DNA of 64,000 bases from Rhizobium sp. ASV8. Its GTDB lineage: Bacteria > Pseudomonadota > Alphaproteobacteria > Rhizobiales > Rhizobiaceae. This document shows, one piece after another, positions 1-64,000 of this stretch. Where the stretch lies: positions 1-64,000 of the forward strand of contig NZ_JAELUG010000009.1 of NCBI RefSeq assembly GCF_016429255.1. Reading direction: 5' to 3'. The number at the start of each line of letters is the position of its first letter. Within the stretch, counting starts at the first letter, position 1. The notes beneath the pieces were generated by a model. The model was given only the letters and a program-made list of their open reading frames with translations, searched no databases and had not been told where the DNA came from. A program made the position numbers and the translations under genes.

Positions 1-60
1 CGATGTTCGCGGCCTGCGAAATCACTTTCACAAGCAGGCGCAACCCATTGATCGGGGATT

Positions 61-1224
61 CTATTTCAGCCAGCCGGCCATACGCTCGGTGGCCTCTTCA
101 ATCTCGGCGTTGGAGCCTGCGTAGGAGATCCTCATCACCCGATGCCCTTCGACGGGATCGAAATCAAGGCCAGGCGTGGCAGCGACATTGATTTCAGCCA
201 GCATCTTGCGTGCAAACACCATGCTGTCATTGGTGAAGCGGCTGACATCGACATAGGCGTAGAAAGCGCCGTCCATTGGCGACGCGATGTGAAAGCCGAT
301 CTCCGGCAGGCGGCGCATCAGGAAATCGCGGTTGCGACCATAGCTCTCGCGATAAACATCGAGCTCGGCACCGGCTCCGAGCGCGGCCTCGGCGGCGATC
401 TGGGAAAGTTCGGGCGCGGAGATATAAAGGCTCTGGGCAACGCGCTCGACGGGCCGCACCAGCCGCTCCGGAAGAACCATCCAGCCGATGCGCCAGCCTG
501 TCATGCAATAGTATTTCGAGAAGGAATTGATGACGATCGCCTCGTCCGTCAGTTCCAGCGCGCTCGTCTCTTCACCGACGAAGGTGAGCCCATGATAGAT
601 CTCATCGGAGATGAAGGCGATCGAACGCTCCGCGCAATAATCCGCGAGCGCCTTCAGCGCCGCCCTGCCCGTCACCGTGCCTGTCGGATTTGCGGGGCTT
701 GCCAGCAACACGCCCTTCAGGCGCTTGCCGCTCGCCGTCTGCACTGCCTCAAGGCTTTCCGGCGTCAGCGTGAACTGTGTCTCTTCCGTCACCGGCACTT
801 CCACGACATCGAGGCCCAATGCGCCAAGGATGTTGCGATAGGCGGGATAGCCGGGACGAGCGATGGCGACGCTGTCGCCGGCGTCGAACAGGGTCAGGAA
901 CGCAAGATTGAAGCCGGCCGACGATCCGGTCGTGATCGCGATGCGCTTCGGGTCAATCGAAAGCCCGTGGCGCGTCTTGTAGTGCGCGGAGAGCGCCTGA
1001 CGCAGTGCCAGCGTCCCGAGAGAATCCGTATAGCCGATCCGGCCATGATCGAGGGCCGCACGCGCAGCCTGCAGAGCCGCCTGCGGCGCCGGATAGGACG
1101 GCTGGCCGACTGCCATCGAAATGACAGGGTGCCCGGCTTGGCGGCGTCGCGTCGCCTCGGCCAGCACATCCATGGCGTGGAAGGGTTCGACATCGCTGCG
1201 CTTGGATAGGGAAAACAAGATCAA
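61..1224 (-). CDS. Pyridoxal-phosphate aminotransferase, class I/II
   Basis: A 387-residue fold-type I PLP aminotransferase, probably acting on an amino acid in the cytoplasm; the substrate cannot be told from sequence. The N-terminal half has the substrate-side motif ending in GQPSYPAP and the glycine turn GIGYTDSLG-like segment. The central part has SPANPTGTV, the PLP-ring aspartate in ISDEIYHGL, and the Schiff-base lysine in SFSKYYCMTGWRIGW. The C-terminal arginine lies in MRISYAGS. The start is taken as TTG at 1224, with a purine-rich GAGAGAGAA just upstream; a later ATG would cut off the usual family N-terminus. It is divergent from the DsbA-like gene at 1430. The family is certain, the specific reaction is not. 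Confidence 0.9.
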   Translation of the reverse strand: MILFSLSKRSDVEPFHAMDVLAEATRRRQAGHPVISMAVGQPSYPAPQAALQAARAALDHGRIGYTDSLGTLALRQALSAHYKTRHGLSIDPKRIAITTGSSAGFNLAFLTLFDAGDSVAIARPGYPAYRNILGALGLDVVEVPVTEETQFTLTPESLEAVQTASGKRLKGVLLASPANPTGTVTGRAALKALADYCAERSIAFISDEIYHGLTFVGEETSALELTDEAIVINSFSKYYCMTGWRIGWMVLPERLVRPVERVAQSLYISAPELSQIAAEAALGAGAELDVYRESYGRNRDFLMRRLPEIGFHIASPMDGAFYAYVDVSRFTNDSMVFARKMLAEINVAATPGLDFDPVEGHRVMRISYAGSNAEIEEATERMAGWLK

Positions 1225-1429
1225 TTCTCTCTCGGATCGGATCGTCCTGCGACATTTGCCGCAATATCGGTGCGTTCACAATCCTGCGATTGCGGCTTTG
1301 CCGTGAAAATTCCTGTTTCTGGAAATAGGCATACGCCGTAAATTGCCGATCCATATTTGCGGATGTTAACCCGACGGTGCTATGCCGCATCCGAGAATGA
1401 AGTCTCCGCATGAATCAAACGAGGACCCA

Positions 1430-2197
1430 ATGACCTTTTCTTTCAAGAGCCTGCTGACGGTTTCGGCGATTGCCCTCACAGCATCCTTCGCCGCGATCCA
1501 GCCCGCCGCCGCGCTGGACGAGCAGCAAAAGAAGGAAATCGGCGAATTCATCAAGGAATACCTCGTCGATCATCCGGAAGTCCTGCTGGACGCGCAGGCC
1601 TCGCTTGAAAAGAAGCAGGACGAAGCCCGCCTTGCTCAATCGGCCCAAGTGATCACCCAGAACAAGGATGCCATCTTCAACTCCAAGGACGATGTCGCGA
1701 TCGGCAATCCGAAGGGCAGCATTACGGTAGTGGAATTCTTCGACTACAACTGCACCTATTGCCGACACGCACTTGGCGACATGGACAAGCTGCTGAAGCA
1801 GGACAAGGATATACGCTTCGTGCTGAAGGAACTCCCGATCCTTGGAGCGGATTCGGTCGCTGCATCGCGCGTTTCGGACGCCTTCCGCAAGCTCGCTCCC
1901 GAAAAATATGCCGAATTCCATCACAAGCTGCTGAGCAGCGACGGCCGCGCATCGGAAGACAGCGCTATCGAAGTCGGGACATCGCTCGGCGTCACCGAAG
2001 CGGCGCTTCGTACGGAAATGGCGAAAAGCCCCAACAACGACATGATCAAGGCAACATATCAGCTTGCAACCGATCTCAACGTGACGGGCACTCCGGCCTA
2101 TGTCATTGGCAACGAAACCATTTCCGGCGCCATCGGGCTTGAGGCCATAAAGGAGAAGATCGCCAACGTCCGCAGCTGCGGCAAGACCTCCTGCTGA
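1430..2197 (+). CDS. DsbA-family periplasmic thiol-disulfide oxidoreductase
   Basis: A 255-residue exported thioredoxin-fold protein. The chosen ATG follows GAGGA and begins a clear signal peptide (MTFSFKSLLTVSAIALTASF..., cleavage probably after AAA-L). A charged helical linker (about residues 30-75) precedes the thioredoxin domain. The redox site is FFDYNCTYCRH, cysteines at about 108 and 111; the cis-proline motif is VTGTPAYVIG. This matches Com1/DsbA-like proteins common in alphaproteobacteria, which form or isomerise disulfides in the periplasm. Two further cysteines lie in the extreme C-terminus (SCGKTSC), possibly a second redox pair. It stands alone between a divergent aminotransferase and aroQ. 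Confidence 0.9.
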   Translation: MTFSFKSLLTVSAIALTASFAAIQPAAALDEQQKKEIGEFIKEYLVDHPEVLLDAQASLEKKQDEARLAQSAQVITQNKDAIFNSKDDVAIGNPKGSITVVEFFDYNCTYCRHALGDMDKLLKQDKDIRFVLKELPILGADSVAASRVSDAFRKLAPEKYAEFHHKLLSSDGRASEDSAIEVGTSLGVTEAALRTEMAKSPNNDMIKATYQLATDLNVTGTPAYVIGNETISGAIGLEAIKEKIANVRSCGKTSC

Positions 2198-2304
2198 CGC
2201 TTTTATCCCGGCGTCTTGCGCCGCGTTCGGGGCATTACCGAAATCCCGTCTATTTGGACAAGGCTCAAAAATGCCAAAATCGCGGCGTTTCCACATCTAG
2301 AGAC

Positions 2305-2360
2305 GCGCAACCTACGCTCCGGGGCTTTCCTATGAGGCCTCGGGAGTCTATAGGTTGCGC
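2305..2360 (+). promoter_or_regulatory. Long hairpin in the aroQ leader
   Basis: A perfect 10-bp inverted repeat, GCGCAACCTA (2305-2314) and TAGGTTGCGC (2351-2360), encloses further partial pairing (CTCCG with CGGGAG). It ends 21 bases before the aroQ ATG. No T-run follows, so it is not a standard terminator. It may affect mRNA stability or translation of aroQ-accBC-aat, or be a protein site; the function is unknown. Confidence 0.5.
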
Positions 2361-2381
2361 TGTACTTTGACGGAACCACTG

Positions 2382-2819
2382 ATGGCGCAAACTATTTTTG
2401 TCCTCAACGGACCCAATTTGAATGCTCTCGGCAAGCGCGAGCCGGGCATCTATGGCGGCAAGACGCTCCAGGATATCGAAGCAGACTGCAAGTCCGTGGG
2501 CGAAAGCCTGGGCTTCATCGTCGATTTCCGCCAGAGCAATCACGAAGGCGTGCTGGTCGACTGGATGCACGAGGCAGGCGACAAGGCTGCCGGCGTCGCG
2601 ATCAATCCCGGCGCCTACGGGCATACGTCGATCGCGCTGCACGACGCTATCCGCGCGATTTCCATTCCCGTGGTGGAGGTGCATATCTCCAATATCCACG
2701 CCCGCGAAGAATTCCGGCACAAATCGATGATCGCGCCCGCCGCAAAGGGCGTGATCTGCGGTTTCGGACCTCATAGTTACATCCTGGCGCTCCATGCGCT
2801 GAAATCCATCACCCAATAA
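2382..2819 (+). CDS. aroQ: 3-dehydroquinate dehydratase, type II
   Basis: A 145-residue type II dehydroquinase, which converts 3-dehydroquinate to 3-dehydroshikimate in the shikimate pathway; the family forms dodecamers. Diagnostic motifs are FVLNGPNLNALGKREPGIYGG (catalytic Arg and Tyr in the mobile loop), the NPGAYGHTS segment binding the substrate carboxylate, and EVHISNIHAREEFR with the catalytic His. The length is typical. The ATG at 2382 gives the usual MA.TIFVLNGPNLN start; an upstream in-frame TTG at 2355 lies inside a hairpin and is not used here. accB follows after 24 bases, the arrangement common in alphaproteobacteria, so aroQ, accB, accC and aat are probably cotranscribed. Confidence 0.96.
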   Translation: MAQTIFVLNGPNLNALGKREPGIYGGKTLQDIEADCKSVGESLGFIVDFRQSNHEGVLVDWMHEAGDKAAGVAINPGAYGHTSIALHDAIRAISIPVVEVHISNIHAREEFRHKSMIAPAAKGVICGFGPHSYILALHALKSITQ

Positions 2820-2843
2820 CAAAAATACAGGGCAAGAAATCCT

Positions 2844-3317
2844 ATGGCTGAAAAGAAATCGGGTATCGACCAGGCGCTCATTCGCGACCTCGCCAACATT
2901 CTCAACGACACGGATCTGACGGAGATCGAAGTCGAACAGGAAGATCTGCGCATTCGTGTGTCTCGCGCAGGCAACATGCAGTATGTGCAGGCTCCGATCG
3001 CGGCTCCCGCTGCCTTTGCTGCTCCTGCCGCCGCAGCACCGGCTGCCGCAACAGCAGCCCCGGCAGGCAAGACGCGCAATCCTGACAACGTCGTCAGCGC
3101 ACCGATGGTCGGCACTGCCTATCTGGCGCCGGCTCCGGGCTCGGCCGCCTTCATTCAGGTCGGCTCGGTCGTCAAGGAAGGCCAGACCCTCCTCATCATC
3201 GAAGCGATGAAGACGATGAACCAGATCCCTGCGCCGAAGTCCGGCACGGTAACCGAAATCGTCGTTCAGGACGGAAGCCCTGTCGAGTACGGCGAAGCCC
3301 TCGTAGTCATCGAGTAA
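2844..3317 (+). CDS. accB: Biotin carboxyl carrier protein of acetyl-CoA carboxylase
   Basis: A 157-residue BCCP. An N-terminal helical segment (residues 1-45) is followed by a flexible Ala/Pro-rich linker (about 50-75), then the biotinyl domain. The biotin-accepting lysine is K123 in EAMKTMN, the invariant motif. It carries the carboxyl group between AccC (next gene, 4 bases on) and the carboxyltransferase AccAD, which is not in this window. BirA, which attaches the biotin, is encoded at 53379-54143. Function and start are secure. Confidence 0.97.
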
Positions 3318-3321
3318 GCCC

Positions 3322-4674
3322 ATGCCCATGATTTCGAAGATTCTCATAGCCAATCGCGGAGAGATCGCTCTGCGCGTGCTGCGCGCCTGCAAGGAGCTCG
3401 GCATTGCGAGCGTTGCGGTGCACTCCACCGCCGACGCTGACGCGATGCATGTTCGGCTTGCGGATGAAAGCGTTTGCATCGGCCCGCCGCCGTCGCGCGA
3501 AAGCTATCTCAACATCCACCAGATCGTTGCCGCCTGTGAGATCACCGGCGCCGACGCTGTGCATCCCGGCTATGGTTTCCTCTCGGAAAACGCCAAGTTC
3601 GCCGATATTCTCGAGGCGCACGGCATTACCTTTATCGGCCCGACGGCGGACCATATCCGCATCATGGGCGACAAGATTACCGCCAAGACCACCGCACAGC
3701 AGCTCGGCATCCCGGTCGTTCCCGGCTCCGATGGCGAAGTGAAGACCGAAGCCGAAGCGCTGAAGACGGCACGCGAAATCGGCTATCCGGTGCTCATCAA
3801 GGCAACTGCCGGCGGCGGCGGCCGCGGCATGAAGGTCGCACGCACGGAAGAAGACCTGATCGAAGCCTGGTCGACGGCTCGCACGGAAGCGGCTGCGGCT
3901 TTCGGCAACGAATCCGTCTACATGGAAAAGTATCTCGGCACGCCGCGCCATATCGAAGTTCAGGTGTTCGGCGACGGTGAAGGCAACGCCATCCATCTCG
4001 GCGAACGCGACTGCTCACTGCAGCGCCGTCACCAGAAGGTATGGGAAGAAGCCAATTCCCCGGCCCTCAACGTCGAACAACGCATGAGGATCGGCCAGAT
4101 CTGCGCCGACGCCATGAAGAAGCTGAAGTATCGCGGTGCCGGTACCATCGAGTTCCTCTACGAGAACGGCGAGTTCTACTTCATCGAAATGAACACTCGC
4201 CTGCAGGTGGAGCATCCGGTGACGGAAGCCATTACCGGCATCGACCTCGTGCACGAACAGATCCGCGTTGCCTCCGGCGGCGGTCTTTCGGTGACGCAGG
4301 ATGAAGTGCATTTCCATGGTCATGCCATCGAATGCCGCATCAATGCCGAAGATGCGCGCACCTTCGTCCCCTCGCCCGGCACGATCACGCACTTCCATGC
4401 GCCCGGCGGTCTTGGCGTACGTATCGATTCCGGCGCCTATCAGGGCTACCGGATCCCGCCTTACTACGACAGCCTGATCGGCAAGCTGATCGTGCACGGC
4501 CGCACCCGCGTCGAATGCATGATGCGTCTGCGTCGCGCACTCGACGAGTTCGTCGTCGATGGCATCAAGACCACCCTGCCACTGTTCCAGGATCTGGTTT
4601 CCAACCAGGATATCGCCAATGGCGATTACGATATCCATTGGCTGGAAGACTACCTGGCCAAGACCTCGGCCTAG
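3322..4674 (+). CDS. accC: Biotin carboxylase subunit of acetyl-CoA carboxylase
   Basis: A 450-residue ATP-grasp enzyme that carboxylates biotin on AccB using bicarbonate and ATP, the first half-reaction of malonyl-CoA synthesis. Visible motifs: N-terminal [14 protein letters not shown], the ATP-binding glycine loop [27 protein letters not shown], the [12 protein letters not shown] segment, and [16 protein letters not shown] in the active site. The length matches the E. coli enzyme (about 450). Two ATGs (3322 and 3328) fit equally; the second gives the common [14 protein letters not shown] start. It sits 4 bases after accB and 3 bases before aat. Confidence 0.97.
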
Positions 4675-4677
4675 CCT

Positions 4678-5301
4678 GTGCCCGGAGCGCGCGGCAAACG
4701 TCCCGGTGTTACTCCGGAGATACTGCTGCGCGCCTATTCCATCGGGCTTTTCCCGATGGCGGAATCAGCTGACGACCCCGAGATTTTCTGGGTCGAGCCG
4801 GAGCTGCGGGGGATCATCCCGCTCGATACGTTCCACATATCCAAAAGCCTGGCAAAGAAGATCCGTCAGAGGCCCTTCGATATCCGCTTCAATACGGATT
4901 TCGAGGGCGTGATAGCGGCATGTGCCGAACAGACGAGCGGTCGACCGAGCACCTGGATCAACGACACCATCCGCTCGCTTTACGGCGTCCTGCATCATCT
5001 CGGTCATGCGCATTCCGTCGAGGCATGGGAAGGCGACACGCTGGTCGGCGGTCTTTATGGCGTATCGCTGGGTTCGGCCTTCTTCGGCGAGAGCATGTTC
5101 TCCCGCCGCACGGACGCTTCCAAGATCTGCCTCGTCTACCTGGTCGAGCGCCTGCGGCAACGCGGCTTTACGCTTCTGGACACCCAGTTCACCACCGAAC
5201 ATCTGAAGACGTTCGGCGCGATCGACATGCCGAAGGACGACTACGCAAGGATACTCGAAAAAGCGATGGAATCGCCCAATCTGAGCTTTTTTAGCGGTTG
5301 A
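4678..5301 (+). CDS. aat: Leucyl/phenylalanyl-tRNA--protein transferase
   Basis: A 207-residue transferase that adds Leu or Phe from aminoacyl-tRNA to N-terminal Lys/Arg of proteins, creating an N-degron for ClpS/ClpAP. Family motifs: [15 protein letters not shown] near the N-terminus, [14 protein letters not shown], the acceptor-side WIND segment, [21 protein letters not shown], and [16 protein letters not shown] near the end. The start is GTG at 4678, 3 bases after the accC stop, so translation is probably coupled. Linkage with accBC is common in alphaproteobacteria and does not imply a shared pathway. Confidence 0.95.
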
Positions 5302-5311
5302 TATTCTCTTT

Positions 5312-5340
5312 GGGCGAATTGATTCCGATCAAGATCGCCC
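5312..5340 (+). terminator. Hairpin after the aroQ-accBC-aat run
   Basis: GGGCGA-a-TTGAT-tccg-ATCAA-ga-TCGCCC forms an interrupted 11-bp stem just after the aat stop. No T-run follows, so it may work as a 3' stability element or a weak terminator. Confidence 0.4.
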
Positions 5341-5371
5341 TAAGTTCGCCTCGACATCCGGAGGTAGAATA

Positions 5372-6343
5372 TTGAAGAACCATCTTGCAATCATCGCTCT
5401 CGCAGCTTGGGCCTTAGCAACGCAGGCCGATGCCAAATCCTTTCACGACATGTTCGGGGTCGAGCCGCCGGCCGGGCCGCAAGGCACGGTGCTGAAGCAG
5501 CTGAACTTCCAGCAAGGCGCAATCAAGCTTTCCTCGGCAAATGCAACGCTGAATGTCTGGGATCAATTCTACTATCTCAATCCGAATGACGCGCGAAAGG
5601 TGCTGGTGCAGCTCTGGGGCAATCCCGAGAATGCCGCAAGCTCCACGCTCGGCATGATCTTTCCCGCAAAGTACTCGCCGATCGACCAGCAGTCATGGGG
5701 CGCACTGATCGACTATGAAGACAGCGGCCACGTCTCCGACGACGATGCAGCCGAGACGGATTACAACGCTCTGCTGAAGCAAATCCAGGATGCTATCAAG
5801 GAGGAGAACCCGGAACGCGAGCAACAAGGCTACGATCCGATCACCCTCGTCGGCTGGGCTGAACCACCGCATTACGACAAAGCGAGCCATGCCCTGCACT
5901 GGGCCCGCGACCTGATCTTCGGCAAGGATGCGAACGGCGAGCATACGCTGAACTACTCCGTCCGCGTTCTCGGGCGCGAGGGCGTTACCGAGCTTGAGTT
6001 CATTGCCGGGCTTAACCAGCTGCAACAGATCAATGCCGCTATTCCGAACGTCATCAATACCGTGCAATACGACAGTGGCAAACGCTATGCCGACTTTGTC
6101 AACGGCGACAAGATCGCGGCCTACAGCATGGCGGGCATGATCGCAGCCGGCGCCGGCGTAAAAATCGCAGCGAAGCTCGGATTCCTTGCCATCGTTCTCG
6201 GCTTCTTCAAGAGTTTTGGCGTAGCCCTTCTCGCGCTGAAGAAGGGCCTGATCGTCGTCTTGGCGGGTGTGGTCGCCGCCGGCCGCAAGATTCTCGGCCT
6301 GTTTCGTCGCAAGGAGAAGACGGACAGCGAAAACAACTCCTGA
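5372..6343 (+). CDS. DUF2167 family membrane protein
   Basis: A 323-residue protein with signal peptide (MKNHLAIIALAAWALATQADA) and a DUF2167-like body with its typical features: the conserved LPEGW-like region is here GWAEPPHYDKASHALHWARDL, followed by LNYSVRVLGREG. The C-terminus has two hydrophobic segments (about residues 250-305) and a basic tail (GLFRRKEK). It is probably anchored in the inner membrane with the main domain in the periplasm. The start is TTG at 5372, supported by CCGGAGG 9 bases upstream. The function of the family is not known. It appears to be a single-gene unit. Confidence 0.85.
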   Translation: MKNHLAIIALAAWALATQADAKSFHDMFGVEPPAGPQGTVLKQLNFQQGAIKLSSANATLNVWDQFYYLNPNDARKVLVQLWGNPENAASSTLGMIFPAKYSPIDQQSWGALIDYEDSGHVSDDDAAETDYNALLKQIQDAIKEENPEREQQGYDPITLVGWAEPPHYDKASHALHWARDLIFGKDANGEHTLNYSVRVLGREGVTELEFIAGLNQLQQINAAIPNVINTVQYDSGKRYADFVNGDKIAAYSMAGMIAAGAGVKIAAKLGFLAIVLGFFKSFGVALLALKKGLIVVLAGVVAAGRKILGLFRRKEKTDSENNS

Positions 6344-6412
6344 CGGACTTTGGAGCAGTCCCAGCAAAAGCGCGCGGCGGCTTTGCGTCCGGAATTACCT
6401 GGAAATAAAGAG

Positions 6413-6516
6413 ATAGAGCATTTTTACGGCTCTATTCAAGGCGGAAGCCCTCCAGAGGCTTCAAACTGCGGTTGTTATTTGCTATCGCTCGACGCGAAGA
6501 GCATTTGCGCGTCGAG
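6413..6516. repeat. Cluster of three short inverted repeats in a gene-poor gap
   Basis: The 426-base gap between the DUF2167 and DUF1062 genes holds three hairpins: ATAGAGC/GCTCTAT (6413-6435), GAAGCC/GGCTTC (6444-6462) and CTCGACGCG/CGCGTCGAG (6488-6516). The first two may end transcription of the DUF2167 gene, though no long T-run follows. The remainder of the gap (6517-6769) shows nothing I can identify. Confidence 0.45.
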
Positions 6517-6769
6517 GTTTCACTTTGCCTTTGTAACTACCGGTCTCATCCAGTTTCACCCAATGCGTCGGGGCGACAAGCCGTCGTCCGATGCTTATTC
6601 ATGTCCATCGGGTGGTGGCCTGAGACCGGTTTGGCATTGTTCCAACGCGCCCTGCGCAGCCATTGCTGTCTCAGCTCTTCAGCCGTCCCGCATACATCGC
6701 CATGCCGTGCCCTGACGGGCTAGTCTTATCGCCAGCTTGGTGGACTTCCAAACGGAAGACCAAGACGGT

Positions 6770-7405
6770 ATGTGCAATATTCTTCGGGTCCGATGGACCA
6801 TTTGTCCCCAGACTGCGCCGCAGCCATGGATCGCCTGCAGCACTTGCGGATGCTTCAAACCCTTCAAATCGAGCGGCAAGGTCAGGCTCAATGCCAATGG
6901 CCGAAAACTCGATGCCTGGCTGATCTACAAATGCTTACATTGCGATAAGACATGGAACAGAACGCTCTTCGAGCGCCGAAACCTTCGCGATCTCTCCCCC
7001 GCCACGCTGGAGGCACTGCAGCGCAGTGATCCGGATTGGGTTCGCAAACAGGAATTCGATGTCGAGGCCCTGAAACGGAAGACAAAGCGCATCGAGGAGC
7101 CGCCAGATGCGGTCGTTTCAAAAGAATGGATCAGTGAGGCGAGCACTTGGACAGCCCTCGAAATCGAGGTGGTGGCTGAATTTTCCGCCAACCTTCGCCT
7201 CGACCGCTTGCTAGCGTCGGAACTGTCGATCTCACGCTCGAGGCTTCAGGCTCTCCACGAAGGAGGCAAGCTGAAGGCTCATCCGAATCACGAGATCGTT
7301 CTGCGCAACAGGCCTAAGGACGGCACAAGGATCATTCTCGACCTATCGGATGCCGTCGATCGCCACGCGATCGGAAGTGCCGCGATTCATCGGGAAGGGT
7401 TGTAA
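6770..7405 (+). CDS. DUF1062 protein: zinc ribbon plus S4-like segment
   Basis: A 211-residue soluble protein of the DUF1062 type. The N-terminal part has a probable zinc ribbon, CSTCGCFKPF at about residue 20 and CLHCDKTW at about 55. The C-terminal part (about 140-200), reading NLRLDRLLASELSISRSRLQALHEGGKL, looks like an S4 RNA-binding fold. I infer a nucleic-acid-binding role, perhaps on RNA or the ribosome, but no function is established to my knowledge. The ATG at 6770 is preferred over an in-frame TTG at 6737; GGAAGA lies just upstream. Confidence 0.8.
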   Translation: MCNILRVRWTICPQTAPQPWIACSTCGCFKPFKSSGKVRLNANGRKLDAWLIYKCLHCDKTWNRTLFERRNLRDLSPATLEALQRSDPDWVRKQEFDVEALKRKTKRIEEPPDAVVSKEWISEASTWTALEIEVVAEFSANLRLDRLLASELSISRSRLQALHEGGKLKAHPNHEIVLRNRPKDGTRIILDLSDAVDRHAIGSAAIHREGL

Positions 7406-7411
7406 AAATTT

Positions 7412-7440
7412 CGCCCGCGGGAGCAAGGCTCCCGCGGGCG
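7412..7440 (-). terminator. Strong terminator hairpin between convergent genes
   Basis: CGCCCGCGGGAGC (7412-7424) and its complement (7428-7440) form a 13-bp GC-rich stem with a 3-base loop. Read on the minus strand it is followed by AAATTTTTAC, so it best terminates the minus-strand DUF2155 transcript; it may also stop the DUF1062 transcript. Confidence 0.8.
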
Positions 7441-7469
7441 GTCACTTCACGTTAAAATCTTGAAATCGA

Positions 7470-7910
7470 TCACTTCGCGCCGGCAGTATCCGGCGCGGGG
7501 ACGTCGGACTTCTGTTTGCACTCCTTCAGCCAGACGTCATATATCGGATGCTCTACGGCGTTGAGGCCAGGGCTATCTGCAAACATCCAACCGGTGAAGA
7601 TGCGGCGGATGCGGCGATCAAGGGTGATCTCATCGACCTCGACGAAGCCATCAACCTTCTGCTGTTCGGTGTCGTCTCGCGAGTAGCAAGCGCGCGGCGT
7701 TACCTGCAACGCGCCGAATTGCACGGTTTCGTTGACATACACATCGAAGGTGGTGATGCGGCCGGTGATCTTGTCGAGGCCGGAAAATACAGCAACGGGA
7801 TTGGCGATACGGGCCGCCTCGGCTGAAGGGGCCAACATGATGCCGACAAGGAGAGCGACGCCTGCTCCCGATATTGCACGCAAAGAAGCGCTCCGCGTGA
7901 AAACCGTCAT
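7470..7910 (-). CDS. DUF2155 family exported protein
   Basis: A 146-residue protein with N-terminal signal sequence (about residues 1-30, ending SAEA-A) and a DUF2155 domain recognisable from the ITGRITTFDVYVNETVQFGALQVTPRACYSR core and the FTGWMFADSPGLNAVEHPIYDVWLKEC ending. Two cysteines (in ACYSR and KEC) could form a disulfide. The family is an alphaproteobacterial periplasmic or envelope protein of unknown function. The ATG at 7910 gives a normal signal peptide; an in-frame start at 7952 would add 14 charged residues. It follows the NDUFA12 homologue in the same direction, as in many rhizobia. Confidence 0.87.
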   Translation of the reverse strand: MTVFTRSASLRAISGAGVALLVGIMLAPSAEAARIANPVAVFSGLDKITGRITTFDVYVNETVQFGALQVTPRACYSRDDTEQQKVDGFVEVDEITLDRRIRRIFTGWMFADSPGLNAVEHPIYDVWLKECKQKSDVPAPDTAGAK

Positions 7911-8033
7911 ATCCGCCAATCTCCGCTTAGTCTCGGTCAAAGCGCCGAGCAAGAGCCGGCTTATGTCGCGCCTAAAGCCAAATTGTGGCCAAAGGACGAG
8001 CCGGGCCTTCTTGCTCAGTTACAATGGGCGTGC

Positions 8034-8432
8034 TCAGTTACCGGGGGTCCAGGCGTCGTAGTCGCCGGTCACGCGCGGACGCTCGCCGGCAACGGCCAGT
8101 GAGCCCGGCGGACGGTAAGCCTGCGGCGTGCCAGTCTGGTTGGCGCGATGATCCTTCTGCCATTCCTTGGCGACGTACTTGTCCTTGCTCGGCGGAACGT
8201 CGGTGCGGTGATGCATCCAGCCGTGCCAGCCCGGAGGAATAGACGAGGCTTCGGCATAACCCTTGTAGATCACCCAACGCTTGGGGAGACCGTAGGAGGA
8301 CATGCCGCCTTCGTAATAGACGTTGCCAAGCTCATCCTCGCCGACACGCTTGCCAAACCGCCAGGTCGCAAAGCGCGTCCCCATGGTCTGACCATTCCAC
8401 CAGGTGAAGGTTTGTACGATGAGATTCCACAT
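8034..8432 (-). CDS. NDUFA12-type NADH:ubiquinone oxidoreductase subunit
   Basis: A 132-residue homologue of the mitochondrial complex I accessory subunit NDUFA12 (B17.2). Characteristic features: early WWNG segment, GNVYYEG, RWVIYKGYAEASSIPPGWHGWMHH, and a Pro-rich C-terminus with YRPPGS and DYDAWTPG. Alphaproteobacterial complex I carries this subunit, while its gene usually lies away from the nuo operon, as here (nuo genes at 54-64 kb). It probably stabilises the peripheral arm. No signal peptide or membrane segment is seen, in agreement with a cytoplasmic-side location. Confidence 0.92.
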   Translation of the reverse strand: MWNLIVQTFTWWNGQTMGTRFATWRFGKRVGEDELGNVYYEGGMSSYGLPKRWVIYKGYAEASSIPPGWHGWMHHRTDVPPSKDKYVAKEWQKDHRANQTGTPQAYRPPGSLAVAGERPRVTGDYDAWTPGN

Positions 8433-8538
8433 GTCTTTTCCTCGATACCCGCTGAAAGGCGAGCGATACCAGAATTCAGTCGTTTGCTTATGCCGCCACC
8501 GGACCGGCTTGTCCAGTGATTCCAGCAGGCAAACTGGT

Positions 8539-9006
8539 TCATTTCAATGTCATCTTGAAGCCGAGATGGGTCGGCTTGAAACCCAGTCTCTCATAGAAGC
8601 GGTGTGCGTCCTTACGTACCGCATTCGAGGTTAGCTGTACCATCTTCATGCCGCGGCCTTTTGCCTCGTCGATGCAGAAATTGATCATCGCGGCGCCGAT
8701 CCCCTGCCCGCGCAGTTCCGTCCGTGTTTGTACGGACTCGATTATCATGGCGGAAGATCCCCTAGCGTGCAGCGAGGTCACAACGATCGTCTGGAACGTG
8801 CCGACGATCTCGCCAGCAAGTTCGGCCGCATAGAGCGTCTGGTCGGAAGATGCGGCAATAGCGCGAAACGCACGCAGATAGTCGTCGTAAGCAGAGGGGT
8901 CAGTCGTGTCGCCATGGCCGCCCATGGCGTCGGCAGCAAAAAGGTCGATCAGGGAGGGAAGATCGGATTCTTTCGCTTCGCGGATTGCTAACCGGGCATC
9001 TTCCAT
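8539..9006 (-). CDS. GNAT family N-acetyltransferase
   Basis: A 155-residue single-domain GNAT protein. The acetyl-CoA pyrophosphate loop is TELRGQGIGAAMINFCIDEA (motif A), and RFYERLGFKPTHLGFKMTL is the usual motif B end. The substrate is unknown. It lies 20 bases downstream of another GNAT gene, which itself directly follows gatB, so the three may be cotranscribed. Confidence 0.88.
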   Translation of the reverse strand: MEDARLAIREAKESDLPSLIDLFAADAMGGHGDTTDPSAYDDYLRAFRAIAASSDQTLYAAELAGEIVGTFQTIVVTSLHARGSSAMIIESVQTRTELRGQGIGAAMINFCIDEAKGRGMKMVQLTSNAVRKDAHRFYERLGFKPTHLGFKMTLK

Positions 9007-9026
9007 GAATGATCTCGTCTATTCTT

Positions 9027-9530
9027 TCAGTGCCCTGCCAACGGCTTCTCGAATATCACCGTCGGCAAACCCGATTGCCCCTGCCCGCTATTGTCCGAAC
9101 GGCCTACTTCGACAAAGCCATGCGCCTTGTAGAAGGCGATTGCAGGCTCGTTTTGCAGGTCGACCTCGAGGCGCATGATTTCAGCGTCCGGAAAGCATGT
9201 TTCCAGTTCGGCGAAGATATCGCGACCGATACCCTGGCGCTGATGGCGGGGGCTGACATAGAGCATGTGGAGCATGACCGTCTTGGTCATCTCCTTGGAC
9301 ATGGCGGCATAGCCCATGCCGCCGATCGTCCGGCCGTCATCGGCAACCAGGAATTCGGAATTCTTGTTCGCCAGCCGGGCCTTCAGCGCTGCTGGCGAGT
9401 GCCATGAAGCGTGCAGCTCGCCGACCTTTTCCGCCCCATAGATATGATCGTAGGTGGCATGCCAGGTTTCGCCGAGCAGAGCACGGACCTTTTCCAGATC
9501 CTGCTCGCCGGCGGTGCGCACGAAGAACAC
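9027..9530 (-). CDS. GNAT family N-acetyltransferase, coupled to gatB
   Basis: A 167-residue GNAT protein. Motif A reads VSPRHQRQGIGRDIFAELE; motif B is EPAIAFYKAHGFVEVGRS. The start is GTG at 9530, only 3 bases after the gatB stop codon (TAA), so its translation is very likely coupled to GatB. The substrate is unknown; acetylation of a protein or small molecule is equally possible. An N-terminal sequence resembling YjaB/RimI-type stand-alone acetyltransferases is seen, but not enough for a name. Confidence 0.88.
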   Translation of the reverse strand: MFFVRTAGEQDLEKVRALLGETWHATYDHIYGAEKVGELHASWHSPAALKARLANKNSEFLVADDGRTIGGMGYAAMSKEMTKTVMLHMLYVSPRHQRQGIGRDIFAELETCFPDAEIMRLEVDLQNEPAIAFYKAHGFVEVGRSDNSGQGQSGLPTVIFEKPLAGH

Positions 9531-9533
9531 CGA

Positions 9534-11039
9534 TTATTCCTCTTCGATGCCGAGCTTGGCCTTGACCAGCGCCTGTACGGCCTGCGGGTTGGCCTTGCCG
9601 CCTGTCGACTTCATCACCTGGCCAACGAACCAGCCGGCAAGCGTCGGCTTGGCCTTGACCTTGGCGACCTGATCGGGATTGGCGGCGATGATCTCGTCCA
9701 CGGCCTTTTCGATGGCGCCGGTATCGGTGACCTGCTTCATCCCACGCGCTTCGACGATTTCGGCGGGATTGCCGCCTTCAGTCAGCACGATTTCGAACAG
9801 ATCCTTGGCGATTTTCCCGGAGATGGTTTCAGCCTTGATGAGATCAATGATCGCACCGAGCTGGGCGGGCGAAACCGGAGTCTCTTCAATATCTTTGCCT
9901 GATTTGTTCAAGGCGCCAAGCAAGTCGTTGATGACCCAGTTGGCAGCCATCTTGCCGTCACGGCCGGCGGCGACGGCTTCGAAATAGTCCGCAATCGCCT
10001 TTTCCGAAACCAGAACGGAAGCATCGTAGATCGAGAGGCCAAGTTCGCGGACGAACCGCTCCTTCTTGTCGTCAGGCAGCTCCGGCAGGTGCGCGGCAAG
10101 TTCCTTGACGAAAGCATCGTCGAATTCAAGCGGAAGCAGATCCGGATCGGGGAAATAGCGATAGTCATGCGCATCTTCCTTGGTGCGCAGAGAACGAGTC
10201 TCGCCTTTGTTCGGATCGAACAAGCGAGTTTCCTGATCGATCTTGCCGCCATCCTCCAGAATGCCGATCTGGCGGCGTGCTTCGTATTCGATCGCCTGAC
10301 CGATGAAACGGATGGAGTTGACGTTCTTGATTTCACAGCGCGTGCCGAACTCGCCGCCCGGACGGCGCACGGAGACGTTGACGTCGGCGCGCATCGAGCC
10401 TTCGTCCATGTTGCCGTCGCAAGTGCCGAGATAGCGCACGATCGAGCGCAGCTTGGTCATATAGGCTTTCGCCTCGTCAGCCGAGCGGATGTCCGGCTTG
10501 GAGACGATTTCCATCAGCGCGACGCCGGAGCGGTTGAGATCGACATAGGACATCGTCGCATGCTGGTCATGCAAAGACTTGCCCGCATCCTGTTCCAGAT
10601 GCAGACGCTCGATGCCGATCTCGATATCTTCGAACTGACCCTGACGATCCGGCCCCAGCGAGATGACGATCTTGCCTTCGCCGACGATCGGATCCTTGAA
10701 CTGCGAGATCTGATAACCCTGCGGCAGGTCGGGATAGAAATAGTTCTTGCGGTCGAAGATCGAACGATTGTTGATCTGTGCTTTCAGGCCGAGACCCGTG
10801 CGCACGGCCTGCTTGACGCATTCCTCGTTGATGACGGGCAGCATGCCGGGCATGGCGGCATCGACGAGCGAGACGTTGGAATTCTGCGGCTTGCCGAACT
10901 CGGTCGAGGCACCGGAGAAGAGCTTGGAATTGCTCAGCACCTGGGCATGGACTTCCATGCCGATAACGATTTCCCAATCGCCGGTGGCACCGGGAATGAA
11001 GCGTTTCGGATCTGGCGTACGGACGTCGACAAGGGTCAT
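9534..11039 (-). CDS. gatB: Asp/Glu-tRNA amidotransferase subunit B
   Basis: A 501-residue GatB, the kinase and tRNA-binding subunit of the GatCAB amidotransferase, which turns Glu-tRNA(Gln) (and Asp-tRNA(Asn) where needed) into the amidated forms. Motifs: [24 protein letters not shown] at the N-terminus, [17 protein letters not shown], the [20 protein letters not shown] segment, and a C-terminal helical YqeY-like tail (about 360-500) that contacts the tRNA. The start at 11039 gives [14 protein letters not shown]; the upstream in-frame ATG at 11087 adds residues outside the family. gatA and gatC lie 3 kb away on the same strand, separated by the DUF4139, yjhX and GNAT genes. Confidence 0.96.
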
Positions 11040-11126
11040 TGGAAGCTCTTGAAATGCTGTTCTTCTGAACTTTGTGAGGTAGAGCAATTGGCGTGATGGC
11101 GCAAGGCTTTCGGCGTCACTGGCACG

Positions 11127-11636
11127 CTATATGCCCGGTCCGTAAGCGCCGTCGCTCTCCTCGACCAGCCATTTCGAAAGTCCGACAGTCGGGACATCGC
11201 TGTCAAGCTTCGGCGAGTAGACGATCGACAACCAGTGGATCCCATAGCCACGCGCCTTGAAGAAGGCGATGGCATCGGTGTTTCCGGCATGGCTCTGCAG
11301 CGAAATTTTTTCCAGCCCCTGCTCGCGCACATCCTGCTCGATCCGCGCCAGAAGCGCGGACCCAAGGCCGCGCCTTTCAAAATCAGGGTCGATCCAGAAA
11401 TCCGAGATCGCCTCGTCGAGCGCCTCGCGCGCGGCCCATCCCACCGCTTCGCCATTCAGCTCGATGACCGTGATCGTCAGCCAGAGATTGCGGGTGAAAT
11501 TCGAAAAGGCCTCGCTTGCGCCTTCCAGCAGCTCGCCGGTGCCACCAATCGCGCCCATGGCCTTCTGCCAGGAGCGCAGACCTATACTCGCCAACACCTC
11601 GGTTTCACCCTCATGAGCATTGCGAATGTGGATCAT
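11127..11636 (-). CDS. GNAT family N-acetyltransferase
   Basis: A 169-residue GNAT protein. Motif A is IDPDFERRGLGSALLARIEQDV and motif B is NTDAIAFFKARGYGIHW. It is 87 bases upstream of gatB on the same strand and divergent from the yjhX-like gene at 11940. In E. coli the YjhX toxin is paired with YjhQ, an acetyltransferase-like antitoxin. The closeness here is suggestive, but the genes are divergent and 300 bases apart, so I do not assign a toxin-antitoxin role. Confidence 0.87.
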   Translation of the reverse strand: MIHIRNAHEGETEVLASIGLRSWQKAMGAIGGTGELLEGASEAFSNFTRNLWLTITVIELNGEAVGWAAREALDEAISDFWIDPDFERRGLGSALLARIEQDVREQGLEKISLQSHAGNTDAIAFFKARGYGIHWLSIVYSPKLDSDVPTVGLSKWLVEESDGAYGPGI

Positions 11637-11791
11637 CTAGCCCCCGCTATTTCAGCTAGTAAAGCACCTGGACACCGCTTTTTCCAGCGGCGAGATTCAG
11701 AGACAGGCCTCGCAGCGCCGGCGATCGATGCGGTTGAAGCTTGACTGCCGAGCGCAACCTGTTTTACACACGGCGTCTCAACGGAGTTTTT

Positions 11792-11818
11792 ATGTCCACC
11801 TTTTGTCTGTCCCGGTAA
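11792..11818 (+). CDS. Leader peptide (8 codons) upstream of yjhX
   Basis: ATG-TCC-ACC-TTT-TGT-CTG-TCC-CGG-TAA encodes MSTFCLSR. GGAG lies 5 bases upstream of the ATG, a better ribosome binding site than the yjhX gene itself has. The stop codon directly abuts the first base of a stem-loop that is followed by an intrinsic terminator. This placement is typical of leader peptides that sense translation. No run of a single amino acid is present, so simple amino-acid attenuation is unlikely; sensing of ribosome stalling fits better. Direct proof of translation is lacking. Confidence 0.55.
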   Translation: MSTFCLSR

Positions 11819-11856
11819 AGGCCTCGCCCGCAAGTCTCCTTGCGTGCCGGGCCTGA

Positions 11857-11902
11857 AAAACGAAGCCCCGACTTCCCCTAAGGGAAGCTTCGGATCGTTT
11901 TT
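11857..11902 (+). terminator. Intrinsic terminator inside the yjhX leader
   Basis: GAAGC/GCTTC (11862-11866, 11887-11891) or the alternative CTTCCC-ctaa-GGGAAG (11872-11887) is flanked by AAAACGA (11857-11863) and TCGTTTTT (11895-11902). The stem is followed by five Ts at 11898-11902. It lies 38 bases before the yjhX start, so it would act as an attenuator rather than as an operon end. Confidence 0.7.
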
Positions 11903-11939
11903 ATGCGTCCTCTCGGGCGCTTGACGGATTAAGACAACA

Positions 11940-12197
11940 ATGGACATTTCCCGCGCTGAACAGCGCATCCTGCACTTGCTCGCTCAAGGCGGGCGCATCG
12001 AAATCGAACGCACCGAAAACAAGAAGATCGAAACCGTCTTTTGCTACACGCGCGACGGCTGGGTCTATCCCGGTTTCGACATTGAGCTTTTTCGAAGGCT
12101 GAAACGCCTCAAGGCTATCAAATCCACCGACGGCCATCCCTACCGCATCAGCGACAAGGGATTGCGGCTGGTGCGATCACAGCTGGACAACAGGTAG
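11940..12197 (+). CDS. yjhX: YjhX/TopAI family protein (UPF0386), putative topoisomerase I inhibitor
   Basis: An 85-residue protein that matches the YjhX (UPF0386) family over its full length: MDISRAEQRILHLLAQGGRI, then RDGWVYPGFD and SDKGLRLVRSQLDNR. E. coli YjhX (TopAI) is reported as a toxin that inhibits topoisomerase I. The fold looks like a small winged helix (predicted helix-turn in AEQRILHLLAQGG and a DKGLRLV wing). The ribosome binding site is weak and the gene is preceded by an attenuator-like leader with its own tiny ORF. The partner antitoxin is not evident. A strong terminator follows at 12205. Confidence 0.85.
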   Translation: MDISRAEQRILHLLAQGGRIEIERTENKKIETVFCYTRDGWVYPGFDIELFRRLKRLKAIKSTDGHPYRISDKGLRLVRSQLDNR

Positions 12198-12204
12198 AAA
12201 AAGC

Positions 12205-12233
12205 GTGAGAGCCGCCCAATGGGCGGCTCTCAC
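12205..12233 (+). terminator. Terminator between convergent yjhX and DUF4139 genes
   Basis: GTGAGAGCCGCCC (12205-12217), loop AAT, and its complement (12221-12233) form a 13-bp stem followed by CGATTTATG. It is preceded by AAAA, so it can serve both strands. Confidence 0.75.
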
Positions 12234-12269
12234 CGATTTATGTTGCTCACATGAGAAAGCGACTGGCGT

Positions 12270-14279
12270 TCAGAATGTCCTGATGATCTCCGTGACCCGA
12301 TCGCCCCTGCGATCGCTTTCCTGTTGCACCGTATCGCGCCTTTCGTTCATCGAGGCGATCTGATCCTCACTATCCGCCAGAGCTTTCAAATAGCGCTTCT
12401 GTAGATCGCTTTTGTCCGGTACGGCGCCGAGATTGCGTCTTATCCGCTCCTGCTCATTGACGGTTTTCTCGATTTCGCTATCGAGGCTCGCCAATTCGTT
12501 CTGGACGGCGACCTGCCTTTTGCGCGCGTCGGCAAGCTCTTTCAGCTTATCCGTGAGCGCCTTGTCATTGGTCGAGGCCGACCAGCCGAGCAACATGTCC
12601 GGCTCGACATCGACAAGCGCATAGCTGTTGCTCTGAAGCTGCTCGTCGACCGCCGTCAGCACCTTTTCCGCGCCTGCCGGCACGACCGCCTTGAGCCGCT
12701 GATGCGTTGCCGTCTTGCCGAAGCTTTCAGCCGAGGAGAACGACCAGCCCTCTCTAATCGGATGCTCGATGATGACCGTCCTTTCGCCGTCAAGCGCGCC
12801 CGATACGGTGTATGTCGTCGTCTGGCGATATTTGACGGTGGCGTTCATGACGCCGTCGGCAACCTTCAGGGAGGCGATTTCCTCCTTTGGGGTCTGCTGT
12901 TCGCTGATCGAAACCTTGCGATCGGTCGCGAAACTGGCGAGGCGCGTATCGTCCTTCGGCAGCGCCGAGAGTTGGGAGTCGCCGATATAGCCGGCCTTGC
13001 TGTCGTACAATGTCAGAATTCCCGCCGGCATGCTGACGCCGGTGGTGTTCTTCAGCATGACAGCGGCGATGGGATTGCGCAGGCTGCTGCCGGCCCGATA
13101 CATGTCCACCATGTCGGCTTCCACATCCGCATCCATGATCGGCACCGACAACGTGTCGCCATTGGCGAGATCGTAAATTCCCGGAAGTTCGAAGGTAGCC
13201 GAGATATCGCTTTCCGTAGCAGCGGCTGGATTTCCCGCGGCAATTTGCATCGCCTCTCCCGCCCCCGCCAATTCGTCGGTCGCATAGGCCGGGGCGTCCG
13301 CCATCTTTCCGTCCACACTCTTCATCGCCCGTCGCGGAGCGGGCATTGCCGGCGCCTCTATACTCGAGGCCAGCTGCCGCCTGTTGGACAGATCGCCACT
13401 ATCGGGACCGAGGACATTATTGGACGCCGTGTTGACAGGCACCTCCTGCCTCTCCCTCCAATAGAGCTGATGCAGCCCCTGCCTCAACGTCACCGGCTCG
13501 GCCGAGGTCAGCGTCAGCTTGATGCCTTTCCAATCCTCGCCGCTGGCATTTTCCAGCACCGTCCATGCCTGCAGGCGCGCCTTGTCTTTTCCGTCGATGA
13601 CAACCTTGTAGGCCGTCTTCCAGATAGGAGACGGCACGACATAGGTGAGGCCTATATCGCCGCTGCTCTTCGCACCATTCACCCTGATATCGATGGCGCG
13701 GGTGCGGTCGTTCTTGCCTCGGGCGATGGCTGCCGTCGCCTTTGCGAGCTTTGCTCTTGTGTCCGGGTCATCAAACCGGACTGACGCGTCCTCGCCGAGC
13801 GTCAGCGTCTCAACGGCGCCATCCTTGTCGATGACGGTCAGCAGATAAGCCGTCGCCTTCTCGTCGGCCTTTCTTGCCTCTATCCCGAGAATGCTGCCTT
13901 CAACGGTCTTGCCACCGCTGGTGACCGCCACCCTGGCGCCCTGCATCGACGTCAGTAGCGACGGCACGGAGGAGAGCGCTTCCAGACTGAATGGCAAGCC
14001 CTTGAAGGTTTCCTGCAAGGGGTGCGGACCCGCCAGCGCCATGCCGGCGACCGAACCCGCAGCCCCATTGACCACAAGGCTCTTCAGGATGTCGTCGACC
14101 TGATCGAGCGGCACCTCGATCCGGATCACGCCGTCGCTATTGACATCGGCCGATCGCGAAACCTGGGCCAGACCGCCCGAAGACAGGGTTATGGATCGAA
14201 TAGCCCCATTGTCAGCCGCCAGCGAAATCGCTGGAAAAGACGCGCCAAGGAGCAGGATCGCCGTGACTTGCTTGAGCAT
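12270..14279 (-). CDS. DUF4139 family exported protein
   Basis: A 669-residue protein with signal peptide (MLKQVTAILLLGASFPAISLA). The N-terminal half (about 25-200) resembles the DUF4140-type beta-rich domain; the central part has the DUF4139 signature GDIGLTYVVPSPIWKTAYKVVIDGKDKARLQAWTVLENASGEDWKGIKLTL. The C-terminal 90 residues form a likely coiled coil (alternating Glu/Arg/Gln heptads, DARKRQVAVQNELASLDSEI). It is probably periplasmic or membrane-associated with an unknown function. The ATG at 14279 has AAGG upstream. It lies between yjhX and gatA and is transcribed alone. Confidence 0.82.
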   Translation of the reverse strand: MLKQVTAILLLGASFPAISLAADNGAIRSITLSSGGLAQVSRSADVNSDGVIRIEVPLDQVDDILKSLVVNGAAGSVAGMALAGPHPLQETFKGLPFSLEALSSVPSLLTSMQGARVAVTSGGKTVEGSILGIEARKADEKATAYLLTVIDKDGAVETLTLGEDASVRFDDPDTRAKLAKATAAIARGKNDRTRAIDIRVNGAKSSGDIGLTYVVPSPIWKTAYKVVIDGKDKARLQAWTVLENASGEDWKGIKLTLTSAEPVTLRQGLHQLYWRERQEVPVNTASNNVLGPDSGDLSNRRQLASSIEAPAMPAPRRAMKSVDGKMADAPAYATDELAGAGEAMQIAAGNPAAATESDISATFELPGIYDLANGDTLSVPIMDADVEADMVDMYRAGSSLRNPIAAVMLKNTTGVSMPAGILTLYDSKAGYIGDSQLSALPKDDTRLASFATDRKVSISEQQTPKEEIASLKVADGVMNATVKYRQTTTYTVSGALDGERTVIIEHPIREGWSFSSAESFGKTATHQRLKAVVPAGAEKVLTAVDEQLQSNSYALVDVEPDMLLGWSASTNDKALTDKLKELADARKRQVAVQNELASLDSEIEKTVNEQERIRRNLGAVPDKSDLQKRYLKALADSEDQIASMNERRDTVQQESDRRGDRVTEIIRTF

Positions 14280-14394
14280 GAAGAGACCTTCCGATTCGGT
14301 TGCAGAGAACGAGACCAAGCGGCCCGCTGCAATTTATGATCGTATTTCGGTCTAAAGTGTGATGGCGTTCGGGCGGAATATTGGCACCTGCAAA

Positions 14395-14424
14395 AAGGGC
14401 CGCTCGGATTTCCGGGCGGCCCTT
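14395..14424 (-). terminator. gatC-gatA terminator
   Basis: AAGGGCCGC (14395-14403) pairs with GCGGCCCTT (14416-14424). On the minus strand the stem is followed by a T-run (complement of AAAAA at 14392-14396), so it terminates the gatC-gatA transcript. Confidence 0.75.
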
Positions 14425-14501
14425 CCAATAGTTGGTGTCAAACGTGGCGAAGCACGACGAGGTCGTTCATCAAGCCACTCATGCCGCCGTGGATCGTGAG
14501 T

Positions 14502-15983
<1,482 letters not shown>

Positions 15984-16042
15984 TTTGTTTCGCTTCAGAT
16001 CTGGAATTGGGCAACGGGTCGGAAAGGGCTCGGCAGGAACCG

Positions 16043-16330
16043 TTATTCGACGACTTTGGGCACCAGGAAGAAATTCTGATCGGTATTCGGTGCGTTCGCA
16101 ACGATGTCGGCGGCCTTGTTGCCGTCTGTGACTTCGTCGGTGCGCTTCTTCATTGCCATCGGCGTCACCGAGGTCATCGCCTCGACGCCATCGACATTCA
16201 CTTCGGAGAGCTGCTCGACGAAGCCCAGAATGCCGTTCAGCTCGCCCATCATCCGCTGCGCTTCGTCTTCATTGACGGCGATGCGGGCAAGATGGGCGAC
16301 GCGTTTGACAGTGGCGAGATCGACGGACAT
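16043..16330 (-). CDS. gatC: Asp/Glu-tRNA amidotransferase subunit C
   Basis: A 95-residue GatC, the small subunit that wraps around GatA and stabilises the GatA-GatB interface. It starts [19 protein letters not shown] and has the conserved [22 protein letters not shown] segment and the ending with LR.D-like [10 protein letters not shown]. It is the first gene of the gatCA unit; the short spacing to gatA supports cotranscription. Confidence 0.96.
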
Positions 16331-16398
16331 GGCATTCTCCGGATAGGATTTTTCTCACTCGCTATAAAGGCCATGTCCGCCATACGCAACGGGTATCG

Positions 16399-17109
16399 TT
16401 AGGCAGAAACGCTCTCGCCAACCTTCGGCGCGGCAACTGCGGTCTTGGAGCCTTCCATGCCGGCGATGAACTTTTCCGGGGTCGCATCGATGATCGGGAA
16501 AGTGCCGTAGTGGCAGGGAATGGCGGTCTTGAAGTTAAAGAAGCGCTGGCAGGCGAGCGCGGCTACGGCACCGCCCATGGTGAAGCGGTCTCCAACAGGC
16601 AGGATGCCGATATCGGGCTGATGCAGTTCATTGATGAGAGCCATATCCGAGAAGATGTCGGTATCGCCCATATGAAACAGCGTCGGCTCGTCGTCGAAAT
16701 GCAGCATCAGGCCGTTCGGGTTGCCGAGCGCATGGGAAACGCCGTCCTCGGTGATCTGGGCTGAGGAGTGCAGCGCATTGGTAAAGGTTGCCGAGAAACT
16801 GCCGAGACCGACGGTGCCGCCGGTATTGCCCATTTCCAGCTTTTCGACGCCCTTGGTGCTGAGCCAGGAGGCAAGATCGGCATTGGCGAGAACAACCGCA
16901 CCCCTATCCTTAGCGATCTGAACCGTGTCGCCGACATGGTCGGCATGGCCATGCGTCAGCAGGATATGCGTCACGCCTTCGGCTGCGTCCTTGATGTTGA
17001 GGCCGGCAGCGGCAAAGGAAGAATTGTAAGTCAGGAAAGGATCGATCAATATTTTTGCCTTGGCCGTTTCGATACGAAACGCGGCGTGGCCGAGCCAGGT
17101 GATCTTCAT
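16399..17109 (-). CDS. UPF0173 family metal-dependent hydrolase (metallo-beta-lactamase fold)
   Basis: A 236-residue UPF0173 protein. The metal-binding motif HGHADH (about residues 52-57) is intact, with a further His/Asp in FHMGDTDIF and IPCHYGTFP. The N-terminus [15 protein letters not shown] is typical. The function is probably hydrolysis of a phosphodiester, lactone or similar bond; the substrate is unknown. The ATG at 17109 is the family start, and the in-frame extension to 17331 is not supported. It is divergent from ruvX, with the promoters in 17110-17314. Confidence 0.9.
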
Positions 17110-17314
17110 TGGATTGCTCCTTAGCACTTGTTTTGAAATGGAATGCCGGTGTCCGGAGCATTTCCGGTGGAAACACTCCTTCGATTTGCTCTTCCGCATT
17201 TCCGCACGCAAAACCGCTGTGTGCTTCTGCTGGAAATGTTCTAGGAGATATCCGAAACCATCGCAAAGAAAAGCGGCTTTGGCTTCAATTTGTTTTGACA
17301 GGAGCGAGACCCCG

Positions 17315-17812
17315 ATGACGACGCTGACCATCGAAGACCTAGCCGTGATGCTCCTGCCCGGTCAGGCCGTTGCCGGGCTCGATCTCGGCACCAAGACGAT
17401 CGGCCTTGCCATGTCCGACCTCGGCCGGCGCTTTGCGACGCCGCGCCCCGTCATCAAGCGGGTAAAGTTCACGCAGGACGCCGAAACATTGCTTGCCTTC
17501 GCCGAGAAGGAAAAGGTCGCGGCCTTCGTCATAGGGCTTCCGATCAATATGGATGGCTCAGCCGGGCCGCGCGTGCAGGCAACGCGCGCCTTCGTGCGCA
17601 GCATGTCGGAAAAGACCGCCCTGCCCTTCGTTTTCTGGGACGAGCGGCTTTCAACGGTCGCGGCCGAACGGGCGCTTCTGGAAATGGACGTTTCGCGTGC
17701 CAAGCGTGCCGAGCGCATCGACTCGGCGGCGGCGAGCTTCATTCTTCAGGGAGCGTTGGACAGGCTGTCGGCGCTCGGCAGGGCTACCTTGACGGATCCC
17801 GACGCCTCCTGA
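17315..17812 (+). CDS. ruvX: Holliday junction resolvase-like / pre-16S rRNA nuclease
   Basis: A 165-residue YqgF/RuvX protein with RNase H fold. Visible: [16 protein letters not shown] (first acidic strand), [28 protein letters not shown] (Asp-Glu), and [17 protein letters not shown] with the last acidic residue. The family acts in 16S rRNA 5' end processing in E. coli; a recombination role has also been proposed. GGAG lies 11 bases upstream of the ATG. Its 3' end overlaps the convergent DUF6105-type gene by 67 bases. Confidence 0.93.
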
Positions 17813-18081
17813 CGGCGCTTCCACCACCCAATAATGGCGGCGCGGCGTCGAAAGCCGAAGATCGCGAACACAAGCAGACTATCGAAGGCGATGGCGCGGG
17901 CAACGAGCGGCGGGATGGTCTCAGGTGGAATGCCGAGGATCTTGCCGTAGATGTCGAAGACCAGATCGTGCCCCTGCCGCGTCAGCATGAAGATGCCGAA
18001 GCTCATGTCGTAGTACGACAGATAATACCATGCCCCGAGGAAAGAGACCGGGGCGGCCCAGCAAATCAACAACCACTTCAT
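17746..18081 (-). CDS. DUF6105-type small membrane protein
   Basis: A 111-residue protein with two predicted membrane segments: residues 3-22 ([21 protein letters not shown]) and about 62-80 ([15 protein letters not shown]), then a basic stretch [14 protein letters not shown] recognise it as the type annotated DUF6105 in rhizobia, from memory. The function is unknown. Its start overlaps the stop of a 57-codon membrane protein gene (ATGA), so the two are probably translated together. The 3' end overlaps ruvX on the other strand. Confidence 0.75.
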
Positions 18082-18251
18082 GCGGTACCTCTTCGACGCT
18101 GAAATTGCGTCGTGCCAGTCGAAAGGACGAGCCAGTTCGACAGCGCCATGGCGCTCAACACCATTGCGGGCAGCGTTATATCTAGTGCGAGCACGGCGAA
18201 GAACATCATCGCCGTAACCAGAAACACTAATTTTGCGGGTTTCGACCCCAT
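18078..18251 (-). CDS. 57-residue single-span membrane protein
   Basis: A 57-codon ORF, ATG at 18251 to TGA at 18078-18080. The peptide starts MGSKPAKLVFLVTAMMFFAV and has two hydrophobic stretches (about 8-22 and 26-45), then a basic tail (FQRRRGTA). Its TGA overlaps the ATG of the next gene by the ATGA arrangement, which argues strongly that both are real and coupled. No clear ribosome binding site is seen within 12 bases of the ATG. The function is unknown. Confidence 0.65.
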   Translation of the reverse strand: MGSKPAKLVFLVTAMMFFAVLALDITLPAMVLSAMALSNWLVLSTGTTQFQRRRGTA

Positions 18252-18266
18252 GGCTGCACGCTTGAT

Positions 18267-18303
18267 GGTTAACTAATCGTCTCCTAACACTGACGAGTTA
18301 ACC
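18267..18303. repeat. Interrupted palindrome upstream of the small membrane pair
   Basis: GGTTAACT (18267-18274) and AGTTAACC (18296-18303) form an 8-bp inverted repeat, with an additional inner CGTC/GACG pair. It lies 16 bases from the 57-codon gene start. GTTAACC-like half sites recur at 18329-18338. It may be an operator; the binding protein is unknown. Confidence 0.5.
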
Positions 18304-18370
18304 ACTGAGGCGCAACGTAAACCATTTGTTAAGGTTAACGGCCGGGCGGGCTTGTGGATATCCCTCCCCT

Positions 18371-18586
18371 AGAGCATGTCGCGCAAAAGTGTGCAGCGGT
18401 TTTGCGACTACGACATGCGTGAAATCAAAGAGCGAAAGCGCGTGAAGCGAATCTTAGAGATCGTGACGCGCTTTAGAGCCGGATGGTTTTAGGTCTGTTC
18501 GACATAAAATCTGAATCCGCTCTAGAATCGAAAAGTAGAGCATGATGTCGTCCGAAAACCGCGTACACTTTTCGGCATCATGCTCT
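18371..18586. repeat. Rhizobial palindromic intergenic element, copy A
   Basis: A mosaic of three palindromes: GCATGTCG...CGACATGC with inner CGCAAAA/TTTTGCG (18374-18418), the TAGAGCCGGATGGTTTTAGG / CCGCTCTA module (18474 on), and the AGAGCATGATG / CATCATGCTCT module ending at 18586. The last two modules recur almost unchanged at 31657-31770. This resembles RIME-type repeats of rhizobia. It carries no gene and sits after the TetR gene. Confidence 0.85.
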
Positions 18587-18597
18587 GGTGAGCGGCA

Positions 18598-19254
18598 TCA
18601 GCCGTAGACGCCGCGCACGATCCGCTTCAGGGCGATTGCTGCCTTCTCCCAGTCCTTGCCGTTCTTCAACGGAAGACCGGCGCATTGGTCGCTGACCGCC
18701 GAGGCAAGCACGATATGCTGGATGGCCGCAAAGATCATGGCGTTGACGGCCTGGGCATCGACGCCCTTCGGTGGCACCAGCGAGCCGCGCATGCGCTCGA
18801 TCCAGCCGGCTAGCGCCTTAGAGCGCGCTTCCGAAAGGCGACGGACCTGCTCGCTGCTTTCGGACACTTCCCAGGCAACGATGCGGCGCATCAGCGGGTC
18901 GGCGCGCAAGGCATCGAGAAACAGCATCGAGAGCCGCTCCATAAGGTCGCCGTAGGTCAGCAGGAACATGCCGCCGGTATCGTCGGGAATGCGATCCTTG
19001 ACCCAGCCTCCGAGATCCGTACCGATGGCTTCCACAAGGCCGTTGAGACCGCCGTAATAGCGATAGATCAGCTGCTTGTCGCAGCCGGCGCCGCGCGCCA
19101 CGGCGTTGATACCGAAATTCTGGAACCCCTCCTCCGCCAGCAAGCGCTTGGCGGCATCAAGAATCACCTGCTCGGTTGCGGCGCGGTTGCGCACCCGTTT
19201 TTCCGGAGCAGGTGCCTCAAACGGGATTTTAACGGCTGCATTTGCAACGGCCAT
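18598..19254 (-). CDS. TetR/AcrR family transcriptional regulator
   Basis: A 218-residue TetR-type repressor. The N-terminal helix-turn-helix is at about residues 26-72: EQVILDAAKRLLAEEGFQNFGINAVARGAGCDKQLIYRYYGGLNGL. The C-terminal ligand-binding domain is all helical. A perfect 14-bp palindrome sits 19 bases upstream of the start, so autoregulation is likely. Upstream on the same strand are a GNAT and an AidB-like gene; regulation of these is possible, but they start outside the palindrome. Ligand unknown. Confidence 0.92.
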   Translation of the reverse strand: MAVANAAVKIPFEAPAPEKRVRNRAATEQVILDAAKRLLAEEGFQNFGINAVARGAGCDKQLIYRYYGGLNGLVEAIGTDLGGWVKDRIPDDTGGMFLLTYGDLMERLSMLFLDALRADPLMRRIVAWEVSESSEQVRRLSEARSKALAGWIERMRGSLVPPKGVDAQAVNAMIFAAIQHIVLASAVSDQCAGLPLKNGKDWEKAAIALKRIVRGVYG

Positions 19255-19272
19255 CGACTCGCCTCCAATCTG

Positions 19273-19286
19273 TCACCGATCGGTGA
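19273..19286. promoter_or_regulatory. Palindromic candidate operator for the TetR regulator
   Basis: TCACCGATCGGTGA is a perfect 14-bp palindrome located 19 bases upstream of the TetR start codon, which is the typical place for an autoregulatory operator. The binding by this protein is an inference. Confidence 0.6.
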
Positions 19287-19357
19287 TTAGCAAGTAGAGC
19301 CCGCCTGAACAACAACGCGAAGGGTGGCGATATCGCCCAAGCCGGCGAATCCACAGA

Positions 19358-19975
19358 TTAGAGAAACTGACCAAACCATACGGTCGTTTCGGACGCCACG
19401 CCTGGCGGCAGCTCGACGGGCACGAAACCGCGCGACGACCAGAAGCGAATGCCGCCGTGATTGCCGGAGTTGGCGCCGAGATGAACGCCCTTGATGCCGT
19501 TGGCCCGGGCATTCTCGAGCCAGCGATCCAGCAATGCCGTGCCCACGCCTTTGCCCTGGGCGCGCGGCAGCAGATTCATATGAATATGCGCCGGGAACCG
19601 CTCGACGAGGATCGCGGGCGCATGCTTGGGATGATGGATTGCCGATATCCGCTGCTGATCCGCATCCCATAGCGACGGATCGCCTGCCGGATCGGCATAG
19701 CGCGGGCGCAATGCCGGCCACCATTCGCGCTCAAGCCGTTCATCGAAGCCGATCGTGTCGAAGGCACCGGCAATATAGCCGAAAACACCCTGCTCATCCT
19801 CGGCGACGAAAACCTGTTCGGGAAGAAGTACGGCGTAGGGTGCGGAATAAATGTGCCCGATCAGGCGACCATCGCGGTGGAGCGGCGTCGCATCCTTGCC
19901 GGCGTCGCCCGTCGAGAGCGAGATGGCGTAGAGCTGGTCGATATCCTCGGATCGAACGTTTCGAATGGAAGCCAT
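19358..19975 (-). CDS. GNAT family N-acetyltransferase
   Basis: A 205-residue GNAT protein, larger than the others here. The pyrophosphate loop is LLPRAQGKGVGTALLDRWLENARANG (about 140-165), followed by GVHLGANSGNHGGIRFWSSRGFVPVEL. The N-terminal half resembles O-GlcNAcase-type acetyltransferase domains of unknown substrate. The start is 2 bases after the stop of the AidB-like gene, so the pair is translationally coupled. Confidence 0.87.
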   Translation of the reverse strand: MASIRNVRSEDIDQLYAISLSTGDAGKDATPLHRDGRLIGHIYSAPYAVLLPEQVFVAEDEQGVFGYIAGAFDTIGFDERLEREWWPALRPRYADPAGDPSLWDADQQRISAIHHPKHAPAILVERFPAHIHMNLLPRAQGKGVGTALLDRWLENARANGIKGVHLGANSGNHGGIRFWSSRGFVPVELPPGVASETTVWFGQFL

Positions 19976-19977
19976 GG

Positions 19978-21636
19978 TTACGTCGCCGGCGGATATAGGA
20001 GATCGACGATGTAGCTGGCGTCGAAGCGGGCATCGAGCATGCCGTAGGTCGCACGCCAGCCACCGGCCAGTCGGGTTTCAATGAAAGCATCGGCGATCTT
20101 GCCTGCACCAAGGCGATAAAGCTCGGCGGCACCGGCTGCGAGCGCCATCTGCTCGACCAGCAAGCGGGCAGCGCCCTCATCCTGCTCGCAAAGCGCCATG
20201 GCTGCGCGCAGGACTTCGATGGTCTTCTTGCCGGCAGGTCCGAGATCGCGGGCAAGGCCGGCGAACACGGTTTCGAACAGGTCCTTGCCACGGTTCAGCA
20301 CGCGCAGAACGTCGAGCGCCATGACATTGCCGGAGCCTTCCCAAATCGCGTTGACGGGAGCCTCACGATAATGACGGGCGATCGGACGCTCCTCGATGTA
20401 GCCGCTGCCGCCGATGCACTCCATGGCCTCATAGATCAGAGCCGGTGCGATCTTGCAGCACCAGTATTTTGCAACCGGCGTCATGACGCGGGCATAGGCG
20501 GCGTCTTCGCTGCTGCCGCTTGCCTTGTCGAAGGCTTCCGCCAGGCGGAAGGCAAGTGCAGTCGCGGCGGCGACGTCGAGCGCCATGTCGGCGAGCACGC
20601 GCGTCATGATCGGCTGCTGAACCAGCATCTTGCCGAAGACGCTGCGGCCGCGTGCATGATGCACGGCTTCGGCGAGTGACGCTCGCATGATACCGGCGGA
20701 GGCCAGCGCGCAATCGAGCCGCGTCAGCGTCACCATATCGAGGATCGTGCGGATACCGCCATCGGGCGCCCCGAGCAGGAAACCGAACGTATCGGTGAAC
20801 TCGACTTCCGAGGAAGCGTTCGACCGGTTGCCGAGCTTGTCCTTCAGCCTCTGGAAATGCAGGCCGTTGGCGGAACCATCCTCGAGCAGCCGCGGCACGA
20901 GGAAGCAGCCCATGCCGTCCTTGGTCTGGGCAAGCATGATGAAGGCATCGCTCATCGGCGCCGACATGAACCATTTGTGGCCCGAGAGCCGGTAGATTCC
21001 GTCGCTCACCTTTTCGGCGCTCGTTTTATTGGCGCGCACATCGGTGCCGCCCTGCTTCTCCGTCATGCCCATACCGATGGTAACGGCAGTCTTCTGCATG
21101 GCGGGCTTGTTGGACGAATCGTATTTGCGCGAGAGAACCTTCGGCGCCCAATCCTTCTGAACGGCCGGAGAGGCCATCATGGCTGCCACGGAGGCGCTGG
21201 TCATCGTCAGCGGGCAGAGATGGCCGCATTCGAGCTGTGCCGTCAGATAGAAGCGCGCGGCGCGTACCTTGTGCGACTGCCCCTTGGCTTCTGGATCGGC
21301 TTGCGCATCCCAGATCGAGGAATGCAGGCCTGATGCCATGGAGCGGCGCATCAGCGCGTGCCAGGCCGGATGGAATTCGACCACATCGAGACGTTCGCCA
21401 CGCGGGCCGTGCGTGCGCAATTGCGGCGTGCCCTGGTTCGCCATGCGTGCCAGTTCCTGCGCCTCGTGCGAAGTGACGAAACGGCCGAGCTGCTCCAGAT
21501 CTTCGCGAATCGAGCGCGGCAGGCCGGAGGTCAGATCGACAATCAACGGATCGGAACGATAGGCATTGATGCCGGACCAGAGGCTCGGCTGGTTCAGATC
21601 GGCAAATGGGTCGTCAGTCCGGGTCGGTTGGGTCAT
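19978..21636 (-). CDS. aidB: AidB-like acyl-CoA dehydrogenase family flavoprotein
   Basis: A 552-residue protein of the AidB branch of acyl-CoA dehydrogenases. Features: long N-terminal segment with FNQPSLWSG-like DLNQPSLWSGINAYRSDP, FAD-domain motif MGMTEKQGGTDVRANKTSA and KWFMSAPMSDAFIMLAQ, then CIGGSGYIEERPIARHYREAPVNAIWEGSGNVMALDVLR with the usual catalytic-region Glu, and a C-terminal extension (about 440-552). E. coli AidB is part of the adaptive response to alkylation and binds DNA; whether this copy does is not shown. The GNAT gene follows 2 bases on. Confidence 0.88.
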   Translation of the reverse strand: MTQPTRTDDPFADLNQPSLWSGINAYRSDPLIVDLTSGLPRSIREDLEQLGRFVTSHEAQELARMANQGTPQLRTHGPRGERLDVVEFHPAWHALMRRSMASGLHSSIWDAQADPEAKGQSHKVRAARFYLTAQLECGHLCPLTMTSASVAAMMASPAVQKDWAPKVLSRKYDSSNKPAMQKTAVTIGMGMTEKQGGTDVRANKTSAEKVSDGIYRLSGHKWFMSAPMSDAFIMLAQTKDGMGCFLVPRLLEDGSANGLHFQRLKDKLGNRSNASSEVEFTDTFGFLLGAPDGGIRTILDMVTLTRLDCALASAGIMRASLAEAVHHARGRSVFGKMLVQQPIMTRVLADMALDVAAATALAFRLAEAFDKASGSSEDAAYARVMTPVAKYWCCKIAPALIYEAMECIGGSGYIEERPIARHYREAPVNAIWEGSGNVMALDVLRVLNRGKDLFETVFAGLARDLGPAGKKTIEVLRAAMALCEQDEGAARLLVEQMALAAGAAELYRLGAGKIADAFIETRLAGGWRATYGMLDARFDASYIVDLLYPPAT

Positions 21637-21821
21637 ATTTCGCTTTTAGAGCAAGAGGGTTGCAAAAGGAAACCGGAAGTTTTGTCTCCTAACAGCATAG
21701 GTGCTGTAGCGGGATTCGGGCGAATTTGCATGGGGAACAAGCAGGCTCTTCGCATGCGCGCGCTTGCCCCTTTCGCGCTCCCTCTCTATAGACGCCCTGA
21801 CGACATTCAGAGGGCAGGTCC

Positions 21822-22778
21822 ATGGTCTTCTTTCCCCACCGCCACCTCATCGGCATCAAAGGCCTTACCGAGCAGGATATAAGCTATCTTCTCGACAAGG
21901 CGGACGAAGCGGTCAAGATAAGCCGCCAGCGCGAGAAGAAGACGTCGACGCTTCGCGGCCTCACGCAAATCAATCTCTTCTTCGAAGCATCGACACGCAC
22001 CCAAGCTTCCTTCGAGCTGGCCGGCAAGCGGCTCGGCGCCGATGTGATGAACATGTCGGTCGGTAACTCCTCCGTCAAAAAGGGCGAGACGCTGATCGAT
22101 ACGGCGATGACGCTGAACGCGATGCGGCCCGACGTGCTCGTTATTCGCCATTCGAGCGCCGGCGCTGCCGCGCTGCTGGCCCAGAAGGTCTCCTGCTCCG
22201 TGGTCAATGCCGGCGACGGCCAGCACGAGCATCCGACCCAGGCTCTGCTCGATGCGCTGACGATCCGCCGCGCCAAGGGCAAGCTTTCGCGCATCATCGT
22301 CGCGATCTGCGGCGACGTGCTGCATTCGCGCGTTGCCCGCTCCAACATCCTGCTCCTGAACGCCATGGGCGCGCGCGTCCGCGTCGTCGCGCCTGCGACG
22401 CTTCTGCCAGCCGGCATTGCCGATATGGGCGTCGAAGTCTTCCATTCGATGAAGGAAGGACTGAAGGATGCCGATGTCGTGATGATGCTGCGGCTGCAGC
22501 GTGAACGCATGTCCGGCGCCTTCGTGCCTTCGGTGCGGGAATACTATCACTTCTACGGGCTCGACGCCGAGACCCTCAAGGTCGCCAAGGAGGATGCGCT
22601 CGTCATGCATCCCGGTCCGATGAACCGCGGCGTGGAAATCGCTTCGGAGGTTGCCGACGGTCCGCAGAGCGTCATCGCCGAACAGGTGGAGATGGGCGTC
22701 GCCGTGCGCATGGCCGTCATGGAGACACTGCTTGTTTCACAAAACCAAGGACCTCGCAGCGAGGGAGCCGGCGCATGA
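21822..22778 (+). CDS. pyrB: Aspartate carbamoyltransferase catalytic subunit
   Basis: A 318-residue ATCase that makes N-carbamoyl-aspartate in pyrimidine synthesis. The carbamoyl-phosphate loop is [19 protein letters not shown] (STRT with Gln in place of the common Arg), and the HPTQ motif is in [16 protein letters not shown]. The Lys-rich 80s loop is [16 protein letters not shown], and the aspartate-binding LRLQRER is present. No pyrI is next to it; instead an inactive-looking dihydroorotase follows with a 4-base overlap. This is the class in which the ATCase forms a complex with a DHOase or pseudo-DHOase. Confidence 0.96.
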
Positions 22779-24064
22779 GCAACTCGATCGTCCTCCAGAA
22801 TGTCCGCATCATCGACCCCTCGCGTAATCTCGACGAAGTCGGCACGATCGTTGTCGAAGACGGCGTGATCGTCGCCTCCGGCAAGGATGCAAAGAACCAC
22901 GGAGTTCCCAAGGGCGCCGCTGTTCGCGATTGCAACGGCCTCGTCGCCATTCCCGGATTGGTCGATGCCCGCGTGCATGTCGGGGAGCCCGGCGGTGAAC
23001 ATCGTGAAACCATCGCTTCCGCCAGTCGCGCGGCAGCGGCAGGCGGCGTGACCTCCTTCATTATGATGCCGGACACGGATCCGGTCATCGACGATATTGC
23101 GCTTGTCGAGTTCGTCCGGAAGACGGCGCGGGATACGGCCGTCGTCAATGTTTATCCGGCTGCGGCCCTCACCAAGGGTCTCGCCGGCGAGGAAATGACG
23201 GAGATCGGCCTGCTGCGGGAAGCCGGCGCGGTTGTTTTCACCGACGCCCATTCCAGCGTCCACGACAGCCAGGTTCTGCGCCGTCTGATGACCTATGCGC
23301 GCGAATTCGGGGCCGTCATCTCCTGCGAGACGCGCGACAAGTATCTCGGCGCAAACGGCGTCATGCATGAAGGCTTGCTGGCGAGCTGGCTCGGGCTCTC
23401 GGGCATTCCGAAGGAAGCGGAATTGATCCCGCTGGAGCGCGACCTGCGCATCGCGGCGCTGACGCGCAGCCATTATCACGCAGCCATGATCTCCGTGCCG
23501 GAATCGGCCGAGGCCATCCGCCTCGCCCGCGCACGCGGCGCCAAGGTTACCTGCGGCATTTCGATCAACAATCTCGCGCTCAACGAGAACGACATCGGCG
23601 AGTATCGGACCTTCTTCAAACTCTATCCGCCGCTGCGCTCCGAAGACGACCGCACCGGTATGATCGAAGCTCTGGCCGATGGCACGATCGACATCATCGT
23701 CTCCTCGCATGATCCGCAGGATGTCGATACCAAGCGGCTGCCTTTCGGCGAAGCGGAAAACGGTGCCGTTGGGCTGGAAACGCTGCTTCCGGCAGCGCTG
23801 CGGCTTTATCACAGCGGACAGGTCAGTCTGATGCGTCTCGTCGATGCGCTCTCAACGCGGCCGGCACAGATCTTCGGGCTCGCTGCGGGCACGCTGAAGC
23901 CCGGCGCCAAGGCCGATATTGCACTTGTCGATCTCGACGAGCCTTGGCTTGTCGCAAAAGACATGCTTCTGTCGCGCTCGAAGAATACACCCTTTGAGGA
24001 TGCGAGAATGAGCGGCCGCGCCGTGGCAACCTATGTTGCCGGCAAGCTGGTTCATAGCCTCTAG
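22775..24064 (+). CDS. pyrC: Dihydroorotase paralogue lacking metal ligands (PyrC'/PyrX type)
   Basis: A 429-residue amidohydrolase-fold protein whose ATG overlaps the pyrB stop (ATGA). By length and neighbourhood it would be called dihydroorotase. However, the metal site is broken: the HxH motif reads [10 protein letters not shown] (first His and following Arg lost); the His of the ...DH.ED motif is Cys (SCETRD); the HxxxH segment is HYHAAMIS (last His lost); and the TDHAPH motif is SSHDPQ (Asp lost). The protein is probably non-catalytic and supports the ATCase assembly, as the PyrC' partner does in Pseudomonas. The true dihydroorotase is likely elsewhere. Confidence 0.9.
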
Positions 24065-24094
24065 GACAGGCCCGGAGCTTACGGAGAACAAGAC

Positions 24095-24715
24095 GTGATG
24101 GCGGACTTCTGGACTTGGCAGCTTTCCCCGCAAACCGCGCTGGCCGCCCTCGTCATCGGCTACCTGCTCGGCTCCATTCCCTTCGGCCTGTTGTTGACGC
24201 GCATGGCCGGGCTCGGAGATGTGCGCAATATCGGCTCCGGCAATATTGGCGCGACCAATGTTCTGCGTACAGGCAACAAGGGGCTCGCTGCAGCGACCCT
24301 TCTGCTCGACGCCTTCAAGGGCACGGCCGCAGTCCTGATCGTCGCACACTTCTTTGGCGAGGATGCCGGCGTACTGGCCGGCTTTGCCGCCTTCATCGGC
24401 CATATCTTCCCGGTCTGGATCGGCTTCAAGGGTGGCAAGGGTGTGGCGACCTATCTCGGCATCCTGCTTGGCCTGGCGCCGCTGATGGCTCTGATCTTCG
24501 CCATCATCTGGCTGGTCATCGCCTTCACCACCCGCTATTCCTCACTTTCCGCGCTGGTTGCAACCCTTGTCATCCCGGTTGTATTGTGGATATTGGGCGT
24601 CGATAAGATCGCCGCCGCCATGGCGTTGATGACCATTATTTCCTGGTACAAGCACAGGGCCAACATTGCCCGCCTCACCACTGGGACGGAAAGCAAGATC
24701 GGAGCGAAGGGGTAA
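24095..24715 (+). CDS. plsY: Glycerol-3-phosphate acyltransferase (acyl-phosphate dependent)
   Basis: A 206-residue inner-membrane enzyme transferring acyl from acyl-phosphate to glycerol-3-phosphate, the first step of phospholipid synthesis. Five hydrophobic segments are seen. Motifs: [11 protein letters not shown], the active-site [16 protein letters not shown], and [15 protein letters not shown] at 24095 is 8 bases after GGAG and is preferred; ATG at 24098 also fits. It is followed by dprA with 1-base overlap (TAATG), so translation is coupled, although the functions are unrelated. Confidence 0.95.
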
Positions 24716-25863
24716 TGGACGCAGGCAGCGCAAGACGAACCGGAGTTGCGCTGACCGAAAAACAAAGGATCGCCTGGCTCAGGCTCATCCGTTCCGACAA
24801 TGTCGGCCCGTCCACCTTCCGAGACCTCATCAATCACTACGGCTCCGCCGAGGCGGCGCTTGCCATGCTGCCGGAGCTTTCGCAGCGTGGCGGTTCGACG
24901 CGCGCCGTCCGTATCGCCGACGAGCGCGACGCCGTGCGGGAGCTTGAGGCGGTGCATCGCTTCGGCGCACGCTTTATCGGTATAGGGGAACCGGACTATC
25001 CTCCCGCCCTTCGCGAAATCGACGGAGCGCCGCCGCTTCTTGCGGTCAAGGGCAACATAACAACAGCGACGCGGCCGGCGATCGGCGTCGTCGGTTCAAG
25101 AAACTCTTCAATCAGCGGCGCCAAATTCACTGCCATGATTGCGCGTACCTGCGGTGAAGCCGGATATGCCGTGGTCTCCGGCCTGGCACGCGGCATCGAT
25201 ACGGCAGCGCATCGCGCCAGCCTCGCGACCGGCACCATGGCCGCTATGGCGGGCGGATTGGACCAGCCCTACCCGCCCGAGAATATCGGCCTGCTCAACG
25301 AGATCTGGGACGGCAACGGCCTTGCCGTCAGCGAAATGCCGTTCGGTTGGGAGCCGCGCGCTCGTGATTTCCCGCGCCGCAATCGCCTCATTGCCGGCAT
25401 CTCGCTCGGCATCGTTGTCGTCGAAGCGGCAACGCGTTCCGGTTCGCTGATCACAGCCCGGCTCGCCGGAGAATTCGGCAGGCTTGTCTTTGCCGTTCCC
25501 GGCTCACCGCTCGATCCGCGCTGCGAAGGGACGAACGGATTGCTCAAGGACGGCGCGATGATCGTGACGAAGCCGGACGATATCGTCGAAGCGCTACGAC
25601 CGATGGCAGAGCCCGATCTCTTTCATCCCCGCCCACCGGAAGCGCCGGTCGAACGAAGCAAACCGATCTCCGTGCCGCCAGACGATGCCGAGCGCGATCG
25701 CATCGTCGAGGCGCTCGGTCCGACACCGGTCGAGATTGACGATATCGTCCGCCACACCGGCCTGCCGATATCGGCCGTTCACTCTGTTCTGCTCGAACTG
25801 GACATGGCCGGCCGGCTGCATCGCCATCCCGGCGGGATGGTGTCGATCTCCATGCTGGATTGA
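24715..25863 (+). CDS. dprA: DNA-processing protein DprA
   Basis: A 382-residue DprA/Smf protein that loads RecA on incoming single-stranded DNA during transformation. The Rossmann-like core has IGVVGSRNSSISGAKFTAMIARTCGEAGYAVVSGLARGIDTAAHRASL, AGGLDQPYPPEN, and PRRNRLIAGISLGIVVVEAATRSGSLITARLAGEFGRLVFAVPG. An N-terminal SAM-like domain (about 1-90) and a C-terminal winged-helix (about 320-380) are also present. Rhizobia are not known as naturally competent, and the gene is widely kept for other reasons. The ATG shares its A with the plsY stop codon. Confidence 0.95.
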   Translation: MDAGSARRTGVALTEKQRIAWLRLIRSDNVGPSTFRDLINHYGSAEAALAMLPELSQRGGSTRAVRIADERDAVRELEAVHRFGARFIGIGEPDYPPALREIDGAPPLLAVKGNITTATRPAIGVVGSRNSSISGAKFTAMIARTCGEAGYAVVSGLARGIDTAAHRASLATGTMAAMAGGLDQPYPPENIGLLNEIWDGNGLAVSEMPFGWEPRARDFPRRNRLIAGISLGIVVVEAATRSGSLITARLAGEFGRLVFAVPGSPLDPRCEGTNGLLKDGAMIVTKPDDIVEALRPMAEPDLFHPRPPEAPVERSKPISVPPDDAERDRIVEALGPTPVEIDDIVRHTGLPISAVHSVLLELDMAGRLHRHPGGMVSISMLD

Positions 25864-25996
25864 AAACTGTGACACGCATACCAATTCTAAGCTTCGCATC
25901 GCCGCGTCGATGGCAAAAATTGCCTTCGCCTCTTGACCGCGACGAATTCCCTGTCCATGTCGGAGAGCCGAGAAGACGGAAAAACCCGGTTTCTTC

Positions 25997-26015
25997 CGCG
26001 CCTTGCTTAGGCGCG
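25997..26015 (+). terminator. Weak hairpin between dprA and topA
   Basis: CGCGCCT-tgctt-AGGCGCG, followed by ACCTCTTATT. It is 7 bp and ends 20 bases before the topA start, so it could be a weak terminator or part of the topA leader. Confidence 0.3.
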
Positions 26016-26035
26016 ACCTCTTATTCAGAGACTTA

Positions 26036-28711
26036 ATGATGAATGTTGTAGTGGTGGAATCGCCTGCCAAGGCCAAGACAATCAACAAATATCTGGGACC
26101 CGGATATAAGGTTCTTGCTTCCTTCGGCCATGTGCGTGACCTGCCCGCCAAAGACGGTTCAGTGCTGCCGGATCAGGATTTCGAAATGCTTTGGGAAGTC
26201 GATGGCGCTTCGCAAAAGCGCATGAAGGACATCGCCGACGCGGTGAAATCCTCCGACGCCCTGTTCCTCGCGACCGACCCGGATCGCGAAGGTGAAGCGA
26301 TCTCCTGGCATGTGCTCGACCTCCTCAACAAGAAGCGTGTCATCAACGGCAAGCCGGTGAAGCGCGTCGTCTTCAACGCCATTACCAAGAAGGCCGTGCT
26401 CGACGCGATGGCCGATCCGCGCGATATCGATGTGCCGCTGGTCGATGCCTATCTCGCCCGCCGCGCCCTCGACTATCTCGTCGGCTTCAATCTGTCGCCG
26501 GTCCTGTGGCGCAAGCTGCCGGGCGCCCGTTCGGCCGGTCGTGTGCAGTCGGTCGCACTTCGCCTCGTCTGCGACCGCGAATCCGAGATCGAGCGCTTCA
26601 TTTCTGAAGAATACTGGAACCTTTCGGCGATTCTGAAGACGCCGCGCGGCGATGAATTCGAGGCACGCCTCGTTGCTGCCGACGGTAAGCGCCTGCAGCC
26701 GCGCGCAATCGGCAATGGCGAGGAAGCCGGCAAGCTGAAGGCACTCCTCGAAGGCGCCGCCTATGTCGTCGACAGCGTCGAGGCAAAGCCGGTCAAGCGT
26801 AACCCAGCACCGCCCTTCACGACCTCGACGCTGCAGCAGGCCGCCTCCTCGAAGCTCGGCTTCTCGGCCTCACGCACGATGCAGGTCGCGCAGAAGCTTT
26901 ATGAAGGCGTCGATATCGGCGGCGAAACGGTCGGTCTCATTACCTATATGCGTACCGACGGTGTTCAGATGGCGCCGGAAGCGATCGAGGCGGCACGGCA
27001 CGCCATCGCCGATCAATTCGGCAACCGCTACCTGCCGGAGAAGGCACGCTTCTACTCGACCAAGGCGAAGAACGCCCAGGAAGCGCACGAAGCCATTCGC
27101 CCGACCGATTTTGACCGCACGCCGGACCGCGTCCGCAAGTTCCTCGATGCCGACCAACTGCGGCTCTACGACCTGATCTGGAAGCGCGGCATCGCCAGCC
27201 AGATGGCATCGGCCGAGATCGAGCGCACCACCGTCGAAATCCTTGCCGACAATGGCGGCAAGAAGGCCGGCTTGCGCGCGGTCGGCTCGGTAATCCGCTT
27301 CGACGGCTTCATCGCCGCCTACACCGACCAGAAGGAAGACGGTGAGCAGAGCGACGATGCCGACGACGAAGATGGCCGTCTGCCGGAGATCAATGCGCGC
27401 GAAAACCTCGCCAAGCAGAAGATCAACTCGACGCAGCATTTCACCGAGCCGCCGCCGCGTTACTCTGAGGCGTCGCTGATCAAGAAAATGGAAGAGCTCG
27501 GCATTGGCCGTCCCTCCACCTATGCCGCGACGCTCGCGACGCTGCGTGACCGCGACTATGTGACGATCGACAAGCGCAAACTGCTGCCGCAGGCCAAGGG
27601 CCGGTTGGTAACGGCCTTCCTCGAAAGCTTCTTCACCAAATACGTCGAATATGATTTCACTGCCGAACTGGAAGAGAAGCTCGACCGTATTTCCGCTGGC
27701 GAATTGAACTGGAAGGACGTGCTCCGCGACTTCTGGACCAATTTCTTCGCGCAGATCGAGGATACCAAGGAACTGCGCGTTACCAACGTGCTCGACGCGC
27801 TGAACGAGGCGCTGGCGCCGCTGGTCTTCCCCAAGCGTGAAGACGGCAGCGATCCGCGCATCTGCCAGGTCTGCGGCACCGGCAATCTTTCGCTGAAGCT
27901 CGGCAAATACGGCGCCTTCGTCGGCTGCTCGAATTATCCGGAGTGCAACTACACCCGCCAGCTTTCTTCCGAAGGCGGCGCGGAAGCCGAATCCAACGGC
28001 TTGAACGAGCCGAAGGCGCTCGGTCAGGATCCGGTTACCGGCGAAGAGCTGACGCTGCGGTCTGGCCGTTTCGGACCCTATATCCAGCGCGGCGACGGCA
28101 AGGATGCAAAGCGCGCTTCACTGCCGAAGGGCTGGAAGCCCGAAGAGATCGACTATGAAAAGGCGATGGCTTTGATCTCGCTGCCACGCGATATCGGCAA
28201 GCACCCGGAAAGCGGCAAGATGATCTCGTCCGGCATCGGACGCTATGGCCCCTTCCTGCTGCATGACGGCAGCTACGCCAATCTCGAAAGCGTGGAAGAC
28301 GTTTTCACCGTAGGCTTGAACCGCGCCGTGACGCTGATTGCCGAAAAGCAGAGCAAGGCGGGCGGCGGCAGGGCACGCGGCACGCCGGCAGCGCTCAAGG
28401 ATCTCGGCGAACATCCTGACGGGGGCGGCTCGATCACGGTCCGCGACGGCAAGTATGGCCCCTATGTCAACTGGGGCAAGGTCAACGCTACCCTGCCGAA
28501 AGGCACGGACCCGCAGGCGATCACGGTTGAGGAAGCCCTGGTTCTGATCGCCGCGAAGGCCGGTAAGAGTGGCGGCACCACCAAGAAGGCGCCGGCCAAG
28601 GCGAAGACCGCGGCCGCCGGCGCAAAAGCGACGAAAACGACCGCCAAGCCGAAGGCTGCTGCGAAGAAGCCTGCGGCCAAAACGGCAGCGAAAAAGAAGA
28701 GTGCAGAGTGA
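26036..28711 (+). CDS. topA: DNA topoisomerase I
   Basis: An 891-residue type IA topoisomerase relaxing negative supercoils. The Toprim domain starts MMNVVVVESPAKAKTINKYLG and has the metal-binding DPDREGEAISWH. The active-site tyrosine is in VGLITYMRTDG (about residue 310). A C-terminal zinc finger, CQVCGTGNLSLKLGKYGAFVGCSNYPECNY, precedes repeated topoisomerase C-domains and a Lys/Ala/Pro-rich tail (last 60 residues, KKAPAKAKTAAAG...) that probably binds DNA. Start: ATG at 26036 or 26039. The rnr GTG overlaps the stop (GTGA). The yjhX product at 11940 may inhibit this enzyme. Confidence 0.96.
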   Translation: MMNVVVVESPAKAKTINKYLGPGYKVLASFGHVRDLPAKDGSVLPDQDFEMLWEVDGASQKRMKDIADAVKSSDALFLATDPDREGEAISWHVLDLLNKKRVINGKPVKRVVFNAITKKAVLDAMADPRDIDVPLVDAYLARRALDYLVGFNLSPVLWRKLPGARSAGRVQSVALRLVCDRESEIERFISEEYWNLSAILKTPRGDEFEARLVAADGKRLQPRAIGNGEEAGKLKALLEGAAYVVDSVEAKPVKRNPAPPFTTSTLQQAASSKLGFSASRTMQVAQKLYEGVDIGGETVGLITYMRTDGVQMAPEAIEAARHAIADQFGNRYLPEKARFYSTKAKNAQEAHEAIRPTDFDRTPDRVRKFLDADQLRLYDLIWKRGIASQMASAEIERTTVEILADNGGKKAGLRAVGSVIRFDGFIAAYTDQKEDGEQSDDADDEDGRLPEINARENLAKQKINSTQHFTEPPPRYSEASLIKKMEELGIGRPSTYAATLATLRDRDYVTIDKRKLLPQAKGRLVTAFLESFFTKYVEYDFTAELEEKLDRISAGELNWKDVLRDFWTNFFAQIEDTKELRVTNVLDALNEALAPLVFPKREDGSDPRICQVCGTGNLSLKLGKYGAFVGCSNYPECNYTRQLSSEGGAEAESNGLNEPKALGQDPVTGEELTLRSGRFGPYIQRGDGKDAKRASLPKGWKPEEIDYEKAMALISLPRDIGKHPESGKMISSGIGRYGPFLLHDGSYANLESVEDVFTVGLNRAVTLIAEKQSKAGGGRARGTPAALKDLGEHPDGGGSITVRDGKYGPYVNWGKVNATLPKGTDPQAITVEEALVLIAAKAGKSGGTTKKAPAKAKTAAAGAKATKTTAKPKAAAKKPAAKTAAKKKSAE

Positions 28712-31086
28712 GCAGAGAACCGCGCGGCAGGAACCCATCGTCGGAACGACGCACCGGCAAGCCCGGTCGCGCCGGTAAGGCAAGCGGTGACGCCGAGCCG
28801 ATGATGGCAATCATCCACGGCACGTTGCCGCCTCGCGAGGTCATTCTACGCTTCATCGCCGACCATCCGGAACAGGCTTCCAAGCGCGAGCTTGCCAGAG
28901 CCTTCGGGCTGAAGGGCGAAAGCCGCGTTGCGCTGAAGAACCTGCTGCGTGAGCTCGAAGAAGAAGGCATGGTGCAGAAGAGCCGCAAGTCGCTCATCCG
29001 CCCCGGCGCGCTGCCGCCGATCGCCGTTCTCGATATCACCACGCGCGACAAGGATGGCATGCTGATCGGGCGTCCTGCCGAATGGGCCGACGAAAACGGC
29101 GTCGCTCCGGCTGTCATGATCAAGCAATCCTCCTCGCCAGCAGGCCGCAACGGCAAGGGCAAGGCGCCCGTCGCCGGCATGGGCGACCGCATTCTCGCGA
29201 AGATTTTCGCGGCAACGGATCGCGGCGGCCCGGCCTATACGGCCCGCATCATCAAGGTTCTGGACAAGCGGCAGGGCGCCTCCATGGGCGTTTTCCGCGA
29301 AACGCCCGGCGGCGGTGGCCGGCTGATGCCGATCGAGCGGCGCGGGGAAGAAATGGTGATCGACCCCGATTATACCGGCGGCGCCAAGGACGGCGATCTG
29401 GTCGAGGTCGAAGTGGCCCGTCTTGGTCGTTTCGGCCTACCCCGGGCGAAGGTGCTGTCAGTCGTCGGTTCCGTCGCCTCGGAGAAGGCGATCTCGATGA
29501 TCGCTATCCATGCGCATGGCATCCCGCATGTCTTTCCGCCTGCCGTCATTGCGGAGGCCGATGCGGCCAAGCCCGCGACGATGTCCCATCGCGAGGACTG
29601 GCGCAGTCTGCCGCTGATAACAATCGATCCGGCCGATGCCAAGGACCATGACGACGCCGTCTATGCCGAAATAGACCCCTCGCCCGACAATCCCGACGGC
29701 GTGATCGTCACCGTCGCGATCGCCGACGTCTCCTGGTATGTGCGCCCGAATTCGCCGCTCGACCGCGAAGCCTTGAAGCGCGGCAACTCGGTCTATTTCC
29801 CCGACCGTGTCGTGCCGATGCTGCCCGAGCGCATCTCCAACGACCTCTGCTCGCTCAAGGAAGGTGTCGACCGCCCTGCTCTTGCCGTGCGGATGATCTT
29901 CTCCAGGGAAGGACGCAAGGCCGGCCACACCTTCCATCGCATCATGATGAAGAGCGCCGCCAAACTCTCCTACCAGCAGGCGCAGGCAGCAATCGACGGT
30001 CAGCCCGACGACAAGACCGGACCGATGCTGGAGCCGATCCTCAAGCCGCTCTGGCACGCCTATAACATCATGAAAAAGGGCCGCGACCGCCGTCAGCCGC
30101 TCGAGCTCGACATGCCCGAACGCAAGATCCTGCTGAAGCCCGACGGTACGGTCGATCGCGTCTTCGTGCCGCCGCGCCTCGACGCGCACAAGCTCATCGA
30201 AGAGATGATGATCCAGGCCAACGTCGCGGCGGCCGAGACGCTCGAAAAGCGGAAGCAGGCGCTGATCTACCGCATCCACGATGGCCCGACACTCGCCAAA
30301 CAGGAGATCCTGCGCGAATTCCTGGCGACGCTCGGCATATCGCTTGCCAAGGGTGGTAATGTCCGGGCCAACAGCTTCAACGGCATTCTCGAAAAGGCTG
30401 AGGGCACGCCGCATCAGACCATGGTCAACGAGATGGTGCTGCGCTCACAGAGCCAGGCGATCTACAGCCCGGATAACATCGGGCATTTCGGCCTGAACCT
30501 GATGAAATACGCCCACTTCACCTCGCCGATCCGCCGCTATGCGGATCTGATCGTGCATCGCGCACTGGTCGGCTCGCTCGGCCTCGGCGAAGGCGGCATC
30601 ACGCCGGACGAGGAGGCATCTCTCGACGATATCGCCGCCGAGATCTCCACATTCGAGCGCCGCGCCATGGCCGCCGAACGCGAAACGGTGGACCGATTGA
30701 TCGCCCATCACCTGGCGGGCAAGGTCGGCGCGGAATTCGAGGCCCGCGTTGGCGGCGTCACCAAATCGGGACTTTTTGTCACCCTGCCCGACTATGGCGC
30801 CGACGGTTTCATCCCTATATCTACGCTCGGCACCGATTACTTCATCTACGACGAAGCGCATCAGGCGCTGACCGGAGAGAAGACCGGGCTCGGCTTCCGT
30901 CTTGGCGACGACGTGACCGTAAGGCTGGCAGAAGCCGTGCCGCTGGCCGGAGCGCTGCGCTTCGAAATGCTGAGCGACGGGCGGCCGATGCCGACGGCGG
31001 TGCGCTCCTTCCACAAGGCGACCCGCCGCAACAAGGGCCAGGCGCGCAAGACGCCCGGGACCAGACCGCCGCGCGGCCGCCGATAG
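28708..31086 (+). CDS. rnr: Ribonuclease R
   Basis: A 792-residue 3'-5' exoribonuclease of the RNB family, degrading structured RNA. It has an N-terminal helix-turn-helix region (about 50-95), cold-shock domains, the RNB core with ITIDPADAKDHDDAVYAEIDP (metal-binding Asp residues) and the HFTSPIRRYADLIVHRAL signature, then an S1 domain (about 690-760) and a basic tail. The GTG start overlaps the topA stop. An Arg/Lys-rich N-terminus (MSREPRGRNPSSERRTGKPG) precedes the domains. topA-rnr linkage is common in alphaproteobacteria. Confidence 0.95.
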   Translation: MSREPRGRNPSSERRTGKPGRAGKASGDAEPMMAIIHGTLPPREVILRFIADHPEQASKRELARAFGLKGESRVALKNLLRELEEEGMVQKSRKSLIRPGALPPIAVLDITTRDKDGMLIGRPAEWADENGVAPAVMIKQSSSPAGRNGKGKAPVAGMGDRILAKIFAATDRGGPAYTARIIKVLDKRQGASMGVFRETPGGGGRLMPIERRGEEMVIDPDYTGGAKDGDLVEVEVARLGRFGLPRAKVLSVVGSVASEKAISMIAIHAHGIPHVFPPAVIAEADAAKPATMSHREDWRSLPLITIDPADAKDHDDAVYAEIDPSPDNPDGVIVTVAIADVSWYVRPNSPLDREALKRGNSVYFPDRVVPMLPERISNDLCSLKEGVDRPALAVRMIFSREGRKAGHTFHRIMMKSAAKLSYQQAQAAIDGQPDDKTGPMLEPILKPLWHAYNIMKKGRDRRQPLELDMPERKILLKPDGTVDRVFVPPRLDAHKLIEEMMIQANVAAAETLEKRKQALIYRIHDGPTLAKQEILREFLATLGISLAKGGNVRANSFNGILEKAEGTPHQTMVNEMVLRSQSQAIYSPDNIGHFGLNLMKYAHFTSPIRRYADLIVHRALVGSLGLGEGGITPDEEASLDDIAAEISTFERRAMAAERETVDRLIAHHLAGKVGAEFEARVGGVTKSGLFVTLPDYGADGFIPISTLGTDYFIYDEAHQALTGEKTGLGFRLGDDVTVRLAEAVPLAGALRFEMLSDGRPMPTAVRSFHKATRRNKGQARKTPGTRPPRGRR

Positions 31087-31118
31087 AGGAAGGTCGCCGG
31101 CAAGAAGGAAGAGCATTC

Positions 31119-31574
31119 ATGACGGGCAGTCCATCCGATTCTCCCATCCGCTACGGCGGCGCTGATCAAAGCGAGCGCCCGCTCGGTCGATCGATTGTCC
31201 GCGGCATGCTCAATCGCTGCCCGCGCTGCGGCACGGGTAAGCTCTTCGGTGCCTTCCTGAAACCGGTCGACAGTTGCGCCGTATGCGGCGAAGAAATCTT
31301 CCATCAGCGGGCGGACGACCTGCCGCCTTATATTGTGATCTTCGTTCTCGGCCATATCGTCGTTGGCGGCTACATGATGACGGACATGGCCTTCAAGCTG
31401 CCTATGTGGGTGCATCTGGCCATATGGGGGCCGATTACCGTCATTGCGGCGCTCGCGATCATACAGCCCATCAAAGGCGGCGTCATCGGCCTGCAATGGG
31501 CGCTGCGCATGCATGGCTTCGGCGGCCATGACGACAGTCCGGACGAATGGGACCAGGGAAACGGCCGATCGTGA
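31119..31574 (+). CDS. DUF983 family zinc-ribbon membrane protein
   Basis: A 151-residue protein: a zinc ribbon with CPRCGTGKLF and CAVCGEEIF (about residues 35-60), followed by two membrane segments (about 72-90 and 98-118). The DUF983 family is seen in alphaproteobacteria and some members sit near cytochrome oxidase assembly genes; no function is established. It is 32 bases after rnr and probably the last gene of topA-rnr-DUF983. Confidence 0.85.
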   Translation: MTGSPSDSPIRYGGADQSERPLGRSIVRGMLNRCPRCGTGKLFGAFLKPVDSCAVCGEEIFHQRADDLPPYIVIFVLGHIVVGGYMMTDMAFKLPMWVHLAIWGPITVIAALAIIQPIKGGVIGLQWALRMHGFGGHDDSPDEWDQGNGRS

Positions 31575-31656
31575 GCATGCCGGTCAGCCTATGTCCCATG
31601 CCCGCGAAAGAAATCGCGGCCTCTCCGTATTGCTGCGCCCACCCATCCGAAACCGC

Positions 31657-31770
31657 TAGAGCCGGATGATTTTAGGTCTGATCGACCTAAAATCTGAATC
31701 CGCTCTAGGAACCAAGAAGTAGAGCATGATGTCGTCCGAAAACCGCATACACTTTTCGGGATCATGCTCT
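31657..31770. repeat. Rhizobial palindromic intergenic element, copy B
   Basis: Two palindromic modules almost identical to the second and third modules of 18371-18586: TAGAGCCGGATGATTTTAGG...AATCCGCTCTA, and AGAGCATGATG...GATCATGCTCT, with the same spacer layout. It lacks the first (ATGTCG) module. It lies in the gap 31575-31992, between the DUF983 and MFS genes. The gap also holds TTGACA (31823-31828) with only a weak -10. Confidence 0.85.
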
Positions 31771-31895
31771 ATCGATTTGCCGCATATTCGTGATTCGCAG
31801 GAATTGCTTTACCGGCAACGGCTTGACACGAGCGGCATTTCTTGTCTGAACATGCCGGGCGTCGAATGGATCATTCTGGGGGAATAACCGATCTC

Positions 31896-32000
31896 ATGAA
31901 AGCCGACCCGTCACCTGAAATTGGCCGAGCCGTGGCTTTCTGTGTTCCACGTTTCGATCGATTCGCCCGCCATGCGCCCCAAGGATCCGTTTATGCTTGA
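31896..32000 (+). CDS. Possible 34-codon ORF overlapping the MFS start
   Basis: ATG at 31896 to TGA at 31998-32000, preceded by GGGGG at 31878-31882. Its last codons read through the MFS start (tATGctTGA), so it could couple translation to the transporter. The peptide (starts MKADPSPEIGRAVAFCV) looks like no known family and may be chance. Confidence 0.25.
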   Translation: MKADPSPEIGRAVAFCVPRFDRFARHAPQGSVYA

Positions 32001-33177
32001 ACCGACGAACGGCAAGGCCGGCCATGTCGAAGAAATTCACTGGCCCTCGCTCGTCGCCGCCATCGCGTCCGTATCGGCCGTGGGCATTGCCATTGGGTTG
32101 GGCCTGCCGCTTCTCAGCATCATTCTGGAGAAGCGCGGCGTTTCCTCAAGCCTGATCGGCCTCAACACGGCTATGATGGGCGTAGCGGCCATGCTCGCCG
32201 CCGTCATAACTACCAAACTCGCGCATCGCTTCGGCGTCATACAGACCATGATCTGGGCAGTCGTGCTCTCCGCATTGAGCTCGCTGGGCTTCTACTACGC
32301 GGAGAACCTCCTTCTGTGGTTCCCGCTGCGCATCATCTTCCACGGATCGACGACGACGCTCTTCATCCTGTCGGAATTCTGGATCAACGCCGCCTCGCCT
32401 CCGTCCAAACGCGGCTTTGTGCTCGGCCTTTACTCCACCGTATTCTCGCTTGGCTTTGCCGCAGGTCCCCTGCTCTTCTCGCTCGTCGGCAGCGAAGGGA
32501 TCATGCCCTTCATCATCGGCGCCTGCATCATCCTGGCTGCTGCCATTCCGATCTTCATCGCACGCAACGAAAGCCCGCCCGTCGACGAGAAGCCTGAACT
32601 GCATTTCGTACGCTATATCTTCCTGGTGCCGACCGCGACTGCGGCAGTATTCGTCTTCGGCGCCGTTACCGTCGGCGGCGGCTCGCTGTTTACCAGCTAT
32701 GCGACGCGGCTGGGTTTCAACGAATCGCAGGCGGCGCTGCTCCTGACCGTCATGGGCGTCGGCAATTTCGTGTTTCAGATCCCACTGGGACTACTCGCCG
32801 ACCGGATGCGCGACAAACGGCCCCTGCTCTCGATCATGGCCACCATCGGCCTTGTCGGCGCGCTTCTGTTGCCGCTGCTGGCCTCCAACTGGATCCTTCT
32901 CGCCATCATCCTGCTCTTCTGGGGCGGATGCGTTTCAGGCATGTACACGGTCGGCCTCAGCCATCTCGGCACGCGGCTCACCGGCGTCGACCTCGTGGCG
33001 GCCAATGCTGCCTTCGTTTTCTGTTATGCGATCGGCATGGTTCTCGGGCCACCGGCGATCGGCACGGCGATGGATCTGGCCAATCCGAGCGGCTTTGCCT
33101 GGGCTGTGGCGTTTTTCTTCGGTCTTTATGTCCTGCTTTCGGGGATACGGCTGCTTTTCATGGGCAACAGAGGTTGA
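31993..33177 (+). CDS. MFS transporter
   Basis: A 394-residue major facilitator with about 12 membrane segments; the first is at about residues 20-45. The loop 2-3 region has the degenerate motif ...AHRFGVIQTM; the loop 8-9 region has GLLADRMRDKRPLL, a recognisable MFS motif A copy. Substrate unknown; the pattern resembles sugar or drug efflux members (YcaD-like family) from general appearance. ATG at 31993 has AAGGA 7 bases upstream, so it is preferred over 31921 and 31972. Confidence 0.88.
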   Translation: MLEPTNGKAGHVEEIHWPSLVAAIASVSAVGIAIGLGLPLLSIILEKRGVSSSLIGLNTAMMGVAAMLAAVITTKLAHRFGVIQTMIWAVVLSALSSLGFYYAENLLLWFPLRIIFHGSTTTLFILSEFWINAASPPSKRGFVLGLYSTVFSLGFAAGPLLFSLVGSEGIMPFIIGACIILAAAIPIFIARNESPPVDEKPELHFVRYIFLVPTATAAVFVFGAVTVGGGSLFTSYATRLGFNESQAALLLTVMGVGNFVFQIPLGLLADRMRDKRPLLSIMATIGLVGALLLPLLASNWILLAIILLFWGGCVSGMYTVGLSHLGTRLTGVDLVAANAAFVFCYAIGMVLGPPAIGTAMDLANPSGFAWAVAFFFGLYVLLSGIRLLFMGNRG

Positions 33178-33273
33178 CTTTTCAGGCGCGATTTGTATTT
33201 TCGCGCCAGAATTCGCCGTGGACCACCGCACTGGCCGTCCACGGCGTTCATTTTTATTAAAGGCAGGACGACC

Positions 33274-33441
33274 ATGGCCAAGGCTACCACTATCAAGATC
33301 AAGCTGCTGTCGACGGCCGACACCGGTTTCTTCTACGTCACGACGAAGAACAGCCGTACGATGACGGACAAGATGACGAAGACCAAGTACGACCCGGTTG
33401 CTAAGAAGCACGTCGAGTTCAAGGAAACGAAGATCAAGTAA
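33274..33441 (+). CDS. rpmG: 50S ribosomal protein L33
   Basis: A 55-residue L33: [29 protein letters not shown], then [18 protein letters not shown]. It lacks the zinc-binding cysteines, so it is the zinc-independent form. AGGCAGGA precedes the ATG. A clear terminator follows at 33466. Confidence 0.97.
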
Positions 33442-33465
33442 GTTTCCTAAACCTAGGGTTTCAAG

Positions 33466-33496
33466 AAGGCGCAGCCTGCTGGCTAGCGCCTTTTTT
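33466..33496 (+). terminator. rpmG terminator
   Basis: AAGGCGC-AGCC-tgct-GGCT-a-GCGCCTT followed by TTTT (33491-33496). Typical intrinsic terminator, 25 bases after the rpmG stop. Confidence 0.85.
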
Positions 33497-33583
33497 GTTG
33501 TGCGCTGCTTTCATCAAAGCGACTCAAGGGTCTTCGTCATTCAAGATATGCCGGAACGCCGGTCGCATTGCCTGACCAAAAGA

Positions 33584-33619
33584 AAAACGCCGCCTTCGAA
33601 AACCGAAGAGCGGCGTTTT
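33584..33619. terminator. Bidirectional terminator hairpin without an obvious gene
   Basis: AAAACGCCGC-CTTCG-aaaac-CGAAG-a-GCGGCGTTTT. The A-flank and T-flank make it work on both strands. No gene ends next to it on either side (rpmG already has a terminator; pleD ends at 34257 on the minus strand). It may end an unannotated short transcript. Confidence 0.7.
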
Positions 33620-33779
33620 GAATTTGGGGGCCGGCTAGCATGCAAAACGGCACGAGGAACCGTTATCTTTTGCCTGCCAGCCGACCGACCCCACGACCCA
33701 GGAGATGCGGCGGACCTGAGCATCATGGGGTATCTCGAAGCCCTGAGGGCCTGTCTCTGTACGGGACTAAATTCGCGCG

Positions 33780-34256
33780 AAATCGAAAGAAAATCAACTA
33801 ATTCTTAATGATGAAAAATACCTGTCTGTTCGGATGGTTAAAATTCAAGTCTTAAATGACATGATGTTCTTACAGAATTAACAAACCAAACTTGAATCTC
33901 AACCAAGAATAAAAACTTATCCCCGGCATCTTTGGCAAATCATAAATACTTATATTTAAGAAAATGTGCACAGACAAATAAGAATTCACTTACGGGAAGC
34001 CTATCTTCTGCGTCGAAATTAAAAAATCTCAAATATAACGATTTTATATAATGGAATATTCGACCTAAACCGAGGTCACTCTCGCAAAACCAGCAAGCGG
34101 TTCCAATAATCAATAAAACTGAGAAGTTTATCTCTTTGCCGGGCCGAAGCACCTATAGGCGATGCACAAGGTTCGGAACCGCATCAGGGCTGTTCAAAAC
34201 TTGGGAATTCCCCTCAATACTCATTGGGAAATTCACCTATTTTGGCCCATTATCGG
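33780..34256. other. AT-rich gene-free gap
   Basis: Roughly 470 bases with much lower GC than the rest of the window, many A/T runs, between the terminator at 33584-33619 and the pleD stop. I see no credible gene; a 70-codon minus ORF (33940-34152) has unlike composition and no ribosome binding site. The stretch 33620-33779 is also empty. Confidence 0.5.
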
Positions 34257-35630
34257 TCAGGCAGCCGAAGCGACCACTCTGTTGCGTCCGGCTCTTTTCG
34301 CCTCATAGAGAGCTTGATCGGCCTGCTTCATCAGTTGCTCCGGTGTCTCAACAGTCGTCAAACGAGACGATATTCCGAAGGAGGCCGTGATGTTAAGCGC
34401 CACACCGCTATCCCGCAGCCGCACCGGCATGTTTTCTACCGCTGCGCGCAGTCGCTCGGCGACGACGGCGGCGATGTCTGCAGGCGTATCCGGCATCACA
34501 ACCACAAATTCCTCGCCACCATAACGACAGGCGAGATCGGCGCCTCGCACGGTGGACCGGATGCGTGTGGCGAATTCCTTCAGCACCTCGTCGCCGGCAT
34601 CGTGACCGTAGGTGTCGTTAACCAGCTTAAACCGATCGATATCGGCGATCAGGACGGAGAGCGGCCGAGCCCGCGCCAGCGACCGATCGAAAAGAACCTT
34701 TAGATGATTGTCCAGATATCGCCTGTTGTTCAGGCCCGTAAGCCCATCGGTGACGGCCAGCTCGATGGTGTGCTGCACGCTGGCGCGCAAGCGATCATTG
34801 TAGCGCTTCCGCCGTATCTGCGTCAGGCAGCGCGCCACCAGCTCGTTCGGATCGATCGGCCGCACAATGTAGTCGTTGACGCCGAGATCGAGTGCACGGA
34901 CGATCATGTCGTCGGCCCCCTGCTCCGTGACGAGCAGAACCGGAAGGAAGCGCGTGCGCTCCAGCGAACGAAGCTGCGAGCAGAGCCTTAGCGGATCGTA
35001 GTCATCGAAATTCGAATTGACGATAACGAGCTCGAACGGGCGCTCGGCCGCCTCGAACAGGGCTGCCTGCGGGTCGGACATAGCCGTCACCTGCGCGATC
35101 GGCTTCAACGCTCGTATGATGCGCTCCTGCGAATTGGCGCGACTATCGACAAGCAGGACATGCCCGAGGTCGTCAGCGCGGCCTTCACCGGCGCGAAGCA
35201 GGTCATCGATGCCGAAGTTACGCGCGGTCTCGTTGCGCATGTGCAACTCGTCGCTCAGCGTTTTCAGGCGAAGCAGGCTCTTGACCCGCGAAATCAGCTG
35301 CAGATCGTTGACCGGCTTGGTCAGGAAGTCGTCAGCCCCAGCCTTCAGGCCGCGCACACGGTCAGCCGGCTGATCGAGCGCGGTGACCATCACGACGGGG
35401 ATATGAGCGGTGCGCGGATCGGACTTCAGCCGCTCGCAGACCTCGAAGCCGTCCATGCCAGGCATCATGATGTCGAGCAGGATGAGGTCGACCTGGGTGC
35501 CCGCGCATATGGCAAGCGCCTTCAAACCATCCTCGGCCGTCAACACCTCGAAATACTCGGCCAACAGCCGCGCTTCCAAAAGTTTTACGTTGGCGGGAAT
35601 ATCATCGACTACCAGAATGCGTGCGGTCAT
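34257..35630 (-). CDS. pleD: Diguanylate cyclase response regulator PleD
   Basis: A 457-residue REC-REC-GGDEF protein making c-di-GMP. The first receiver is complete (VDDIPANVKLLEARL, LILLDIMMPGMDG with the phospho-Asp). The second (about 150-270) has Asn at the acceptor position (ELVIVNSNFDD) and is a dimerisation adaptor, as in the family. The GGDEF domain has the A-site CRYGGEEFVVVM and an intact product-inhibition I-site RGAD five residues before. It regulates polar development and adhesion in the DivJ/PleC system. It lies 16 bases after divK, so the two are cotranscribed. The start is ATG at 35630. Confidence 0.95.
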   Translation of the reverse strand: MTARILVVDDIPANVKLLEARLLAEYFEVLTAEDGLKALAICAGTQVDLILLDIMMPGMDGFEVCERLKSDPRTAHIPVVMVTALDQPADRVRGLKAGADDFLTKPVNDLQLISRVKSLLRLKTLSDELHMRNETARNFGIDDLLRAGEGRADDLGHVLLVDSRANSQERIIRALKPIAQVTAMSDPQAALFEAAERPFELVIVNSNFDDYDPLRLCSQLRSLERTRFLPVLLVTEQGADDMIVRALDLGVNDYIVRPIDPNELVARCLTQIRRKRYNDRLRASVQHTIELAVTDGLTGLNNRRYLDNHLKVLFDRSLARARPLSVLIADIDRFKLVNDTYGHDAGDEVLKEFATRIRSTVRGADLACRYGGEEFVVVMPDTPADIAAVVAERLRAAVENMPVRLRDSGVALNITASFGISSRLTTVETPEQLMKQADQALYEAKRAGRNRVVASAA

Positions 35631-35646
35631 CAGCTCTTCCCCATGC

Positions 35647-36018
35647 TCAGGCGTCGCCGAGATAGGTTTTGATCGTCTCAATAAATTTTGGCACCGAAAT
35701 CGGCTTGGAAACATAGGCTTCGCATCCGCCCTGGCGAATGCGCTCTTCGTCGCCCTTCATGGCAAAGGCCGTGACGGCGATCACGGGGATGACGTGAAGA
35801 TCATCGTCTTCCTTCAGCCATTTCGTAACTTCCAGCCCGGAAACCTCCGGAAGCTGAATATCCATGAGGATAAGATCGGGGCGATGCTTGCGTGCGAGAT
35901 CGAGCGCCTCCATACCATTGCGGGTCTGGATCGTCGTATAGCCGGACGCCTCGATCAGATCGCGAAAGAGCTTCATATTCAGCTCATTGTCTTCTACAAT
36001 CATTACCTGCTTAGGCAT
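35647..36018 (-). CDS. divK: Single-domain response regulator DivK
   Basis: A 123-residue stand-alone receiver: [20 protein letters not shown], phospho-acceptor D53 in [13 protein letters not shown], conserved Thr in [14 protein letters not shown] and Lys in AYVSKPIS. It passes the DivJ/PleC signal to the CckA-CtrA cell-cycle circuit in alphaproteobacteria. ATG at 36018; pleD follows 16 bases on. Two GANTC sites lie in the upstream region (36081-36098), of possible relevance to CcrM-linked control, which is inference. Confidence 0.95.
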
Positions 36019-36149
36019 GGAAAACTGTCCCTGCATCCGGTATTGCATCCATTCTCTCGAAATATAGGGTCGCGAGGAACCGATTCCACAAATACTTGAA
36101 TCGCACATTACCGGGATTTGGTTGAAAAATAGGTAAATCACCCTTCAAA

Positions 36150-36458
36150 ATGCAAAGTAACTTCAAGAGCCCGAAGAAGAATGCGGCGGACCCGCAAGAG
36201 ACAGCCATTGCGGTACTCGGCTGGCTGGCCAACGAGCCCGACATGTTCGGCCGCTTTCTGGCCCTGACGGGCGTTGCGCCCGCACAAGTGCGCGACGCAA
36301 TCAACGAGCCTGCGTTTCTCTCAGGCATGCTCGACTTCCTGATGAACCACGAGCCGACGCTGCTGGCCTTCTGCGAGGCGAGCGGCATTTCGCCCGAAGC
36401 CGTTGCGGCTGCCTCCACGCACTTCTCGCCGCCCGGCCTCGCCTCCGGAGAATATTGA
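36150..36458 (+). CDS. DUF3572 family protein
   Basis: A 102-residue protein of the DUF3572 type: ETAIAVLGWLANEPDMFGRFLALTGVAPAQVRDAINEPAFLSGMLDFLMNHEPTLLAFCEASGISPE, all helical, probably cytoplasmic. The function is unknown. It is a regular neighbour of divK-pleD in rhizobia, divergent from it. The ending (TATTGA) lies 2 bases before the next gene's ATG. Confidence 0.85.
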   Translation: MQSNFKSPKKNAADPQETAIAVLGWLANEPDMFGRFLALTGVAPAQVRDAINEPAFLSGMLDFLMNHEPTLLAFCEASGISPEAVAAASTHFSPPGLASGEY

Positions 36459-36460
36459 CT

Positions 36461-37108
36461 ATGGACGCCCCGCTTGAATTCGACGTATCGCATATCCGGC
36501 TGCACGACCGGCCATTGGTCGTTTGCGATGTCGATGATGTCGTTCTGCATTTCTTTGCGCCTTTCCTGACATTCCTCGATGAAGCGGGTCATGAATTCCT
36601 GCCGCGCTCCTTCCGGCTGACGGGCAACATCGTCTCCAAAGTCAACGGAACGGCACTCGAGGAAAAGGACGTGCATCGGCTCATCGATTCGTTCTTCGAG
36701 GCGCAAGAGCGGTGGCAGACCCCTCTCGATCTCGCCGTCGATACGCTCGGCGACGTTTCTAAGGATGCCGACGTCGTTTTCCTCACCGCCATGCCGCCCC
36801 AGTTCTGGGCTCAGCGGCGGCGCCTGCTCGACCGTCTCGGGCTTGCCCAACCGCTGCTTGCGTCGCTGCAGCCGAAGGGACCGATCGTACGGTCGCTTCA
36901 TGCAAACCGCGCCTTGCCGGTCGCCTTCATCGACGACATGGCGCACAATCTGCATTCGGTCAGCGAGCATGTTCCAGATTGCCTCCTGATCAATCTCAAG
37001 CCGGATTCCATCGTTCACCGCATGGCGCCGGCCGCACCGGCGGGGATCCCCGAGGCAACCGAATGGAGCCACGCTGCGGCCCTGCTTCGGGCTCATATCG
37101 TCAGCTGA
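36461..37108 (+). CDS. HAD-like protein of unknown function
   Basis: A 215-residue protein with HAD-superfamily features: first motif VVCDVDDVVLHFF (DxD), second VVFLTAMPPQFW (Thr), and the acidic motif in VAFIDDMAHNLHSV. The DVDDV form suits a phosphatase or related enzyme. The substrate is unknown. ATG at 36461 has GGAG 10 bases upstream; an earlier in-frame TTG (36455) overlaps the DUF3572 stop. It is cotranscribed with the DUF3572 gene and convergent with the next GNAT. Confidence 0.8.
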   Translation: MDAPLEFDVSHIRLHDRPLVVCDVDDVVLHFFAPFLTFLDEAGHEFLPRSFRLTGNIVSKVNGTALEEKDVHRLIDSFFEAQERWQTPLDLAVDTLGDVSKDADVVFLTAMPPQFWAQRRRLLDRLGLAQPLLASLQPKGPIVRSLHANRALPVAFIDDMAHNLHSVSEHVPDCLLINLKPDSIVHRMAPAAPAGIPEATEWSHAAALLRAHIVS

Positions 37109-37122
37109 AGCCAACACCCGTA

Positions 37123-37701
37123 TCAGAGGACGAGGCGCATCAGCGGACGCCCGTCCTTGCGTTTGGCAACCTCTGAAAACCCGGCGGCCTCGAAGATGCG
37201 CAGCGAACCGACATAGAGGCCGACGGACTTCGACTGTTTGGTGCGTTCGATCGGACAGCCCTCCAATAGGCGCGCGCCGGCAGCCTTGGCAAAATTCACG
37301 GCTTCCGACAGCATCCGATGGCTGTATCCCTTGCCGCGATCTCTGGAATTCATGAAAAAACAGCTCACGGCCCAGATGGAGCTATCTTCGGCATCGGCCG
37401 GATCGAGCGGGCTCGATACCGTTTTCTGGGAGTTCCATTGCGGCAGTTCGGCGCGTGGGCCCACCTGCACCCAGGCAACAGGACGCTCATCGAGATAGCC
37501 GAGAAGGCCGGGAGGCGGTCCCGCGGCAATGCGCTCCTGCATAAACTGCTTCTTCGCATCGCCGTCCATCGTCTTGCGTTGCGATGTCGGAATACGGAAG
37601 TGCGTACACCAGCAGCCGTAGCACGCGCCACTCGGGCCGAAGAGCGTCTCGAAATCGTCCCAGCGATCCCTTGTCAAAGGCCGCACATTTAAGTTCTCCA
37701 C
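37123..37701 (-). CDS. GNAT family N-acetyltransferase with Cys-rich N-terminus
   Basis: A 192-residue GNAT-type protein. The N-terminal segment has [11 protein letters not shown], a cysteine-rich motif seen in a subset of GNATs near residue 30. The acetyl-CoA loop is [24 protein letters not shown]; motif B is [15 protein letters not shown]. The start is taken as GTG at 37701, with GGAGG 5 bases upstream. It is divergent from dinB; the LexA box at 37763-37777 lies 62 bases before its start and could affect both genes. Confidence 0.82.
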
Positions 37702-37727
37702 ACCTGCCTCCTCCCATATTTTCCCGC

Positions 37728-37777
37728 TTGAGACTCGCAAAGTTAGACCATAAAGTGGCGATGTTCAATTTTTGTTC
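37728..37777 (+). promoter_or_regulatory. dinB promoter with LexA (SOS) box
   Basis: Promoter TTGAGA (37728-37733), 17-base spacer, TAAAGT (37751-37756), then the alphaproteobacterial LexA box GTTC-aattttt-GTTC (37763-37777) at the expected transcription start. The box ends 7 bases before the dinB ATG at 37785. Confidence 0.8.
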
Positions 37778-37784
37778 TCACTAC

Positions 37785-39074
37785 ATGACCAGTGTGCCCG
37801 ACAAGATTTCCGGTTTCTGTCGCGATTGCTTGAGCGAGCAATCGGCCGTGCGGACGCGTTGTCGAGCCTGCGGCAGCCCCCGCCTTGTCTACCATCGCGA
37901 GCTCCATGCACTGACGCTGGCGCATATCGATTGTGACGCGTTTTACGCCTCGATAGAAAAACGGGACAATCCGGAACTGGCGGACAAGCCGGTTATCGTC
38001 GGCGGCGGCAAACGCGGCGTCGTCTCCACCGCCTGCTATATCGCCCGCATTCATGGCGTGCGGTCGGCCATGCCGATGTTCAAGGCCCTGGAGGCCTGTC
38101 CTCAAGCGGTTGTCATCAGGCCGAACATGGAGAAATATGTCCGCATCGGTCGGGAAATCCGAGGCATGATGCAGGATCTGACGCCCCTCGTGCAGCCGCT
38201 TTCGATCGACGAAGCCTTTCTTGAGCTAGACGGCACCCAGCGGCTCCACCACGATCCTCCGGCTCGCACCCTTGCGAAATTCGCAAAGCGTGTGGAACAG
38301 GAGATCGGCATCACCATTTCCGTCGGTCTTTCCTACTGCAAGTTCCTCGCCAAAGTGGCTTCCGATCTGCAGAAGCCGCGCGGTTTCTCGGTCATCGGCC
38401 GGGAAGAAGCGCTCTCCTTTCTCGAGCCACGGTCGGTCACCACGATATGGGGGGTCGGCAAGGCCTTTGCCGCAACGCTTGAAAGCGACGGCATTCGCAC
38501 CATCGGCCAGCTTCAGGGCATGGAGGAAGGCGACCTCATGCGTCGCTATGGCGTCATCGGGCAGCGGCTTTTCCGCCTCTCGCGCGGCATCGACGACCGT
38601 ACTGTTCATCCGAACGAGGCGGCCAAGAGCGTAACGTCAGAAACGACTTTTTTCGAAGACATTTCAAAGTATGACGATCTCGTGCCCATCCTGCGCGATC
38701 TCGCGGAGAAGGTCTCGCGCCGACTGAAGCGCAGCGGCATTGCCGGCCAGACGGTAGTGCTGAAATTGAAGACCGCCGACTTCAAGATCCGAACGCGCAA
38801 TCGCCGGCTCGAAGATCCGACGCAGCTGGCAGACCGAATCTTCCGCACCGGCCTGCGGCTGCTGGAGCCTGAAACCGACGGCACGAAGTTCCGTCTGATC
38901 GGCATTGGGGTCTCCGATCTGGGCGATGCCGCACGCGCCGATCCGCCGGATTTGATCGACGAACACGCCACCCGGCGTGCGGCGGCCGAAGCAGCCATGG
39001 ATAAGCTTCGAGAAAAATTCGGAAACAAGACGGTTGAGACCGGCTACACATTCAGCGATAAACGCCAAAAATAA
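37785..39074 (+). CDS. dinB: DNA polymerase IV with N-terminal zinc-finger-like motif
   Basis: A 429-residue Y-family translesion polymerase. Palm motifs: [19 protein letters not shown] (first catalytic Asp), [29 protein letters not shown] (Asp-Glu), and [21 protein letters not shown]; the little-finger domain follows. The C-terminus has no obvious beta-clamp motif by eye. The N-terminus has a CxxC-x10-CxxC motif (FCRDC, RCRAC), which is a known rhizobial variant. The start at 37785 is preferred over the in-frame ATG at 37761 because the LexA box lies between them. It is divergent from a GNAT. Confidence 0.92.
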
Positions 39075-39264
39075 CAATGGCTTAATTTTAACTCACCGAT
39101 CAGAGACATTTGGTCCCGCCAAAAATCGTCGCGTGACGCGCGCGATTCTTTAGCTCGAAAAGCTCGGATTCAAACTTTCTTGGTAAATTTCTATTAGGAC
39201 TCAAATTCTGTAACTTCCGAACGGCGCGGATTCGCCGTCGATTGTGTTTTGCGTACGGGTTCCT

Positions 39265-40305
39265 ATGCGTCTATCGGCTGTATCGACCATTCTTCTTGCC
39301 TGCCTGACGATATCAGGCTGTGCCGCTCGAGGTGAGCGCGAAGCCGCGCGAGCCACTCCTCCTTCGAATGAATTGACCAGCTCCATCGCTAAGACCGGCC
39401 GGCCGGTGCCGTCGGTCGAGATCGGCGAAACGGTTTCGCGCGTCGAACGCCAACAGGCGCTCGCGGTGGCGATGCCGACCAATCTGCGTCCGGAGGGGCT
39501 CATGCCCTCCGACCAGAGCGACGCCGACGCTCCCGTGCCGCTGCAGCGGCCGCTGGCCATGCTCTCACCGTCCAACCCGGTGCCCCGCTCCTTGCGGCAG
39601 CAGCCGATGCAGATCTACAGCCATCGCTTCCGCGATGCCAAACCGATCAACTTCGGCACCTCCACTTCACCGCGGAAACTGGCCGTTCATGGCGTCGACG
39701 TTTCACGCTGGCAGGGTGATATCGATTGGAACACGCTGCGAACCCAGGGCGCCAACTTCGTCTACATCAAAGCGACCGACGGCGGCGACCATCTGGACCC
39801 GATGTTCAAGAAGAACTGGCGGGCCGCCCAGCAGGCCGGCCTGAAGCACGGCGCCTATCACTTCTTCTACTGGTGCCGGACCGCCGGAGAGCAGGCCGAC
39901 TGGTTCATTCGCAATGTTCCGCGTGAAGCCGGTGCCCTGCCGCCCGTCATCGACGTCGAATGGAATGGCGAGTCGAGCTGCAAGCGCCGCCCCTCGCGCG
40001 AGCAAGTGCTGGCCAAGATGCAGGTGTTCATGGACAAGCTGGAAAAGCATTATGGCCAGCGTCCGATCGTCTACACCGCGCCGGATTTCTATCGCGACAA
40101 TCTCACTGGCGAGCTGCTCAACTACCCATTCTGGCTGCGCGCTGTCGCGCAGCATCCGTCCAAGGTCTATCCCGGCCGCAAGTGGGTGTTCTGGCAGTAT
40201 TCCGGCTCCGGCGTCTCCCATGGCGTCGACGGCAGGATCGATCTCAATGCCTTCCACGGCAGCGAGCAGGACTGGCATAATTGGGTAGCATCCAGCGTCC
40301 ATTGA
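39265..40305 (+). CDS. GH25 family lysozyme lipoprotein
   Basis: A 346-residue lipoprotein: MRLSAVSTILLACLTISGCA gives a lipobox LTISGC. A disordered, Pro-rich linker (about 25-130) is followed by a GH25 muramidase domain. The catalytic region is visible: GVDVSRWQGDIDW, the acidic pair in PPVIDVEWNG (DxE), and the ending with WQYSGSGVSHGVDGRIDLNAFHG. It would cleave peptidoglycan in the periplasm or at the cell surface. The gene is followed by an L,D-transpeptidase, another cell-wall enzyme. Confidence 0.93.
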   Translation: MRLSAVSTILLACLTISGCAARGEREAARATPPSNELTSSIAKTGRPVPSVEIGETVSRVERQQALAVAMPTNLRPEGLMPSDQSDADAPVPLQRPLAMLSPSNPVPRSLRQQPMQIYSHRFRDAKPINFGTSTSPRKLAVHGVDVSRWQGDIDWNTLRTQGANFVYIKATDGGDHLDPMFKKNWRAAQQAGLKHGAYHFFYWCRTAGEQADWFIRNVPREAGALPPVIDVEWNGESSCKRRPSREQVLAKMQVFMDKLEKHYGQRPIVYTAPDFYRDNLTGELLNYPFWLRAVAQHPSKVYPGRKWVFWQYSGSGVSHGVDGRIDLNAFHGSEQDWHNWVASSVH

Positions 40306-40399
40306 TCTCCGGATCTTCCTTGATGAATGAGCGCCGAGGCAGGGTTGCCAACCTTGCTTCGGCGTTGTCGTATCCGGCTCATCGATAGGTAAACCTCAA

Positions 40400-40422
40400 G
40401 CTTTGGCCCGAAGAGCCAAAGC
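40400..40422 (+). terminator. Hairpin upstream of the L,D-transpeptidase gene
   Basis: GCTTTGGC-ccgaaga-GCCAAAGC followed by ACTTCTTTTC. It may terminate the GH25 lysozyme transcript, which ends at 40305; a second, imperfect hairpin (about 40328-40360, CGCCGA/TCGGCG) lies closer to it. Confidence 0.5.
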
Positions 40423-40499
40423 ACTTCTTTTCAGAAAGTCTTCCTTAAACTTCGAAGTCTAACCTTGGTCATTACGAGTATTGCGTTTTGGTTGTGTCT

Positions 40500-41771
40500 A
40501 TGAAGCCATTTTTCTTGATTGGGCTTGCGCTGCTTTCAGCCACCGCCCTCTCGCAGCCGAGTTTTGCTGCGTCGGATGCCCGCACCCTGCAGATCGTCGT
40601 CTCCAAGGACAGGCAATCGCTTGCCGTCTATGACGGCGACCAGGTGGTGGCGACATCGAAGGTCTCGACGGGCAAGCGCGGTCATACGACCCCAAGCGGG
40701 ATCTTCTCCATTCTGGAAAAAAAGGTCTATCACGAGTCAAACCTCTATTCCGCTTCCCCTATGCCGTTCATGCAAAGGCTCACCTGGTCCGGGATTGCGC
40801 TGCACGAATCCAATTCGGTCCCGAACTATCCGGCCTCACACGGCTGCGTGCGTATGCCGAAAGCCTTTGCAAAGACGCTCTACCAGATGACCGAGCGCGG
40901 CGTGCATGTTGTCATTGCCGACCAGCCGCTGGTGCCGCAGCCGTTCGAGAATTCGATGCTCTTCCAGCCGCAGGCCGCGCCGCCGCCGGCGTTGTTTTCA
41001 GAGATCGAGTTGCGCCCCACGACAGCAAGCTTCATGCCGCAGGCTCAATCGCTGCAGGTGGCGACAAACGATGTCACTTCGATCAAGATCCCACCAGCGA
41101 AGGCAATCGTCGCCCCGCCTGCCGACCTTGCTCCGCTTAGCATCCTGATCACTCGGCGTGGCCTGCGAGAGAATGTCCGAGACCTGCAGGAGTTGCTGAA
41201 CGACATGGGCTTCATAACCGGCACGCCGGACGGCATGCTCGGGCCTTCCACAGTGCAGGCCATCGAGGACTTCCGGAAGGCGCACGATATCAAGGCGACG
41301 GGCGGCCTCGTCAGTCCTGCGCTGATGAAGGCGGTCTATGCCGCGGCCGGCAAGGGCGAGCCGCCGAATGGCGCGATCATGGTCCGCCAGAACTTCAAGC
41401 CTCTCTTCGAGGGGCCGGCCATCATTGCCGAGCCGCAAGAGGCACTCGGCGTGCATTTCTTCACCGCCAATGCGATCGACCGCATCAACGGCAAGGCCGA
41501 CTGGTTCGGTATGACGCTGGAAGAGGATTTGAGCAACAAGGCAAAGAAGCGGTACGGCATCACCAGCGAGGAGCAATCACAATCGCTCGATGCCGCCGGA
41601 CAGGCGCTTGGCCGCATCACCATTCCCGACGATGTTCGCCACCGCATCGAAGATCTACTGACATCAGGCTCGTCGCTAACGATCTCGGACACTGGCGTCG
41701 GCCCTGAAACCGGCAACGAAACCGATTTCATCACCATCACCAATAGCGGCGCACTCGGCAAGAAGGGCTAA
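40500..41771 (+). CDS. L,D-transpeptidase with peptidoglycan-binding domain
   Basis: A 423-residue exported protein: signal peptide (MKPFFLIGLALLSATALSQPSFA), then a YkuD L,D-transpeptidase domain (about 30-150) with the catalytic motif HGCVRMPKAFAK and the paired His in GIALHESNSVPNYPASHG. A PG_binding_1 domain (about 220-290) reads RRGLRENVRDLQELLNDMGFITGTPDGMLGPSTVQAIEDF. It makes 3-3 crosslinks or anchors proteins in the wall, important in Rhizobiales with their high LDT crosslinking. ATG at 40500. Convergent with dnaE. Confidence 0.92.
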   Translation: MKPFFLIGLALLSATALSQPSFAASDARTLQIVVSKDRQSLAVYDGDQVVATSKVSTGKRGHTTPSGIFSILEKKVYHESNLYSASPMPFMQRLTWSGIALHESNSVPNYPASHGCVRMPKAFAKTLYQMTERGVHVVIADQPLVPQPFENSMLFQPQAAPPPALFSEIELRPTTASFMPQAQSLQVATNDVTSIKIPPAKAIVAPPADLAPLSILITRRGLRENVRDLQELLNDMGFITGTPDGMLGPSTVQAIEDFRKAHDIKATGGLVSPALMKAVYAAAGKGEPPNGAIMVRQNFKPLFEGPAIIAEPQEALGVHFFTANAIDRINGKADWFGMTLEEDLSNKAKKRYGITSEEQSQSLDAAGQALGRITIPDDVRHRIEDLLTSGSSLTISDTGVGPETGNETDFITITNSGALGKKG

Positions 41772-41792
41772 AGCCCTTCCGGCAGAGCCACT

Positions 41793-44700
41793 CTAGACAA
41801 GCTCGACATCGATGACACCCGGTGCCGTGCGCAATGCGGCCGCGATTTCCGGCGTGATGCGGTACTTCTCCGGAAGCGCCACCTCGACCTCACGCGAACC
41901 TTCCTCCTTGATAACGATGAAGGAGACCAGGCCATCGCCCTTGGCGTTCAGATGCGCAGCGACCGCCTTAAGCGGCCCTGCATCGCGGATGTAGACGCGC
42001 AGCGCCTTCTGCATCTGCAGCGATTTCTCCTCCAAGGACTGTGCCGTCTGCAGACGCAGGCTGATGCCTTCCGGCCGCTCGTCCGCCTGAGCGGTGATCA
42101 CGAAGGATTTGCCGACTTCCAGGACGTCGCGATACTGATTGAGCACTTCGGAGAAGAGCACGGCTTCGAACTGGCCGGAAGCGTCCGAGAAGACAAAGAT
42201 GCCCATCTTGTTGCCGGTGCGGGTCTTGCGCTCCTGCTTGGAGATCACCGTACCGGCCAAGCGGCCGTTGCCCGCGCCCCGCTTCACCGCCGCCGAGAAA
42301 TCGGCAAAGGGCTGCACGCGCATCTTGTCGAGCACGCTCTTGTATGTGTCGAGCGGATGGGCGGTCAGATAAAAGCCGAGCACCTGGAATTCGCGCAGCA
42401 GGCGCTCCGAGGCGAGCCATGGGGTATAGGGAGGGAACGAGATCTTCTCAGGCCCGGAGGCAGCGCTTCCGAACATATCGTGCTGGCCGCTGCGCTTGTT
42501 TTCCTGCGCCACCTGCGCATAGCCCATGATGCGATCCAAGCCGGCGATCAGCTGGGCGCGGTCGATCTCGAAGCAATCGAAGGCGCCGGCGCAGATCAGG
42601 CTTTCCAGAACGCGGCGATTGATCTGCTTTGGATCGATGCGCAGGCAGAAATCCTCGATGCCCGCAAACGGCTGATCGCCCCGCACTTCGACGATGTGTT
42701 CGACCGCGGATTCGCCGACACCCTTGATGGCGGCCAGCGCGTAATAAATGCGGTTTTCACCGGTCTGGAAATGACGGAACGACGTCTGGACCGATGGTGC
42801 GATGACCTCGATTCCGAGGCGCTTGGCATCCTGACGGAAATCGTTGACCTTTTCGGTGTTCGCCATATCGAGCGTCATCGACGCTGCCAGGAACTCCACC
42901 GGGAAATGCGCCTTCATATAGGCGGTCTGGTAGGAGACGATGGCGTAGGCCGCCGCGTGCGACTTGTTGAAGCCGTAGTTGGCGAACTTGGCGAGCAGAT
43001 CGAAGATAACGTCCGACTGCCCCTTAGACACACCGTTCTTGACGGCGCCATCGACGAAACGCTCGCGCTGCTGGTCCATCTCCGCCTTGATCTTCTTACC
43101 CATGGCGCGGCGCAGAAGGTCGGCTTCGCCGAGCGAATAACCCGAGAGAACCTGGGCGACCTGCATCACCTGTTCCTGGTAGACGATAACGCCCTGCGTC
43201 TCTTTCAGCAGGTAATCGATCTTCGGGTGGATCGATTCGATCTCCTCCTCGCCATGCTTGCGGGCATTATAGACCGGGATGTTTTCCATCGGACCGGGAC
43301 GATAGAGCGCCACGAGCGCGATGATGTCCTCGATGCAGTCGGGGCGCATACCGATGAGTGCCTTGCGCATGCCGGCACTTTCCACCTGGAACACGCCGAC
43401 CGTTTCGCCGCGCGAAAGCATCTCATAACTCGGCGTGTCGTCGAGCGGGATGCTAGCGAGATCGATCGAGATGCCACGCTTGGCGACGAAATCGACGGCC
43501 GTTTTCAACACCGTCAGCGTCTTCAGGCCGAGGAAGTCGAACTTCACGAGGCCGGCCTGCTCCACCCATTTCATGTTGAATTGGGTGACCGGCATGTCGG
43601 AGCGCGGATCGCGATACATCGGCACCAGCTTCGACAGCGGACGATCGCCGATAACGATACCGGCCGCGTGCGTCGAGGCGTGGCGGTAGAGACCCTCGAT
43701 CTTCTGAGCGATATCGAGAAGGCGGGCGACAACCGGCTCCTTGTCCGCCTCCTCCTGCAGACGCGGCTCCTCCTCGATCGCCTTGCTGAGCGGCGTAGGA
43801 TTGGCGGGATTGTTCGGCACCAGCTTGCAGATCTTGTCGACCTGGCCGTAGGGCATTTCCAGCACGCGGCCAACGTCGCGAAGAGCGGCGCGCGCCTGAA
43901 GCGAACCGAAAGTGATGATCTGAGCCACCTGCTCGCGGCCATATTTGGCCTGCACGTATCGGATCACCTCTTCGCGGCGATCCTGACAGAAGTCGATGTC
44001 GAAGTCCGGCATCGAGACGCGTTCCGGATTGAGGAAGCGCTCGAACAGCAGCGAGAAACGCAGAGGATCGACATCGGTGATCGTCAAAGCATAGGCGACC
44101 AGCGAGCCCGCACCCGAGCCGCGGCCCGGGCCGACCGGAATATCGTGCCGCTTGGCCCACTTGATGAAGTCGGCAACGATCAGGAAGTAGCCGGGGAATT
44201 TCATGCGCTCGATGACGCTGAGTTCGAACTCCAGCCGGTCGCGATATTCCTTTTCCTCGTAACCAGGCGCCATGCCGAGCGAGGCCAGGCGTTGGTCCAG
44301 ACCTTCAACCGCCTGAGCACGCAGTTCCGCCGACTCGGCGCGTTCCGCCTCTTCGGCATCATCCGTCGCGCCGGTGAAGCGCGGCAGGATCGGCTTACGG
44401 GTCTTCAGAACGAAGGAGCAGCGCCGGGCGATCTCGACAGAGTTTTCCAGCGCTTCGGGTAGGTTGGCGAAGAGCTTGGCCATGTCGGCCCGGCTCTTGA
44501 GGTAATGATCGGGCGTCAGGCGGAAACGCGTGTCGTCGGAGACGATGGCGTTATGGGCGACCGCCATCAGCGCATCATGTGCATCATAGTCGTCACGCGT
44601 CGGGAAAAAGGCTTCGTTGGTGGCGACCAGCGGAAGCTCATGCTCATAAGCCAGGTTAAGCATCTTGTGTTCGTGGCGGCGGTCATAGGTGCCATGACGC

Positions 44701-45290
44701 TGCAATTCGACATAGAGCCTGTCGCCGAACAGTCGCTTGAGCGTCAGAAGCCTGGAGAGCGCTTGCGGGGCATGCCCGTCTTTCAAAGCCATATCGACCG
44801 GTCCGCCCAGGGAGCCGGTAAGAGCGATCATGCCCTCTGTGCCGATCTCTTCCAGCCAGGACGTCGTGACGTGAACGGCACTATTGCCTTCTCCGCCAAG
44901 GTAGGCGCGGCTGACGAGATCGACGAGGCGTTCATAACCCTGTTCGGTTGCAGCGAGCAGGACGATGGAAGGAAGCTTGGCAAGAGCCTGCTGCGGCCCA
45001 CGCTTCTCGCCCTCGCCGCCATCTTCCATGTCGATCGACACCTGGCAGCCGATGATCGGCTGCAAACCCTCGTCCATCGCCTTCTGCGAGAATTCCAGGG
45101 CGACAAACAGATTGTTGGTATCGGTAATGGCGATCGCGGGCTGCTTGTCGGCGGCCGCCTTTGCCAACACCTTCTTGAGCGGCAGGGCGCCTTCCAGCAA
45201 AGAATAGGCCGAATGAACACGAAGGTGGACGAATTCCGGCAGGCCATCGATCGGCGCAACCTCTACACCGCTGCTACCCGTATCCGCCAT
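41793..45290 (-). CDS. dnaE: DNA polymerase III alpha subunit
   Basis: A 1165-residue replicative polymerase. An N-terminal PHP domain (FVHLRVHSAYSLLEGALPL, then IAITDTNNLFVALEF), the palm with the catalytic acids in PDFDIDFCQDRREEV, GPGRGSGAGSLVAYALTITDVDP, the helix-hairpin-helix region FANYGFNKSHAAAYA, and a C-terminal OB domain (GRLAGTVISKQERKTRTGNKM). The length fits the essential DnaE1, not DnaE2. It is a monocistronic gene; the divergent region 45291-45644 has a LexA box, but it is aligned with a small gene rather than with dnaE. Confidence 0.97.
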   Translation of the reverse strand: MADTGSSGVEVAPIDGLPEFVHLRVHSAYSLLEGALPLKKVLAKAAADKQPAIAITDTNNLFVALEFSQKAMDEGLQPIIGCQVSIDMEDGGEGEKRGPQQALAKLPSIVLLAATEQGYERLVDLVSRAYLGGEGNSAVHVTTSWLEEIGTEGMIALTGSLGGPVDMALKDGHAPQALSRLLTLKRLFGDRLYVELQRHGTYDRRHEHKMLNLAYEHELPLVATNEAFFPTRDDYDAHDALMAVAHNAIVSDDTRFRLTPDHYLKSRADMAKLFANLPEALENSVEIARRCSFVLKTRKPILPRFTGATDDAEEAERAESAELRAQAVEGLDQRLASLGMAPGYEEKEYRDRLEFELSVIERMKFPGYFLIVADFIKWAKRHDIPVGPGRGSGAGSLVAYALTITDVDPLRFSLLFERFLNPERVSMPDFDIDFCQDRREEVIRYVQAKYGREQVAQIITFGSLQARAALRDVGRVLEMPYGQVDKICKLVPNNPANPTPLSKAIEEEPRLQEEADKEPVVARLLDIAQKIEGLYRHASTHAAGIVIGDRPLSKLVPMYRDPRSDMPVTQFNMKWVEQAGLVKFDFLGLKTLTVLKTAVDFVAKRGISIDLASIPLDDTPSYEMLSRGETVGVFQVESAGMRKALIGMRPDCIEDIIALVALYRPGPMENIPVYNARKHGEEEIESIHPKIDYLLKETQGVIVYQEQVMQVAQVLSGYSLGEADLLRRAMGKKIKAEMDQQRERFVDGAVKNGVSKGQSDVIFDLLAKFANYGFNKSHAAAYAIVSYQTAYMKAHFPVEFLAASMTLDMANTEKVNDFRQDAKRLGIEVIAPSVQTSFRHFQTGENRIYYALAAIKGVGESAVEHIVEVRGDQPFAGIEDFCLRIDPKQINRRVLESLICAGAFDCFEIDRAQLIAGLDRIMGYAQVAQENKRSGQHDMFGSAASGPEKISFPPYTPWLASERLLREFQVLGFYLTAHPLDTYKSVLDKMRVQPFADFSAAVKRGAGNGRLAGTVISKQERKTRTGNKMGIFVFSDASGQFEAVLFSEVLNQYRDVLEVGKSFVITAQADERPEGISLRLQTAQSLEEKSLQMQKALRVYIRDAGPLKAVAAHLNAKGDGLVSFIVIKEEGSREVEVALPEKYRITPEIAAALRTAPGVIDVELV

Positions 45291-45406
45291 TTCGTACCCT
45301 TCCGCATGCTAAGATGAATCGGCGGTATTTTCGACATTGCGGAAGACAAAGTCCAGAAGTTGCTCCCGCTAAATACGGAAGCAGCATGTGCATACAGAGA
45401 TAAAAC

Positions 45407-45493
45407 TCACATCGCCATCATGATGAGAGAAAAGCTGGCAACGAACATCACGATGGAGGTGAATGCTGCAACGTCTCGAATGATATCGGTCAT
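45407..45493 (-). CDS. 28-residue SOS-controlled membrane peptide (SidA-like in layout)
   Basis: A 28-codon ORF, ATG at 45491-45493 and TGA at 45407-45409. AAGGAG lies 7 bases upstream of the ATG, among the strongest ribosome binding sites in the window. The peptide starts MTDIIRDVAAF and its remaining 17 residues (TSIVMFVASF..., ending MMAM) form one hydrophobic membrane span. The promoter contains a LexA box in its spacer. In Caulobacter, SidA is a 29-residue SOS-induced inner-membrane inhibitor of FtsW/FtsN-dependent division; this one shares size, topology and regulation, but I cannot show sequence homology. Confidence 0.75.
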   Translation of the reverse strand: MTDIIRDVAAFTSIVMFVASFSLIMMAM

Positions 45494-45526
45494 TTACGCG
45501 CTCCTTACTCGTTATGTTTCTTATTT

Positions 45527-45550
45527 GTTCTATTTTTGTTCGGGAGTCAA
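45527..45550 (-). promoter_or_regulatory. LexA box inside the promoter of the 28-residue peptide
   Basis: The minus strand has TTGACT (45550-45545), a 17-base spacer and CAAATA (-10 like, 45527-45522). The LexA box GAAC-aaaaata-GAAC (GTTC-N7-GTTC at 45527-45541 on the plus strand) sits in the spacer. It is 34 bases from the peptide ATG and about 103 from the plus-strand gene at 45645. Confidence 0.75.
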
Positions 45551-45644
45551 TAGATGCATCAATAAATTTCATTCTCCGCTTTTCCGGCCGCCGATAGACG
45601 CCTTAACAACCCGGCTTTATGCAGGGAAAAACGGAGAGAACACG

Positions 45645-46238
45645 ATGAAGTCACTTGCCTGCGCGCTCATTCTTCTTACGGCTGCAAGTACTGCTCATGC
45701 GGAGGACGCCAGCCCGCCGGGCCGCATCATCGATGCGGCGATCGGCGACTGGAACAAGGACGGCAAGCCGGATCTCGCGCTTCTGGCGGCCCCGCCTGCG
45801 GGCGATGACGCCGACAACCCGATCGGCATCTATATCTATCTGCGCGATGACGAACACTCCTTGCTAAAACTGGTCGCAAGCGCACCGCACAAGATATGGG
45901 GCAGCGTGGAGCCCGGCGGTATCGTCGGACAGGAACCGTCGATCTCGGCGTTGCCGAATGGTTCCATCTCCATCGTCTCACAGAACGACAGTATCGGGCG
46001 CGATCGCTGGACGCAGACATTGACGCTCGCCTATCGCAATAACAGCTTCGTTGTCGCAGGCTATACCTACGAATCCCATGACACGCTCAATCCCGAGGAA
46101 AGCCACAGCTGCGACTACAACGTGCTGACCGGCAAGGTGACGAAAGACGGCAAGAACCTGAAGGCGGAAGCCCTGAACGTCACCATCCAGGACTGGCAGG
46201 ATGATGTCGGTCAGAAGGCGTGCGATAGCGGCAAGTAG
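45645..46238 (+). CDS. Exported protein with FG-GAP-like calcium motif
   Basis: A 197-residue protein with signal peptide (MKSLACALILLTAASTAHA). Just after it is IDAAIGDWNKDGKPDLALL, an FG-GAP/VCBS-like D-x-N-x-D-G-x-x-D calcium-binding motif. The rest is beta-rich with no other recognisable motif; three cysteines (one in the signal, two at 165 and 194 approx.) are present. It is probably periplasmic, function unknown. GGAGAGAAC precedes the ATG. It is divergent from the 28-residue peptide and followed by the SOS-box DUF5680 gene. Confidence 0.8.
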   Translation: MKSLACALILLTAASTAHAEDASPPGRIIDAAIGDWNKDGKPDLALLAAPPAGDDADNPIGIYIYLRDDEHSLLKLVASAPHKIWGSVEPGGIVGQEPSISALPNGSISIVSQNDSIGRDRWTQTLTLAYRNNSFVVAGYTYESHDTLNPEESHSCDYNVLTGKVTKDGKNLKAEALNVTIQDWQDDVGQKACDSGK

Positions 46239-46246
46239 TCGCCAAT

Positions 46247-46261
46247 GTTCTCTTTTTGTTC
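46247..46261 (+). promoter_or_regulatory. LexA (SOS) box upstream of the DUF5680 gene
   Basis: GTTC-tcttttt-GTTC, the alphaproteobacterial LexA box with exact 7-base spacing, lies 56 bases upstream of the ATG at 46318 and 9 bases after the stop of the previous gene. Confidence 0.75.
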
Positions 46262-46317
46262 TTTACAAATCTCACGACCGATGGCATTTTGACCACTCAC
46301 CAAAATTGGAGAGGGTC

Positions 46318-46785
46318 ATGCCGGATCTTGCCGAGCTGAACGATTTCATTGTGACCGCCAAGGCCGAGACCTATGTCGGTGATGGGGAGAGGCTGCCGCC
46401 CTGCCGAAGCGGTTCGCATGATATCGGCTATGCAAGCGGTCGGTGGCGCTATCTCGACAGCTACTTCGGCGGCACGGATTTTTGTGGACAAGAGGTCGTC
46501 TGGCATGACGACCAACCGATTTGGGCCATGAATTATTTCGGCCATATCGTAGAACCGGGCCTCATCGATGGGCACCGGGCCGGCATGGTCATCAAGGCCG
46601 CCTTGCTACGGCTTTATCTCGATGAAAAGCGATTCCTCGGCGATTACCAATTCGAGCATTCATTTGGCCGTTACGTCGATCGCAGTACCGGCGGATGCGA
46701 CCACTTTATCGGCCACGAGGCCATCATGGTGGATGGGCGAAAGGCCTATGAGCTTGACTATCGCGGCGGCCTGATCGTTCCGTAG
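46318..46785 (+). CDS. DUF5680 family protein, probably SOS-induced
   Basis: A 155-residue soluble protein recognised as the DUF5680 type: LNDFIVTAKAETYVGDGE, GSHDIGYASGRWRYLDSYFGGTDFCGQEVVW, PIWAMNYFGHI, then a C-terminal GHEAIMVDGRKAYELDYRGGLI. The fold is probably alpha/beta; the function is not known. GGAGAGGG precedes the ATG, and a LexA box is present upstream, so induction by DNA damage is likely. It ends convergent with lolD, with an interrupted palindrome (46772-46795) across both stops. Confidence 0.82.
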   Translation: MPDLAELNDFIVTAKAETYVGDGERLPPCRSGSHDIGYASGRWRYLDSYFGGTDFCGQEVVWHDDQPIWAMNYFGHIVEPGLIDGHRAGMVIKAALLRLYLDEKRFLGDYQFEHSFGRYVDRSTGGCDHFIGHEAIMVDGRKAYELDYRGGLIVP

Positions 46786-46795
46786 CGGACGATCA
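46772..46795. terminator. Palindrome spanning the convergent ends of DUF5680 and lolD
   Basis: TGATCGT-t-CCG-tag-CGG-ACGATCA; a one-base bulge. It overlaps both stop codons; no T-run. It may be a weak bidirectional terminator. Confidence 0.4.
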
Positions 46796-47479
46796 AACTT
46801 CCACCACCTTGCCTTCACTCAGCGTCACGCGGCGATCCATGCGAGCAGCAAGCTCGTGATTGTGCGTGGCGATCAGCGCAGCGAGACCGGACTGGCGCAC
46901 CAGGGCTTCGAGTGCATCGAAGACGTAATGAGCCGTCGCAGGATCGAGATTGCCCGTCGGCTCGTCGGCCAGCAGCACCAGAGGCGCATTGGCAACGGCG
47001 CGGGCAATCGCAACGCGTTGCTGTTCGCCGCCGGAGAGTTCGGCTGGACGATGGTCACCGCGATGGCCGATACGCATGTAATCAAGAAGCTGGGCAGCGC
47101 GAACACTCGCATCCTTGCGCGAGAGGCCGGAGATCAGTTGCGGCATCATGATGTTTTCGAGGGCCGAGAATTCGGGCAACAGATGATGGAACTGATACAC
47201 GAAACCGATTTCGCTGCGACGAACTGCCGTACGCTTATCGTCGGACAGGCTTTCACATGCCTGGCCGTTGATCAGCACTTCGCCACCATCCGGATGTTCC
47301 AGCAAACCGGCCACATGCAGAAGTGTCGACTTGCCCGTACCTGATGGAGCGACCAGAGCCACCATCTCGCCGCTGTGCAGGGCAAAATTGGCATTCTTCA
47401 GGATCGACAGCTGCGTATCGCCCTGCCCGTAGTGACGCTCCACACCAGAGAGCTGGAGAACGACGTTGCGTTTGATCAA
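46793..47479 (-). CDS. lolD: Lipoprotein-releasing ABC transporter ATPase LolD
   Basis: A 228-residue ABC ATPase of the MacB/LolD type. Walker A is [17 protein letters not shown], the signature [16 protein letters not shown] and Walker [16 protein letters not shown]; the H-loop His is in ATHNHELA. With LolC/E it extracts outer-membrane lipoproteins from the inner membrane. It is 11 bases after the lolC/E stop, and both follow proS; the three genes form one operon (proS-lolC/E-lolD). Confidence 0.93.
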
Positions 47480-47490
47480 ATGTGGATTCC

Positions 47491-48801
47491 TTATTCGTAG
47501 CGCAACGCCTGCACCGGATCGAGCCGCGAGGCACGCCAGGCCGGAAAGATCGTGGCAAGGAAAGACAGCGTCAGAGCCATCACGACGACGGAGATGGTTT
47601 CACTCATATTCATCTTGGCCGGCAGCTTGCTGAGGAAATAGACCTCCGGATTGAAGATCACCGTGCCTGAAATCCAGGAAAAGAACTGGCGGATGGATTC
47701 GATGTTCAGGCAGACGAGAACACCCAGCAGGACGCCGGCAAGAGTTCCTACCACGCCGATGGCGGCTCCCGTCATGAAGAAGATACGCATGATCGAACCC
47801 GACGTCGCGCCCATCGTGCGAAGGATGGCGATATCGCTACCCTTATCCTTCACCAGCATGATCAGACCGGAGATGATGTTCAGCGCCGCCACCAGAACGA
47901 TCAGCGTCAGGATCATGAACATCGTATTGCGCTCGACCTGCAATGCCGAGAAGAAGGTCTCGTTCACCTGCCGCCAGTCCGTAAGGAATATCTGCCGGCC
48001 GGCGGCCGCCTCGATCTTCGGCCGGAGATCATCGACGTCATCAGGGTTGCTGACGAAAAGCTCGATCTTCGCGACGACGCCTTGAGCGTTGAAAAAGAGC
48101 TGGGCTTCCTCAAGCGGCATGAAGACGACGGAAGAATCATATTCCGACATGCCGACTTCGAAGAGACCGGAAATCGTGTAGGCTTTCACGCGCGGATTGA
48201 CACCGAAGGGCGTGACGTCGCCGTCGGGCGCCGTCAACGTGATCTGGTCGCCAACCGTCAGGCCCAGCTGGCGCGCAAGCCGGCTGCCGACCATTACGCC
48301 CTGCCCCGACGCAAAGCCGACCATGTCGCCGGCAACGATATGATCGGAAACCGTTTTCAACTTGGTCAGATCTTCGGCACGGATGCCGCGCACCAAGGCA
48401 CCGGTGCCGGAGCCGCCGCGCCCGGACGCGAGCGTTTCGCCCTCGACCAGCGGCAGCACCATGGTGACGCCGGGAACTGCGGCAAACTTCTTAGCCAGCT
48501 CGGCATAATCGTTCAGCGGCGAATCGATCGGCTGCACGACGACATGCCCGTTGAAACCCAGGATCTGCTTGAAGAGTTCGGCGCGGAAGCCGTTCATGAC
48601 GGCCATGACGATGATCAGCGCCGCAACGCCGAGCATGATCCCGACCAGCGAGAAGCCGGCGATGACCGAAATCGACGCTTCCTTGCGCCTGGAGCGCAGA
48701 TAACGCCAGGCCACAAGTCGTTCGAAACCGGAAAACGGGCGAGACGATGGGCTGGCCTTGAACGAATTTTCCTGCTGTTCCACTGCCGCGCTCACCGCCA
48801 T
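47491..48801 (-). CDS. lolC: Lipoprotein-releasing ABC transporter permease (LolC/LolE family)
   Basis: A 436-residue permease. One membrane segment is at about 45-70 ([29 protein letters not shown]), a large periplasmic domain follows (about 75-290), and three segments end the protein ([57 protein letters not shown]). The N-terminal [33 protein letters not shown] is characteristic. A single LolC/E-type protein per operon probably forms a homodimer (LolF type). The two-gene version of E. coli is absent here. Confidence 0.93.
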
Positions 48802-48827
48802 TCGCCTTCCATCCTATCTACAGGCTA

Positions 48828-50150
48828 TCAGCCTGCCAACCGCTTGATTGCCGCTTCGACCGTCATCGTTTCGCGAGCGCCGGTCTTGCGGTCCTTCAGT
48901 TCCACTTCGCCGCCTGCGATCGAACGCGGGCCGACGATGATCTGCACGGGGACGCCGATCAGATCAGCCGTGGCGAATTTCGTTCCGGCGCGCTCGTCAC
49001 GATCGTCGAACAATACGTCCTTGCCGGCTTTCGACAGTGCGGCATAGATCGTTTCGCAAGCATCGTCACAAGCCTGATCGCCGGCCTTCATGTTGATCAC
49101 CACGACATCGAACGGCGCGACCGAATCCGGCCAGATGATTCCGTTCTCGTCATGCGATGCTTCGATGATGGCGGGAACAAGGCGGGTCGGACCGATACCG
49201 TAAGATCCCATGTGGACAGCATGCTCCTTGCCGTCGGGACCTTGCACTTTCGCGCCCATCGGCTCGGAGTATTTCGTGCCGAAATAGAAGATGTGGCCAA
49301 CCTCGATACCACGAGCGGACAGGCGCTCGCCTTCCGGAATGGCATTGAAAGCGGCTTCGTCATGCATTTCCGAAGTGGCGGCATAGACAGACGTCCACTT
49401 GTCGAAGATGCCCTTCAGACCCGCAACGTCATCGAAATTCGTATCTTCGCCCGGAATGTCGAAATTGACGAAATCCTTGTGGCAGAAAACTTCGGACTCG
49501 CCGGTATCGGCGAGAATGATGAACTCGTGGCTCAGATTGCCACCGATCGGGCCGGTATCGGCGCGCATCGGGATGGCCCTCAGGCCGAGACGGTTGAAGG
49601 TACGCAGATAGGCCGCAAACATCTTGTTATAGGAATGAACGGCGTCTTCCTGCGTGAGATCGAAGGAATAGGCATCCTTCATCATGAACTCGCGCGACCG
49701 CATGGTGCCGAAGCGCGGACGAATCTCGTCACGGAACTTCAGCTGAATATGATAGAGGTTCAGCGGCAGGTCCTTGTAGGACTTGACGTAGGACCGGAAG
49801 ATGTCGGTGACCATTTCTTCGTTGGTCGGGCCGTAGAGCATGGGCCGGTCCTGCCGGTCCTTGATGCGCAGCATTTCCTTGCCGTAGGCATCGTAGCGGC
49901 CGCTTTCCTGCCAGAGCTCGGCCGACTGCAAGGTCGGCATCAGCAGCTCGATGGCGCCCGAACGGTTCTGCTCCTCGCGGATGATCTTGTTGACCTTGTC
50001 GAGCACGCGCTTGCCGAGTGGCAACCAGGAATAGATGCCCTGCGACTGCTGGCGGATCATGCCTGTACGGAGCATAAGCCGATGAGAAACGATTTCAGCC
50101 TCTTTAGGATTTTCCTTCAGAATGGGCATGAAGTAACGAGACAGACGCAT
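48828..50150 (-). CDS. proS: Prolyl-tRNA synthetase, short alphaproteobacterial form
   Basis: A 440-residue class II synthetase. Motif 2 region is [26 protein letters not shown]; motif 3 is [17 protein letters not shown]. The anticodon-binding domain begins at about residue 350. It lacks the about 180-residue editing insertion of the E. coli form, as in the usual alphaproteobacterial version, so Ala-tRNA(Pro) editing has to be done by a free-standing factor (ProXp/YbaK type). It heads the proS-lolC/E-lolD operon. A small RNA-like locus is upstream. Confidence 0.96.
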
Positions 50151-50454
50151 GACGCTTGTTCCACATGGTTTGGCGATCCGCTCTTTGCGGAATCGTTAGC
50201 AATTTATGTACTTAAGGCAGTTCATAACTGCTTCGGCGCAGGAAGGAAACCCGCATTCTCTATGAGGGGATTTGGGCGAACGCCCCGGAATGCGGGCGAT
50301 GCGGCCCATTTTTACAATTTCGAAAAAACGCGCATTTATAAGGATTTAAGACGAGAAGCTGTCAACAGAAAAATTCTGCGCGACTGTAGCAAAAAAGCAA
50401 AAAAACAGATGACAAAGCTCAATGTTTGAGCTAATTTTAGCTCACAAAAGAGGC

Positions 50455-50589
50455 AGGAAGGTTAAATTCTTGCCGTTTCGCGGTCAAGTCTTGGGAGGAT
50501 CAGATCTTAGGCGCGCTCGCTCGCTGCCCCGGTAACGGATAAGGATCACGCGATACTTTAAAACAAGGCTTATAGCCTTGTTTTTTTTT
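50455..50589 (+). ncRNA. Probable small RNA between proS and the DUF1467 gene (alpha-r9-like by position)
   Basis: The gap 50151-50773 ends in one very clear intrinsic terminator on the plus strand: AAACAAGGCT-tat-AGCCTTGTTT with nine Ts (50581-50589). No ORF runs into it, which points to a non-coding transcript of roughly 130-150 bases. From memory, the alpha-r9 sRNA (Smr9C) of Sinorhizobium, about 149 bases, lies in the corresponding gap next to proS. The 5' end given here is a guess; no convincing -35/-10 was found. The rest of the gap has no identifiable element. Confidence 0.5.
50561..50589 (+). terminator. Terminator of the probable small RNA
   Basis: A 10-bp stem (50561-50570 with 50574-50583), 3-base loop, and a run of nine Ts. 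It is the best plus-strand intrinsic terminator in the window, and there is no plus-strand gene upstream of it. Confidence 0.85.
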
Positions 50590-50773
50590 GCTTTTACTCT
50601 GGCGAACTCTACCCAGCTGCTTGTTTGGGAAGCATTGGAGATTTCCGCCGCCCGCGCCTCACAATCACGATCTGCTGCCTCTTTGCTTCACGCGGATGAC
50701 AGGCGTGTGACAAATTGAAGGCGATTGCGCGGCGATTGGAATTCGCGCGCTGCGACAGGCGGTTCCGATCCCG

Positions 50774-51052
50774 CTACTTGTCGAAAGTGGGAACAATTTT
50801 CGGAATGGAGTCGATGCTCAAGCCGAAATAATGCGAGGCGATGTACCAGGCGCCATAGATGATGGCTGACACCAGTGTGGTGAAGAATATCACCCTTGCG
50901 GCGCGAAACTTCGTGGGGGCGCTTTCGACGGTTCCGAGAACCACGTTCTTGTCTTCCGCCTGTGTGCGCAAACCGAACGGCAGGACGGCAAAAAGCGTAA
51001 TCCACCAGATGATGAAATAAACCGCGAAGCTTGCTGCAATCTGCTGGGCCAT
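50774..51052 (-). CDS. DUF1467 family membrane protein
   Basis: A 92-residue protein of the DUF1467 type with two membrane segments: about 6-25 (AASFAVYFIIWWITLFAVLPFG) and 54-72 (VIFFTTLVSAIIYGAWYIAS). It typically follows mce and rnj in alphaproteobacteria. The conserved LPFGLRTQAED segment follows the first membrane span. The function is unknown. Confidence 0.88.
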   Translation of the reverse strand: MAQQIAASFAVYFIIWWITLFAVLPFGLRTQAEDKNVVLGTVESAPTKFRAARVIFFTTLVSAIIYGAWYIASHYFGLSIDSIPKIVPTFDK

Positions 51053-51254
51053 AGCACTCCCTCGGAACGGCCTAGCTCCCCCAAGGAAGCCCTAAACCGC
51101 TCGACCTCACTGTTTTGAGCAATTCCGAACAGAACGCCGCCGCGCACTCATTCTGGAGTTACCCTGGAGACGAGCCTGCTCGTCTTCTCCTCTTCCGAGC
51201 TGCTTATAGGGGCAAAGCAGTTGTCTTTCAAAGCGCCCGTGCAACGCTTTAATG

Positions 51255-51659
51255 TCACACTTGCTCAAGCTCGATCAAAGTACCGAAGAAATCCTTCGGA
51301 TGAAGGAAGAGCACCGGCTTGCCGTGCGCGCCGATCTTCGGCTCGCCATTTCCAAGCACGCGGGCACCCGCCGCCAATAAATGATCCCGCGCGGCAAGGA
51401 TATCGGCAACCTCGTAGCAGATATGATGCATGCCGCCATCCGGGTTCTTCGCGAGGAAGGCCGCGATCGGCGAGGCCTCGCCGAGCGGCTCAAGCAGTTC
51501 GACCTTGCTGTTTGGCAACTCGACGAAAACGACCGTCACGCCATGCTCGGGCAATGCCTGCGGAGCCGACACCGCTCCGCCCAGCGTCTCGCGATAGGCG
51601 CGACTGGCGGCGGCAATATCCGGAACGGCCAGCGCGACATGATTGATACGTCCAAGCAC
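51255..51659 (-). CDS. mce: Methylmalonyl-CoA epimerase
   Basis: A 134-residue vicinal oxygen chelate protein converting (S)- to (R)-methylmalonyl-CoA in propionate metabolism. It starts VLGRINHVALAVPDIAAASRAY (GTG start with GGAGGAG upstream) and has GGMHHICYEVADILAARDHL and the C-terminal HPKDFFGTLIELEQ with metal-binding Glu. The mutase is not in this window. It follows rnj by 31 bases and is probably part of the nuo-birA-rnj-mce transcript. An in-frame ATG at 51680 would overlap the ribosome binding site. Confidence 0.93.
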   Translation of the reverse strand: MLGRINHVALAVPDIAAASRAYRETLGGAVSAPQALPEHGVTVVFVELPNSKVELLEPLGEASPIAAFLAKNPDGGMHHICYEVADILAARDHLLAAGARVLGNGEPKIGAHGKPVLFLHPKDFFGTLIELEQV

Positions 51660-51690
51660 GGAACTCTCCTCCCCGTTCAAATGGCGAACG

Positions 51691-53364
51691 TCAGCCGCCG
51701 GTGCGCGTAACGAACACGGTCACGAGAGGCTTCTTTCCCCAGCCCTGATTGGCGGCGGCCCGCACCGCGCGGCGCGCCGCTTCCTGCAGCATGTCGAGAT
51801 CCTTGCGACGAGCGCGAGGAATGCTTTCGATGGCGCTGACGACGGCGTCGAACAGCGTGTCTTCCATCTCGTCACCCTCGTCGTCATAGGCCGGCAAGCC
51901 GATCGGCACGACATCCGGATCGCCGACGATGTCATAGCGGGCATCGAGCACGACATTGACGGCGACGTGGCCGACATAGGAAAGCTTCTTGCGTTCGCCG
52001 ATCCCCATCTCGTCGAAATCGCCGATCAGAGTGCCATCCTTGAAAATGCGCCCATGCGGCGCTTCACCGATGACCTCAGCCGGCCCTGGTGCAAGGCGCA
52101 ATATATCGCCGTTGCGCACGCGCGGTACGCTGGAAATGCCGCTCTGTTCGGCAAGTTCCTTGTGGGCGGTCAGATGGGTCGCTTCGCCATGCACGGGAAC
52201 GACGATCTTCGGCCGCGTCCACTCATACATCTTCTGCAGTTCGTTGCGGCGAGGATGCCCGGACACGTGCACAAGCGCCTCGGCATCCGTCACGATATGT
52301 ATACCCTGCTCGATCAGGCCGTTCTTGATATCCTGAATGGCCTTTTCGTTGCCTGGGATGGCGCGTGAGGAGAAGACGACGATATCGCCGGCGGCTAGCG
52401 CGACATTGCGCATTTCATCGCGTGACAACTTCGCGAGCGCCGCACGCGGCTCGCCCTGGCTACCCGTGAGGATGACCACGACCTTGTCGCGCGGGATATA
52501 GCCGTACTCATCTTCGGCGATGAACGGCTTGATGCCTTCCATCAGGCCTACATCGCGAGCGACGTCGACGACACGCTTCAGCGAACTGCCCAAGAGCAGC
52601 ACTTCGCGACCGGCGGCTTCGGCGGCCTCGGCAACGGTCCTGATACGGCCGACATTCGACGAGAAGGTCGTGATGGCTACCCGCCCCTCGGCGTCCTCGA
52701 TGATCTTGCGCAGGCTTTCGGAAACGTCCTTCTCCGAAGGCGAGACGCCATCACGAAGCGCATTGGTGGAATCGCACATCAGGGCCAGCACGCCCTCGTC
52801 ACCGAGCTGACGGAAGCGGGTTTCGTCGGTCAACGGCCCGAGCGACGGCTCGTGATCGATCTTCCAGTCGCCAGTATGGATGACGTTGCCGACCGGCGTG
52901 CGGATCATCAGCGACATCGGTTCCGGGATCGAATGGTTGACGGCGACGCCTTCGATCTCGAAGGGACCGACATTGATGCGATCGCCGGCCTTGAACGGAG
53001 TGATCGGAATCTCACCCATGGTCTTTTCGTAGTCGCGTTTGGCTTCCAGCAAGCCGGCAGTAAAGCCTGACGCATAGACAGGGACGTTCAAACCCGGCCA
53101 AAGATCATTCAGTGCACCGTAATGATCCTCATGCGCGTGAGTGATGATGATGCCCTTGAGGCTCTTGCGCTCCTTGGCCAGGAAACGGATGTCAGGCAAT
53201 ACCAGATCGACGCCCGGCAGATCCGGCCCCGGAAATGTCACGCCGCAATCGACCATGATCCACTGGCGGTGCTCCGGCGGGCCATAGCCGTACAGAGCGA
53301 GATTCATACCGATTTCGCCGACGCCGCCGAGTGGCAGAAACACCAGTTCGTCTTGCTTCGCCAT
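51691..53364 (-). CDS. rnj: Ribonuclease J
   Basis: A 557-residue metallo-beta-lactamase RNase of the beta-CASP family, with 5'-3' exo- and endonuclease activity; it matures rRNA and mRNA in alphaproteobacteria. Metal motif HAHEDHYGAL (about residue 78), then VHTGDWKIDHEP and the beta-CASP motifs; the ending is TVFVTRTGG. ATG at 53364 gives MAKQDELVFLPLGGVGEIGMNL. It follows birA by 14 bases, the order nuoN-birA-rnj being standard in Rhizobiales. Confidence 0.95.
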   Translation of the reverse strand: MAKQDELVFLPLGGVGEIGMNLALYGYGPPEHRQWIMVDCGVTFPGPDLPGVDLVLPDIRFLAKERKSLKGIIITHAHEDHYGALNDLWPGLNVPVYASGFTAGLLEAKRDYEKTMGEIPITPFKAGDRINVGPFEIEGVAVNHSIPEPMSLMIRTPVGNVIHTGDWKIDHEPSLGPLTDETRFRQLGDEGVLALMCDSTNALRDGVSPSEKDVSESLRKIIEDAEGRVAITTFSSNVGRIRTVAEAAEAAGREVLLLGSSLKRVVDVARDVGLMEGIKPFIAEDEYGYIPRDKVVVILTGSQGEPRAALAKLSRDEMRNVALAAGDIVVFSSRAIPGNEKAIQDIKNGLIEQGIHIVTDAEALVHVSGHPRRNELQKMYEWTRPKIVVPVHGEATHLTAHKELAEQSGISSVPRVRNGDILRLAPGPAEVIGEAPHGRIFKDGTLIGDFDEMGIGERKKLSYVGHVAVNVVLDARYDIVGDPDVVPIGLPAYDDEGDEMEDTLFDAVVSAIESIPRARRKDLDMLQEAARRAVRAAANQGWGKKPLVTVFVTRTGG

Positions 53365-53378
53365 TTCGTTCCCAACCA

Positions 53379-54143
53379 TTATCTAAGAAAAACATCGCCC
53401 GCCGCGATCGGCATAGTCCTGCCGTCCCCGGTTTCGAGCATCAACAAGCCATTATCATCGATTCCGACGAAATGGCCCAAAATCGACCGGTCAGGCAAAT
53501 TCACGGTGATCCTCTCACCGATGCCGCAGGCCGATTCCCGCCAGCGGGCAGTGATTTCGCGCACGCCTTCGCCCTTGTTCCATACGAGAAGTACGTCGGC
53601 CATCGCCGCATAGAGATGCGCAAACAGTTCTTCTGCCGAAACCATGGAGCCTTGCTGGCGCAGACTGGTTACCGGATACATAGGATTGTCCGGCATGGTC
53701 GTGACATTAATACCGATGCCGATGACCAGCGCATAGCGCCCATCGGGCAGCGCTTCGCCTTCGATCAGGATGCCGCAGGTCTTCTTGCGGCCGATCAATA
53801 TATCGTTGGGCCACTTGATTTCAGCCGGCTCGGCTGCGAGCGGCAGCACGCTGCGCACCGCATGATGCACCGCAACTGCTACCGCCAGCGGCAAAGAGCC
53901 AAGACGATCCATCGGCGCGGGGTCGATCAGGAGAAGTGATGCGTAGAGATTGCCGGGCTCTGAGACCCATGGACGGCCGCGACGGCCACGTCCGCCGGTC
54001 TGGCGCTCGGCGGTCACCCAGAGGTTTCCGGCATCGCCAGAGCGTGCCCTTTCCAGGCACACGCTATTTGTAGAGGAAGTCTCTGAAAGGGCATCATGCC
54101 GGAAGTCGTCGAGCGACTTCCGGCTTTTCATATCAGACGCCAT
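53379..54143 (-). CDS. birA: Biotin--[acetyl-CoA-carboxylase] ligase
   Basis: A 254-residue biotin-protein ligase (class I, without an N-terminal helix-turn-helix, so no repressor role). Motifs: GGRGRRGRPWVSEPGNLYASLLL, and KWPNDILIGRKKTCGILIEGE. The ATP/biotin loop GRGRRGRPW is intact. It biotinylates AccB, encoded at 2844-3317. The ATG at 54143 overlaps the nuoN stop by one base, so translation is coupled with nuoN. A TTG three bases earlier is an alternative. Confidence 0.94.
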   Translation of the reverse strand: MASDMKSRKSLDDFRHDALSETSSTNSVCLERARSGDAGNLWVTAERQTGGRGRRGRPWVSEPGNLYASLLLIDPAPMDRLGSLPLAVAVAVHHAVRSVLPLAAEPAEIKWPNDILIGRKKTCGILIEGEALPDGRYALVIGIGINVTTMPDNPMYPVTSLRQQGSMVSAEELFAHLYAAMADVLLVWNKGEGVREITARWRESACGIGERITVNLPDRSILGHFVGIDDNGLLMLETGDGRTMPIAAGDVFLR

Positions 54144-55585
54144 CAAAACAGCGTCGCGGCTGCCAGGTCGGCAGCACCACCGATTGCGCCGCCAAAGAAG
54201 ACATAGGTGATGACGAACAGACCCGAAAGGCCGAAGACCAGACGCAGCGAGCCAGCCGTGCGTGTGAATTCGTCCTTGGCTTCGTCAAACCACATCACCT
54301 TGATGACGCGCAGATAGTAGTAAGCACCGACGACCGAGGAGAGAACGCCGATGACGGCGAGCGCATAAAGATGCGCCTGGATGGCGGCGACGAAGACGAA
54401 GTACTTCCCGAAGAAGCCCGCCAGCGGCGGAATGCCGGCCAGCGAAAACATCAGCGCCGTCAGCACGACCGCCATGAAGGGATTGGTCGCGGAGAGACCG
54501 GCGAGGTCCTCGATCGTTTCAACCTGACGGCCGTCCTTGCGGCGCATCGCCATGATGATGGCGAAGACGCCGAGGGTCATGACCATGTAGATGACCATGT
54601 AGAGCATGACGCCGGAGACGCCCGTCTTGGTGCCGGCTGCAAGGCCGACCAGCGCGTAGCCCATATGGCCGATCGACGAATAGGCCATCAGTCGCTTGAA
54701 GTTGCGCTGACCGATCGCCGCGAAGGCGCCGAGCACCATTGAGGCGATCGAGATGAACACGATGATCTGCTGCCAGTCGGCCAGCACCGGGTGGAAGGCG
54801 GTGACGACGATACGGGTCAGGATCGCCATGGCGGCAACCTTCGGCGCACCCGCGAAGAAGGCGGTGACCGGGGTCGGAGCGCCTTCGTAAACGTCCGGCG
54901 TCCACATGTGGAACGGCACGGCAGAGATCTTGAAGGCGAGACCAGCGAGAACGAAGACCAGACCAAAAACGAGGCCGAGCGAGCGGGTCTCGGCACTCAG
55001 CGCCGTTGCGATCGCGTCGAAGGTGGTGTGGCCGGTAAAGCCATAGACCAGCGACATGCCGTAGAGCAGCATACCGGAAGACAGCGCGCCAAGGACGAAG
55101 TACTTCAGGCCGGCCTCGGTCGACTTCAGGCTATCGCGGTTGATGGCGGCCACAACGTAGAGCGCCAGTGACTGCAACTCCAGCGACAGGTAGAGCGAAA
55201 TCAGGTCATGCGCCGAAATCATCAGCAGAATGCCGAGGGTCGCCAGCAGCAGGAGCACAGGGAACTCGAAGCGATCGAGCTGTTGCTCGCGCGCCTGCCC
55301 CATGCTCATGAACATCGCGACGATCGAACCGACCAGCGCGACGATCTTCATGAAGCGAGAGAAGCCGTCGGCGAGATAGGCACCGCCATAGGCAAGGCCC
55401 TCGCCCGGAACGAAGATGATCCAGAGACCGGCCACTGCGAGAACCGCAATGGCAAGACCGGTGACCGTGGGTCCCGACCGCTCGCCCGAGAAGACGCCGA
55501 TCATGAGCAACGCAAGTGCACCGACCGCGAGGATGAGCTCCGGAATGGAAAGATGCAGGCTTGCAAGAATTGTGTCAGCAGTCAT
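54143..55585 (-). CDS. nuoN: NADH-quinone oxidoreductase subunit N
   Basis: A 480-residue proton-pumping antiporter-like membrane subunit of complex I with about 14 helices. The Lys of helix 7 is in the [38 protein letters not shown] segment; the Glu of helix 5 is in [15 protein letters not shown]. It is the last nuo gene here; birA overlaps by one base. Confidence 0.95.
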
Positions 55586-55603
55586 GTCGAATAGGTCCCG
55601 TCA

Positions 55604-57115
55604 TCAATTCATCGACAGCGCAACATTCTGCGCAGCGTGCAGGGCAGCGGTATAGTTATTTACCAGCAGATCCACCGAAGCGGCCGTGGCATCGAAGATC
55701 GGAGCCGGATAGACGCCGAAGAGGATCGTCAGGGCGATCAGCGGATAGAGGATCAGCTGTTCACGCGGCGACAGATCGAGAAGCTTCTTCAGGTTTTCCT
55801 TTTCCAGCGCGCCGAAAATGACGCGGCGGTAGAGCCATAGCGCGTAGGCGGCCGACAGAATGACGCCGGTGGCGGCAAAGAGCGCAACCCAGGTGTTGGC
55901 GCGGAAGACGCCGATCAGGGTCAGGAATTCGCCGATGAAGCCGGAGGTGCCGGGAAGACCGACATTGGCCATCGTGAAGACCATCATCGCAACGGCGTAT
56001 TTGGGCATATTGTTGACCAGGCCGCCATAGGCCGCGATTTCGCGGGTATGGGTCCGGTCGTAGATCACGCCCACGCAGAGGAAGAGTGCGCCCGAGACGA
56101 TGCCGTGCGACAGCATCTGGAAGATCGCGCCCTGAACGCCCTGCTGATTGGCCGCGAAGATACCCATCGTCACGTAGCCCATGTGAGCAACGGACGAGTA
56201 GGCGATCAGCTTCTTGATGTCTTCCTGCATCAGCGCCACCAGCGAGGTGTAGATGATGGCGATCACGGACAAGGCGAAGACGAGCGGCGCGAAATATTCC
56301 GACGCATTCGGGAACATGCCGAGCGAGAAACGGATGAGACCGTAACCACCAAGCTTCAGAAGGACGCCGGCCAGGATGACCGAGCCTGCCGTCGGCGCCT
56401 GAACGTGCGCGTCGGGAAGCCAGGTGTGAACCGGCCACATCGGCATCTTCACCGCGAAGGAGGCAAAGAAGGCGAGCCATAGCCAGGTCTGCATCTGCGG
56501 CGGGAACTTGTAGGCCAGAAGGGTCGTGATATCGGTCGAACCGGCCTGCCAATACATCGCCATGATGGCGAGCAGCATCAGCACCGAGCCGAGCAGCGTG
56601 TAGAGGAAGAACTTGTAGCTGGCGTAGACGCGATCCTTGCCGCCCCAGACACCGATGATCAGGAACATCGGAATGAGGCCGGCTTCGAAGAAGACGTAGA
56701 AGAGCACGATATCCAGCGACACGAATACGCCGATCATCATCGTCTCGAGGACGAGGAAGGCGATCATGTAGTCCTTCAGCCGCTTTTCAACCGAGAGCCA
56801 GCTTGCCAGCACGCAGAAGGGCATCAGGAAGGTCGACAGGATGACGAACAGCATCGAGATGCCGTCGACGCCCATGTGATAGCTGATGCCGCTGGTCAGC
56901 CATTCATGCTTTTCGACCATCTGGAAGCCCGGATTCGCATTATCGAACCAGATCCAGACGAATAGCGACACGATGAAGGTGAAGACCGTCGTTGCCAGTG
57001 AAATGTTCAGGATGTTGCGCCGGCCGTTGGGGCCATCGTCCCGCGTGAACAGCAGGAGAAGGACGCCCACCAGCGGCAGGAACGTGACCGTTGAAAGAAT
57101 AGGCCAATCGGTCAT
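55604..57115 (-). CDS. nuoM: NADH-quinone oxidoreductase subunit M
   Basis: A 503-residue antiporter-like membrane subunit. The helix-5 Glu is in [17 protein letters not shown]; the pump-related Lys and the signature [42 protein letters not shown] are clear. The [16 protein letters not shown] motif is as in the family. It overlaps the nuoL stop by one base and is followed by nuoN after 18 bases. Confidence 0.96.
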
Positions 57116-59109
57116 CAGAGGGAACTCCCGAGCATCATCCAGGTAACGAGGGCTGCAATACCGAGCAGCATCGCGAAGGCATAGTGATAAAGGTAGCCGG
57201 TCTGCAGACGCACGACGCGGTTGGTGACATCGACGACGCGGGCGGCAATGCCGTTCGGGCCGATGGTATCGATGACCCCGACGTCACCCTTCTTCCACAG
57301 GAAGCGGCCAAGCGCCTTGGCGGAGCGGACGAAGAGGAAGTCGTAGAGCTCGTCGAAGTACCACTTGTTCAGCAGGAATTCGTAGAGCGGACGCTGCTGC
57401 TGAGCGAGCCTGCGCGGCGTCTCCGGCGACTTGATGTAGAAATACCAAGCGGTGACGAAACCGACGATCATCGCGATGAACGGGCTGAGCTCGACCCAGT
57501 GCGGAGCATGTTCCATCTCCTCGAGGATCTTGTTGTCCGGCAGCGTGAACAGCGCGTGCTTCCAGAATTCTTCATAATCGTGACCGACGAAGTAGTCGTG
57601 GAAGTACCAGCCTGCGAACACGGCGCCGATTGCCAGCAGATAAAGCGGGATCAGCATGACGTTTGGCGATTCATGCACATGGTGCATGACTTCGTGAGAG
57701 GCGCGCGGCTTGCCGAAGAAGGTCATGAAGATCAGACGCCAGGAGTAGAAGCTGGTGAATAGCGCAGCAATGACCAGCAGCGTGAAGGCGAAGCCCGAGG
57801 CCGGGTTATGCGACGTATAGGAAGCCGCGATGATCGCATCCTTCGAGAAGAAACCGGCGAAACCGATCGGCGAGAACGGGATGCCGACGCCGGTGATGGC
57901 CAGCGTACCGATGATCATCATCCAGTAGGTCTTCTTGATGTGCGTACGCAGTCCACCCATATGGCGCATGTCCTGCTCGCCATCGACGGCGTGAATGACC
58001 GAGCCGGCGCAAAGGAAGAGCAGAGCCTTGAAGAAGGCGTGCGTGAACAGATGGAAGATAGCAGCGCCATAGGCGCCGACGCCGAGGGCCACGAACATGT
58101 AGCCGAGCTGCGAACAGGTCGAGTAAGCGATGACGCGCTTGATGTCGTTCTGCACGAGGCCGACGGTCGCCGCGAAGAAGGCGGTGATCGCGCCGATGAT
58201 GGTGACGAAAGTCAGCGCATCCTGCGACAGTTCGAAAATCGGCGACATGCGGGCGACGAGAAATACGCCTGCGGTGACCATGGTTGCGGCATGGATGAGC
58301 GCCGAAACCGGGGTCGGGCCTTCCATGGCGTCCGGAAGCCAGGTGTGCAGCAGGAACTGTGCCGACTTACCCATCGCGCCCATGAAGAGCAGCAGGCAGA
58401 CCGCTGTCAGCGCGTGGCCACGATCAAGATGCATGCCGAGGAAGCTGAGGACGATATCGCCCGGCTGACCACCCTGCCCTGCGGCAAAGCTCTGGGCGTT
58501 GCCGAAGATGACGTCAAAATTGATCGAGCCGAAGAGGACGAACACACCGGCGATGCCGAGGACGAAGCCGAAGTCGCCGACGCGGTTGACGATGAAGGCC
58601 TTCATCGCAGCGGCCGACGCGGACGGCTTCTTGAACCAGAAGCCGATCAGCAGATAGGAGGCCAGACCGACGCCTTCCCAGCCGAAGAACATCTGGGCGA
58701 GGTTGTCGGAGGTCACCAGCATCAGCATGGCGAAGGTAAAGAGCGAGAGGTAGGCGAAGAAGCGCGGACGATGCGGATCGTGGTGCATGTATCCGACCGA
58801 GTAGACGTGAACGAGGGTCGAAACCGAGTTCACGACGATCAGCATCACGGAGGTCAGCGTGTCGACGCGCAGCGACCAGGAGACGTCGATGCCGCCGGAC
58901 TGGATCCAGCGCAAGACTTCAACCTTGATCGGGCCGTCTGTATGGCCGAGCGCCACAGTGAAGAAAACGACCCACGACAGCACCGCGGCGATAATCATCA
59001 GGCCCGTGGTGACATATTCGGAAGCTTTGGCGCCGATCGCCCGACCGAAAAGGCCGGCGATGATCGCGCCGATCAGGGGAAGAAAGACGATAGCCTTATA
59101 TAAGAACAT
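57115..59109 (-). CDS. nuoL: NADH-quinone oxidoreductase subunit L
   Basis: A 664-residue distal antiporter-like subunit with about 16 helices and the long amphipathic lateral helix at the C-terminus (about 530-600). Diagnostic: [63 protein letters not shown], and [18 protein letters not shown]. It pumps protons in complex I. It is 7 bases downstream of nuoK and overlaps nuoM by one base. Confidence 0.96.
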
Positions 59110-59116
59110 AGCTGTA

Positions 59117-59425
59117 TCAGCCCTTCATCACGTTGACGTCTTCGACCGCGATGGAACCGCGGTTACGGTAGAAGACGACGAGAATTGCAAGACCGATCGC
59201 GGCTTCTGCCGCGGCGACGGTCAAAATGAACAGAGCGAAGACCTGGCCGACAATGTCGTTGAGGAACGACGAGAAGGCGACCATGTTGATGTTGACCGCG
59301 AGCAATATGAGTTCGACGGACATCAGGATGATGATGACGTTCTTTCGGTTGAGAAAAATACCGAAGACGCCGAGCACGAAGAGGATGGCGCTAACCGTCA
59401 GGTAGTGGGAAAGTCCGATGACCAT
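59117..59425 (-). CDS. nuoK: NADH-quinone oxidoreductase subunit K
   Basis: A 102-residue membrane subunit with three helices. The essential Glu residues of helices 2 and 3 are seen in [13 protein letters not shown] and [17 protein letters not shown]. It begins [31 protein letters not shown]. It is between nuoJ and nuoL in the usual order. Confidence 0.96.
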
Positions 59426-59456
59426 GTTCTTGTTCCTTTGATCCTCGTGCCTCGCC

Positions 59457-60071
59457 TCAGACGCCCTGCCCCGGCTTGACCTTGACCACCTCGACGGCGG
59501 TCGCGGGCGTGCGGGCGACCTGTTGGGAAATATTCTGGCGCTTGATGTGCGTGCGATGTTTCAGCGTCAGCACAATTGCGCCGATCATCGCGACCAGCAG
59601 AACGAGGCCGGCGATCTCGAAGAAGTAGACGTAGTTGGTATAGAGCACGTCGCCGAGGGCGGCGGTATTGGTGCGGGTCGTCACCGCCGGGATCGGCATG
59701 GCGACCGTCTTGGCGATCTCGGGAGAGATCACGCTGCCGCCGATGACAACGATGAGTTCGGCGGCGAGGATGACGCCGATCAATGCGCCGATCGGTGCAT
59801 ATTCCAGAATGCCGGCCCTGAGCTCCGAGAAGTCGATATCGAGCATCATGACGACGAAAAGGAAGAGAACCGCCACGGCGCCGACATAAACGACCAGCAG
59901 GATCATCGCCAGGAATTCAGCCCCCATCAGCAGGAAGAGGCCGGCCGCGTTAAAGAAAACCAGGATGAGGAACAGGACCGAATGGACCGGATTCCGCGCC
60001 GAGATGACCATGAACGCCGACGCCACAGCGACAAAGGCGAAGATGTAGAAAAAAAGAGCCTGCAGACCCAT
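59457..60071 (-). CDS. nuoJ: NADH-quinone oxidoreductase subunit J
   Basis: A 204-residue membrane subunit with about five helices; the conserved helix-3 tract is [31 protein letters not shown] with the pi-bulge-type Tyr-Val-Gly-Ala. It begins [21 protein letters not shown] at 60071; an upstream in-frame extension is unsupported. It is 150 bases after nuoI and 31 before nuoK. Confidence 0.95.
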
Positions 60072-60221
60072 GTTGGTGCCTTTTTCGTCTTCCCCCGGGC
60101 AGCGAGGTGTTTCCCCTGCCCGATGGAGCTCGGTCGGACCTATATCCGACAAAGCCCCGGTCTAGATTCAACCGCGACGGCGACAATCCTGCCGCCCGTC
60201 ACGGCATATTCAAAACTCCGC

Positions 60222-60713
60222 TCAGCGGTACGGCGAATCCAGCGCGATGTTGTGCGCGATTTCACGTTCCCAGCGGTCGCCATTGTCCAAAAGCCGCGCC
60301 TTGTCGAAGTAGAGTTCTTCGCGGGTTTCGGTGGCGAATTCGAAGTTCGGCCCTTCGACGATCGCGTCGACCGGGCAAGCCTCCTGGCAGAAGCCGCAAT
60401 AAATGCACTTCACCATGTCGATATCGTAACGCACCGTACGGCGGGTGCCGTCATTGCGGCGCGGGCCGGCTTCGATGGTGATGGCCTGGGCAGGACAGAT
60501 GGCTTCGCAGAGCTTGCAGGCGATGCAACGCTCTTCGCCGTTGGGATAACGGCGCAGCGCATGTTCGCCGCGGAAGCGCGGGCTGACCGGCCCCTTTTCG
60601 AAGGGGTAATTGATCGTTGCCTTCTGCTTGAAGAAGTAACGCATCGACAAAAAGAACGCGCCGACAAATTCCTTGAGGAACAGCGAGCTGACGGCGTTGG
60701 AAACTCCGGCCAT
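60222..60713 (-). CDS. nuoI: NADH-quinone oxidoreductase subunit I
   Basis: A 163-residue peripheral-arm subunit with two [4Fe-4S] clusters (N6a, N6b): [12 protein letters not shown] and [12 protein letters not shown]. An N-terminal hydrophobic segment (about residues 5-25) anchors it on the membrane. GGAGG is 6 bases upstream of ATG 60713. It connects NuoG/NuoB electron transfer to the quinone site. Confidence 0.96.
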
Positions 60714-60753
60714 CTTCAACCTCCAAATCTGCTTGAAGCGAGGATCGACATGA

Positions 60754-61797
60754 TCATGCCCATCCCGTCAGCTTCAGCACGAATGCAACAATAACGACCA
60801 TGGCAAGCGACAGCGGCAGGAAGACCTTCCAGCCAAGGCGCATGAGCTGGTCATAGCGGTAGCGCGGCACGAAAGCCTTGACCATCGCGAACATGAAGAA
60901 CACCAGGCACGACTTCAGCAGGAACCAGATGATGCCGGGAACCCAGTTCAGGATCCAGATATCGACCGGTGGCAGCCAGCCGCCGAGGAAGAGGATCGTG
61001 GTGAGCGAGCACATCAGAACGACGGCCGCATATTCGCCGAGCATGAACATCATGTACGGCGAAGAACCGTATTCGACCATGAAGCCGGCAACCAGTTCCG
61101 ATTCCGCTTCCGGAAGATCGAAAGGCGGGCGGTTGGTTTCAGCCAGTGCCGAAATGAAGAACACGATGAACATCGGGAACAGCGACAGCCAGTGCCAGTC
61201 GAGGAACGAAGCCGGCAGGCCGAGTTTGGTGCCGAGACCCGTCTGCTGCGAGAGCACGATGTCAGTCAGGTTCAGCGAACCGACGCAAAGCAGCACGGTG
61301 ACGATGACGAGGCCGATCGAGACTTCGTAGGACACCATTTGCGCCGCCGAGCGGAGTGCGCCGAGAAACGGATACTTCGAGTTCGAAGCCCATCCGCCCA
61401 TGATAATGCCGTACACTTCAAGCGACGAAATCGCCAGAATGTAGAGAATGCCGACGTTGATATCGGCGACAACCCAGTTCTGCGCCACCGGCACGACGGC
61501 CCAGGTGGACAGTGCAAGCACCACGGAAACCAGCGGCGCGAGCAGGAACACGGTCTTGTTGGCGCCGGCCGGGATGATCGGCTCCTTGAACATGAACTTC
61601 AGCAAGTCGGCGAAGGACTGAAACAGGCCGAAGGGACCGACGACGTTCGGGCCACGGCGCAGCTGAACCGCCGCCCAGATCTTGCGGTCCGCAAGCAGAA
61701 TGTAGGCGATGAAAATCAGCAGGCAGACCAGGAGCAGCAAAGACTGGCCGATCATGATCAGCGCCGGCCAGAGATAGGTCGAAACGAATGAATCCAT
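60754..61797 (-). CDS. nuoH: NADH-quinone oxidoreductase subunit H
   Basis: A 347-residue membrane subunit with about eight helices, forming part of the quinone chamber. The quinone-facing loops are visible: [36 protein letters not shown], and [24 protein letters not shown]. It begins [17 protein letters not shown]. It is 12 bases after nuoG. Confidence 0.96.
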
Positions 61798-61809
61798 AGT
61801 CCTCTGCCC

Positions 61810-63891
61810 TTACTCTGCCGCAGCCTGGAAATTGTTGCGGGCCAATGCCGAGCACTCAGCCATGACAGCCGAGGCGCGCGCTATCGGGTTCGTCAAATAG
61901 AAGTCTTTGATCGGCGAAGCAAATGCCGATTTGCCCATCGCACCGGCTTTTTTCGCAAGTGCGGCAATTTGGGCGCTATCGGCTTCGGCAATCTCGTCGA
62001 TACCGGCGAAATGCGGGAAGGCTGCATAGAGCTTTGCACGCAATTCTCTCAGCGAATCAAAGGGAAGCTTCTTTCCGAGCACGTCGGAAAGTGCACGAAT
62101 GACAGCCCAGTCCTCACGGGCATCGCCCGGTGCGAAACCGGCGCGGTTGCTCATCTGGACGCGGCCTTCGGTGTTGACCCAGGTGCCCGACTTTTCGGTG
62201 TAGGCAGCAGCCGGGAGAATGACGTCGGCGCTCTGGGCGCCGTTGTCGCCATGCGAGCCGATATAAACAGTGAATTTCGCGCCCTTGCGGCTGAAGTCGA
62301 GCTCATCGGCGCCCAGCAGGAAGAGGACATCCATGGACGACAGCATGGCAGCCGCATCGACGCCCTTTTCACCCGGAACGAAGCCGAGATCGAGGCCGCC
62401 CACCCGTGACGCTGCCGTATGCAGTACGGCAAAACCGTTCCAGCCATCCTTGACGACGCCAACGGCAGCGGCAAGCTTGGCCGCATTTGCCAGCACCTGC
62501 GCGCCATCTTCGCGGATCAGCGCGCCCTGGCCGATGATGATCATCGGGTTCTGGGCGTTCTTCAGAACCTCGGCAAACTTGTGCGAGCCGCTGACGAGAT
62601 CAGCGAGAGTGTCCGGACCAGCACCGAGATAATCATAGCTGTAGCGCAGGTCGGCATGTTCGCCGATCACGCCGATCGGGAACTTGCCGCGGCGCCAGCG
62701 CTTGCGGATGCGCGAATTCAGTACGGCTGCTTCGAAGCGCGGATTGGCGCCGACGATCAGCAGCGCGTCGGCAGCTTCGATGCCCTGAATGCTCGGGTTG
62801 AAGATGTAGCTTGCGCGGCCGAGCGACGGATCAAGCGCCGTCCCGTCCTGGCGACAGTCGAGGTTCTCGGAACCAAGCGACTTCAGAAGCTCGGACAAAG
62901 CATACATTTCTTCGACCGAAGCCAGATCGCCGGCGATGGCGCCGATCTTGTCGCCGCTGGTGGCAGCAACGGCCGACTTGATTGCGGCGAAAGCATCGCC
63001 CCAGGTAGCGGGCTGCAGGCGGCCGTCCTTGCGAACGTAGGGCTTATCGAGGCGCTGGGTCTTCAGACCATCCCAGATGAAGCGGGTCTTGTCCGAAATC
63101 CACTCTTCGTTGATCTGCTCGTTGACCCTAGGCAGCACGCGCATGACTTCGCGGCCACGGGTATCGACGCGGATCGCCGAGCCGAGCGCATCCATGACGT
63201 CGATCGATTCGGTCTTGTTCAGCTCCCACGGACGAGCCGTGAAGGCAAAGGGCTTCGAGGTCAGCGCTCCCACAGGGCAAAGGTCAACGACGTTGCCCTG
63301 CAGCTCGGAGGTCATCGCCCGCTCGAGGTAGGTGGTGATCTCGGCGTCTTCGCCGCGGCCAATCAGGCCGAGTTCGGAAATGCCGGCAACCTCAGTCGTG
63401 AAGCGGACGCAGCGCGTGCAGTGAATGCAACGGTTCATCACGGTCTTGACGAGCGGGCCGATGTACTTGTCTTCGACAGCGCGCTTGTCTTCCTGATAGC
63501 GCGAACTATCGATGCCGAAAGCCATAGCCTGGTCCTGCAGGTCGCATTCGCCGCCCTGGTCGCAGATCGGGCAATCCAGCGGGTGGTTGATCAGCAGGAA
63601 TTCCATCACGCCTTCGCGGGCCTTCTTGACCATCGGCGTGTTGGTGAAGACTTCCGGAAGTTCGCCGTTGGGGCCGCCGCGAATGTCGCGCACGCCCATG
63701 GCGCAAGATGCCTGCGGCTTCGGCGGGCCACCCTTTACCTCGACGAGGCACATGCGGCAATTGCCGGCCACCGACAGTCTTTCATGGAAGCAGAAGCGCG
63801 GGACTTCGGCGCCGGCTTCCTCGCACGCCTGGATAAGCGTGTAGTGATCCGGAACTTCGATCTCTTTACCGTCAATCTTCAGTTTAGCCAT
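61810..63891 (-). CDS. nuoG: NADH-quinone oxidoreductase subunit G
   Basis: A 693-residue peripheral-arm subunit. N-terminal [2Fe-2S] ferredoxin domain (CFHERLSVAGNCRMCLVEV, with a fourth Cys in ASCAMGV), then HPLDCPICDQGGECDLQDQ for the N5 and related clusters, and CIHCTRCVRF...CPVGALTSKPF for a [4Fe-4S] cluster. The C-terminal molybdopterin-oxidoreductase-like domain is inactive. It carries electrons from NuoF to NuoI. It is the most upstream nuo gene in the window; nuoA-F are expected beyond 64000. Confidence 0.96.
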   Translation of the reverse strand: MAKLKIDGKEIEVPDHYTLIQACEEAGAEVPRFCFHERLSVAGNCRMCLVEVKGGPPKPQASCAMGVRDIRGGPNGELPEVFTNTPMVKKAREGVMEFLLINHPLDCPICDQGGECDLQDQAMAFGIDSSRYQEDKRAVEDKYIGPLVKTVMNRCIHCTRCVRFTTEVAGISELGLIGRGEDAEITTYLERAMTSELQGNVVDLCPVGALTSKPFAFTARPWELNKTESIDVMDALGSAIRVDTRGREVMRVLPRVNEQINEEWISDKTRFIWDGLKTQRLDKPYVRKDGRLQPATWGDAFAAIKSAVAATSGDKIGAIAGDLASVEEMYALSELLKSLGSENLDCRQDGTALDPSLGRASYIFNPSIQGIEAADALLIVGANPRFEAAVLNSRIRKRWRRGKFPIGVIGEHADLRYSYDYLGAGPDTLADLVSGSHKFAEVLKNAQNPMIIIGQGALIREDGAQVLANAAKLAAAVGVVKDGWNGFAVLHTAASRVGGLDLGFVPGEKGVDAAAMLSSMDVLFLLGADELDFSRKGAKFTVYIGSHGDNGAQSADVILPAAAYTEKSGTWVNTEGRVQMSNRAGFAPGDAREDWAVIRALSDVLGKKLPFDSLRELRAKLYAAFPHFAGIDEIAEADSAQIAALAKKAGAMGKSAFASPIKDFYLTNPIARASAVMAECSALARNNFQAAAE

Positions 63892-63909
63892 CGTCCACTC
63901 AGTCCTATG

Positions 63910-64000
63910 TCACGTCTCCAGCCGAACCTGGCCGCAGACAATTTCATGATCGCAAACCGGATTGCCACCGGCGCGGCATGACCGCCGCGTGGCACCGGTT
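63910..64000 (-). CDS. Possible 3' end of a small protein upstream of nuoG (partial)
   Basis: One minus frame is open from the window edge to TGA at 63910-63912, encoding an end that reads NPVCDHEIVCGQVRLET. Rhizobia often have a short hypothetical gene between nuoF and nuoG, and this tail would fit such a gene. It does not look like NuoF. Too short to name. Confidence 0.35.
   Translation of the reverse strand, partial: TGATRRSCRAGGNPVCDHEIVCGQVRLET

Follow-up and report, generated by a model that had tools for sequence, protein, structure and literature searches.

A predicted 28-residue membrane peptide encoded behind a LexA box upstream of dnaE in Rhizobium is a probable orthologue of Caulobacter SidA

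Is the short ORF behind a LexA box upstream of dnaE in Rhizobium sp. ASV8 a genuine gene, and does its product correspond to SidA of Caulobacter, which is reported to be a 29-aa SOS-induced inner-membrane division inhibitor acting on FtsW (PMC4211646)? We analyzed this locus in the window, that is, the whole 64,000-nucleotide stretch of contig NZ_JAELUG010000009.1 (positions 1 to 64,000), and in related genomes. We consider it highly probable that the ORF is the rhizobial sidA orthologue and encodes a LexA-controlled, DNA-damage-induced membrane peptide, most likely one that stalls the divisome. The features of the locus are as follows, where counts refer to the 57 loci described below.

45545..45550, minus strand: -35 element TTGACT of the presumed LexA-controlled promoter (TTGAC in 57 of 57 loci)
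45527..45541, minus strand: LexA box GAACAAAAATAGAAC (plus strand, GTTCTATTTTTGTTC) of the form GAAC-N7-GAAC (plus strand, GTTC-N7-GTTC), exact in 54 of 57 loci
45516..45519, minus strand: third half-site AAAC at the next 11-bp period past the box, presumably extending the operator
45501..45506, minus strand: ribosome-binding site AAGGAG with the ATG 7 nt further on (from the sequence; strict pattern in 56 of 57 loci)
45407..45493, minus strand: ORF of 28 codons, not counting its TGA stop, for the SidA-type peptide MTDIIRDVAAFTSIVMFVASFSLIMMAM (ORF reading and conservation)
45327..45356, minus strand: possible separate dnaE promoter CTGGAC-N18-GAAAAT in the gap between the peptide gene and dnaE (a weak, putative element)
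41793..45290, minus strand: dnaE (dnaE1), the replicative DNA polymerase III alpha subunit gene and downstream neighbour (domain and family matches)

From promoter to gene, the order on the minus strand is TTGACT, the LexA box, the AAAC half-site, AAGGAG, the 28-codon ORF, and dnaE, with 116 bp separating the ORF from dnaE on the same strand. The preliminary description of this DNA, made from the letters alone, had proposed a 28-codon ORF with a well-spaced AAGGAG and a single hydrophobic span. The 7-nt distance from AAGGAG to the ATG bears out the former, and a hydropathy computation bears out the latter, with a best 19-residue mean of 2.2 from residue 8. The peptide has a net charge of -1 and matched no family in Pfam and NCBIfam. 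The box had also been placed within the spacer of the TTGACT promoter; it is exact and follows TTGACT, but with a 17-nt spacer its last base overlaps the presumed -10 hexamer. In essentials, the earlier reading of the window element is correct. In the gap between the ORF and dnaE, a 15-sequence alignment has an invariant GAC within TGGAC and several invariant A positions amid less conserved surroundings, and CTGGAC-N18-GAAAAT may be dnaE's own promoter.

A lone exact LexA box is weak evidence, being near chance. The window holds four exact boxes against 1.78 expected, a number reached by 10 of 100 shuffles, and the pattern occurs 223 times genome-wide versus 207 for the reversed pattern. Since a single box is near chance, conservation is the deciding evidence. 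In the genus, each of the 37 genomes searched, the window's own among them, encodes the peptide, and the family search gave a candidate match in 159 of 297 genomes at E up to 10, many of these matches being weak. The 57 loci examined were the best-scoring matches of the genus and family searches, and the set is therefore biased to near relatives. In every one of them the ORF is exactly 28 codons long from ATG and lies downstream of TTGAC, which is also invariant in the 15-sequence alignment. The purine-rich ribosome site fails the strict pattern only in L029, and the three loci without an exact LexA box (L054-L056) have one base altered in one half-site.

The operator may frequently extend beyond a single box. 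Three half-sites with an 11-bp period (RAAC-N7-RAAC-N7-RAAC) are found in 54 of the 57 loci, and 11 loci carry two exact overlapping boxes with one half-site in common (GAAC-N7-GAAC-N7-GAAC). The overlapping-box loci include L031, L034, L035, L040, and L047, where the boxes lie 36-49 bp before the peptide start. The overlapping arrangement in these 11 loci and in Sinorhizobium meliloti (L248) suggests room for two LexA dimers. Across 52 different ORF sequences, which encode 32 different proteins, the mean pN/pS is 0.28, which indicates that the peptide sequence is under purifying selection. In the 15-sequence alignment, mean column identity is 0.83 in the ORF, 0.75 in the promoter, 0.66 in the gap between the ORF and dnaE, and 0.48 far upstream. 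Conservation among relatives had been named beforehand as the test of the gene, and frame, start, length, box, promoter, and neighbour are conserved in the loci examined. The peptide gene is real.

The neighbour is as constant as the ORF itself: all 57 loci have dnaE downstream in the same orientation, at 72-197 bp as measured to dnaE starts taken from the alignment. Named rhizobial records show the same arrangement: among 22 plasmid-collection records with a match, three were opened and all three were positive. S. meliloti Ak57 (CP090106.1) encodes MADFVRDLAAFASMSLFIVSISVIALGL in 28 codons, with TTGAC and two exact overlapping LexA boxes, 150 bp before the annotated dnaE; no gene is annotated at the ORF in this record, the gene table of which is incomplete. 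An exact box also accompanies the 28-codon versions found before dnaE in Sinorhizobium sp. M103 and Shinella sp. PSBB067. The nearest records of this collection, from Shinella and Sinorhizobium (Rhizobiaceae), show about 80-81% identity over 70-72% of 24 kb. The records CP090106.1 (3.7 Mb, titled pSymB), NZ_CP069303.1, and NZ_CP104127.1 are filed as plasmids of 3.5-4.6 Mb, and they look like chromosomes because of their size and the dnaE, proS, and nuo genes present in at least CP090106.1.

The corresponding position in Caulobacteraceae is also occupied by a short ORF. Caulobacteraceae genomes were located with a CtrA query sequence, to which the CtrA of one genome (G813) is 100% identical. 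A scan with the N-terminus of the G813 dnaE product led to Caulobacter vibrioides DSM 9893 (L192), and both genomes carry the same 29-codon ORF before dnaE; in DSM 9893 it has the exact box GAACATCTTGTGAAC and ends 35 bp before dnaE. We strongly infer from its length, box, and locus order that the L192 ORF is SidA. We take sidA to be CC1927, adjoining dnaE. Published locus tags are CCNA_02004 for sidA (PMC10769358) and CC1926 for Caulobacter dnaE (PMC1839093).

Among the 28 loci with a dnaE product at least 70% identical (L192-L219), titled mostly Caulobacter, Phenylobacterium, and Brevundimonas and in three cases merely 'Proteobacteria' or 'Pseudomonadota', a SidA-like ORF is present in 26 and an exact box in 25. 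In this set, the sequence upstream of dnaE in L201 (42 bp) and L202 (137 bp) is too short for a box to show, L211 has a box and no ORF by the filter, and L207 and L209 belong to one genome. Neither the ORF nor the box was found in 11 remoter loci (L220-L230) from Dongia, Rhodospirillaceae, Cypionkella, Pseudorhodobacter, and others, which include a Mycoplana dnaE-type gene (L230) that is 26% identical and probably not dnaE1. In the Caulobacteraceae loci read from 22 of 24 genomes (all except G739 and G745), the ORF was found in 19 of 22, one of them from TTG alone, and the exact box in 12 of 22.

We then compared the two peptide families as profiles. The rhizobial set A1 comprises 20 of the 57 loci, and the Caulobacteraceae set A2 comprises 18 peptides, excluding L177 (30 aa) and L186 (26 codons from TTG); a set A3 of 22 was picked by hand, and A4 has 15 sequences. 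hhalign aligned A1 with A2 over 19 columns, both from Met1, with a probability of 86.6% and an E value of 4.5e-6. When all columns of A2 were shuffled 20,000 times, the in-register score was reached twice, and sliding by 1 to 4 columns never reached it. Shuffling of the core with residues 1-7 left in place gave as high a score in 417 of 20,000 cases, and much of the signal thus comes from the N-terminal patch and the shared register. Part of the peptide similarity is hydrophobic composition. The A1 profile alone found no confident match in the 384 other class genomes (385 searched, own included; best E 0.005). Homology to other families therefore leans on position, register, and box.

At the residue level, the window peptide and the C. 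vibrioides ORF have in common M1, R6, A10, S13, F17, V18, and an acidic residue at position 7, in a gap-free register from Met1 with one hydrophobic span. Both genes have an exact LexA box upstream and precede dnaE on the same strand, and the lengths agree within one residue. The two differ in length (28 residues in the window peptide and 29 in SidA), in a FVA motif of the window peptide in place of FVW in Caulobacter, in net charge (-1 versus +1), and in the gap to dnaE (116 bp versus 35 bp). The likeness to SidA proposed in the preliminary description is thus supported by the place before dnaE, as in C. vibrioides, and by peptide families in register. Because of this common place and register, orthology replaces mere resemblance.

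Ribosome profiling of S. meliloti 2011 offers a further view of this position. That study reports a translated sORF25 in the 5'-UTR of dnaE1, and the section on it gives no function; the terms LexA and SOS do not occur in the text, and the authors suggest a regulatory role for 5'-UTR sORFs (PMC10117765). The place of this small translated ORF, before dnaE1, is also that of the 28-aa orthologue. Since the 28-aa orthologue sits before dnaE in S. meliloti Ak57, the S. meliloti peptide is probably sORF25, an identity by position, and the present analysis suggests a function for this profiled ORF.

An ORF in such a place could be a leader, the translation of which regulates dnaE while the peptide has no job of its own. 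The position before dnaE in 57 of 57 loci and the report of sORF25 in the dnaE1 5'-UTR (PMC10117765) are what a leader ORF would predict, but a leader does not explain why the peptide itself is under purifying selection (pN/pS 0.28), why 28-29 residues are kept across two families, or why the operator is of the LexA type. In addition, the gap to dnaE is 72-197 bp long and less conserved than the ORF (0.66 versus 0.83), and the Caulobacter counterpart is reported as a proven division inhibitor (PMC4211646). With the ORF more conserved than the gap, we judge the leader explanation unlikely.

The peptide could also be a different sort of small SOS-induced membrane peptide, for example a DinQ-like membrane toxin rather than a divisome inhibitor. 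In E. coli, the SOS gene product DinQ is reported to be a toxic peptide that spans the inner membrane once (PMC3567139), and size, single span, and LexA-type control suit both kinds; it is the orthology with the Caulobacteraceae peptide, in position and in sequence, that argues for the inhibitor and makes a DinQ-like toxin very improbable. That a chance ORF stands behind a chance LexA box, as the near-chance frequency of the box alone might allow, has a negligible probability and is refuted by the length, frame, start, promoter, box, and neighbour conserved in the examined loci.

For the sidA orthologue, we propose that LexA would silence the promoter via one box, or two overlapping boxes, between the -35 element and the transcription start. 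Upon DNA damage, RecA would become active and LexA would be cleaved, so that the 28-aa peptide would be made and would insert as a single helix in the inner membrane, where it would most likely stall the assembled divisome at the FtsW/FtsI/FtsN step, like Caulobacter SidA. The arrest would prevent septation over broken chromosomes. By orthology, SOS-induced division arrest at FtsW/FtsN seems likely in rhizobia. Consistent with LexA-type control in this genome, an exact box precedes the domain match of its lexA by about 60 bp; no exact box lies close to its recA, the one at that locus standing about 670 bp ahead of the domain match.

SulA, YneA, SosA, and DidA resemble the proposed peptide as small damage-induced division blockers. 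YneA is reported to act at FtsW (PMC13396833), and DidA is described as a 71-aa, SOS-independent protein (PMC4211646). SulA differs in that its domain (PF03846) was found in 0 of 41 genomes searched, own included, while E. coli among the 14 controls matched.

The FtsW substitution A31K is reported to suppress SidA specifically in Caulobacter (PMC4211646). With residues counted by eye, position 31 of FtsW is Ala in Caulobacter G813, Leu in the window genome and its congener G018, Thr in G345 and G295, and Ala in G080 and G168; of the 13 loci in this comparison, three that yielded no protein and L235, which yielded a wrong one, were set aside, and the counts do not include G282. The Ala31 of Caulobacter FtsW is thus Leu in the window genome, a further difference from the SidA system. 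A single FtsW/RodA-type match was found in 7 of 7 family genomes, and two in 3 of 3 other genomes. Cells of the rhizobial family may have no such enzyme besides FtsW, and an FtsW inhibitor may therefore act on their sole enzyme of this type.

To what extent does the arrangement reach beyond these two families? A class survey took one genome per family, 60 in all, from the 90 genomes besides the window's own that had a dnaE-type match; one of the 60 is Caulobacteraceae-like, and a few had short stretches (L094, L120, L143). An exact LexA box lies within 500 bp upstream of dnaE in 11 of 60 families, versus 0 to 2 of 60 for control patterns (reversed, scrambled, and other spacings), and no exact box was found there in the other 49. 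A short hydrophobic ORF stands between box and dnaE in 10 of the 11 boxed families (10 of 60 overall); the one in L107 is under the survey's hydropathy cut and was recognised on closer reading of the locus. Seven of these ten ORFs, read by eye, have an N-terminal pair of a basic residue or Gln and an acidic residue, as in the window peptide. The boxed short hydrophobic ORFs before dnaE in L125, L091, and L090 lack the SidA basic-acidic pair, and would represent either highly diverged SidA or substitutes that occupy its position.

Within the rhizobial family, 138 genomes had no match in the first search, and 19 of the 20 tried gave a dnaE locus. A SidA-like ORF stands behind an exact box in six of the 19 and without an exact box in a seventh; the other 12 have neither ORF nor exact box at dnaE. 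These diverged versions bridge the rhizobial and Caulobacteraceae peptides. Judged by orthology, the window peptide belongs to the SidA family, which appears to be spread more widely in the class than described in the papers found.

The constant link to dnaE raises the question of whether the replicative polymerase is itself raised in the SOS response. As sORF25 lies in a 5'-UTR, the annotated dnaE1 transcript covers the ORF, and dnaE may therefore be partly LexA-controlled. More tentatively, and with rather less than even confidence, we suggest that sidA together with dnaE is an ancient SOS unit of the Alphaproteobacteria, in which the LexA-controlled transcript continues into dnaE and SidA is the ancestral checkpoint of much of the class. 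If so, one switch would halt division and raise the replicative polymerase, and SidA would be no Caulobacter speciality, having been overlooked since genes of only 28-40 codons escape annotation. The peptide gene of the window is of this type that annotation misses.

Our literature search found no named rhizobial gene for SOS division arrest and no SidA relatives outside Caulobacter; SidA was reportedly first described in a 2011 paper, and an earlier mention of relatives in that paper or in a 2004 comparative LexA study is possible. Rhizobia thus gain a testable candidate checkpoint gene, with orthologues at a fixed address from the LexA-type operator to dnaE.

Other genes in the window also follow LexA boxes. 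A DUF5680 gene (PF18931; 46318-46785, plus strand) has a second box 71 bp upstream (46247-46261). The gene was found in 29 of the 57 fetched loci, and 28 of these retain the box, which makes the gene a candidate for SOS control. The box GTTCAATTTTTGTTC (37763-37777) lies just before a DinB-type polymerase gene (PF00817; 37785-39074, plus strand). With this box added, three of the window's four exact boxes precede likely SOS genes within 9 kb. The gene divergent from the peptide gene (45645-46238, plus strand) has a weak FG-GAP-repeat similarity below the Pfam cut-off, and a relative is present in 29 of the 57 fetched loci.
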